Of a stretch of DNA of 64,000 nucleotides, positions 1-64,000 are shown in pieces. Origin of the DNA: Pempheris klunzingeri (taxonomy: Eukaryota > Chordata > Actinopteri > Acropomatiformes > Pempheridae); the NCBI RefSeq assembly GCF_042242105.1, contig NC_092013.1:9508618-9572617 (forward strand), read 5' to 3'. Every line of letters begins with the position of its first letter. Position 1 is the first letter of the stretch. The position numbers and the translations under genes are program-made. The notes below the pieces were generated by a model. That model did no database searches. It had not been told where the DNA came from and was given only the letters and a program-made list of their open reading frames with translations.

Positions 1-2905
1 GGCAAAGTGCAAACTTAAAGATACCAAGTGCTGAACCAAATTCTTAAGTAAATATTAGCTTTTGCTAATTAATGTAATAATATTTATATATAAATATACA
101 ATACACAATAATATATTACATAATAACATATTATGTAATAAGAGAAGATAGCTTGTATGAAAAAATACTTGACTCTCTCTCTGGTTGGGTCTCCACCCTC
201 CCTGTGATGGCAGAGCTGCCGTGTTTGTGTCTGATTCAGGCGTTGATACACACGAGTCCTGAACTGAAAGAGGATGGGAGGAGATCGCAGCTGTATAGCC
301 CGCGGGCAGGAGCGAGTAACCTGTATGCCACCTGCGCATTTAATCATCCTTTATTGCTACAAATGCGGCCCTGTCCTGTATGAATGCACGGCCCACAAAC
401 CGCAGTCTGATCTCCCTGCAACTCATCAATTACGTGCAGGTCTTAACACTGCATGAGAGCTGTCAGAACAGAAACCACGTCAGTAACCAAGCAAGAGTGG
501 TGTTCTTCTGTGGGATTTCAAGGCTCATGAGGGGGGAAGACTACTGTGCTTTGATATTGCTTTTTTTTTTTTTACGTTTTGTGTCTTGTAATTATTACCT
601 CTCAATTTGTCCAAGCAACAATTTCAAGTGCTAGCGTGTTACGTCAGGCATTTATTTGGACACAGTCTTGAAAAGTTGACACGCAGGTAGTTTGCACACT
701 AATGTTTATTGAGACACACAAAATCCAATATTGCCTACAAATAAACAGAACCTGGTCCAGCTGTTTACAGATCAGTTAGTGATTTACTATCAGCTTTCAT
801 CCAAATGAGGTCAGCTGCAGTTACAACACTGGAGCGGCTGTTTACCTCTTCAGGTTGTGCTTACACACTGACAAAAAAGGAGGTAAAGTAGAGTGTATTA
901 AGAAAACACAAGTTTTCCCAAAATGAATCAGGCTGTCAATGCTGATGGATGGGAGTCATTTAAATAGGTGCACAATATAAGATTTAAAATGATAAACCAG
1001 TATCATGTTGTTATTGGTGCTGAAGTGAACTGAGTGTTTGGTTTAATGAGATCTCACATTTCAAACACTGTTGGTCTGTTTTTGAAATCTAATGCAACTA
1101 GCTGTTTGTTAATAAAAGAAGAGTGGATTTATGTAGGGCCTGGCCACCCATGGTGGACGACACCCTTTTTTTTTTTTGCTAATAATGTTAATATAGACAT
1201 GGTTGTGTTGTGGTCCCATGTGTGCTCTGATGACATCTGGGGAAAGATCACCCTGGAAAAGGATTCAGCTTTGGTGGTGTTGACTTCCTGTGCTGCGTGT
1301 AGTAAACATTCACGCTATCTCTGTTGCTTTTAGTACCCAAACACAGTGCAGGGATGACGAATCCAAATCCTGCCCTATTTTTCCAGGAGGAAAGAATTGC
1401 ATGACGTTGCGACCCATATTTTCATCTCCTCATCTAACATCCTTAATAGGATAATGTGTGAATAAAACATGCTCTCTCATCATATTCAAGTCCCGTCTCT
1501 ACCAACCTGTGAACGGAGCAGCAGCCATGCCAGTGCAAAATCAGACATGCTATCACTAGCAGTGCAAAGCAGTGTACATTCTGGGATCAAGTCCAGGATT
1601 TTTTTCATTATAATAACTCGAAAATACTCTTCCTCCAGCTTTGTTGACACACTAAACATAGAGTAGGTTTAAAAACCTGCTTTACCAAAGCTAGGTCGTG
1701 TTTATTTAGTTCATTTATTTAGTTAACGACACAAATAACCAGGATGTTTTGATGGAAAAGCTTTTTTTTTTTTTTTTATTAATTTAAAGTCAATAGAAAA
1801 TATGGCAAGTCGTTTTATTCCTCATTAACGTCTACACACTGTTTGCACGGATTAAGAAAAAAACAATGAAAATAGTGCATTATGTGTTATGGAGGTTATT
1901 GGAACAGAAGCCTTGGGAATAGGGCAGCACTTCATCTCTCTATCCATCTATATGGGACAGAGAGACCGCTTAAAACGAGCCCATGCAACTTTTTCTGAAC
2001 AGCAGCCACATTATATTTTCAAATGATAAAACAGTAACCCAAGTAGATGAAGCTCATTAAGTCAGACATGTATTGATTTGAATAATATTGCAATGTTTTT
2101 ATTGCTTATTCAACTTTTCCTTTCCAAGACTTTCTAAGATCACTGTCTCCCATTAAATCTGCATTCATTGATTTTTTTTTTTTTTTTTTTTTTTTTTGCC
2201 TCTTGGAGGCAGCAGAACAAGCTAAATATACAATTTTGATATTCTATAACTTTACAAAGTTGCGGCGAATGCTTAGCAAGGACAGTAGCAACATCACCTG
2301 GTCACACATTCAGCAGCCATGAAGCAACATTAGCATTTGATGGAGTCGTGTTTTTGGCCACACTGCAAATGTAAATCCAATATTCACTCTTCTTTTAGCT
2401 CTGTTTGTCTCGATCAGCTACTGAGAGAAATATCTCTTTACCCGTTAGGTGCTTCACGGTTTTCACCAATAAGGTAGTTGCTGTCTTTGTCTGTCTGTCT
2501 GTCGTTTGGTGCTGGGCAGGTAACACGTAGTAGGTTTATCAGAGGTTTTTAGCTGAAAAGAGCAACAGGAAAAAAAAGTGGATTAGAGTGGAGTTTGGAG
2601 ATTGGAAAATGAAAACCACAAGATAAAAGAGGCTAAAAGGAATAAATTAACCGTGAAATCATTTAAGTAATAGCAAAGTGGGGACCAGAATTAACATTTA
2701 AGTTTAAATTGACATTTACAGGGATTTTTTTTTTAATAGTCAGCATTAAGCAAAATTCCATGGGGCACAGTATCATACTGTTTTAAATTAATATTTTCAC
2801 ATAAATGCTCTATTGTTTTCTCATACTAAGAAATGTGCTAAGAAACACATGAATCCAGTTTCTGTGTCCAGTCTTAACCTGCAAGTGTCGCCGTTGTTTC
2901 CACAG
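1..2905. other. Probable SPRYD3 intron sequence
   Basis: No convincing coding exon, RNA gene or promoter is visible. The stretch is AT-rich, with homopolymer T runs (near 563-574, 1162-1172, 1761-1776 and a long one at about 2170-2197) and a short CTGT repeat near 2485-2502. Because the first SPRYD3 exon in the window opens in mid-protein behind an acceptor at 2905, this is most simply an intron of that gene; the upstream exons lie outside the window. Confidence 0.5.
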
Positions 2906-5900
2906 CTGCTGGAGTACGTGGGTAAAGGGAAGAGCATCGTGGACGTGGGCTTGGCTCAGGCCCGTCGGCCTCTCAACACACGCTTCCACTACTATGAGCT
3001 TGAGATCACGGATGCTGGAGAGAAGTGTTACATCGCCCTGGGGCTGGCACGCAGGGTAAGAGCCTCCTCGTTTCAGTCATCGCCATAACGATCATATGTC
3101 ATAATCATTGACACACCATGATGACACCCGCTGTACAAGCTCTGTGGTTATCTGTCGGTAAAGAAAACTTCTATCCCCCTTCTGCCCGCTCCTCGTCATC
3201 GCTCTCCCTCATACGCCCCACTGCTCTCACTGTTTCCAGTCCGAGTGATGGATGACCGTAAGAGGAAAAGCTAACAACAGAATAAATATTGTCTCATTTC
3301 ACCCCCACATCTGGTTTTCCAAGAAAGCAGGTTGTTCCATTTACATGCTAATCTACCAGTTTAACTACAACACCAAAGTGAAGTATGTGAAAGGTTGGTT
3401 ATGAGATAAGATGAGAGCATCGGTTTTGTCTCTGTTTTCTTTCTGTTTCTGCCTTCTTTTTTTTTTACTTCCTCTTTCCAAGCAGTCAGTCACCAGACAC
3501 AAGGAGGAATAAATAAAAAAGAATTATAAGCATGCTAGAGTTCCTCAAGCTAAACAATGTTAGGTTAATGTCCTAACTAATTTTTCTCAATTAGCTGGTA
3601 TTTAATCAGAAATGCTGAAATGCAGGCAAGTGTTGATCCGTATTTTTGAAACAGATTGGGTCTGAGAGAAGACCTGTTGACTGTTTACACATCAGAGATG
3701 CAGTCGGCTTCATTTGGCCTCCTATAAAGTCATCACGAACTCGCGCACGTTCTGTTCAATATAGATAAAACAGCGTAGTAACTGCTGAGGATGCAGTCAC
3801 GGTGTCATTTGAGTGACCGTTATGAAATGAAGTGGCTCGGAGATTGCTGCTTGTTGTTCGCGGTAGCTGGACGCTAATTGACTGAGCGTCACTCTTCCTA
3901 AGCACACTGCTGTTTTGCCAGCTGCGATGGTGCTCACAGCCTGGGAGGTGGTGGATCACTGTTGCACTCGCCCTTAAACATTGAGCTCCCCCTGACTTCC
4001 TCCACTATTAGTTACTGCGTGCGGGCACGCCGCGCCCTCGGGTCAGATGGCACGGAGAATGGAGCTCTGTCATTTCACTGATTGTTTTCCAGGAATTGTT
4101 TTTCTCGATGTGTCTGCGGTTCTGTTGGCGCATTATAAATCCATCAATCGGCCATTCCTGAGGTTTTCTACCATCCCCCCCGTCATCTCCTGCAACATTC
4201 ATCAGTCGGCTGATGGGAAGCGTTACCCCTCACTACAAAAATCAAAACAAAGGTGTCTCTCTCTGTCTCTGTCTCAGGGTAACGCATGCTTAACAGTTAG
4301 TAGTTACTCAGTGGTTGCTTATATTGGATAAAAGAGCAATTGTTCACAGTGCATTCCTTTTCTCTTTGTCGCTGCAGGGAAAGGTCGTACTGTTTTCTAC
4401 GCATCAGTCATTACAGACACCTTATCTCTTTAATTCTGTGTTATTCCCTCAGCTATCTTCTCATGCTTTATCCCCCCAGTCAATATTAGATCTGTTTTAT
4501 TACAAAAAATTCACGAATCCGTCCCTCCATAGAAAGTCACTGCAGTCTAGAGATGATTTAGCTGCTGTCACTTCGCTTGGTGAGAGATGATGTTGGTTTG
4601 CTGTTTGTCCAACAAACAATCTCCACAGAAGTGACACTTGCAGGAAGCTCAGTATAAAATGAGTGCAGCTCGGTTTGGAGAAGTAAATAGCAGGTGTCTA
4701 CTGGTCTCTGATGAATCACTTTGAAATATTCTAGCCCTCTCAATTAACTGTTATATTCTATTGAATGATATACCCCATAGATTATGCCATTTTCCTCTGC
4801 AGTCACATGGCGTGCAACCCCAAATTTATTTAGGGAAACCTTCTGAAGGTAATTTGCAGCGATGCTTTTACTCTTCTTTGTCCCGATCAGATTAATGCCA
4901 ACGCTCCTACTACCACTAAAACTCATCATCATCATCATCATCATCATGCACCGCGTGCTTCACATGAAATAGACATAAATGTAACATAAAAACCATTCAA
5001 ATACAATATATGATATTAAATGGAAGATAAAGGTCATTGAAAATGAATCATTGAATGTCATTGAATTGAAATTAAACAAGTTAAATATAGAATTCATAGA
5101 AGCTTAAAAGTAAAATACAACATTTTGAATGGCCGCTGTACTGCCCTTCAAAATCATATTTTTTTTGTTTGAATCCAAACGTATATTATTTGAGATCACT
5201 ATTAACATCATCATCATGGTTTCACAGGACTACCCCAAAAACAGACACCCAGGCTGGAGCAGAGGGTCCATAGCCTATCATGCAGGTGAGTGTTGGCTGG
5301 TGTGTTTTCTAATGAAATCCACATTACAGTCCAACCCAATAATTATTGTGGTGTTATGGGCAGCGCCAGTGTCTTTTTATATTTTGTCCATATTTATTGT
5401 GTCACACACTTTCTGGCAAAGGTACAAAATACAGATTTGTCAGCATGTTTTTATTTTTAATTATTATTTGATTATTAATGATATTATTGATAATGGGTTA
5501 TTATTATTTCTATGTAGCTGTCTTTGGCTTCCACCAGACAGAAATAGCCAGAACGGTGCATTGCTGAGTAGTTTCTAATAAAACAACAATAGAAGTACTC
5601 TTCTTCCAGCTCAATGTTTGTTCTCCTCCGTGTCTGCATGGGTTTCCTCAGGTTGCTCTGGTTTCCTCCCACACTCTAATTCATGCAGGTCAGGTGAACT
5701 GGAAACTCTAAATTGCTTGTAGGAGTGAGTGGGAATTAGTTTGTGTGTCTGTACAGTGTGCGTCGGCTGAATAGGATCAGCGGTTACTTGACACAGCTAA
5801 ACTAAATGTGTTCGATTTATAGAAATGTGGCAGATGTTGTCCTGTGTTTTGTCAGTATGTGACTTAAAGCTGTTGTCCTCGGTAGATGATGGGAAGTTGT

Positions 5901-6946
5901 TCCAGGGCAGCGGGGTCGGGGACGCGTTTGGACCGCGCTGCTTCGAAGGGGACATCATGGGCTGTGGGATCATGTTTCCACGTGACTACAGCCCTGACTG
6001 TGGAGGTGAAAGTCTTTTTCTATAGTTCCCAAAGCACTGTGCCTCATTATTTTACAATCTCTAATCGTCTTTCTTTTCTTTTTCTGCGTCTGGGTTCTTT
6101 CAGATGACGTAGACGACTGGGACCTCGAGGCGTTTCCCAAACCCAGCGAGGTCCAGAATGACTTGTACGCAAGCAATGAAGATGAGGAGGATGAGGGAGA
6201 AGACTTGGAGGGGAGGAAGGTCACGGTGAGATACTTTAAATCTAGGAATATCAGAATTCGCTTTGTTTGCCAAATATGTGAACTCATACAAGGAATTTGA
6301 CTTAGAAAATATAATATGCTGGAATAAATATAGGATACAGTATATACAGCTTTCTTGAATTCAATGATTATATGTTTAAAAACCTTTTCATCAACTCCAA
6401 AAATATACTTTAGAATGAATAGGTACAGTGGAAGTTTGGTGTAACAGGGTTATTGCACAGATAGTTTCTGACACTGATGTTTACGGTGCATCGGAGTGAC
6501 GACTTGTGGGTAGAAACTGTTCTTGTGTCCGGGTGTTTTGGCGTACAGTGATCTGTAGCAGAGGGGAGAGGTTGGAACATGTTGTGTCCATTGTGTGCTG
6601 GCTTGCAGTCATGTCCTGAGAGTCCATTGTAGTCTGTTCCTGTCCTATTTGGCGGCCGATCCAAACCAGACGCTGATTGAAGTGCAGAGAGCAGACTGGA
6701 TGACTGCAGAGTAGAACTGGATCAGCGTGAATATAAAACCAGAGGCGCTCACGCCTTCAGTGCAGATATTCATGTCGTCTCTCTGCTGTCCCCTTGTGTT
6801 TGTTTAAACAGGTGTTCTTCACCAGAAATGGAAAGGTGGTGGGCAGGAGGGAAGTGGCCTTACCTGTAGGAGGCTTGTACCCCACCATTGGCATGATGAG
6901 CACTGGGGAGAAGGTCAGAGTGGACCTGCACCCCCTCAGTGGCTGA
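2906..6946 (+). CDS. spryd3: SPRYD3, SPRY domain-containing protein 3 (C-terminal half, 5 exons)
   Basis: Coding exons 2906-3055, 5228-5285, 5886-6005, 6104-6225 and 6812-6946 join in frame (phases 0/0, 0/1, 1/1, 1/0, 0/stop), each with AG before and GT after. They give 194 residues ending VRVDLHPLSG. The opening LLEYVGKGKSIVDVGLAQ and the run HYYELEITDAGEKCYIALGL are the start of a SPRY/B30.2 beta sandwich. They are followed by the HPGWSRGSIAYHADDGKLF region, an acidic insert (EDEEDEGEDLEG) and the strand VFFTRNGKVVGRREVALPVG. The mammalian protein is about 440 residues with two SPRY regions, so this is the second one and the N-terminal half lies upstream of the window. The cellular role of SPRYD3 is poorly known; SPRY folds generally bind short peptides. 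Candidate poly(A) signals are at 7289-7294 and about 9461. The position beside ZNF740 and LIMA1 fits human 12q13 synteny. Confidence 0.9.
4923..4947. repeat. (ATC)n trinucleotide microsatellite
   Basis: Eight tandem CAT/ATC units are read directly in the sequence, within a SPRYD3 intron. Confidence 0.9.
5615..5790 (+). repeat. Teleost interspersed repeat, in SPRYD3 intron
   Basis: The stretch reads like a common fish dispersed element: a GTGTCTGCATGGGTTTCCTC block, a GGTTTCCTCCCACA block, then CATGCAGGTCAGGTGAACTGG and AAACTCTAAATTGC. I recognise the block order from teleost genomic sequence but cannot assign a formal repeat name. It lies between SPRYD3 exons at 5285 and 5886. Confidence 0.6.
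6410..6760 (-). mobile_element. Degraded LINE fragment (3' end of reverse-transcriptase ORF)
   Basis: On the minus strand the translation includes FQPLPSATDHCTPKHPDTRT and THKSSLRC. This resembles the decayed C-terminal tail of fish non-LTR reverse-transcriptase ORFs, in which a PSGRRYRS-type motif is followed by a basic tail. Frameshifts and stops show it is dead. It lies inside the last SPRYD3 intron. Confidence 0.5.
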
Positions 6947-9900
6947 GCAGTGTCTAGGAAATGAAAACTGAGCCTTAAAATCAGAGCAAGGACGAATGAT
7001 TGAGCTCTGGTGCGTTTTGGAGATGAGAAAATAAATAATATCTCCACATATCAACTCCAAGATGTTGGAAAGTCACTCCAGTCAAAGGGCTGACTGTGGC
7101 TCCCTCATGCTGTAAGACTAATCAAACTTTCTGGCAGAAAGTTTTTATCAAGAATGATCAAAATGATATATGTTATATTACATGCGTGCCTCAAAGAAGG
7201 GCTTTATAATTACATGGATTTAAGTAACATTGTTAAACCAGGGGTTTGTAGGGGTTAAACACTATTTTTGTCAATTTCAGGAAAGTTAATAAAATAACAT
7301 AAAATGCCAAAAAAAAAAGGGTCTCACCAGGATAATGAATGTAAAAAAACAAAACAATCAGAGCTTACGTGGACCCTCTTATCAGCAATAGCATAAGTCA
7401 GCAGATATGTAGCGCCGCTCTCACAGCCTGCAGCCATTCTGTGCTCATTACCAGAGCTCTGCTGTACTTCCTCCTATCGATGGTGCGTTACTGACACTCA
7501 CTGGTGAGAACGGTAGTCTGAAAAATAAGGCTCAGAAAGTCTTCCCAAAAAAAAAACCAAAGTAGCGCACTGAATGAACAGTGAGTTTACTCTGTGCTGC
7601 CGTGCCAGTAAAACTAGCTGCTTTATCGCTGTGGTTCTGTCAGAGGGTGGGTGCTTGTTCTGATATACAGTCATTACAGCATAGTTTGCGGCAACTGTGC
7701 CAGCCACATGCATCAGGAATTACAGGATAATCAAATGTCAAAACTATTTGTTTAATTAAATCCAAACTGTCATTATGACCTTTTAATTGGTCACAAATCA
7801 AGGTTGGTTGTTATCTCATGACTACCTGCTGTGCTTTTTTAATCAGGCCAAACTGTAGGCGGCGTACTGTCATTAAAAAATATGCAGGTTGTAATCACTC
7901 CAAAATCTTCTGATATTGCTCTAAATGTGATTTTCCAGTAGAGATATAGATGGTGTAATTACACAAATGTTCTTCAAGCGTTAAGCTTAATTTGCCTTAC
8001 ACACACAAACCAATAAAACAACTGAGGTCTATTTTTAGATGAATGAAAAGAACTCCAAACTCGCTGAATCCTGTCAATAAATTGAACCTCACGGTAAAAA
8101 AGACACATTTGAATTCTGAGGATCATGAGGTGTTTCGGATGAGATGGATACCAAATGTCTCAAAAAGGAAAAGAAAAAAACATGAAGAGTATTAAACCCT
8201 GTCAGGATGAGAAAAATGGAGGAGTAAACATGGTTCACTAGTAAATCAGTTCAAAATTAGAATATTTTACTTTAGATCTGAATGTTGAAAATGAAGCCAT
8301 ACTGTAACTAATATTTGCTGCTCTCAGGTATATTTGAAATCAAAATCTAAACAACTTTTTTATGGTTATTTCTGTGATTTTGCTGTATGTTGAAGTCAAC
8401 CATTGATTGCCACAAACCTTTAATACATTTTTTCTTGTGTTTTTTTTTGTGTCCCAAACATTGCTTTCCTAATTAATCTATTGTTTAGAAACTGAGGACT
8501 GTTAAAGTAAAAAAACTTTTCTTTTCGTGACATCAGATTTTACACACAAAACCTGCCTTTTACTATAGAGATACATTATAGATTTCTGTGCTACAAGTTG
8601 TGACTTATCCATGAAAATATGAAAAATAGGCTATTAAAGGTGGCAATTTTAGAGGGTTTTAACTTTTGCCTGCAATACTGTATATTTTTGGTTACATTTT
8701 CATTTTTTAATCTGACATAAACAGATATAAGAACTTGATTTTGTATGAAAGCTTTACAACCTGATTGCTTTAAACATTTCACCTAAGGTGCAAAGTGCCT
8801 GTATGAAAAGATCCAGTCTGCAGGTGTTGGAAATGTTCCACCTGAACGTTGGTTCTTTGTGACTCTCTAGTTTGTGGATCCACATTCGCTCTTCTTCACT
8901 TCATCCCAAAGCTGTCGCATCTGTAGACTCTGAGAAGATTTAAAAACGCCTCATTGGATCCACGTTGGGTCTCTTATCTTGCCGGGGTTTGCATTTGAAT
9001 GACAATTAATTACATCCATGAAGTTTCTCCCTGGTCAGCAAAGTTTTTAAAGACTCTGGTGTTCATGTGATGCTCGACTGCTGCTCATTGTGTGCTGAGG
9101 AAACACTCCGCACATTATCAAATCAGTCTGTACTGTAGACGGGGTGTAATTGTATGTGATTTGTCACTGTCATCGTCCAGTTTTGGTGATCTCACTATGT
9201 GTTAGTCACTATCTTATCTCTCAAAAATGATGGTCTTCTGCTGCTGTTGGCCGTCTGCCACAAGCTTTAAATATTTAGCCCCAAATTTCTTGTTTGTTTA
9301 ATTAGACATGAATGAAGTTAAACATAATCAGGGCATTTTTCACTTTCTCTCAGTCCAGCCCTTTTGAACATCCTGTCGTGTATGTTTTTGTTTCACCTTG
9401 ACTGTTCTTTCTTTTCACTTAAAGCAATAAGATAAACGTGCCATAAATAATGTACAAGAAAATAAAGAAGAATAACATTCACCAATGTGCACCAGTGGCC
9501 CTGCTTTCACTCTTTACTGTTGCATCAAATTTAATATAAGTAACATTTAGTGCTGACTGCTGGGTTTAAATGCAAATGAGGTCATTTTAGTTTTGTTTCA
9601 AATGCAGACCTAACAGTTCAACCCTTAAATTATGTATGTGTAATGAATTTTCTCTTTCTCTTGTGTGCCAATCTAACCAATTTCTCTAAAGGAGATAACA
9701 CCTGCCATGCAGTTAAGAGTTTGCTCTTTCTTTTGCTTAGTTGTTACCATGGCTGTCTCGGGACACGGGACATAAATTAATGAAGATAATATTCTGACAA
9801 AACTGAAAACAAATGCACAATAAGTCTGATAGTGAATCATGGAAAAGACTCAGCTTCCTCAGAGTTCCTTATTGATGTATTTTAATTGTGTTTCAACTAC

Positions 9901-10310
9901 AGTTAAGACTGTAATGTCCAACATGTCATCGTACAAATTATTATAAAACAGTGCAAACATTCTACGGCACATTTTAATATAATATAAAAGTGTTACATGC
10001 GACATAAACCGGATCGCATGTGAAAATGTTACACATACATCCAGAAGGCCCAAAGAGATGATATATATTGTGCTATTAGACTGATAAGATAGCTCTCAAC
10101 TATATTTTCTTTCCCTTTATTGTGGAAATGATGGTTAGAACAGTTCAAAAGAAGATTTTAACAGGACCGCGTTGTTAATCTGCATATAAACGCGATTCCT
10201 TTCTGACAGAGCCATGGTGGAGGCGTCAAACAGCCATTAGACAGTATATGTGATTATGTATACAGTAGCTCTAGTTGTATTTCTACAAAACCAGAGAGCC
10301 CCCTGCAGGA
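6947..10310. other. SPRYD3 3' UTR and SPRYD3-LIMA1 convergent intergenic region
   Basis: No coding exon is recognisable. AATAAA at 7289-7294 and an AAATAAAG context near 9460 are candidate SPRYD3 poly(A) signals. The rest is AT-rich single-copy-looking sequence. The two neighbouring genes are transcribed toward each other across this stretch. Confidence 0.45.
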
Positions 10311-10314
10311 TAGT

Positions 10315-10320
10315 TTTATT
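10315..10320 (-). terminator. Candidate LIMA1 poly(A) signal
   Basis: TTTATT on the plus strand reads AATAAA on the LIMA1 strand, about 770 bases beyond the LIMA1 stop codon. It is a plausible 3' end, but other AT-rich matches exist and no transcript evidence is available. Confidence 0.35.
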
Positions 10321-11085
10321 AAGGTTCACTGACTTGAGTGTATACTCTCTATATAACTGTTACTTATGACTGTTAACATGCTGAGGGGAGGTAAAGGCTC
10401 AATAACAGTCAGACAGCATAGCGCTGACACCGACGGTGTCTTCATCCCTGAGAGAAGACGAGACCTGCACAATGCTGGTTTGGAGGTTTGCTGAAACCCA
10501 GTCCACATTATTCTATTTTCTGTTCTGTTTTGTTTTTCCTTTGTTCACAATCCAAACTAAGGCAATGTGTAAAAATATGAACTATAAAATACAAATTTAT
10601 CCTCCAACTACATTTTAAAACTAGAGTGCTGGTGTACGCTGTTTGGTAGAAGATATTTAGGCCTTTTCTGCATTCTAGAAAGAGCAAAAATACACATAAT
10701 GACTGTTTTTGCTTGATGCAGATGGTCATTAAAAAGCACTTACAGTATAATGGTTTTTGGACACACCACCTGCAAATCATGCGCTACTGATTGTGCATAT
10801 AATTAGCAAGAGATGAGGTCCTGAGCTGCAATGTTTCAATTTAACAGAGGCCCACCTTCCAGTATGATCAAAAGTCATATATAAGCTGTATTAGATATTT
10901 TTACAGTATGTAATTAAAATGAAAAAAAGAGGCATTTGCACTTTTTAAAGGCAGTTATTGCATATATATATATATGCACACACCTATTACACATTTTTGC
11001 ATCTTAACACTAAAATCTGACAAAGCTAAATTTGTGATCTACATACGTATACCTTAGAAAAGGAGGGTGGACATGTAAGATGTTC

Positions 11086-20529
<9,444 letters not shown>

Positions 20530-23460
20530 CTCTGGCAGCTATCTGAGTACCTGAAATACAAACACAACGATGGTAAGCCATGTTCAAGTAAACCTATTGT
20601 GTAACTTCACTTTATTATCATTTCTAAACCTACTAGAAAAAAATAAACTTTATACCATTAACCAACACCTCCCCCGATTCTAGATTTGGATTTTAAAAAA
20701 ACAGCCAGTGAAGCTTCTCTGTCCTGAAAAATTCCCTGCTCGTCTCCATCCTCTTGTCTTGTATTTGTTTACCAGTCTACCATTTACAAATTGTCCGTTT
20801 TAGTCGATTGAGACCACAACACTGGCAGTATTGCATGGCATCACCTGAGAAGAACTACATCTATCTTGACTTGTACAGACTCATCAGAGCGATGGTGCCA
20901 GAGTCCAGGTTGGCGCATGTAGAAGAACTATCTGCTGTCTGAGATCACTGATTTACAAAATGTGCTCCATCAGTTTAGCTCTCGTCGCCCCCCCTCACAC
21001 ACTGCTTGACATGCATACCAAAATACGCTGTATGTGCTCATTCAGTTATGCATGCACAAAAACAAGTCAGCACGTTCAAACTTGCACACCAGTGTGTGCC
21101 GCTTGATTGCAAGACAGAAACACAAGCGGCAAACAGCAAAGGCGAGCACACTATCATTATGAGAGGGTGACTGGCCGAGGGCAACATTCACAGAGGACCA
21201 GAGAAAAGCAGCAGCGTAGCACATAAAACTTTCTTTAGCTTCACTCGAACAAACCCTGAACTTCTGATACAGTTTCTGTGTCTGGAGAGAAGTTTCCTAA
21301 TGTCAGAACATGAATCCCTCTTTTAATGCTCAGACAGAATGTGTTTAAATCACCGTTGGGCACAGCTGATAAACTCAAAGATCATTTCGCTCACTGTCTG
21401 GGCTTTTTCGCACGGGTGCATCTATTACATCACCAGTCAGATGCAAAGTGACACTGGTGACCAGTGGCGTGAGGACTTTGGACTAAAGTGAGTTTCAACA
21501 CAGCCCTGATTCTAAACGCTCAAAAACAGTCAAATGCAACCACACCTGTGACTGTAAAACCTACATAGTTGAATACATTTACACAAATAGAATACATAGT
21601 TGTATATATTACATATTATCAATATGTACTCATATTTAAATACATGTCATTATTTTCAGTTTCTGTCAGGCTACTGTTCATGTGTCTGGATTGGTAGAGC
21701 AATAACAAAAGAAATAGTTAGACACAACCCAATGGTATGAAGGACAGTCCACTGCTCAAGTACATTATTTCTCTTACAACTCAATAGCTTAGGGCTGTTT
21801 ACTGTTGCTACAGTTTTTGAGGCCTGACGGGCAAGTTAGTTTTGTCTATTGGATGTATTTAGTTCTGTGTAAAGTTATTCTATTGGTACCTGGATTTTAA
21901 GCACAAAAACAGCCTAGTTTGGTGTCCAAGCTGAAATGGAGCTTTGTTAAGTTCTCCTTTCCTGGGACACACCCTGAACAGGCCACCTGTCCGTCACAAG
22001 GATAACACGGGTGGACAGACTTTAGAGTCACAAGTCCACCTCTTTTGCATATCCTTCAACTGTTTAAAGGAAACCCAGAGCAAATGAAGAAAACAGGGAG
22101 AACATACAGAGCAAACTCCCTCCACAAAAGCGACGAGGGTTGAGGGTTGAAACCCTCTTGCACAAAGAGGGCGGCTGAGTTGACGAGAGCTGTCATTTGA
22201 AAATCAATACACCTCCAGCAGGAGATGTTTCTGATTGAAATGAATGACGGGGTGGGGTCATAGCACGCTTTTCCTGTATGTGAAAACAATTGCAATACTT
22301 TACATTCTGACTGTCTTACTTATCACCTGCTTTAGATGCCTGAGAGTAAAGACAGTAAATTGTCTTCACGGTTTTGTACAAGACGCTAAGATCACCATTT
22401 TAACCTTTTAAGCTAAATAAAAACTGTACAAACACATTTGAGCTCCATATTAAAACTTTTGCAACTCCAACAGACAATAAATAGACTTTCATTTACCTAC
22501 AACTGGTTTACTTGACCTTTTTCACACATCAGGAAACAGGTAAATGGAATTTAATGAATTGGCACTCTGCTTTCATGTTTGACAGCTCCACACCTCCTGG
22601 CATGATATCAATAATTTCATATATTACTTCTCGGAATTAGAGTTAGTCTGAGAACACAGACTAACTCGTTGTTATCAATCAGAGGTGACAAAGGTGACAA
22701 AATGCAAACAAAGCCTTTACAAAAGGTCCCCTGTTTCCGCAGGGGGTGAGGTGCACCAGAGCCCTGAAACCACCGCAGGCTATCAGATGTATGAGCTTTT
22801 GAAATCTGATAATCTAAACGCCGGCACTCAGCTTCATCTCCATCACTTGTTATCAGCAGAAGGTGAATACTGACCTTCCACCCTTCGCTTTGAGACAAGT
22901 TCTGCTTAACAACAGGTAACCACAGCACAGTGGGATACAGTGTGACTCATGGGCAAGGAGGAGTCTGCATTGCTTAACACACGGATGACTTCAGACACAA
23001 TTATTACAAGAAACAAAGGAACAATGTGTTGTGGAAATAATTTGTAGTTTGACCCCAAAGTGCTGAGGCGATGTAATAAACAGCCCTGCTCAGAGGCCAG
23101 CATGTTATTTAACTACTAACTATAGCTTTAATTCCAGGTGTGAAGCTGTAGTTATACACTGTAAATACTGTTTTATACTTTCATATAATTTCGTTACATG
23201 TAAGTTCTGTTGAGTCAGAGGAGTACAACCTGAGCCTCCAGCACAGACTCAGCAGTTGGACTGGTTTGGCATCGTTTAACAGGGAAGAAAAGGTGAGCAA
23301 AAAGGGAGTGTGTGCACGTGCCTTATTATCAAAATTAATGTAAAACACACAGTCATTATCCCACTTTTTTTTTTTAAATACATACTTCTTTTAAAAAAAA
23401 CAGCACAGGCTAGAGTCATTAACACATGTTTTCACGTCCTTGCTGTGAGTTTAGTCTTAC
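20530..23460 (-). other. LIMA1 5' UTR remnant and first intron
   Basis: The first coding exon extends 5' to 20550, where a minus-strand TTTCAG acceptor sits. The rest, to 23460, reads as an intron. It has no convincing exon and carries a reverse-oriented teleost repeat near 21960-22160. Confidence 0.6.
21960..22160 (-). repeat. Teleost interspersed repeat, reverse orientation
   Basis: AAACCCAGAGCAAATGAAGA and GGGAGAACATACAGAGCAAA, then CTCCCTCCACA and a TTGAAACC block, are degraded forms of the familiar fish element containing GGGAGAACATGCAAACTCC. It appears related to the element at 5615-5790, in the opposite orientation. Confidence 0.55.
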
Positions 23461-23700
23461 CTGTGCGGACTTCCGTCGTGTCTCTCCCTGAGTGAAGCCT
23501 GCAGACACCTGACACTCGCTGCTGCAGCTGCGTCTCCGCCCGCCCGGTGTGGCCCGGCCGGTAGGAGGAGTGAACACAGAGGTGTCCTGGGAGTGGAAGA
23601 GCGGGGTCATGTGACTTTATACACCAATGACCTTGGGTATTGCATTACTCCTACCTGGTGCGTTTTCTGTCTGTGTGAGCGGCGCACGGCTGCATACCAC
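23461..23700 (-). promoter_or_regulatory. lima1: Probable LIMA1 non-coding first exon and GC-rich promoter
   Basis: On the minus strand a donor CCGCACAG/GTAAGAC ends a GC-rich, CpG-containing block at 23461. This contrasts with the AT-rich flanks and lies 2.9 kb upstream of the ATG exon, whose own acceptor is at 20551. The transcription start is not visible. The assignment rests on the donor, base composition and gene order. Confidence 0.45.
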
Positions 23701-23889
23701 CCACCCGAAATTCCTGAGAACAACGTGTTCGATTATTTTTTAAAGCGAAGAGAAACTAAAAGGAAGTGAGCAGACTTACTCAACAACTCAGACCTCTGAC
23801 AGCTTGTGGACTGACGCAAAGTGTATCAGAGTGTATATACAGAAAAATAAAGATCTAAGAACAAAACCAACAACATCCAGAGAGACAAA

Positions 23890-24190
23890 TAACAGGAGGG
23901 GGAAATTAAAAATTATAATAATAACAATGCATAATAACAATAAGATAAGATATTCTTTTTTTAATCCCAAGACGGGGAAATTTACAACGTTACAACATCA
24001 ATGGGTAACAAAAATAGTGTTATGTGCAATACAATACAAATCACAAACTGTGATATAAACAGGAGGAGATGTGAAAAAAATATGTTTAGACAATATAATA
24101 ATAATGATGATGATAATGATAATAATAGTGATAACAACTGTATTTATATAACAGATTTCATACACAAAATGCAGCTCAAAGTGCCTTAGA
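23890..24190. repeat. AT-rich low-complexity block and interspersed repeat fragment
   Basis: The block holds AATAAT/GATGAT-type runs and then TTTATATAACAGATTTCATA followed by CAAAATGCAGCTCAAAGTGC. The latter resembles a dispersed teleost repeat, but I cannot name the family. Confidence 0.4.
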
Positions 24191-25879
24191 ATGAATGAGA
24201 AAACAGAAATGAACTGCAATAGGTTACATTTAACCTAACGTCCTGCAGAGCAATAGAAGTGTTCAACCATTAGTACTGTCTAAGTATTGTTGGTGTGCAT
24301 GGTGCATGGGATGTTTGCATTACATTTGCCTTCTAAATAAAGCCTCCTCAACAGTGTAGTGAGAAAGGCGATCGTGCAGCTTTAATTTGAAGACCTTGTG
24401 TGATGCTGCAGCGTTGCCAAGCATCCGGCCTGCTCAAGACTCCTTGAGCAAGGCACTACATCCAGTGAACCCCAGAGCTGTGGCAGTGAGGCGGACCAAT
24501 CGCTCTGCAGGGTACAACAAGTTAAATCAGACAGAATGGTGTAAAAGTGAGATTTTTTTAAGAGTTCCATGGATTCCCAAACATGGATTCCCAATGAAAC
24601 AGTAGCTTACCTTCAGTTAGCCTACATACCTACAGAAAGGGACATTTTTGTCAATTTAGTCAAATAATATACAGCCGTTGCTCACTGAAAAACAACACAT
24701 GATAAAAACATATTTCCTTTCCACTGAATTTTTCAAACTGATAACAATAATAGCCTGCTGCAATGTGTCCATATCACTATGTCTTGACACTGATGCATTA
24801 TCCTGGGCAGTACTACTACATATTACCTCACAGCTTATGTATTGATTCTAATTTCCTATAAATAAAATATAACAGCCTATTTAGGGACTTAAAATGTCTA
24901 CATTATTCTCTCTCATTTGGCCCACAATCCATCAGTTTTTATTGTCTTGATCCTATAAATGATGCTGAGCAGCAAATTACACAAATTCATTCACAATTTT
25001 TGTAAGAATCCTGACAACAGTGTCCTGTCGGTTTAAAACAATGGAGTGTTTCTGTGTTTTAACCGCTCACAACACCATATAAAGTATAATAAAAGATTTA
25101 AGATCACTTTAATTCTTAGTAGACAGGCCATTTTGAGTGTTTACTATGCAGATAATAGTCAGTGGGGGTGATTTTGGACAAGGCCACATTTTGATGTGAG
25201 AAAAATACCCAGTCACTATTGTGGAGCTTGCATAGGATGAGCATGAAGAACCAGCTACAAAGGCCATTGTATAAGCAACCAGTAACGAAACAAATGGAGA
25301 TTTCCCCAACTTTAATTAGAAAAACATAATGCCAGAGGCTAATTAGCTGATGTGTGAGAACCAATTAAGGAAGAGGCTGTAGCCTATAATTTTAGTTTGC
25401 AAACTAACCGTAATGCACAAAAGAAAGGAGCAAAGATCAGCTCACTAGAATAAATCAACACTGACACAATTAACGATGACGCCATCTCCCGTTAACGTTA
25501 AACTGCATCTTGGGAGGAGCTACCTCATAATAATCAATTAGACCGTAAAATTAAAAGATTAAACGACGGTAAAAACAATTCTCTTATTATAATAATAGTC
25601 ATTGTTTGTCTGGCTGATGGGAGGCGGACTGAGCCACTAAAACTACCGCCGTGTGTGTGCACGACGCTGTTTTTCTGTCATTTTAGTGTCCACTCCTTCT
25701 TTTCCATCTGCGTCTTTTCAGCCGTCGTCTGCAACAAACTAGAGGAGAGGCCAGCTCCACCACAACACCAGAGCCTCACAGATAAAAGTGGGCGTCAAAT
25801 CCTCTCAGAAATACACATATACACGTATAAAAAATAGATAATTAAGTAGATCTTGTTGGCGCATCGCTGTGTGTTGTCG

Positions 25880-26023
25880 GGGAGCTGGCAGAAGAAGATG
25901 ACCCTTTTCTCTCGGCCTGAGGAGGCTGTGCTGCTGTGTGGGGGAGTGGGTTACATCCTGTGGCGTTTCCTGTGTTTGTAAACTAGACGGTCTTGAAAAC
26001 GTCGGGGCGAGTGAAGCTAAAAG
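25880..26023 (+). promoter_or_regulatory. Probable ZNF740 promoter and non-coding first exon
   Basis: A GC-richer stretch ends in GTGAAGCTAAAAG/GTAAAT at 26023, a good donor sitting 3.4 kb before the first coding exon, which has an acceptor at 29410. It lies about 2.2 kb from the probable LIMA1 start on the other strand, so the two genes appear to be divergently transcribed. The cap site is unknown. Confidence 0.4.
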
Positions 26024-29000
26024 GTAAATACATATATTCTCATATTTTCCCTCGATGCTCGGTGGATTCTGACCGTGCTTTCGGTTTTCTGCTGTCTCAT
26101 TTGAAAATATGCACGCTCGGAAATGGTAGCGAAGGGATTTGACTGATATTACAGCGCCAATGTTAGCCGTTGCTAGCTAGCTAGCGAGCTAACAAACGTT
26201 AGCTTAATCATCGGGAGGGGGAGGCACTCGCAACGACGGCCATCACGAATGTCTTTATCGCTCAATCGTGTCTTGAACCACTTGAACTGGTGCCTTGTAG
26301 TGTTATTACTAAGAAACGATCAATTGGTCCAGTCTGCAGGATAGATACTCTCGTAAAGCTGCTGTATCAAACCGATGATCAGGTGGGCTGTAAAATATGT
26401 TCGATGATCAACGTTTCAGTGGGCGAGGGCGCCAGCGAGCAGCTAGCTAGCTGCTGTTAGCCAGCTTGTTCAACATCAGCAAAACTAACGCTGGGTGGCA
26501 GAGCGAAGGCCAGCTAAGTCAGTGCAGGAAAATACTTATTTATTTCCACATTACGTTGTTGTTATTGTAGTTATGGTATTTCCTCTGCTGGCCACTAACA
26601 CAACGAGAGCCAATGAAATGTAGCGATGCGACGTAGCCGTGTAGTCTTTTAATTAGCGTTAGCCAATGTTAGCGTTACGCTAGCCGTCTATTTTCCCAGC
26701 TAGCGCTACATTAGGTAGCTAACCAACGCTAATGGCGAAAGCACCGTAGCGTTAAAGTATGTCTTTGCCTCCGTCTTACTACAGTAAACCTGTATGGTGG
26801 CACACATGCTCGGCAATTAACTTGCGCCCCAGTCAGAAAAAAAAGAACCAACGAAGCCAAAATGTAACATTAATCCCGAGAAAGCCATCACAATAAAAGA
26901 GCAATGTTTCTTTGAGTAAATTCATGGCCTCCTCGTAACACACTTATTAAAAAACCCATGTCAAAAATGCACAACCTACGATTTGATTCACCAAGTCAGC
27001 ATGGGTGCAGACTCGGGGCTTTGCCTGTATGGATATATGTATATTTTCTGTCCACATATGAAATTGTAGCTTTTGCATCCTCCCTCAGTAGTAAATGTAG
27101 AAATGTAGGCTTCTCCTTTGGAAAATTGTTCCCATTTAACTTAACAAAATGCTTAGATGTTAGAGGTTTTCATTTTTTCAAAAGTTTTGCAGCCAAAGTT
27201 GCACTGTACACTGTGAATAAAGTAACATTTTTTTTTATTAGGAATGAAGGCTCTTCCCTAACAGATTCACCACAAATAATAAATTGCAAATGCACTATAT
27301 TCTGTATACTTTTAAAGCAGTTCATTGTTCTCTGGATTTAAATGTAATATAAATATACATAAATCCTAACTTTTATACACTTGAAACTAATACAGCAGTA
27401 GACAATTGAATCAAATCATTTTGTACATATTGGTGGTGTGCTCGGTTGTATGTTAAGATGAGGCGACATGCATTGTAGTAAAAGCTGTTCAGTGTCAGTC
27501 TTCAACCTTTTTGTTTTGATTGACACTGCAGGCGTTTACTGATTAACAGCCTTTTTGGGGCTTTTATGTGTGTGTATATTTGAATTTTGACCTGCTAGAA
27601 AATCTCAGATTTAAAAACACTAATTAGTCATACTCAAAAAATCTGTCTGAGTGTGCTGTAGAGATTTCTCCTCTAGATTCTTTGTTATTCATACATTTTT
27701 GTGCAGTCCACAGTATGGACTATCCAGTATGTATATCCAAGCCTTATATTGGTGTGCTTCATGATTGAGTTGTTATTGTACTGTTAACTGCTTTGAAAAC
27801 TAGTGAAGGAACTTTGATTAAGAACTAGAGAGGTAACTAATGTGATATAAAATAGTAATTATATTGGGCAGAATGGAAATATTACCTTTAGTGTTTGGTG
27901 TCTAACTGGTTATTAATCCAATCCAGTTCAAGATTTCTAGGAATGAATGTGCTTTTCAATTCCAGTTATCAATTCCTTAAAGCCAAGTTTCAGTGTTCCT
28001 CCATCAGTTTCAAAGTGAAAGCATTCAACATCATCAGAAGTGTACAGAACCTCTGCAAAACACAGTAGCGATACAGCAAAATACTGTTGCTGTGCAAAAA
28101 TAATTTCATGCCAGAGGAGGAACCAGTATTTATAGCGTAGTGTAAGAGTGGACTGTCTTTGATGCCTACAGTAGCAGTTTTAATGCTTTCAAATCAGCTG
28201 ATGTTAATGCAACCGCCATAAGTCAACAATCATTGAACTTGTGAATTGTATGAAAGATTTTTTTCTTTAAACGAATGCAAAGAAGATAATACCAAACCAT
28301 TTATAGCAGCTGGTGTATTGTAGTGTTTCCAATATCATGCAGCACATTTTTATCGCATTAACTAAAAGTTTATTTTGCTGATTTAGTCCTGAATAATTTT
28401 TCAAACATCTAAAAATGCCATCTAAGGTTGACGTCAAATTATCCTCAAGTGCAATATGATTGATATGATATGTGATTTTCCATATCTAAAGGGGTAATAT
28501 TATGCCTTTTGGGCTTTATTTTCATTTAATATATTTTTCTTGTGTGTCACCCAGCAGGGAAATAGGCAGGATGGGTAGTAGTCCCTACCATAACTGAACA
28601 CCACACCATGCATTTGTAGGGCCTATGCAGAAGCAAATAATTGTGGAAGTCATGCCAGTTTTATTCATGTAGCCCAATAACACAGGGCAAAAAAATGGAT
28701 GTAACCTCAAGTCCACCCATTGCTTACTATGGTCAACTGGGGTAGCCCCAAAAGAGAAAAAAATGTAGCTATGTATACATTATGAGTCATCAAATCTAAG
28801 CCACAACTAGTATAAACTGACTCAGTATACTCTACTAAAGTCTATGAACAAAAACCAAGCCAAACCATATACATACAATGGTACTCCACAAAGGAAGGAT
28901 ATTTGTGTGTTTATATTATGTGATGTTTCAATGTCGTTGTGGAAAAAGAACTTTCCCAACAGGAGTTCATGGAATATGTAACGATAAAGACAGCGTGTGA

Positions 29001-29410
29001 TGCTGTTGTAATTTAATGTTTGTCTGTTTCATCCACCTCCTCCTCTTCCTCAGTTTTAATGCTAGATGAGTGAGGTGGGTGTGGCTTCCCACCAGCCCGA
29101 CCATCCTGACTGACGGATCTCTGGATGACCTTGTCCCCACCCCTGTCCCTGCGCTCACATACACCACAGCAATGTCACATCTGCCCAGCAGCTCAGTCCG
29201 CGACCATATGAAATGGGTTTGTTTTAAGAACACCAAAGTGGTTACAAATAACTTTACTTGCAGTCTTGTGTCACTCAGGATGTTGTCGTTGATGACTAGC
29301 TTGGCAAATGCCACGTCACTGGCAATATTGTCTGAGATGCAGATCATTTGAAATTGCGGCCTGTTTGATATGGTTGGTAAAGAGTTGCTCTTCATTCTTT
29401 TTCCTCGCAG
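26024..29410 (+). other. ZNF740 first intron
   Basis: There is no coding exon. The first 700 bases are unusually dense in GCTAGC and GTTAGC motifs (see findings). The remainder is AT-rich. A stretch near 28490-28560 (AGGGGTAATATTATGCCTTT) resembles a dispersed teleost repeat but is too degraded to name. Confidence 0.5.
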
Positions 29411-29446
29411 GCGGGGCTGCTTGGCTGCGAAGCTGTCCTCTCCAGT

Positions 29447-32400
29447 ATGGCCCTGATGCAGGCCAGCTCCATGGCTGCTCCGCCCAAAAAAATGATGGCT
29501 CCACTTGGCCATGGACCACCGCAGAGAGAGGGTCCTGACCGTGGTCCCCAGAGCCACATGATCCTCCCATCTGGAATGAGCTGTCCACCCCTGGTTAGGA
29601 CCCTCTTGGGAAATGGGCTGATATATTTCATGCTTGTAATATTGTGAAGGGTGTAAAACCGTTGCTTTTATGGAGTTAGAAATTTGAAGCGGGTGTAAAT
29701 GCTTGAATCTTGATTATTTACTCTACTCTAAAACAACCCCTACTTCTTGTTTTTGTGTGTGAATATTTATATATTCCTCCACAGCTTTCCTAAAATCTTA
29801 AAATTCTACTTCTTAAAATTTCGATTTGCTTCAGATGACCAAACCAGCACAATATATGGACTGTATTCCACATCCCTCAGAAATTATTCAAATAGTTTAA
29901 AATTGTATTGGTTTTACAAAAATCAAGGTGCAAACTTTACAAACCCAGCTTCTTCAGCTAGCACATGATAGATGACTTATTGCTTAATTTTAGTCATGTT
30001 CAGATTTTTTTTTTGAAAGCCAACAGATCTGATATCAGGAAATAATTGACCTTTTCTGGCTCCGTAGCTTATCCGGAAGGAAGGTGAATTCCAAGCTCCC
30101 CGCCTGCTGGATGAGAAGGAGATGAGGGCCAACGAGGACATGCAGCAGAAAAAAAAGAACAGGAAATCAGTAACGCCCTGTAAAGTGAGAGAACAAGAGG
30201 GAAGGGGAGGGAAGGTCAGTGGCTGTGGTTGCTAAACGGGGAATGGTCTCTGCTCTGCATGTTCATTTTTCCTCACACACGAAATTGTGCCGATAGCTGC
30301 TCGAGCACGTTTTTGTAAAAGCACTTAACTTTATTCAAGTGCGTCTGACTTGGGGCTTTCATGTGTGCACTTTTTGTTGGTGTGGGGGTGGGGGGAGGAG
30401 CCCAGGGAAGATGTGGAGGGGGTGGAGGATCTCTGGAGAGGAAAGAGGGGGAGGGGAGCAGAGTGAAGCCGAGCACAATAACTGCAGTTGTGTGCATAAC
30501 AGGGGGAGCAGTAACATGAGGGCATTAGGCCATCAGAAGGGATTGTGGGGCATTTCTCAATTCAAATGTTAATTACACGTAGTAAAAAAAAAAACAAAAC
30601 AAGACAAACGTGCTTGTTCATACCAAAGATAATTTGGGTTTTAGAAAAGATAAACCATTAGAAATGTAAATGAAAAATTGGACAATGTGTGCAAAGCCTC
30701 CAGCGTGTAATCATATGCCTTACATTTACTGGCATTTTACTGGAGTTTTAGATTTTCATCAGTTTCAGAGCAGTAGTGGGTGGGTATTTTTGGCCAATTA
30801 TGAAATCTGTTTGTGGTCAACTGCACCTTTCATGCAAAACATTATTGATGTACTGTTAAATTGACTGAAATGTTGAACCATTATTCTTTACTGTCCTCAT
30901 TAGGGCACAGGTGGAGATGAGAATGGTCCATCATCCAAAGTGCAGAAAAACTTTATTTGTGATCACTGTTACGGAGCATTTAGGAGCGGATACCACCTGA
31001 AGAGACATATCCTCATTCATACAGGTATGGGTCATGTTGGGAACAGCTCACGTTCACAGTTAAGCCAAAACAGCTTTTAATGCCTGATTACATGAATCAT
31101 TTGTTGAAAGAGACCCTGAAAAGCTTGAGTTGGACTGAATCTAGGAGTGTGCAGCAACTGTAAGGTTTTGCAATGGCCTGCTTAAAAACCTTGTTTGGTT
31201 ATAGCATTTGCCTCACAGCTAAATTGGTGGTATCTGTGGGGACTTTGACTAAAACTGGTGCTCTTCGGTTTAGGGGAGAAGCCGTATGCTTGTGCCGTTT
31301 GTGACATGAGGTTTATTCAGCGTTACCACCTGGAGAGACACAGCCTCATTCACACGGGTATGCGTCCTTTAACCGTACCCATATTGCATAAATCGGACTA
31401 CACCTGTTGTCCGTCACTTGAATCAATGGACAGATGCTCAGGGTTCTTTTTGTCTGTGGACAGTAATTTCCAACAAAGCCACCCCCCCCAAAATCTGTTC
31501 ACCCCAAAATATAAAGCACAGTATTTGTCTTTTAAATATTGGTCCCCCATCACCAGGAAGAATTTTTAATGAAGGCAATGTAATACAGTGTGGTCCAATG
31601 GTCCAAAGTCCACTATTAAAACTTGTTGTTTCGACATTTATGATAAAGTTGTTTTTTCTTTTTTAGATATGTTAGTTGCCACAATCCTAGCTTACCTTTT
31701 TACTGGCATGTGGAAATGCTTGCAGGGTTTGAGATCATTGAGCTTTATTTTAGAGGATCCCAGAGACGTTGGAGGCACATTCTTCCCTTTCTTCAGAATA
31801 TTATGTGTGGTTGCACTCTGATGCCTGTGGAGGGAGAAATCTGTCCCTCATGTGTGTCATAAACTTCAACTATTGTTACAGACGAATCCAATTTTTAATT
31901 CAAAATTGGATTTGTCTGTAACAATAACTTTCCTCCCATCTACAACTGTGATTTGTCAACATTGTTTGGCCTATGCCCGTTTGTGGCCCATGCCTGGGTT
32001 TTGACTTGTTTTGTTGTCAAATTGTGTCAACGAGTAAAGTGGGAGGTTCTTTGTTCATTTGAATATGTGTTCTTCATGCAAATGCTGTTGGGTCCTGCAG
32101 TGATGTCAGGTTGATCCACTGCTCTTCACTACTTTCTTTTGACTAGTTGAAAGTACATTAGAATTGAAACTCGGTTTAGTGACTCATATGTCTGACTCTA
32201 TTACAATATACTATTTGTATGTTTAGGTTTTTGTGACGTTTCTGTGTGCCACAGGTTATTCTTAAAACAACTATAATTAATTCTGTAAGTAATTAAGTAA
32301 TTATATCGATTATGTTTCTGAATGATGAGAACAAACAGTTCTGTAAACAAGACGTTTTGATAGTGGACTTGAAAGTGGACTCAAACTTGTGGACCCCAGT

Positions 32401-35400
32401 ATATGTATGAGAAAGCCTCCAAGCACAGGCCGCAAAAAAACATGCAAGATTTATTTATTTTTTAAAATCATTTGTCAATGTTATTATTACTTTGTCAGTG
32501 AAAATAATTGCATGGACATCAAAGGACTATGGTCTTAATTGTGTATATATAAAGTGAAAACTGAGGACTTGGTAAAAAAACAATTGTGTTGCACCCTTTC
32601 ACACAAATTCTTTGTTTTTCATTGTTTTTAAGAAGTATGCTGTGGGTAAGTCAACTTCCAACCTAATCGTTTTTCAAGTCAGTGACTGCCGCCCCAGTAT
32701 TCACCAAAAGAAATGCATCAGTAGTAAACTAATGTTAACCAAATCTGCCCAACTCAGTTGGCAAGTTTTATGTATACGTATGTATGTATATATTATTTTA
32801 TTCCAATGTCCCAGTAGCCTCAGTAAGCAGTTGCTCTTTGTAGCAACACTGCATCTGTTCTTTCTGTTATCCACATAATAAATTTTGTGATTTATTTTTT
32901 TTTTCTTTTCCACATTTTCGCTCATTTGATAGACTGAATAGCTAATAATTTTATGCTCTGTGTGTGTAGGGGTGAAGCCGTACGCTTGTTCCATGTGTGA
33001 CATGAGGTTTTTCCAGCGTTACCACCTGGAGAGACACAGACTCACTCATACGGGTATGCGTCCATTTACCGTACCCAGTTCAACTTAAGAAACTTTACTT
33101 AATCAGCTAGTCTCACTGAGACAACATACCAGGCCCAAGCCACCCTTTAGGAGTTGATGGAAAAAATCTTGAAAAAACCCTAATATGTCAGACTGATATC
33201 TGACTTTAGAAAGTTTACACATTATTATTCATTTTCCCATATTAAGGGTTCCAAACTGTATATGTAGAATTACAAAAATATCAGTGAGAACTAAAATGGC
33301 TCCTGTGGACCCCTCAAAGAGTATTATCCCTCTTGTACCATTGCTGCTCAACAACATTTACTCTGTTTGGCTTTATATTTTGCCTGTTTTGTTTTTTATT
33401 TTCCGAGGATATTGTTAGCGGTACTCATTGAAGCGATAAAGCTGTTTGTTAGCTGTTATCATACATTTTGTACACAGAAGTGTACAAAAGAAAGAAGTTA
33501 GTTCTGCACATTTTGCGTATGAATGAAATGAGATACAATTTTTATTCTCAATGGATTTATCCATCATGGTTATGAGGATATGTGATACGATGTCATAGCC
33601 GCTGCATAAGAGACGGGGGTGACTGGTCACAATGCATTACAGACAAAATAATATAATTTTGCTTCAACAAGACACTAGCTCAGTCTGCTGTTGGGGAAAA
33701 TCTGGTAGTTAACGGCCATATTGAAGTAGCAGATTAACTGAGAGGCCATGGTATATTATGGGAATAGTCCTTTGATGTCCACATATATTTTACATGCAGA
33801 TTAATGGCTGCACAGCTCGTGTGTCAAAAACTGTAATTGTCTGGCTTTTTCATTTAATATTGTTATCGTGTAGTTGCACAGTCGCTTATACAGATACTTC
33901 TGCTGTAAGTTTATGGCGGAGATCAGATTGGAAGCTTGTCAAAGTTGGGGCGGATTGTCACTTTGGAGTGCTAGAAAACAAGCACACTTGCAACACAGGC
34001 TTTCATGCCACCATGAATTGACTTCAAACTTGCAACAAATATAATCACCACAATGTTAAGAACAAAAATGTCGTTGACACTTGTATTAGTGAATGGTGGA
34101 GAAGTGTGCTAACGTCTCTCCCTCAGCTGGCCAGTGTGATCACCGTCTTAGACATCTCTCTGCTGTCTTGCTGCTGACTTGTTTGTCATGTGTTAAACGT
34201 GCTCGGCTTGTATCCTGTTGCTGCTTTTGTTCCATGTGCAGTTTGTACTCCAGATTATTGGAAAATGAATGCTTCCCATTACAGAAGACACTTTTACTAA
34301 TTAGAAGTAAAACAAATCACCCCTTCGCATGAAGCTTGATTGGAATGTGTAATGTCTGCCAGGTCCTAGTGATTTAATGCCTGTGAATAATGCTTTCCTC
34401 TGATGCTTAAGGAACGTCTTAGCTAATGTGTTGACACTTTGTGTATGTAGGGGTGAAGCCGTACGCTTGCTCCATGTGTGACATGAGGTTCTTCCAACGT
34501 TACCATCTGGCAAGACACAGCCTCACTCATACTGGTATGCGTCTGCTTACCCTAGCTCATTAGGTAGTGGTGTTTTAGAAGTGCCTTAGCTTTTCAACTC
34601 ATAGCAGTGTAAACAGAAATTTAGGGTGTCTAAAATCACTGCCAGCTTCAAATATTCTCATTTTCAGAAACATTAAGATGTATCCAGACATGTGTTAGGA
34701 TGGTAGAATATAAAACATGCGTTGATGATTATGTGTTGAAGCTCATCTGTTTCTGTTTCTAGCATATATTTACATACTTTTTGTGTGTGTAGGGGTGAAG
34801 CCATATGCTTGCTCCATGTGTGACATGAGATTTTTCCAACGCTACCACTTGGCAAGACACAGCCTCACTCACACGGGTATGGGTTTCCCCTTCTTTGCTA
34901 CATTAGAGCCCAAATACCCTGTTTACTGAAGCTCATCTGTACCTTGTTTATAAAATGACAGTAGTCTAGTTTTCTTTTAAATATCCATGAGCAGTCCATG
35001 CAACTTTTATGGCATGCTAGAGGAATGCCTTTTTAGTTGTTCTTTATGGCACCATTTTAGACAGCATTTCCCAAGTTAGAGTGCCTCAATTGGTACTTCA
35101 CTGCAGTGCCTGTAAATTACACCTTGTCTTGTCTCAGAAGACTTTTTCAGCCTTTTCAGTGCATGTAGACATTGAAAAGCTGCACTTATTTCAGCATAAA
35201 GACATTTTCTTTGAGGTACTTTTTTTTGTTTTTCTTCACGCATGTTGAAAGATTAGAAAATGTTAGCTAAATGCCTTTAGTGTGACATCATACTGGCGCT
35301 GCTGCTCTTGGCATGTCTGGATACATAATATAAGTGAGTGTGTCCTGTTCAGTTCATTGTGTTGTTTTTACAAAATATTTTGCTCTGTGTGTGCAGGGGT

Positions 35401-38400
35401 GAAGCCATATGCTTGCTCCATGTGTGACATGAGATTTTTCCAGAGATACCACCTGGCAAGACACACTCTCACCCATACGGGTATAAGTTTTACGTATCCC
35501 TCTCAATTGACAGCATCAGGGGTTGTAGATATTTGCCCTTGTGTGTAGGCATCGCCTGCCTTAATCCATATATCTTGATTATACAAGGTTAAAGTTAAAG
35601 CACTAGTAGATTTTTTCTTTCTTTTCTGGTGTATTGATTGTATTTGCTTATTGCTTTTAGGGTTGACATGACACATTTTATCTCTTGTATGTATAGAGAC
35701 TAGTAGAGACCTTGTAATGACCTAACACTGACTACTGTTTGTAAAATGACCTATTTTGTGTACATAGTTCATGAGAACACTTTTCTAAAGTTTGGTACTG
35801 TGTGCGTTTAGGGGTGAAGCCATACGCTTGCTCCATGTGTGACATGAGGTTCTTCCAGCGTTACCATTTGGCAAGACACAGCCTCACTCATACTGGTATG
35901 CTTCAATTAATTGTTCCCCTTTCACTATGAAACTTTCATATAAACAACATACACATGATTTTTTTTTTAAATTCCCTCTATATACAATACCATAATTATG
36001 CCGTTGTTGATAAATTAATTTCCCCTTCCTAAAAATGTTTAATAGAATTTTTAGGCTTTGTTGGAAAACTGTCCACTGAAAAAGTGACTCTCTGTGTCAG
36101 TTACCATGTTTTGTGATTAACGTTGTAATGGTACTATTGCATGTGTATTATTGAGTACTATATTGCTACAAATGAAAGGTACATTACACTAAAAAGCGTT
36201 TTTAAATGCAGGCATCAAGACGCTAAATTTCTCAAGATTTTATCAGGTAAAAACAGCAATGTTTGACCTGACTAAACAGTGAAATGGTGCATCTTGAACA
36301 TGGTGTTACTCAAAGTTTCAACATTAAAATGGTTTTCTACCACCACCACTAGCAGTTTTGCAGAATGACTGAATATTGCTCAAACTGGTCCAAATAGCAT
36401 CGCGTAAGCCCTGTTTCTCCTTAATTGAGGATGCACAGTAACTCTTGATGTCCGCAGGTTCTTAAGCTCTTTTTCGTGTAATGTCTCCAACAGAGTTTTG
36501 TCTGTAATAAAGCATGCAAGAAGTAACAGCCTGAAAGTATTTCATTAAGTCTTTATAAATCTTGGTGTTCATGAACTTCACCTGTGTGTTGAAATACATC
36601 TGACATTCTTGTGCTCTGTTTAGGGGTGAAGCCGTATGCTTGTACCATGTGTGACATGCGGTTTATACAACGTTACCAACTGGAGAGACACAGTCTTACT
36701 CATACGGGTATGTCCTCATTTTTTTAACCATGACACGCTCTCTCTTTCCCTCACTTTGGTCATGCATGCGCTCCACATTAATGCTCACATGGCTGCTTCA
36801 AACTCGAGTTTGTATTGCTTTCTGTCACTATCCTGACAAATATTTCATGTAGCATCAACAAGGAGCTTCATAAGCACTTGCATAACAACTTTTCCCATAA
36901 TTTGCATATGAAATGACATGATGACCATGAAGCAAAAATGCCAACACCACTCTTTTCAGACTTTATGTATTTGAAGCAGTTCAGTTGTAACTGGAAATTC
37001 TACTTTGAAACAATAGAGTACACAGCTTTGAAAAATTTGTTTTGTAGCCCAAACATGACTCCTAATCCTTCATATTTCCAAAAAAGCAGCCAAATTCTTA
37101 TGAATACTTGAAATGCATAAACCCTGAGAACACATGAAAATATTTCATAGGCACTTTAGTTCCAAGACTCTTAGTGTCTGTGCCTTGCAGCCTCAAAGAC
37201 ATGAGTGCACATTAAGGTCTCTCTTCTCTATTTTGATACTTATCAAAACCTTTTTCCTGTACTCTAAAATCAAATTGAGTCAGGGAAAAACAGGTCCATG
37301 CTGTAGGTGTGTGCTGTAGGTGTGTGACTGCCTACAGAAACCAGATTGGCCCAAGCTCCCATTATTATGGACTCAAGGATTTTCACACACCGAGTCTGAG
37401 TCCTGTTCATTTTGGGGCAGTTGTGAAATTATTCTACAGTCAGTAAACAGTATATTGGTCTTTAGGGGCTCAAAATCACTGCGTGGGGTCTGAGTTGATG
37501 TGAATGGGATTTTATATTTAGTTCATATTTAGGCTAAAATTCACACAGGGAAAATTATTTTCCTGTAAAAAAAAAAAAATTCTAAACATTCAAATTTAGC
37601 TGCCTGCTCACACAGCATAGTCATTGTGTCATTTCACATTCAAAGTAATGGTGGGGAAATAATCTTTGTCTATCATGTTTGGAAACTGATTGTGTGTAAG
37701 GATATACTTTAATTTGCCAGTCTGCTTTTATAGTACAGTTTGTAAAACTAGAGGAGAGTGAGTGGTTTATTTTTGCTTAAATGTCAAGATAGGTTCTGTG
37801 TGGTTTTTCAGAGCACTTTCCATCACTATGACTATGAATCAGTTTTTGAAGCTAAATAACAAGAGTTGCTTTGCAAACAAATGTCTAATCTTGATGTGTT
37901 GTGCATAGTTGTTTACCAACTGCCTAAAATTGTCTCTGCGATCAGCGTTTCAAAAATCCCAAGTATTTGCGTCAACAAATCAATTCCAGAAATCTGTGCT
38001 CAATATGTTTAAATTATATGAACAAGCACCTGTTGGCATAGTGTTGAAAATTTGCTATTGTGCTAGTTGGAATGTGCCTTCTGGGGATTTTGGTTTCGTC
38101 GCGATTAATTGCCTGGTCATTTGGTAGATTTTTAGGTTTGATGATAATTTTGCTGTCTACATAGGATATTTTCATTATCACTCAATTTAAACGTTGACCT
38201 TTTGCTTTCGAGCAGTTACAGTTGAAGATAAATCTGGTGTGAAAACGTCATTTCCAATTGGATTAGCAGATTTTTGAAGCATGCTGGAATTTCCAGTTGA
38301 AACAAAGCGCTGATGAGTGCAACCAAACTTTACTAAGCAATTAGTAAAGTTTAACGTCGATCATTTTCGGCAGTTGTGTGTTTTATTCTAAAGTTGGTAC

Positions 38401-41400
38401 TTTGTGTGCATAGGGGTGAAGCCGTACGCTTGCACCATGTGTGACAAGAGGTTTTTTCAGCGCTACCACCTGGCGAGACACAGCCTCACTCATATGGGTA
38501 TGCGTCAGCCAATCTTAACCCTGTCACAAAATTAGGATTGTGCAACATCTGTATGCTTGATCTAGTCTTAAGTATCTGTGTTTAAACACAAATGATATAT
38601 ATGTAATATCAGATAGATGACCTCATCATCTCATGTGTTGTGTTATGTAAGTGGACTGTAGTTCCCCTCTGGGAATTTTGTAATTTGAAACAAGCATCTT
38701 TCGATATCATATTGTATCCTTGTAAGTAATTTTAGGGTATGACATTGGTTATTAACCACCGATATCAATTAAATCCAGATTGGTACTCTGTAGTCATAGA
38801 ATAGGAGCACAGGTTTATTTATTTTCTCTTGATGGCAGAGACACAAAAATAATTCTGTTGATGCTCTGCGTTTAGGTGTGAAACCTTACGCTTGCACCAT
38901 GTGTGACATGAAGTTTTTTCAGCGTTACCACCTGGCGAGACACAGCCTCACTCATACGGGTATGGGTCCGTGCACCGCGCCCATGACATTCAGTGGTAGA
39001 AATCAGTGTGCACATTTTAATTAATTTTAATTTTAATTCACTTCAGACATGTGCCTGTTTAATTTAAGGGAAATCTTAGTGCAGCTTTAACAAAGATTCC
39101 TAGTCTGTTGATGTTAGCTGTTGTCAGTTAAGATAGATAACCCTAAATCTTTTTTTTTATTAGCATTTTTTTTATGTTTGTTGGAACTACAACACTATGA
39201 AATGGTTAAAGGCATTATGAAGAAAACTTGTGAGGAAAAAGAGTTGTTTTTGCATGAATTGGCAATTGTGTGGTTAATAACCAATAGCGTATATATTAAT
39301 TCCTAAATTAAAAGAGGCAAAGTAATATGATATTGCTACTTTGCATTTAGGTGTGAAACCTTATGCTTGCACCATGTGTGACAAGAGGTTTTTTCAGCGC
39401 TACCACCTGGCAAGACACAGCCTCACTCATATGGGTATGCGTCCGCCCACCTTACCCATGTCACTGAGATCAGACTGTAATCACATTATGTCAGACACAG
39501 AGCCAGCCATCTTAGGTAGTTTTCAGTACTCTTGATTGAGCCTATCCTTCAATATTTCAATATGTGAATACAATGCAAAACAAGTCTTAATGTGTAAAGC
39601 AATACAGAACTGCAACATCATCAGCTCATGTGATGTGTTAAGTTGTGGATTTGAGAATTGGTTCACACAGTTTCATGTATTCTTTTATTGGATTTCAAGG
39701 AGAAACAACCATTAAAAGCAAAAATGCATTTCTTCAAAAAGAAAATTTCAAAACGATTCTAAAAAAGTGGTTAACAACCCATCAATTCTGGATGGATATT
39801 TGAAGTATATTTCTCATTGATGGATTGTGAACACAAAAAATTGCCAAGTCTGAAAATAATACCATAATGCTCTGCGTTTAGGTGTGAAACCTTTTGCTTG
39901 TACCATGTGTGACATGAGGTTTGTTCAGCGTTACCACCTGGCGAGACACAGCCTCACTCATACGGGTATGGGTCCGTGCACCTGCCCTCCTCACATTAAT
40001 GTAGATCACTATTACATAGTCTTTATTGTGATTATATAAGCAGCGCAGACAGACAAATTAGCAGGCCAAGCAAAATATTTGCATTACTAAATTTCTTAAG
40101 TCCAAGTAGGTAATAATAACTGATCCCCTCTAGAACGTTTAGCACCTTTTTAATGAAAATGCATTTTTAAAAAACTCGGTAGAACCACCAATACCAACAC
40201 ATTTGGCCTCGTCCTGTGCTTTTAAAACGCTCTTGCATTTTTGGTCACCACAGCTCTTAGAAATCGTCTCTCAGAAAATTCCTTCATTAGCCCTTCTTTA
40301 CTAGGCGTGATTACTTGTGGTGAAACACTCACTTCATTGTGTTTCCACATTGAAATGTGCTTCTAAAGACTGACAAAGGAAAAAAAAAAAATTATTAGCA
40401 TGATTGAAATCCTACTTTGGCCAATAGCCTGTTAACATAAGGCTTACAAAATTAAAGGCATTGATCGCAGTGCTCTGCGACTATAATTTTAACTATTAGA
40501 ATAATAATGGCTAATCATTTTGATTAGTGATGTAGCTAAAGCGGCCAATTGTGTAGTTGTCTTTGCTGGTAACAAAATGCGTTACATGAAGGAGACTTTT
40601 GACACATCTGTTTGTTTTTGCATGAATTGGCAAATGTGTGGTTAATAACCAATAGATTAGGCATTTATTTGTAAAGAATGAAAATTGAGGCAAAGTAATA
40701 TAATATTGCTACTTTGCATTTAGGTGTGAAACCTTATGCTTGCACCATGTGTGACAAGAGGTTTTTTCAGCGCTACCACCTGGCAAGACACAGCCTCACT
40801 CATATGGGTATGCGTCCGCCCACCTTACCCATGTCACTGAGATCAGACTGTAATCACATTATGTCAGATAAAGGCTCTGCCGTCTGAGGCAGTTATTACT
40901 ATTCTGTAAGAGTAACTAGTTGTACATTTTTCTTGATCAAGGTTGTCCTGGATTATGATTGTAAATACAACATTAAAGCAAGTCTTCACATGTAAATGAA
41001 CACAGGACTGTGACATCATCAGCTCATGTGATGTGTTTAGTTGTGGATCTGAAATTTGATCAACACAGTTTCATGTTATTTTTTATTGGACTTGGAGGAA
41101 AAAAACTCCACAGGAAAATTTCACATAAAAGTGGTTAACAACCCATCAATTGTGAAAAAGTGTTAAAAGTACATTACTGATTGATGGATTGTGACACAGA
41201 AATTAAAAGTCCTGAAAATAATGTATTGATGCTCTGCGTTTAGGTGTGAAACCTTTTGCTTGCACCATGTGTGACATGAGGTTTGTTCAGCGTTACCACC
41301 TGGCGAGACACAGCCTCACTCATACGGGTATGGGTCCGTGCACCTGCCCTCCTCACATTAATGTAGATCACTATTTTCACTTTATTGTGTTAATATGAGG

Positions 41401-43768
41401 GATACTGAAGTGCAGTTACACTAATAAGCTCAACGTATGCTTTTTTTATTTGTAGGTGCCCAGGTTAGTTGCCATTATTAAGATATTTACATTACTAGTA
41501 CTTAGTTTCAAGTAAAAAAATCACACGTGTGAGATGAAGACTAAGTGTAGTGATGAAGCAACAAACGCATGTTGCCCTCCAGAATTGTTGGCGGATAATT
41601 TGAACCTCTTGTGTGTTACACACTCCCAGGTAATCTAATACCACTCTAGCAAAAACCTGAGACACCATCAGCGTGTGTCTGTCTGCCTTCGCTCTTTAAC
41701 TTTAATTTACTTTAATTTCAATCTCGATCCAGATGGTGTCAGTGGAAATCCTAAAGGTGAACATTCAGGTTTTGATTTGTTTTGGCAGGTTTTTTTCCTT
41801 TGTTCACTACCCTTTTTAAATAATATTTGCTATGTGTAGCAGTAATACTGGAGGGCAATTCACAAAGTATAACGTGGATACACAGGATTGAGTATGTTGC
41901 TTTTTAGCTAGGTTGTAATTCCGTCTCCAGTTCCAAGAAAAGTAAGTAAATAATCAAACTTTTTTTTTTTAAACCCATATTTATCATAACTAATTTTGGT
42001 TTGACAGAAGAAATAATTTGTTTTGCACACAGAAGTGCAATAAATCTAAACCTTTCTCTAAGAAGTAAATAAATCCGAATGTGTTATTGAAACCCACCTT
42101 ACCAAAAAACAGTCTGTGTATCGCTGCATGTTATGAATCAACCTAAAAAGATTATTTTTAATAACAATTCTACCAGGATGTCTCTCATTTTGCATTTACG
42201 ATAGCATCCGATTGCACGCAGGCAGTAATAATGTAGTAAACATCTTACAATATTGATACAAAAAAATCTTTGAGTAACCTCAAAATCAGATAGTGACTTG
42301 ATGAAACTTAATATCCAGTAATGACTGGCTCACATTCAAAGTGAAAGATTAAAAAATGACCATTAATTATTTGTTAACATCCTTGTGGTATAATTATGAT
42401 CATCATAGACTGAAGGTGAGAGGATGCTGAAATAGTGTTGTTGCTGCTGTGTCAAATAAGGATATTTATTCAGACAGCGACCAAATGTTGCTCACATAGT
42501 GAATATATGACAGATCTTTGTGTTTTGTTTTGAAAACAGACATGTTTAGCTCCACATTATGTGACTTACCTCCATACTTTCTAAAAAAAAAAAAAAAGCA
42601 AATGCACATGACATTCTAAGAAATGATTAGCTTTTATCTCTGCCAGTCTTTTAGCCCTGGTGCTAGCCTGAGCTTGAAAGTTGTATTTCTTGTACGTGTG
42701 GGTGGTAGGGCTAATATATTGCTCTGTGTGTGTAGGGGTGAAGCCGTATGCTTGTTCCATGTGTGACATGAGGTTTATTCAGCGTAACCACCTGGAGAGA
42801 CACAGCCTCACTCATACGGGTATGCGTTCCTTTACCGTACCCATATTACCGAGAAAGGCTCTGGCGTTTGCAACACAACAGGGTCACAGCAAACTCGAGT
42901 TTGGATTGTCAAGTCATTTGATGGGATGTTGAACCAGCCTCAAAAATACTCACCCCAGTTTTTGGGGCCACTATGTTGCGTAGATCTGGGCCACGAAAAG
43001 AAAAAGAAAAAAAAAAAGAAAAGAAATTCCACTCTGATCTACACATAATGAGTTGATGACGAGGCCTTTTAGAATACCCATTTTCAGATGCTGAAACTAC
43101 ACTCTTCAAAGTTACTGTTAGGGCAGTGTGTAAGTGTAATATAGTTTGAAAATAAAGATAAAGTGAAAGGCTGCACGCAGTTTGTTGGTACGAGACGCTA
43201 AAATTGATGCATTGACTGTGTATTTGTGTGCTCTTTCAGGAGAGAAGCCATTTGCTTGTGACATGTGTGATATGAGGTTTATCCAGCGCTACCACCTTGA
43301 GAGACACAAGCGTGTCCATAGTGGGGAGAAGCCTTACCAGTGTGAACGGTGCCAGCAGGTATGCATGCACACAAACCAGATACCGTCATTTAATAATTAT
43401 GTCATTCAAATTTGTTCTTTGTGACACTTAAATGCCTCATTCAGATGTATACGTGTGCAATATGAAGATGGAGTTCTTGTTGTGTTAAGATAGACTCTGT
43501 GCTTTGTTGTGTTTTTATCTGTTATAAGTATTTAAACAGATTTATCCCACATTTACTTGAATTCTTAACCATACCCAATATGTGTGTTTTGAAGAACTTT
43601 TCACGGACAGACCGGCTGTTGCGGCATCGGCGGTTGTGCCAGGGTCGCAGCGTAGCCAAAGTAGAAAACCAGCCATGCTGCGAACCCCGCCCGTACCCCC
43701 AAGAACCCCCACCCGCTCCCCCCACCTGGAGTCCCCTGCATCCCCCTCCAGGCCGGCTGGCGGTCTGA
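29447..43768 (+). CDS. znf740: ZNF740-like C2H2 zinc-finger protein with a tandem finger-exon array
   Basis: Coding exons: 29447-29593 ([19 protein letters not shown]), 30068-30214, 30904-31024 (finger 1), fourteen 84-nt finger exons E1-E14, 43240-43358 and 43595-43768 (stop). With every exon included, the product is 627 residues with 17 fingers; without the array it is 235 residues with three fingers, close to mammalian ZNF740 (about 193 residues). Signature matches: [54 protein letters not shown] and [17 protein letters not shown]. The last finger is C2HC. ZNF740 is a nuclear DNA-binding protein that selects C/G-run sites; its close kin are ZNF148, ZNF281 and MAZ. A basic patch, QKKKNRKS, precedes finger 1. 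The start at 29447 is the first ATG after the acceptor at 29410 and matches the family N-terminus only loosely. The Pro-rich tail is fish-specific as far as I recall. Confidence 0.9.
30904..31024 (+). CDS. znf740: ZNF740 finger-1 exon
   Basis: The exon starts in phase 0 after TCATTAG and ends in phase 1 before GTATGG. It encodes zinc ligands C117, C120, H133 and H137 in ICDHCYGAF...[10 protein letters not shown]. This finger is conserved with mammalian ZNF740 and differs from all array fingers, so it is the fixed 5' anchor of the array. Confidence 0.95.
31274..31357 (+). CDS. znf740: Array finger exon E1
   Basis: 84 nt, phase 1-1, TTTAG acceptor and GTATGC donor. It encodes [20 protein letters not shown] then ERHSLIHT. 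It is the only array exon with the ancestral TGEKP linker, and the only one with an alanine-valine (AVC) pair in the cysteine knuckle. Helix positions -1, 2, 3, 6 are Q, Y, H, R. Confidence 0.95.
32970..33053 (+). CDS. znf740: Array finger exon E2
   Basis: 84 nt, phase 1-1, GTGTAG acceptor and GTATGC donor. It encodes [20 protein letters not shown] then ERHRLTHT. The linker is TGVKP. It is the only array finger with arginine after the first zinc histidine. The preceding 1.6-kb intron contains a strong hairpin at 31871-31926. Confidence 0.95.
34451..34534 (+). CDS. znf740: Array finger exon E3
   Basis: 84 nt, phase 1-1, TATGTAG acceptor and GTATGC donor. It encodes [20 protein letters not shown] then ARHSLTHT. 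The protein is identical to E4 and E6; its nine differences from E4 are all synonymous. Confidence 0.95.
34793..34876 (+). CDS. znf740: Array finger exon E4
   Basis: 84 nt, phase 1-1, GTGTGTAG acceptor and GTATGG donor, only 258 nt after E3. The protein is identical to E3 despite nine nucleotide differences. Confidence 0.95.
35397..35480 (+). CDS. znf740: Array finger exon E5
   Basis: 84 nt, phase 1-1, GTGTGCAG acceptor and GTATAAG donor, the strongest-looking donor in the array. It encodes [20 protein letters not shown] then ARHTLTHT, with threonine in place of serine after the first zinc histidine. Confidence 0.95.
35812..35895 (+). CDS. znf740: Array finger exon E6
   Basis: 84 nt, phase 1-1, CGTTTAG acceptor and GTATGC donor. 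The protein is identical to E3 and E4, with three synonymous differences from E3. Confidence 0.95.
36624..36707 (+). CDS. znf740: Array finger exon E7 (helix position 3 changed)
   Basis: 84 nt, phase 1-1, TGTTTAG acceptor and GTATGT donor. It encodes [20 protein letters not shown] then ERHSLTHT. The histidine at helix position 3 is glutamine here. The zinc ligands are intact, so the change affects likely base readout and not folding. Confidence 0.95.
38414..38497 (+). CDS. znf740: Array finger exon E8
   Basis: 84 nt, phase 1-1, GCATAG acceptor and GTATGC donor. It encodes [20 protein letters not shown] then ARHSLTHM. It differs from the E3 type by lysine after CD and by a THMG linker in place of THTG. 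It is the first member of the two-exon unit repeated as E10 and E12. Confidence 0.95.
38876..38959 (+). CDS. znf740: Array finger exon E9
   Basis: 84 nt, phase 1-1, CGTTTAG acceptor and GTATGG donor. It encodes [20 protein letters not shown] then ARHSLTHT. It is the second member of the duplicated pair, related to E11 and E13. Confidence 0.95.
39351..39434 (+). CDS. znf740: Array finger exon E10
   Basis: 84 nt, phase 1-1, GCATTTAG acceptor and GTATGC donor. The protein is identical to E8 and the nucleotides are identical to E12. The flanking introns also match E12, marking a recent duplication. Confidence 0.95.
39882..39965 (+). CDS. znf740: Array finger exon E11
   Basis: 84 nt, phase 1-1, CGTTTAG acceptor and GTATGG donor. 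It encodes [20 protein letters not shown] then ARHSLTHT. It differs from E13 by a single synonymous base (TGT/TGC cysteine). Confidence 0.95.
40724..40807 (+). CDS. znf740: Array finger exon E12
   Basis: 84 nt, phase 1-1, GCATTTAG acceptor and GTATGC donor. It is base-for-base identical to E10. At least 50 nt of downstream intron and about 40 nt upstream are near-identical too. Confidence 0.95.
41244..41327 (+). CDS. znf740: Array finger exon E13
   Basis: 84 nt, phase 1-1, CGTTTAG acceptor and GTATGG donor. The protein is identical to E11. The downstream intron (GTATGGGTCCGTGCACCTGC) is shared with E11. Confidence 0.95.
42736..42819 (+). CDS. znf740: Array finger exon E14 (helix position 2 changed)
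   Basis: 84 nt, phase 1-1, GTGTGTAG acceptor and GTATGC donor. It encodes [20 protein letters not shown] then ERHSLTHT. Helix position 2 is asparagine where all other copies have tyrosine. Its FIQ...LERH body and downstream intron most resemble E1 at the far end of the array. Confidence 0.95.
43240..43358 (+). CDS. znf740: ZNF740 conserved central-finger exon
   Basis: 119 nt, starting in phase 1 after CTTTCAG and ending in phase 0 before GTATGC. It encodes [28 protein letters not shown], then [12 protein letters not shown], the first half of the last finger. This is the direct counterpart of the mammalian ZNF740 second finger and the likely parent of the array exons. Confidence 0.95.
43595..43768 (+). 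CDS. znf740: ZNF740 terminal coding exon
   Basis: Starts in phase 0 after TTTTGAAG. It encodes [17 protein letters not shown], completing a C2HC finger, then a Pro-rich tail ([19 protein letters not shown]) ending at TGA 43766-43768. The polypyrimidine tract is weak, but the family match across the junction is clear. Confidence 0.9.
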   Translation, partial: NFSRTDRLLRHRRLCQGRSVAKVENQPCCEPRPYPQEPPPAPPTWSPLHPPPGRLAV

Positions 43769-46700
43769 CATTCCACCTGCCCTACACCCACAAGGCCGCC
43801 AGAGACGGGACAAGCCACAGGGTTTCTTCTTCTCAGCTCTGTGCCGAGTGACGCCACACTCTAACACAGACTGATCTCGCAGCTCCAGTCTTGGGATTAC
43901 TAATGACAGAGGGACATTTTGTGTTTTTGTTTTGTTGACTTTTTACTGTGTTTCCTTCTCTCCCCCATTTTTTTAAAGACGAGACTTTTCTGTGATGAAC
44001 AGTGGTCCTGTTTTGTACTTAATCTATTTGATTTTTGCAAAAAAAAAAAAAAAAAGTTTTTATTGTTGTTCAAATATATCTGCATTTGTTGGTACTCGGG
44101 AAGGGCAGTGGGTATTGTTTATCCTGATGTGTTAGCAACAAAATGGGATGAAGTGGTGACGAAAAGTATTTGAGCTGCTTTCTAGTGTTTCCTCATGTGG
44201 CCCATTGTGACTGAAGGATCGTCACATTGGTCGGAATTAGTTAAACTGGACTTTCCTTCCAGGCAAAGTAAGGAAACCACTCTGACATCTCAAGCAGACC
44301 AGATCTTGCTAATGCAGCTAACTTTGTGTTAGGCATGAAGACATTTCACTGAAAGCAGCATCTGGTCTAAATATGACTCAAACAACAGGATTTCCCTGAT
44401 TTAGTCAACAGGAGGAACAGTTTTTGATCATGACTTTGTGTAAATAATTCAAAATGTTTATTATTTCTCTATGGGACATTAGTGGTGATTTTTTTTTTTT
44501 CTGCACAGAGTGGGCCAAAAAGAAACTGAAAATTAGAAATCGGTTCAAATACGGTCTCTCGCTGCCGTTTCAGTGAGATCCTGAGGAAACCTGAGTAACT
44601 TTTGTGAGTGTTGTTACAAAAAAAACGAGAAAATGGTAATAACTGTAAACCAGGACTTCCAATAAGTGGCTGATGAGGGGGCAGCCTGCAGTTGACTGGC
44701 TCTGTGTCAGACATGAAGGGGCGAGCCACAGGAGAATCACCTGTGCATCTTGCGTTCTGTGTCGTGTGTGACACGCCGATGACTCAGGAAATGGCACAGG
44801 ACAGCAGCCTCGGCGAGTCGTCCTCCCACACTCACCCAGAGTCGTGCTGTTGTACGTTCAGCTGTATATACACGGTGTATATACAGAGATCTCCAGTGCT
44901 TAGCAGAAGAGTGCGTCCTTGCCCTGTTCATACATCCCAGTCTAAGACGGTGCAGGCTGGCCACTCCAAGTCCCATTATGTTGTTTGTACAGATTCTCAC
45001 ATTGTGAGATTAACGGGGGTATACAAAATCTTGTGGCCTTAGTGTGTTTCTTTTTGTTTTTTTTAATTTGCCTTTTTCTCAACTGTTTATTTTTGTGGAT
45101 CAGATGTATTTACTAAGACGAGACAGCCTTTCATCATCATGGTGTTTTCTCTCTCTCTCTCTTTTTTTTTTATCCTAAAGCTGTCATGGTTACAGAATGT
45201 TGACGGCTTCAGTGGCGCTAAAACAGAGTGTGTTCTTCTGTCGAGAAAGGTTGTCTTTTGATGATGATGATGAATTATTTGGGTTATCGTTACTGATTTC
45301 AGTGTGACACGGTCTTTGAGGAGCCCCTTGGAGTTTGACAGTCCTTGTGAAAAGTCTGTAGTGCTAAATTGTTTCCCACTGCAGTGCGCTGGCCGGTCGA
45401 AGGCCACAGCAGACTCAACACTTGCTTGACTCTACTACACACTAACAATTGCCTTTTTATCCAAATATTACGTGGTTGGTGTGTAACAATGGATGTCTGT
45501 CATGTCATTGGGTTTAGCCTTAAGTAAGTGCGGATACACAAATAATCATTGTAGTACTAAATGATATTGTAACAAACGATTTGTTGTACCTATGATGAAC
45601 TTTGATCGTACTGTGTGAAGGTCTTCGACGGTCAGGCGGCAAGGAAGCGGCCAATCAGGGCCACTTTGCTGCCTGCTGAAAAATTTCTCAAACTTGATCC
45701 TTTCCGTGACTGCACTGGCCTTGCGGCTCAGAAACGTCGGTGCTGGGCTGGAGGATTAGTCCGCTAGGCTGAACATAAATGTACATCTCAAGACATTTCA
45801 CCTGTTCTTTGATGCCACAGCAAGTAACAGATGGCTGAAACCACCATGGGTGATTTCAGGGGACTACAGTCTCATTTGGATCATACTGATGAAAAGAATT
45901 TCTTCTTCTTTGTTTTTTTTTTTCTTTTTCATGAAAGGTCCAGATAAGCTTGAGACTGAAAGTGGAGATGGGATCCCAGAGTCCATTATTTGGGCTCCTG
46001 ATTTGTCCGATGAACAGATGTTTGTGTTTGATCCAAACAAGCAGCTGATGACCGAGTTAAGTGATATTTATGGGAAGGTTTCTTTAAATGGTCCATTGAT
46101 ATCAAGGCATGTCACGGTTCACATGCGTACGTAGTCAGTTTTTAGTTGCTCGGTTAGAAGAGGTAAAACGCAGCGGCAGTGAAGGGGCCAAGTTTGAGAA
46201 ATACATTCACTTGCTCTGGAAACACTATTCCAAATCTGTGGAAGGGATACTGCTGGCACGAGCACATAGTGAAACGGCTAAAGGGCAATACAGTATATAG
46301 TTGACGTCACTTGTTAATACCTTTTTGTCATTTACTGTTTTTAGTATTATCAAACTCATTGTTAAAATGCAATAGAATCCTTGAGTCTCAGATTATTTGT
46401 TTATAAGATTGAGGTTTAATTTTTTTCAGACGGATCCAAGGATTTATTTGTCTGAGAAGTTTCTCATCACATTTTGATGATTGTTTCAAGGACCTTTTTT
46501 TATTCTGATGAAATTGTAAACACTGGAGTGAAATGAGAGAAAAAAGACAAAAAAGAGAGATGGATATTTTTTTTCCTTCAGACTGTACTAGATTTTAGGT
46601 TTTAGACAAAGCCTATTTCTCCTCAACTTGACACAGAAGGTGGATAGAACAATTTGGATCAGTACAGTTGAGAGCCCAGTATGTTCGGTAATTTTGACAT

Positions 46701-48406
46701 TAGAGGCAGTAGTACCACAAGAAAACGTTTTCTTTCTTATACGAAGTCCCTGGTATTTGTAGTAAATTATATTGATAATGGTATTAGATGAACAACAGCA
46801 TAACAGTAGCTATCACAGATTAGTTGTTTTCTTTATTAGTCTTGCATGCAGAGTTATGGTCCTCAGTTAAAATAGGATCTTGATATTGATTATTTTGTGT
46901 AGGAAAATGAGTGCATAAGAATAACTTCCTAAAAAAATGTTACAATGATTATTGTAAAATGGGCTAACTAATATGTACCCTTGTGATCCAATTAGTTTCA
47001 AGTATATGAAAATCAGAGGAGAGGCTTCTTACTATTATGCTGAAATAAAAGAATTTGTAAAGGACGTTCGAATGCTTACTGGCTTTCTTAATTCTTTCAT
47101 TTCGAACATGTTAAAGATGACATTTCATGTTTAAAGTTGTTTTGAGCCACATTTTTAAATGCTGCTTCAAACATTCCAACATGAAAAATAAACGCCCGTC
47201 ACGTGCGAAATCTCATCTCATGAAACCAGGTCGGCCCACAGATGATGTAGCACAAACACATCCATTTCCTTCCACATCAGGATGTGGGCACCGCCCTTAG
47301 TCACGCATGTTAGGACAGGCTCAAAGACCTGATCAGTGCTCCTTAGTAACATACTGAGGGTGGATTACCAACGGGACCCCAGACTCACAGTATGTTGACT
47401 GGTTCTGGTAATTTGATAATTTAACAGAGAATGTAAACATCAACTTGGATGGGTCCTACAAAATTAGGTGATTTTTGTGGCTGTCTTGTTGATTGCTATT
47501 GCATGAATTATTTAAACATGATATGAATGTTAAATACATTTTATTTCTTAAAACAACTGAATTAATGGAAATATGTGGGGGAAAAAATAGGCAACAATGG
47601 AAAGTGCCATAAATTCAGATTTTTATCTAAAAACATGCTTTTACGAAATATATAACCTAATAATCATGCTATGAAATTACTTTAATTATTGGTTTAATGG
47701 CTGGTAGCATAGTAATGGACCCCCTTTTCTAAACTAAACAGGAAGACAGAGATTTTATGTTACTGCCTTTCTGTAAAATTGAGATAAAGTAATTGTCACA
47801 GCGTTTAAGCGTGTTAACAGCGTGCTAAAGAGTCTCAGTGGTTTGCTTACATGCTACATATACTTAAAGAAATTTGTGTTCAACAAAATGACAACAAACT
47901 AACAGAAATATGATCATTTCATTGAAGTAGGTGGGAGCCTGTAATCTCCACCCCCAACAGTTAAATCCAGCCATGAACATTAGGAGTCAAGGGTTAGAGC
48001 TAAAACAGAACACCACCAAAAAACAGAACAAATATTCCCACAATACAGTAAAACTGCAGAAGAACATCAGACATTTCATGTGATTTATTGATGTTTCTAT
48101 GTAACAGTGGCAATGCGGTGTGCCATGAATTCATATTCACTCACGCCAATAACACACCAGTGATTAAACTACATCAGGGATGGTTATGTTATTGTAAACG
48201 TTTGATTGGATGAGCCACTAAATAAGTAACTACTCATTTGCACAAGATATTAGATCCATTTCATGCACATTGGATGATAACTTGTGTGCCCATCATATCT
48301 GGTGCAGAGGCACTTGTTACTTTGTGCACAAGATCTGTATCATAGATAAAGAAAGCGACCTTCTCTCTGGCCTCCAGGGCTGTAGGAAAGTGAGTGGTAA
48401 TGAGAG

Positions 48407-48428
48407 CTCTCTCTCTCTCTCTCTCTCT
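48407..48428. repeat. (CT)n microsatellite
   Basis: An uninterrupted CT run read directly, in intergenic DNA between ZNF740 and SMUG1. Confidence 0.9.
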
Positions 48429-49339
48429 TTCTCCCATCTGTGTGAATGGTGTGCTTTAGTTTTGCCTCTTTTGTGTAGTCTGTCCTCTTTCTGGGTCTCC
48501 ACAGTGGTGAGTTAGCTTATTTCCATTTCCATTTATTTCACATTCTATGTGGAGTTTTGGGAAAGGCAAATCTTGTAGATGGATGAAGTTCATTTTCTAC
48601 CTTCGCATCCCTCTTGAACTGCTGATATTTCCATCTGAAGTTTCACTTATGAGCCTCTTCCGGGGCTTTGCGACTGTATCTCACAGCCTTCTTCGCCACA
48701 TGAAACTTGCTCAGGTGAGTCATGTGACCTAAGCAGGGCGCTGTGGGGACGTGATAACACCTAGTGTGCTCTGATGCCCAGTGTTTTTTGTCGCCATGCA
48801 CGGCACAGATGTTACCTGGGATGTTATATGTCACCCTAGTATTCATCGCCTTAAGATCTCCGCTGGCTCACCCTAAAGGTAGGACCACCCAAAGGAATGA
48901 GACCAGGGTGGTTTATGACATCAGATCTCAGGTTTATTTTTAACCACAGTTCTGTCGTGAGGCTGAGCTCCATTTTTAATAGACGGCGAGAGAGGCAAGT
49001 GGGTGAAATTTGAGTTTATGATATTTAATCACAGGACTGGTCGTGGGTTGAGCGAAGAGAAAATATTGTGATGCATGTGGTGAGAGTGAGATGAATCCTC
49101 CTACCACCTACCAAATCATGAAGCGTAAGTAACATTCACGACCAAGCTTCTTGTTGACCTTATGTACTGTGGAAACATTATTTATTGTGTTTTGGTTCTA
49201 ATTTTTCTCCTAACCACCAACCGCTGGAGATGGTATCTGATCTGTGTGGAACTGTGTACAGGGAGTGAGTGGCAACGATGAGGATGGTGCGTGTCACAAG
49301 ACCTGTTGCTCCTCATCAACCGAAAGCAGCTGATTGAGG

Positions 49340-49500
49340 CGGGTTGGGTGTTTGGACGCCTCCCTGTGGAGATATTTCAGGAATGTCCGACCGGGAGCAG
49401 ACCACGGGATATCCCCAGGACACTCTGGAGGGACTAGATATCCCATCTCGGAAAACCGTGGGATCCCCCCAGGAAGAGCTGGAGAATTGAGACACTGAGG
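49340..49500 (+). mobile_element. Degraded LINE fragment (C-terminal end of ORF2)
   Basis: The plus strand translates to GRLPVEIFQECPTGSRP, then PRTLWRD, ISHLGKPWDPPRKSW. This is a decayed version of the fish LINE ORF2 C-terminus, typically PTGRRPRGRPRTRWRDYI followed by WERLGIPQEELEE. Frameshifts separate the segments, so it is non-functional. Confidence 0.6.
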
Positions 49501-50904
49501 GACCAACAACCATCAGTAAGACTTTGAGCTTCTCTACAAGTCTTCGTGTTTGAGCTGCATTTTTTCAGTCATTTGTCAAAGGGAAGGTTTTTTGTCTCAC
49601 ACTTGAGGGAGGCGTCTGTTCATCACTTATATGAATTTAATGTACTTCTAATTTACCAGCACGTCATTTTGGACTCACATTTCATCTCCTGCTTTATTGT
49701 TCATACTCCAACGTTTAAGGAAATGTCATATAAAGATTGGATTGGATAAATATTGGAAAGTTTGGATTTTCAAATGATCTCTAATGCGTCAGACCTCATT
49801 GATTCAATCTGCTTGATCACTGGTTGGCGTCATTATTCAGACCGCATGGATCCTATCAACACGAGAGGAGAGGGAATGAGTCACTGTGCTTTTGGCCTTG
49901 GAAAAACAGAATAACATTAACATGAGAAACTTTCCTATGGGGAACTCATAAAGGGTCTGAGAGTTATCACATATGGGCTTCAAGTGTCATGGTGTTCCAT
50001 GGAAAAATGAGAATATAAGCAAAAAAGTTTGTGGCGGCGCACACATCCAGACGCAATAAATCCTGGGTGCTGGAAAGAATAAATATGAAAAGCAGAACAA
50101 TAGAGTCTGCACTCTAGATAATGCTCCCACGAACGTTTACTGCCACTATTTGACTTCAGGCACAATCCCTTCTCAGACGTCAGAATAATAAAAAAAGAAC
50201 ATTTCACACAAAGTAACTCTGACTATGAACGCTGGAACAAGTGATCTGTGTATGAACAGTGACGTATTTTAGAGACTTCACAGTACAGAAGATACAGGGA
50301 TCTGACTGAAATACACATTTTTTTGTGTTATTAAACGTTTCTGATATGGTAAATTCCTGTAAAAACTTTACACAGTATTTCAGGTGGCGGTGAGGCCAAG
50401 TCATGTTGAAATGTGTCAGATAACCTTCTGCCTGCTGATCAGGAAACACTGACTGCACTGTGAGTGCCTGCTGCCCTGATGCACATTAGAAAACCAGGAT
50501 ATGTTTATAATTATGCTTGATTTTCTGCGCTGATATCACACCGGAGGGATCCACGAGTCTGCCTCTGTCCTGGTCACTTCACTGCCCTGTGGTTTCCCTA
50601 TGGGGACACTCAGGTGTGACTGGACAAAACTGAATATGGGCCTCCCTTTTTCTTTTTGTGCAGGACTGCTGCTGGCACACAGGACGCTTGACTCCCCACA
50701 TGACTACGCCTCTTGGCTGTAATGACACCGGGGTCGCTGTAGAGGGCAGCAGCCACACGATGAACTCTCAGGAAGGCGCAGCGGAAGAAGAAGTCACTCC
50801 AGCTGGTGGACGAATCCCATGTTTATCTCAAACCAAAGCCACAAAACGCGCCGTGTGCTGTGTGTTATCAATGTCTAAACTTCAGAGGAGCTGTTAGATG
50901 AAAC

Positions 50905-52640
50905 ATGTCAGGTGAAACCGCGTCTGCAGCAGAGCCGGGTGAGCTCGGCCGTGGAGATGTTGAGGAGAAGCCTTTGTGTGAGCAGCGGTTCAAACCAGCT
51001 CCGGAGGTCAACAAGACCCCCTCCTCCAGATTTCTGCAGGTAGAACTGGAGCTGAACGCCCACCTCCGCCGGCTCACGTTCAGCGAGCCGGTCCGGTACA
51101 TTTACAACCCGCTGGAGTACGCCTGGGACACCCACCGCTGCTACGTGGAGAAGTACTGCCGGGGGGCACAGAGGGTGCTGTTTTTAGGGATGAACCCGGG
51201 ACCTTTCGGCATGGCTCAGACAGGGGTGAGCGTAGCATTTAGGTGCATGGTCATTCTGTGTTTTTAAGCGTGTTAAAAATGTGTGATCAGTACATGGGGG
51301 TTGATGACGCACCGTTGGCCTTTGCTCATTGGTTAAGAATGCGGAAGCCAACAGCAACAGCAACAACAACAACAAACTGTGTTTTCAGCAGGTTTGTGTT
51401 GTGCTTGTGCTTGTGTTTTATCACAACATCATGGAGGACAGGTGACAGGGGTGTCACTCAGAATATGCGCTCTGTATTTGAAATCAAGGCTGAAATACCA
51501 AACCAGGAAATGCAGGTAACTTTCCCAGAAACCCCCATTTTCACTGTGTGTGAGCTGGTTTCTGTTGGGATTTAATGTGACTTTGTTTGGAGGTTTAAGA
51601 ACATTAGAAAGTGAAATTAAGTCAGTTGGATCATGCATAACATGCACTTTATTCATACTTTGTTATATTATATTATATTATATTATATTGTATTATTGGC
51701 ATTAAAGGTTAGGAAACAACATTGCAAAAGCATAAAACACACTCAGACACACAACCCCTAAGAGAAAATAAAATGATATTTATATATATATTATATATTA
51801 TATTTTATATTTTTCTGATGTTCTGTTTCTCATTTGTACGATTTTCTTTTGCACGTTTTTTTGTGAGCGTTGTTGGAGGGAGCAAAAGGACGAGAAATTC
51901 ATGTGACAAATTCATGAACTTAAATATTTACATAACATAAATCTTTATGCTGTTTCACTTATACACCAGTTTGAGCCATATTTTCCCAAGTAATCTAAAA
52001 TTAGTTAATTAGACTTCATTGTTGCCAAGGAAAATTCTTTTTCAGTGTTGCGACAAAGTATTTTTTCTGTGCACAACAACTAACCTAAGTATTTTTCATG
52101 ACACAGGTCCCTTTTGGTGAAGTGAAGTCAGTTGTTGATTGGCTGAAGATCACAGGGGAAGTCGGTCGTCCTCCTGACGAGCACCCAAAGCGGAGGATCA
52201 CAGGACTCGCCTGCACTCAGAGTGAAGTGAGTGGCTCGCGTTTCTGGGGCTTCTTCAGAAAGTTGTGTGGTGAGCCGGCGCTGTTCTTCCAGCACTGCTT
52301 TGTGCACAATCTATGCCCGCTCATTTTCATGAGCGCCACTGGGAAGAATTTAACCCCCCCTGAGCTGCCTGCAGGTGAGCGGGAGGCCCTCCTGGCCCTC
52401 TGTGACATTGCGTTGTGCCAGGCGGTGGAGACACTGGGCATCTCCATGGTGATCGGGGTCGGGAAGGTGGCTGAGCAGCGGGCGCGGCGGGCTCTGTCTG
52501 CTGCAGGTGTCGATGTGCGAGTCGAGGGCATCATGCATCCGTCTCCCAGGAACCCACTCGCCAATAAGGGCTGGGAGCAAGTAGCCAAAGCCAAGCTGGC
52601 AGAACTTGGCGTCCTGTCGCTGCTGAACAACGTGAGCTGA
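50905..52640 (+). CDS. smug1: SMUG1, single-strand-selective monofunctional uracil-DNA glycosylase
   Basis: Two coding exons, 50905-51225 and 52107-52640, join in phase 0 (GGG/GTGAGC and ACACAG/GTC) to give 284 residues (human about 270). The enzyme excises uracil and 5-hydroxymethyluracil from DNA in nuclear base-excision repair. Motif 1, GMNPGPFGM, is at residues 95-103, with Asn97 corresponding to the catalytic-site Asn85 of human SMUG1. Motif 2, HPSPRNP, begins at His251 (human His239). Also conserved are [51 protein letters not shown] and [12 protein letters not shown]. The 5' part (residues 1-47) is variable and acidic, as usual; the ATG at 50905 is the first in frame before the conserved region. 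AATAAA at 53650-53655 is a good poly(A) signal. No defect is seen. Confidence 0.97.
51661..51692. repeat. (TTATA)n pentanucleotide repeat in SMUG1 intron
   Basis: About five to six tandem TATAT/TTATA units are read directly, in the only SMUG1 coding intron. Confidence 0.85.
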
Positions 52641-54240
52641 TCAACCATCTCTCACACTTGCCTTATCAATAGCAGCACGGAGTGGGCTCACTGTTAAAAT
52701 GGATGTCACAAGTTCAAGTAAGACTCAGCGTATGCGTGATTTGATCAGTGGTTCAATGTACTGCTGGAAAATACAGGCTCACATATCTCCACACAGACTG
52801 TGTAATACACTCCTGCCTTTAAACTCTGTCGTCAGTAGCGCTGTAAAACACATCTGCTCATCAACTCCCTGTCAGCCTCTTCTGTAAAGATCTGTCTGTG
52901 CATGACACAAGGCTGTGCACCATTCACTGTAAACAACAAAAAAAAGAACACTAGCAAACACTAATGTAAGTATGAGGTGCTTTGGGTATGCTATGCTATG
53001 TGTGCAACTTTATATTCAAAATGTAAGCTCAGGGTGTTTGTTAAAATATAGCGTTTTAATGCTCTTGTTAGGTAATTGTTAGTTTAGAGAAAAAAATTAA
53101 ATTTACCCTTACGGCAGCCTGTTCCTGTTTGTATTAGCCAGTGATGACACATACTGGGACACACAGTCGCCTCTAAACATGACAATGAAAGATACATCTC
53201 AAAATGTATTCCTGTGAATGTACAAGTTAGACATTATAGTTTACCTTCCAAAGGTATAAGCTGGTCAAATTAACAAATTGTCATAATAACTTCTCTGCAT
53301 ACATTATACAGTACAAACAAGGGTACAGGCCATAAAGGTGCAATCACCAGAAAGAGAAACTAGTCCACACTTGACTGGTGATACTAGTGTTCAGAAATAT
53401 TCTGACATGACAAAAAATATTTTCTAAAAATACAGTTGTATGTGTTGTTCAGGCTGGGCTTCTGTACTATACTATTCTTTTTTTCCAAAATTCTTTTAAA
53501 GAAATATTTTAATTGTCATTTGATAATGTCATTGTCATTGTCATGTTGATAATGTGTTATCTTTGTTTACACACTGATTTTATCCACAAATCGAACAGTT
53601 CTGTATATTTCTTTGCTCAGTACTCTTGAAATTATGAGCTTCCTGTTTAAATAAAGATTGGATAATATTTTTTTGCCTCTGGTGCTCCGATGATGAAAGT
53701 TTACCGGCAAATGTGGCTAAAATTTGAGAAACAGTTACTTTATTAATCTCTTTTTAAGGGAAATTCAGGAGGATGAGGTCCCATCATGCAGTGAAGTTCG
53801 TATGACAGAAAATGTGAGAGCAAGTAATTTATTATAAAAAAACAAATTCTATAGTATGTTTAAGTGTTTGAGCAACTTATCACAGCACCCAACAGACCTG
53901 CATTCCTCTAATATACAGTCTCATTGCACTCATATAAATGTCTAGTTGTCAGACTGTCAGCCATGATGATTCTGTCTTTGCCTCCTTTCCTGGATTTATT
54001 TAAGTGCACCTACTTGTTGAATGTGAGTTTGTGCTAAAACTACACTGCCATCAAGTGCTCACAAGTGGGACCACAACTCTTGCGCAATAAATATTTAGGC
54101 ATAAAGCTCCCCTGCCCCCCACCCCCCCACCCCCTCACTGCCCACTACTGAGAATTGCAATGAGCAACAGCTACCAGCCGCAGATCCCATATCCTCTGAC
54201 GCTGACCCTGTCATGGGAGTTGAAGTCTGCAGCACTACTT
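52641..54240 (+). other. SMUG1 3' UTR and spacer
   Basis: No coding exon. The SMUG1 3' UTR probably runs to the AATAAA at 53650-53655. The remainder up to the CALCOCO1 5' region is AT-rich, with a C-rich patch near 54115-54135. Confidence 0.5.
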
Positions 54241-54446
54241 TGCCTTTTGATGAGGTGTGTACTTGTGAACTGCATCTCCCATGAGCCACCCAGCATCCCT
54301 AATTTTACTCCACATGGTTCAGGAGATGTTGTGAAACTCTTGCACCTGACAGGATGGCTCATCACTTCCTACAGATTGATGCACTGCTCTATCCTTCATG
54401 AGGTAGCAGAAAAGACACAGTCACATTAAATTCTCAGCAGCAAAAG
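54240..54446 (+). promoter_or_regulatory. Possible CALCOCO1 non-coding first exon and promoter
   Basis: CAGCAAAAG/GTAAGAAA at 54446 is a strong donor, 574 bases upstream of the acceptor TTCTGAACAG at 55020 that opens the ATG-bearing exon. That makes it a candidate 5' UTR exon end. No TATA box or CpG island is evident, and the start is a guess. Confidence 0.3.
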
Positions 54447-55033
54447 GTAAGAAAACTTTCAACAGCACAAAGTTTGTTCATTTATTAAAGCTAATCCAGT
54501 TATCACCTGAAACCTATGAATTCTTAAATATAGACAAAAGGAAAGATTGATCTGTTATGATGAATGTGTTTTGTTTATCTTATTTGTGTATTTATGATGC
54601 AGTTATGGTCAGCTTTGTGTTGATTACAAATTAGATATAAGACATAATGAAAAAAAATCATTGTTTCAGTGTTGGAATATAAACCAGAGCTTTTAGTTGG
54701 CAAAGATCTATCTTTTATCATCAAAGACTGATTCTAAAAACTGTGATTTAATACATGTTTCGCTATCATTTCTGATGTATGTTTATAGTTGATCATTTGC
54801 ACTGTTGAAATGTACAAAAAGCAAACATATGGATAACCTCATGGCTCAGTAGGTATATGTGGTTGTTGTTGATAAACATATTGGGCCATAGGCAACTGGT
54901 GTTGTGACCAGGCTGCATTCCTGAGCGGACTCTGCTCTCACATTTCATCAGCTGTTCTCCTCCAGACTGAAACTGGAGCACGTTTCACCAGATCCACTTA
55001 TGTTTTCTTTCTTCTGAACAGCTTCCTGATACC

Positions 55034-58000
55034 ATGGATAAACAGTCCACGGTGGTGTTTCGAAATGTGGGGCAACTGTACTTCCCCCAAACCAGAGTTG
55101 AGTGTCACTACAGTGTGACCTCCGACCATCACTGGAGCAGCAGTGACTGGATAGGGATTTTTCAGGTAGATGCACCCCCCTCAGCAGATAAATCATCAAT
55201 GCATGAATGATTGGTTTAAAAGAGTGTTTGTTTTCATGCTGCAGGTGGGCTGGTCTTCAGTGAAACAGTATTACACATACACATGGGCTCTTGTTCCTGA
55301 AGGCTACACTGAGGGCACCAGTGTCAACTATTGTGCAATTTTCCAGGGTAAGAAAACTTAGTTAAACATTTTAAAAAAAATTAATAATCAGATAGATCTT
55401 CTTGATATTCTTCCCTTAAAAAGCAACTTAACACCAGGCTGAAATGCAGCATTTCCCTCACATACATCTCCCCCACATAAGATGCCACTGATGGTTGTGT
55501 GTCAGAGTTGCGCTCTGTTGCACCTGTAACCACGCTCTATAGTAATGTCACAGTGTTAAACCACTGGAGGTCAGCAAAAATAAGAAAATCTTCAGCTGCT
55601 TTTAAGTTGCCGCTGTGTAGTTTGATCAGAATAACAGTTCTGCAGTAGATGAAAAGCACCATGGTCAACACTGACAAGTTTAAGATAGTTTGATTCATTT
55701 GTGGCTCCACTATTTACACTTTCTGTACATCTTATTCACTTCAAACGACCAATTATATAGTTTTTCTTTTAATTGAATAACCAAAATGTGTCTTTTTGAT
55801 CCAGCGTGCTACCTGCCCCGACCCAGTGCTGTGGAGTATCAGTTTATATATGTGGATAAGATGGGAGAGGTGTGCGGCCGTAGTCGCCCCTTCACCTTCT
55901 GCGCTCCAAAGCCGCTGGAGGAGCTGGAGACTCTGAAAGAGGAGCGAGATGAGGAGGACGGAGAGGAGGAGCTGCTGCTAGTCATCCCCAGAGCTCACCT
56001 GCTGCAGGTGGGAATAAAAAATATCAGCCCTGCGTTGAACCACTCCAGATGCTAGCGAGGATATTTGATAGATACACAAAATCAATGTATTAATGTAAAC
56101 AGCAAATACTTCCCTGTCCTCTCTCCCCACGTTGTGAACAGATTCGGCTGGAGGAGTGCTTGAAAAACCTTGTGGACATACAGCAGACTCTGGACGTGAC
56201 AAAAAAGGAGACAGAGAGGGAGAAAGAGGACAATAAAAAAGCAAGGATGGAGTGGGAGCGTGAAAGAGAGATGATGAAGGAGGAGATCTCAGAGCTTAGA
56301 GACAACTTGAGACACAACTGTGAGCTGCTGAAGAAGGTGGAGGGAAAACACAAGGTACGGGCAGGTCGTGACACTGAATTTGTTTTGTGGTTGCCATTTC
56401 CTTTTAAACTTAATATTTTGAATTTCACTGATAACTAACACTAGGTTTTTGATTAAAAACACTATATAGCGATAACATTTGTTTTTTCTCTCTACAACAT
56501 TGAAAGGATGTGAAATATAGTCAAGAAAATCTGACCTTAGAACTGAGTAAACATATGGATGAAAAAGCTGAGAGTCTGCAGCGGATCAAAGACCTGAAGG
56601 AGGACATCACGGCCCTGAATGACAGGGAGAAAGAGGGAAACATGGAACTGGAAAGGTGAGTGTTTGAGACACGGTGCATGGTCTCATTTCCATTTATTTC
56701 CTTAGGCCTTAAAACTAATGTTGTTTTTGTCCCACAGGCTGAGGGAGAGAGTGAAGAAAATGTCCAGTCAAATGAAACACGACGAGGAAAAGAGAAAGTC
56801 TCTACAGGTAATTGGTTGGTGTTTCTTCTTCTCTTGTAAAACATAGATACAGGCAGCTCTGGGAGGTCCTCCAACCCCTCAGCTCACACAAAGCAGGACA
56901 GATTTAGATGGTTTGGTGTCTCAAACCATCCATGCCTAAATTTAACGCAGGGGTAAAACCTGAGACGTTATTACTTTCCTGTTCCTTCTCATCTAATCGT
57001 GACAGCTAAAACACTCCCCTCCTTTATTTCAATTGTTTGTTCCCGTACATCTCCCATCTCTCTGCAGGTGGAGAATGAGGCTGCTCTGGTGGAGGTCAGA
57101 GAGCTGCAGGAGCGTCTGGAGGCTAGCGAGCACGCAGCTGAGAGCCTGCGCAGGGAGCTGAGGGAGCTGGGCACCCGTCAGGGCCACACTCACACCGAGC
57201 TACACCAAGCCCGACTGCAAGTGGCCCAGCTCACCCTGCAGCTGTCCGAGGAGAACCTGCTCTTCAGGGAGGAACGCGCCAACTGGGCCCTGGAAAGAGA
57301 AGCATACAAACATGCAGCAGAAGTGAGGATGAGTGAGCAGAGCCTGCTGCTGCACATGCGTGATTGTATATATGTCGACCAAACCTGAACTATTCTTTAT
57401 TGTTTTTTTACGCAGACTGATAAAAAGAAATTCCAAGAGTTGATTTGTGAGGTGCAGAGGAAGGAGGAGTGGCTCCAGGAGGAGAGGATGGAGAGGGAGA
57501 AACTGGAAGCAGAGCTTGGGAGTGAGCGAGACTGCAACAGAGTAAGTAAATGAAAGTGCATCGTGGCCACCATTATTAACTAACACACAAACACATTCAG
57601 ACGGTAAAAATAACTGCTCGTGTGCCACGAATCTGCATCGTCAGATCACACTTTGGAAACTGGAGAACGATGCCAGAGTTCAGAGTAGAGCTTTTATTAC
57701 TCGCACACAGGCACAAATAGAAAGGCTTCCATGAACAGTGAGTAAACATTTCCTCTCACTGTCATGTGATCAGCAGCAGGAAAGAAGTCAAACCAGGTCA
57801 GACGCCTGTGTTCAGATGGTCTGAGTTTAATACTGCTGCCCCCTGTAGGTGCTGCTGAGCGAAGCTAAGAGAGAGCTGCAGGAGCTGAAGGCCAGTCTGA
57901 GGAAAGCCCAGGCAGAGAGAGAGGAGCAGCAGGTGGGCAAACAGGCAAAGATTCCACATATGCGTCTTAAAACTACTACTGCTTTTAGATAAGAGTGTTT

Positions 58001-60178
58001 GTTCATTTGCTCGTCGGATAAATAAGAGTGTGAGTCAGACGTTTCCAGACCACAGTCAGTGGTGGGATGTGACTGAGTCTTCATGCACTTCGCTTGAATG
58101 CAATTTTAAGGTACTTACATGTTACTTGAGTATTTCCAGTGGAGTATTTACTCCACTGCTTTTATTTGATAACTAAAGTTCCTTACAGATCCAGAGTAAT
58201 AATACAAAGTATAATAAGCAGATACTTTCATTCATGTGTAATTATAGGTTAGGATAATCGATAGATAATCATAATCTAATAATACGATATACAGTATTCT
58301 GAAGGTCTGCATAATGAGTGCTTCTACTGTTGCTTCTTTGAATATATTTTGAACATTTTTTGTACTTGTACTTATAACATAGTAATGCTAAATTATGGCA
58401 TTGCTATTAAAAGATTTGATTATGTCCTCCGTCACTGTTTACAGTCATCATGTGGCACATGTAAAACAGTACTGTTGATATTGATCTCTTTGATTATAAA
58501 AAGTAAGAAATAACGTTATAAATGAACATAATGAGAGGAGGCTACCATTAACACTGTTTACACTGAAAAACAGTCAAATGTAAATAATAAATTCAGTTCT
58601 TCTTCCTCCTCTTCTTATCTGTGGGGTTGAAACTGGAAACTGGCAGGACCTGGTGAACTACATCTGTCAGTTAGAGCAGAGGTTGGAGATTGTACCAGAA
58701 ACTAAATCGAATGGAGAAATTCCCACATGCATCTGTGAGTAATGAGGCGTCTTTGTATGTAGCACCACCATTTCACTGCACTGTAATGAGTACCAAAAGT
58801 GACGAGTCTGTTCTGATCCAAACAGCGCCTGGCTCTTTCTCTGAGGACGACGAGGACGCTTCCTCAGCTTTGCCCAGATCAGTCTCTTCGCCTCTATTCC
58901 TGTCCGCTCACCTGGAACGGCCCGACAGCGCCGAGATCCCCACCGAGACAAACATCGAGAGCAAAGAAGACACGCCAGCCTCTGACACGCAGGTGTGCCG
59001 TCCTATTCACACGTAAACTAAACACGGCAAACACCACCTGCATCCAGAGCAAGCAGACCCAGTGGGCAAATATTTGTCCTGTTTCCCAACTGAGTCCTAT
59101 GTTTTTACTCTAACTGGGTTTAAAAGAGACTTGACTTATTGACAGGACCACCAGAGTTGTTGATGGTCAAACAAAATGATCCCATGATGCTCCAGTAGCA
59201 GTTTAGCTGGATGATGATCATATTGATCATATTCGACAATTTGTAAATACAAAAACAAAATGTTGTTTTGTTGCCTCTCAAGTGATCAATTATAGACTTT
59301 GTTTATTTTGACCATAGTTTGTGCTTTTATTTCACAATAACCACAAACAACATACTGTAGGTGACAGACTATAGACTGGGATTACAGACTACAGACGAGG
59401 GTTACAGACTACAGATTGGGGTTGCAGACTGTAGATTATGATTACAGACTATAGACTGGGGTTACAGAAAATAGATTGGGGTTACAGACTATACAGTTTG
59501 CTGCTGTCTTGTAACTTGTTACAAGATGATAAATGTTTTTTTATTAATGCTTTAACTGGGTTTATGTGTTGTAAAAACCAAATAAATCTGCAATTAATCC
59601 TACTTCTCCTTCTGTCTGTTCAATCAGAGTGTGGGCAGCCAGCACTGTGAGCCCCTAGCTGGTGAAGGGAAGCGACTGATCCTACCAAAGCTCGATGACC
59701 CCGTCCTGAGGTGACGATTCTGTCTTTCTAACAGCCACTCAGTACAAACCTTGCTTCCCCCTCCATGACTGGAATCACCTCTCCTAAAATATCATGTGAT
59801 GACTTCATTCGCACTGTCCTGCCTGGCAGACTGGTCGCTGTGTCATAAAAGCTGTCGTTCCACTTACTGGATGCTTTCCCTTCATGAGGGAAGAGTCACA
59901 GAGAGCACGAGAGAGTAAAAATATAAGTGCTAATAATATCTCAATAAGAGTAAAAATAGCTGCATAAATAAAACAAGTCGGTGTTAAGCAACAGTAGAGC
60001 AGAGACTGGGATTTATGACCTTTTACAACAAACAGTGTTGTCAGTTTATATTATTAGTCTCATCACCATCTGTAAAACTTTTAATTCTCTCTCTCTCTCT
60101 CTGTCTCTCTCTCTCTCTCTCCCCCTCTCTCTCTGTCTGTCTCTCTGCAGTGAGCTGGCTGACTCCCCCATGTGGTGA
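55034..60178 (+). CDS. calcoco1: CALCOCO1-like calcium-binding and coiled-coil domain protein, lacking the C-terminal zinc finger
   Basis: Thirteen coding exons: 55034-55165, 55245-55347, 55805-56007, 56142-56354, 56507-56655, 56738-56807, 57068-57322, 57416-57541, 57849-57932, 58647-58734, 58826-58992, 59628-59710 and 60151-60178. All junctions keep frame and give 566 residues. A SKICH domain occupies about residues 5-125 ([38 protein letters not shown]). LLLVI at 135-139 sits where the non-canonical LC3-interacting motif of the NDP52/CALCOCO1 family lies. Coiled coil fills about 147-470, including [17 protein letters not shown], close to human CALCOCO1. An acidic Ser-rich tail follows and ends SELADSPMW. 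Human CALCOCO1 (691 residues) carries a C-terminal zinc finger; none is present here or visible downstream. The family acts as transcriptional coactivator and selective-autophagy receptor; the latter is inferred only from the SKICH and LIR-like sites. AATAAA lies at 60750-60755. Confidence 0.88.
59361..59496. repeat. 20-bp minisatellite in CALCOCO1 intron
   Basis: About 6.8 tandem copies of a unit close to GTTACAGACTATAGACTGGG are read directly. The period is exactly 20 bases, with scattered substitutions between copies and no length change. Confidence 0.93.
60086..60147. repeat. (CT)n tract at the last CALCOCO1 acceptor
   Basis: An interrupted CT/CTGT/CCCC tract lies immediately upstream of TGCAG at 60146-60150. 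It therefore forms the polypyrimidine tract of the terminal coding exon. Confidence 0.95.
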
Positions 60179-60755
60179 CACAAAGAAGCAGGTTTATGTG
60201 GGTCATAAGAAAACCTGCTAGTATTTTATGATTATTCTATAGTTGTTTTGTGGCTGTTCTGGTAGAAAATGGCCTTCAGAAAGCTGTAGAGCTTAAGTCT
60301 TAAGTGTCCAGAAATGTTTTTGTTTCATTAGTAGTTTCATGAATGCAGGATTGTTAAAACTAATAACACAACTATTGTCTACACATGCCTCTCATCCTCA
60401 TGTTCTCCTTCAGCCCTTCGAGCAGACACAAACTGTCCAAGAATATTTTTCAGTTGATTTTAGAGTCCATTTGTAACGCCTAGATTTTTTTTCAGCTTGT
60501 TCGCAGATCGAAATGTGGATGTGTTGCAAGTGTTTTGAGAAGAGTGTCAGATCATGCCGTGATTGGCTTGAATTTCATCCATCCCATCTTGTTTTGGTGA
60601 CGTGTGAGCCCTTAACCTCTGCATGTGAGTGTGAATCCTGAAACTGCGTCCAGAGTGTGGGTGTGTGTTACGGACGGGTGTGAAATGTTCTGCTGCGGCT
60701 TGTTGAGCAAAGTGTCAGGCTGGAAGATTGTGATACTTTTGTTTATTCTAATAAA
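60179..60755 (+). other. CALCOCO1 3' UTR
   Basis: Non-coding sequence from the TGA to AATAAA at 60750-60755. No other gene feature is seen in it. Confidence 0.65.
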
Positions 60756-61611
60756 ATATGATGATTAATGACATGCTAGTCTGCTTGTGGTGAAAACATG
60801 TGAAGGCATATTTAGCGTTTTCTTATTGCCTTAAAGAGCAGTGATACTTCAAAACATACAGCTACAGTATTAAACACATTTGTGGTTGCATCCCCATCCA
60901 AAGACTTTCTGTGTGTGTAAAGTGATGGCAAAGAAGGAGACATCTGGACGCTGGAAGGTCTGAGAACAAAAAGCGCTTTTATCAAAATACAAGAAAGACA
61001 ACAACAAAATAAAAATAGCAAACAACAAGTGACAAACTAGCACAAATAAAAATGTAAAAACAAGAACAGTTCAGCTCAGTCTTTGTTTTTCCGTGTGTGT
61101 CTGTGTGAATCAGAGCTGTTTTGGTTTAAGTCCAATTGAAATAAATCTCATGAGGTGTCTGAATCCCTGAACATGAAGACAAGTTATTTGCACACTATGA
61201 AGACTGTGTTTATAATAAGTAAGACATCAATTAGAAAAAACACGCAACAACAAACTGTAACAGAGAAAAGATGGTTCCAGCTTCAAAAATAATTCGAAAT
61301 CATGAAATCTCCTCTATCGCACAATGCAAAGTGAATATATCTTACATGGATAAGCTTAATAGAATTGTTTTTGTCCAAATGTGATGTAATATCTGTCTTT
61401 GGTCTTTTTTTTTTTTTCCACTTACAAATACAGCGGAGGCCTTTGTGACCTCTTCCAATGGCTTATCTATTGCACCAGCTCAAATTCAAGAAAACAGACA
61501 GGAGGAGAACTATTTATTCTGAAAAATCAAGGTTATGTGTTGTAGAAACATCTTTAAATACTAAAGAACAAAGGATGTAGAATTGGCTGATGGTGTGCAA
61601 AATATTAACTC

Positions 61612-61636
<25 letters not shown>
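61612..61636. repeat. (GT)n microsatellite
   Basis: A perfect GT run broken near its end by ATGT, in intergenic DNA. Confidence 0.92.
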
Positions 61637-61645
<9 letters not shown>

Positions 61646-62599
61646 GATGATATGATTGATGATAATGCTTGTTTTTTACCTCAGTCTGATGTTTCAAATC
61701 ACAGTCATAAAAAACATCATCATGGCGTCAGTGTTATTTGTTTAATTCTTGGATCAACTTCTGTCCTTGATGGCTTCACATCTGGTGCTAAAGACCATGT
61801 GTGTGACGAACGTGTGCACATGGTCATTGCTGGTGTGTGTCCACAGTGGTCATCTGTTTTCTGCTCATATCCTCCAAATCTTCTCTTTCTCTGCTTCATT
61901 CTGGGAGTAAATGTCTCCATGTGTGATTATGAGACACCCAGAGTCCTTTTTCTTCAAATATCACTCACTGCCCTCGTCTTTGAATCTCAGTTGATCCCTC
62001 ATATCGATAGACTACATCAAAAATATCTTGCAGCTGCACTGCTGCAATGTTTTGTACCACTGAGAACAACATGCTGATGGAGAATCTTTTCCCTTACATT
62101 GATTAAGGAGTTCAGTTAAGTCTCACATTACCTTTCATTACACAAATACTGACAATTTTATACATCTTGCATAAGAAAAGCTGTATAGTCTCAATAAAAA
62201 AAACAAATTATTAAGTATTTATTTTACAAAATTCATGTTTTGCATCACTCATTAGATACAGCACACATGAACACACATCATTTGAAACTCCTGTGCTGCA
62301 GCACACAGGTCACCCAATGCCAAGCTTTTGTTTTGTCGTCAATTATGTTGGACGGTTGCAACCTCACTTACAAAAGATCACGTGATAGTTGGTCAGTTTG
62401 CATCGAGATCAGACTCCTAATGTCCACCAGAAGTCTTACAGTGAGATTAGTCTTTTTGCTACAACCCTTATTTTATGTGCATCTTTTAAAAAAAAGGACT
62501 AATAATTGGTCTTACTGTGGATTATGGCAGTGACAAGTGAGATCACATCTGCACAACATTGCTCTGTGAATTGGTAAATGGTCTCAGTCACACACTTAA

Positions 62600-62620
62600 A
62601 CACACACACACACACACACA
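62600..62620. repeat. (CA)n microsatellite
   Basis: A short perfect CA run in intergenic DNA. Confidence 0.88.
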
Positions 62621-64000
62621 TAAACGCACACCTGAGGTTTCCTGTGAAGTAAACTGCTTTGAAGGGTTAAGTCTGTTTGGATGATTCTGTGCTCATGCTT
62701 ACAAAATGAAAGTATTATGGCTTAACTGTACCTGGTTGCTGTACTGAGGGCATGCACAGCATGGCCAACGACTTTAATTTTTAATAATCCTTAGTCCTTG
62801 GAGTGAGAAGAATGCTTGTGGAAGATTGGGGCGTTATGTTGGAGAACTCACACCAACACTTTTCTTAAAATACTGTATAGACAGGTGAGAGATGGTCCTG
62901 ACAGAATCAACCTGAGATTATGTGATGACATTAAATCTACCCTGCAGATTGTTTAGTCTATTTTTTACTTACTATAAGTAAGTGTGTATTTTCGTTGAAT
63001 TGTGGAGATATACTGCCTCTTTTGTTTCGCATTCTTTCTTAGTCGTACATCACAAGTACCAGAGCTATTACAGTTGAAGTCATCTCCCTCTCAGTCTCTT
63101 TCAGATGTTTTACCCATCAGAGATCATCATACCATGTGCTTATCACATTGTGAGTTTGAGTCCTGCTCATGACCTGCTCCCTCTTTGCTATTGCTCTCTT
63201 TACTGTCTTTGCTATTGCTTTTCACTGTGTCCAATAAAGCAGAAATGCATACAAATAAAGCTTAAAAGGCATTAAAAAAACAAAACAACAAACACATTAT
63301 GTCCAGTCAAATATGAGCAGGACTGAGTGAAAAATATACAAAAAAAGCAACAGAGTTCCACACACAGGCATAAGGAAAGAGCAGAATGTGTACATGCTTA
63401 GAAAAACCATACAATTAAAAAAATAAGTAGCATATCTCTGAATAGTAATAAAAGGAATTGTGGGAAGACATTTGCAGCAAACGGACACCACATAGAGTTC
63501 TATTGTTGCAATGTATTTTTACCATCAATTTTATACAAAGCATAGCCCTTATAGATAGTGGAGGAGTGCATTTTCTTTTGTCCACCACCTCTTGTTCCCC
63601 TTTTGGGTGGACGAAACACTTGAAATATTTTTTAGACAGTCTCATTTTGGCACAGTGATTTTTCATGGCGCCCTCCTCAGCCCACTGACATTTAGTGCTT
63701 TTGCTTGTCCCACTCATTGCTGCCTATACTGAATTTAATGCATTTGCCTTTCAGTCAACATGTACAGTATATGTTAATATGTGCTGTATGCAACTGTTGT
63801 TGTATAAGAGCCTAATTCTGTGAGGTTTCTGGGAGGGGATATTGATGAGCGAGGGCTCAGTGATCTGAAGGAGGAAGCAGCATCACTGTGTCTTTCTCAC
63901 TGTGTTTTCCCAGTTACACCTTTCTTTTGCACACCCGCTGCCGCCTCCCCCCACGACTCCCCGTCACTGTCCGCCCCTCGCTCTTTCTCCTCATCCCAGT

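Follow-up and report, generated by a model that had tools for sequence, protein, structure and literature searches.

Results

The znf740 locus

The window analysed here is a stretch of 64,000 nucleotides (contig C2, positions 9508618-9572617) from the genome of Pempheris klunzingeri, the assembly of which comprises 646 Mb in 439 contigs; coordinates are those of the window unless another contig is named. On its forward strand lies a znf740-type gene, which we take to be ZNF740 in keeping with the preliminary description of this DNA. It consists of exons A and B, an exon for the first zinc finger (F1), an array of 14 further exons, an exon for the second finger (F2) and a last coding exon. Exon A (29411-29593; 183 nt, borders read from the sequence) encodes the N-terminal region and ends in phase 0, with the start codon either inside it or further upstream; exon B (30068-30214) measures 147 nt and is of phase 0-0. 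The F1 exon (30904-31024, phase 0-1) and the F2 exon (43240-43358, phase 1-0), the latter including the first part of finger 3, both lie where the preliminary description had placed them. The last coding exon (43595-43768) holds the remainder of finger 3 and the C-terminus, with a TGA stop at 43766. Segments of two neighbouring genes were found in the window – a LIM domain encoded at 12289-12507 on the minus strand and a SKICH domain at 54971-55207 on the plus strand – and these are neighbours that presumably fit the vertebrate ZNF740 region. A GGA-rich stretch upstream of exon A (29032-29049, minus strand) is purine-rich and a candidate binding site for the protein.

An array of single-finger exons

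Between F1 and F2 (31274-42819) lie 14 exons on the forward strand, E1 to E14, every one of which is 84 nt long. Each is of phase 1-1, with a glycine codon split at both ends, is preceded by AG and followed by GT, is free of stops, and encodes one complete C2H2 (CCHH) finger plus linker; the count, coordinates and intact structure first reported for the array were borne out. The exons occupy 31274-31357 (E1, the sole member with EKP in its linker), 32970-33053 (E2), 34451-34534 (E3), 34793-34876 (E4), 35397-35480 (E5), 35812-35895 (E6), 36624-36707 (E7, with H changed to Q at helix position 3), 38414-38497 (E8, with a THMG linker), 38876-38959 (E9), 39351-39434 (E10, identical to E12), 39882-39965 (E11, with one silent difference from E13), 40724-40807 (E12), 41244-41327 (E13) and 42736-42819 (E14, with Y changed to N at helix position 2). 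Nine distinct finger sequences are encoded in all. The exons from E8 to E13 (38414-41327) alternate: E8, E10 and E12 encode identical proteins ending in THM, and E9, E11 and E13 end in THT.

Any subset of these exons had been said to join in frame, with 3 to 17 fingers possible, and so it proved: none of the 16,384 subsets breaks the frame, all keep the C-terminus, and together they specify 6,560 distinct proteins. With every exon joined the protein reads through with 17 fingers; with the array left out it has three. Pfam resolves the 17-finger form into tandem C2H2 domains, 16 double-finger stretches in all, and three families of unrelated name that also matched, at low scores, were taken as spurious. 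Searching the exon-masked window with all 14 exons (blastn and tblastn) revealed no degenerate extra fingers, the short matches returned having E values of 0.045 or worse; C2H2 matches on the reverse strand were rejected as further copies because every one contains stops. Stray fish DNA was also sought in bacterial and archaeal contigs, where none of 11 pattern matches was confirmed.

Selection on the array

A simple neutral simulation, with independent copies and uniform substitution at 0.15 per site, puts the chance that all 14 exons stay stop-free with CCHH intact at about 3e-13. The tree of array exons carries 41 changes that are synonymous and 19 that are nonsynonymous, against a ratio of synonymous to nonsynonymous sites of about 1 to 4 (omega ~0.11; binomial p 3e-16), and pooled pairwise values agree (dN 0.065, dS 0.58). 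None of the 19 nonsynonymous changes falls at a Cys, His or core position, and two fall at the four predicted DNA-contact positions (of 27 positions). The array exons are thus under strong purifying selection as protein, and an omega this low means that they are very probably translated.

The contact residues themselves, at what we take to be positions -1, 2, 3 and 6 of the helix, are Q, Y, H and R, the same set as in F2; departures are confined to two of the 56 array cells, one in E7 and one in E14. Elsewhere in the finger, E1, E2, E7 and E14 resemble F2 in having Glu before the helix Arg-His, and the other ten exons have Ala. Given two deviating cells in 56, the choice of exons is predicted to alter the number of fingers, the length of the protein and its linkers, and not the sequence recognised. 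A choice among fingers of differing specificity finds no support in these counts, and diversification of specificity is rejected on the same grounds.

An unexpanded second copy

A genome search with the E1 finger, in which 150 of 838 candidates were scored, gave at least 24 matches. The 14 array exons and F2 account for 15 of them, a single match lies on contig C11, and the others, at least eight, are on C10 (two), C20 (three), C17, C16 and C15. At the C11 locus, on the minus strand, exons A, B, F1, F2 and the last exon are matched in order (exon A by a stretch that is 45% identical, exon B by a match of 26 aa at 54%); these matches place both copies in one gene family. The C11 gene has three fingers, the number that the preliminary description gives for mammalian ZNF740. 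Its F1-F2 intron is plain and 451 nt long (C11 12654952-12655402), no array exon, finger or relic was found in it, and it follows that one znf740 copy alone has expanded.

Synonymous divergence between the copies is near saturation (dS 1.88 for F2, the F1 value being not computable), as fits ohnologs, and the two are likely to be products of a whole-genome duplication; the zebrafish gene name znf740b, as it stands in gene lists, points to a pair in that species too. At a threshold of E 1e-3, none of nine coding-segment queries from the window found a shared neighbour closer than ~50 kb to the C11 copy, and of three conserved-domain probes for synteny just the generic finger probe matched, at znf740 itself. 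Six of seven array exons tested differ from their own F2 at a dS of 0.68-1.25, E3 being saturated, and for all 14 the closer of the two F2 exons is that of the window, not that of C11. Because these distances lie below that between the copies, and because all 14 exons side with their own F2, the array probably arose after the copies had split.

The loci on C10, C20 and C17, which we take to be ZNF148/ZNF281-like, have related fingers and the same phase-1 intron between fingers. Each carries one 84-nt single-finger exon of phase 1-1, and no exon array was found in the 7-9 kb covered at each locus. Such single exons are raw material for a like amplification.

A probable chimeric founder exon

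The array exons are mosaics: the acceptor and nt 1-68 are F2-like, and nt 69-84 and the donor are F1-like. Over the exon and the first ten intron bases, a span in which F1 and F2 differ at 46 sites, the array consensus equals one parent at 40; of these, 36 are consistent with one switch point (nt 69-71; permutation p 5e-5) and four contradict it. Exon sites alone give 25 of F2 type to three of F1 type before the switch and none to six after it (Fisher p 6e-5). Among nine exons compared, the window F2 is nearest to nt 1-68 in 14 of 14 cases, with 51-58 matches in 68 as against 28-38 for the window F1 and 33-46 for the middle exons of ZNF148 type. Over nt 69-84 all 14 are nearer to F1 than to F2: the window F1 matches at 11-13 of 16 positions, the window F2 at 6-8 and the middle exons at 5-8, with the first-finger exon on C10 also matching at 8-12. 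When the C11 exons are used for comparison, the main BLAST match of all 14 array exons to F2 stops at nt 69, and F1 is matched weakly by seven of the 14, within nt 49-82 (E 3e-4 to 0.61). All 14 donors start with GTAT, as in the window F1 (GTAAGA in the C11 copy); since the donor of F2 is GTATGC, this shared start is not decisive for an F1 origin.

From this mosaic we infer that one unequal crossover inside a finger may account for the length, phase and position of the array exons. F2, misaligned on F1 at a stretch common to both (~TACCACCT.AGAGACA), would have contributed its acceptor and approximately its first 68 nt, joined to the last 16 nt and the donor of F1, and the product would have had the order F1 – chimera – F2. 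The F1 donor and the F2 acceptor being both of phase 1, the chimera would at birth have been a full 84-nt exon of phase 1-1 with working splice sites.

Growth of the array

Later unequal crossovers, together with homogenisation among exons, would have raised the number of copies to 14. The last visible step is the duplication of two exons, giving the pairs E10-E11 and E12-E13, and recent duplication within E8-E13 seems to have proceeded by a super-unit of two exons. Around their exons these pairs show 1 difference in 160 positions and 5 in 149, and along one shared intron stretch – even in this youngest duplicate – 24 in 129. Across the 11 exons that remain when E11-E13 are omitted as recent duplicates, similarity rises above background for ~20 nt upstream and ~30 nt downstream, and a block starting at the donor (GGTATGNGTCC....ACC) follows nine of the 14 exons with at most one mismatch (0.02 expected). 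Exon-centred homogenisation and selection on near-exon sequence would both fit this pattern. The intron between E1 and E2 contains a near-perfect hairpin (31871-31926) of two 28-nt arms, 93% complementary and with no spacer, which is perhaps a small foldback element.

Splice sites and intronic elements

Scored with human splice-site matrices, the array donors average 5.7 bits (the lowest being gtataa, of E5), and all 14 lie below those of B, F1 and F2 (8.3-8.7); the donor of A scores 5.4. Array acceptors average 7.0, with that of E6 the lowest, and the gene's other acceptors range from 4.2 to 15.0, none in the array falling below that of the last exon. Given that the donor of exon A lies below the array mean and that no array acceptor is weaker than that of the last exon, the weakness of the array splice sites is suggestive and no more. 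An array exon is the top local AG-GT pair in six of 14 cases and within the best four in 13.

The motif GGTTANNAACC occurs five times in the 64 kb window, once in every intron that precedes one of the exons E9-E13 and 68-118 nt upstream of the respective exon, giving eight strand-matches where 0.38 are expected; the element was absent from 19.9 kb of the C11 copy. Before E9 it is the near-palindrome ATTGGTTATTAACCAC (38744-38759), the exact reverse complement of GTGGTTAATAACCAAT, which lies before E10 (39270-39285) and again before E12 (40638-40653). The sites before E11 (39767-39782) and E13 (41131-41146) match at 14 of 16 positions and form part of predicted hairpins with 39816-39830 and 41180-41194 respectively; all five are recorded on the plus strand. 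In chosen 36-nt windows the E9-E10 and E9-E12 pairs are predicted to fold far better than shuffles. The introns upstream of E9, E11 and E13 align poorly, and their consensus fold is weak (-8.5 kcal/mol). Flanking E2 is an inverted repeat of 27 nt (32513-32539 and 33755-33781), 85% complementary and with an 18-nt perfect core.

Discussion

The znf740 array is a copy-specific exon amplification of the kind described for piccolo b, located in a gene for a DNA-binding protein. According to Nonet (2012), the piccolo b (pclob) exon has multiplied 8 to 16 times across teleosts, with unequal crossover proposed as the cause; in zebrafish there are 15 similar tandem central exons, each of them spliced in, with little skipping in heads and some elsewhere (PMC3484663). 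The likeness to znf740 is close: a phase-symmetric zinc-finger exon is repeated in tandem in one fish copy, and the other copy has the old structure (PMC3484663). A phase-symmetric exon repeated in one copy only is what the window and the C11 locus present. The two cases nonetheless differ in detail, for the piccolo b exons belong to a synaptic protein whose fingers are of CXXC type, measure 702-1350 bp in zebrafish and are of frame 0 (same source, PMC3484663), whereas those of znf740 measure 84 nt, are of phase 1 and encode one whole C2H2 finger each, their founder being apparently a chimera of two neighbouring exons.

Polydactyl C2H2 genes (KRAB-ZNF, FiNZ-ZNF and PRDM9) consist of tandem 28-aa finger units amplified by duplication, and in this the znf740 array resembles them. 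The arrays of FiNZ-ZNF and KZNF genes, however, sit in one exon, and in two clades their base-contacting residues are enriched for positive selection (PMC10547256). In znf740 there is one finger per exon and the contact residues are nearly frozen: the excess of change at such residues that marks adaptive polydactyl genes is absent, two of the 19 nonsynonymous changes being located there at an omega of 0.11. A different likeness is to insect Dscam1, with its tandem clusters of similar in-frame exons; complementary elements in the introns may be a further point in common. The znf740 array departs from Dscam1 in having no convincing docking at its ends and exons that vary little, and neither frame nor steric hindrance would keep these apart.

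A critical question is whether these exons are genuine, and if so whence they came. They might be dead or made by assembly and have no function, but the low omega, the intactness of all 14 copies and the divergence of the introns speak strongly against such an explanation, which we regard as very improbable: pseudoexons are rejected on the first two observations, and stutter in the assembly is unlikely given introns of 249-1706 nt that have diverged. As to origin, the array could descend from a single-finger middle exon, ancestral to genes of the ZNF148/ZNF281 type, that was kept here and lost from the C11 copy. In favour of this, the exons for the first and third fingers at the loci on C10, C20 and C17 do enclose one of 84 nt and phase 1-1; yet in all 14 array exons nt 1-68 match F2 better than they match the middle exons, nt 69-84 match the window F1 better, and the C11 copy possesses no exon of the kind. 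Fitting worse over both segments, the middle exon is the less likely source, and we give descent from it little credence. The crossover between F2 and F1 remains, in our judgement, the better account.

The manner in which the array is spliced is a separate matter. We consider it probable that the amplified exons are for the most part included, with some skipping, so that finger number varies and specificity stays the same; by analogy, the largely constitutive splicing of the piccolo b exons would favour this. Each exon might instead be skipped freely and independently, at intermediate inclusion, with a broad spread of finger numbers and no dedicated control. Every subset being in frame, the array donors scoring below those of B, F1 and F2, the acceptor tracts of many array copies being UG-rich, and the fingers being so nearly identical that most isoforms would be close to equivalent, all agree with such freedom, but purifying selection suggests exon use frequent enough to have consequences, and the piccolo b exons are mostly constitutive; we hold free skipping to be unlikely. 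More doubtful again is the proposal that splicing is mutually exclusive or strongly regulated, with competing RNA structures picking one or a few of the exons, at least within E8-E13. In its favour, the element preceding E9 is complementary in reverse to those of E10 and E12 over all 16 nt (14 of 16 for E11 and E13); the 36-nt windows of E9 and E10 have a predicted pairing of -30.9 kcal/mol, where none of 200 shuffles did better than -18.8; and the arms of the predicted E11 and E13 hairpins differ at 0 of 40 positions and their loops at 12 of 28, within limits set after the data had been viewed. A published model predicts that docking and selector sites arise from stem-loops that have been duplicated (PMC6071210). 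On the other side, four tests for docking sites, made on the first and the last intron, produced best windows scarcely above shuffles (three no better, one by 0.3 kcal/mol), and such sites are rejected; the best pairing between introns, taken without selection, reaches -55.7 kcal/mol, and over 26 shuffles the best of 105 averages -55.2; of 300 shuffled arrays, 19 contain an inverted pair that is perfect over 16 nt; and another perfect inverted pair exists elsewhere in the array (32513/33764). As the element is self-complementary and its copies are related by duplication, their pairing may simply follow from descent. Exons of 84 nt afford no exclusion by frame, introns of no less than 249 nt leave too much room for exclusion on steric grounds, and with contact residues that barely differ there is little among the array exons to choose between. 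Docking paired to a selector at every variable exon is not what the array displays, a common element being present in E8-E13 alone. The Dscam-like, mutually exclusive choice that the preliminary description held possible is thus without the docking and general pairing between introns that would usually mark it, and the element before E9-E13 is left as a possible exception.

Overall the evidence favours a counting of fingers over a choosing among them. Under predominant inclusion, most transcripts would carry most of the array exons, and the protein could have as many as 17 fingers. For the residues Q, Y, H and R the recognition code predicts about GGA per finger, and the preference of ZNF740 is G/C-rich. 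Because nearly all array fingers have the contact residues of F2, the same purine-rich recognition would be extended along the DNA, and weak donors would allow skipping, so that finger number, affinity or preferred tract length could vary while specificity stayed the same. Human ZNF740 peaks are mainly promoter-located and enriched for the factor's own motif (PMC11350041). A bolder scheme, to which we attach a low probability, is of a DNA footprint set by splicing, in which near-identical finger exons are admitted or omitted, in part by means of pairing between copies of the palindromic element, and act as a graded ruler of purine-rich (GGA or G-tract) DNA. If true, this would be a vertebrate instance of exon choice by competing structures, arising automatically from the duplication of exons along with their introns.

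Nonet (2012) knew of no other teleost gene pair in which just one copy had undergone drastic expansion of a domain (PMC3484663). The znf740 array looks like a second and independent case, this time in a DNA-binding module, and no report of it was met with in the literature searched, which consisted of titles and abstract openings and took in few subscription papers. Nonet noted that pclob was not properly annotated (PMC3484663); automatic annotation may blur arrays of such very short exons. At znf740 the founding recombination appears to be still legible, and the unexpanded sister gene is present in the same genome as a control. Two questions are thereby opened to direct test. One is the route from a lone exon to an array, which here would have led through a chimera formed where intron phases match; the other is whether the number of exons included lets a transcription factor adjust how long a site it binds.
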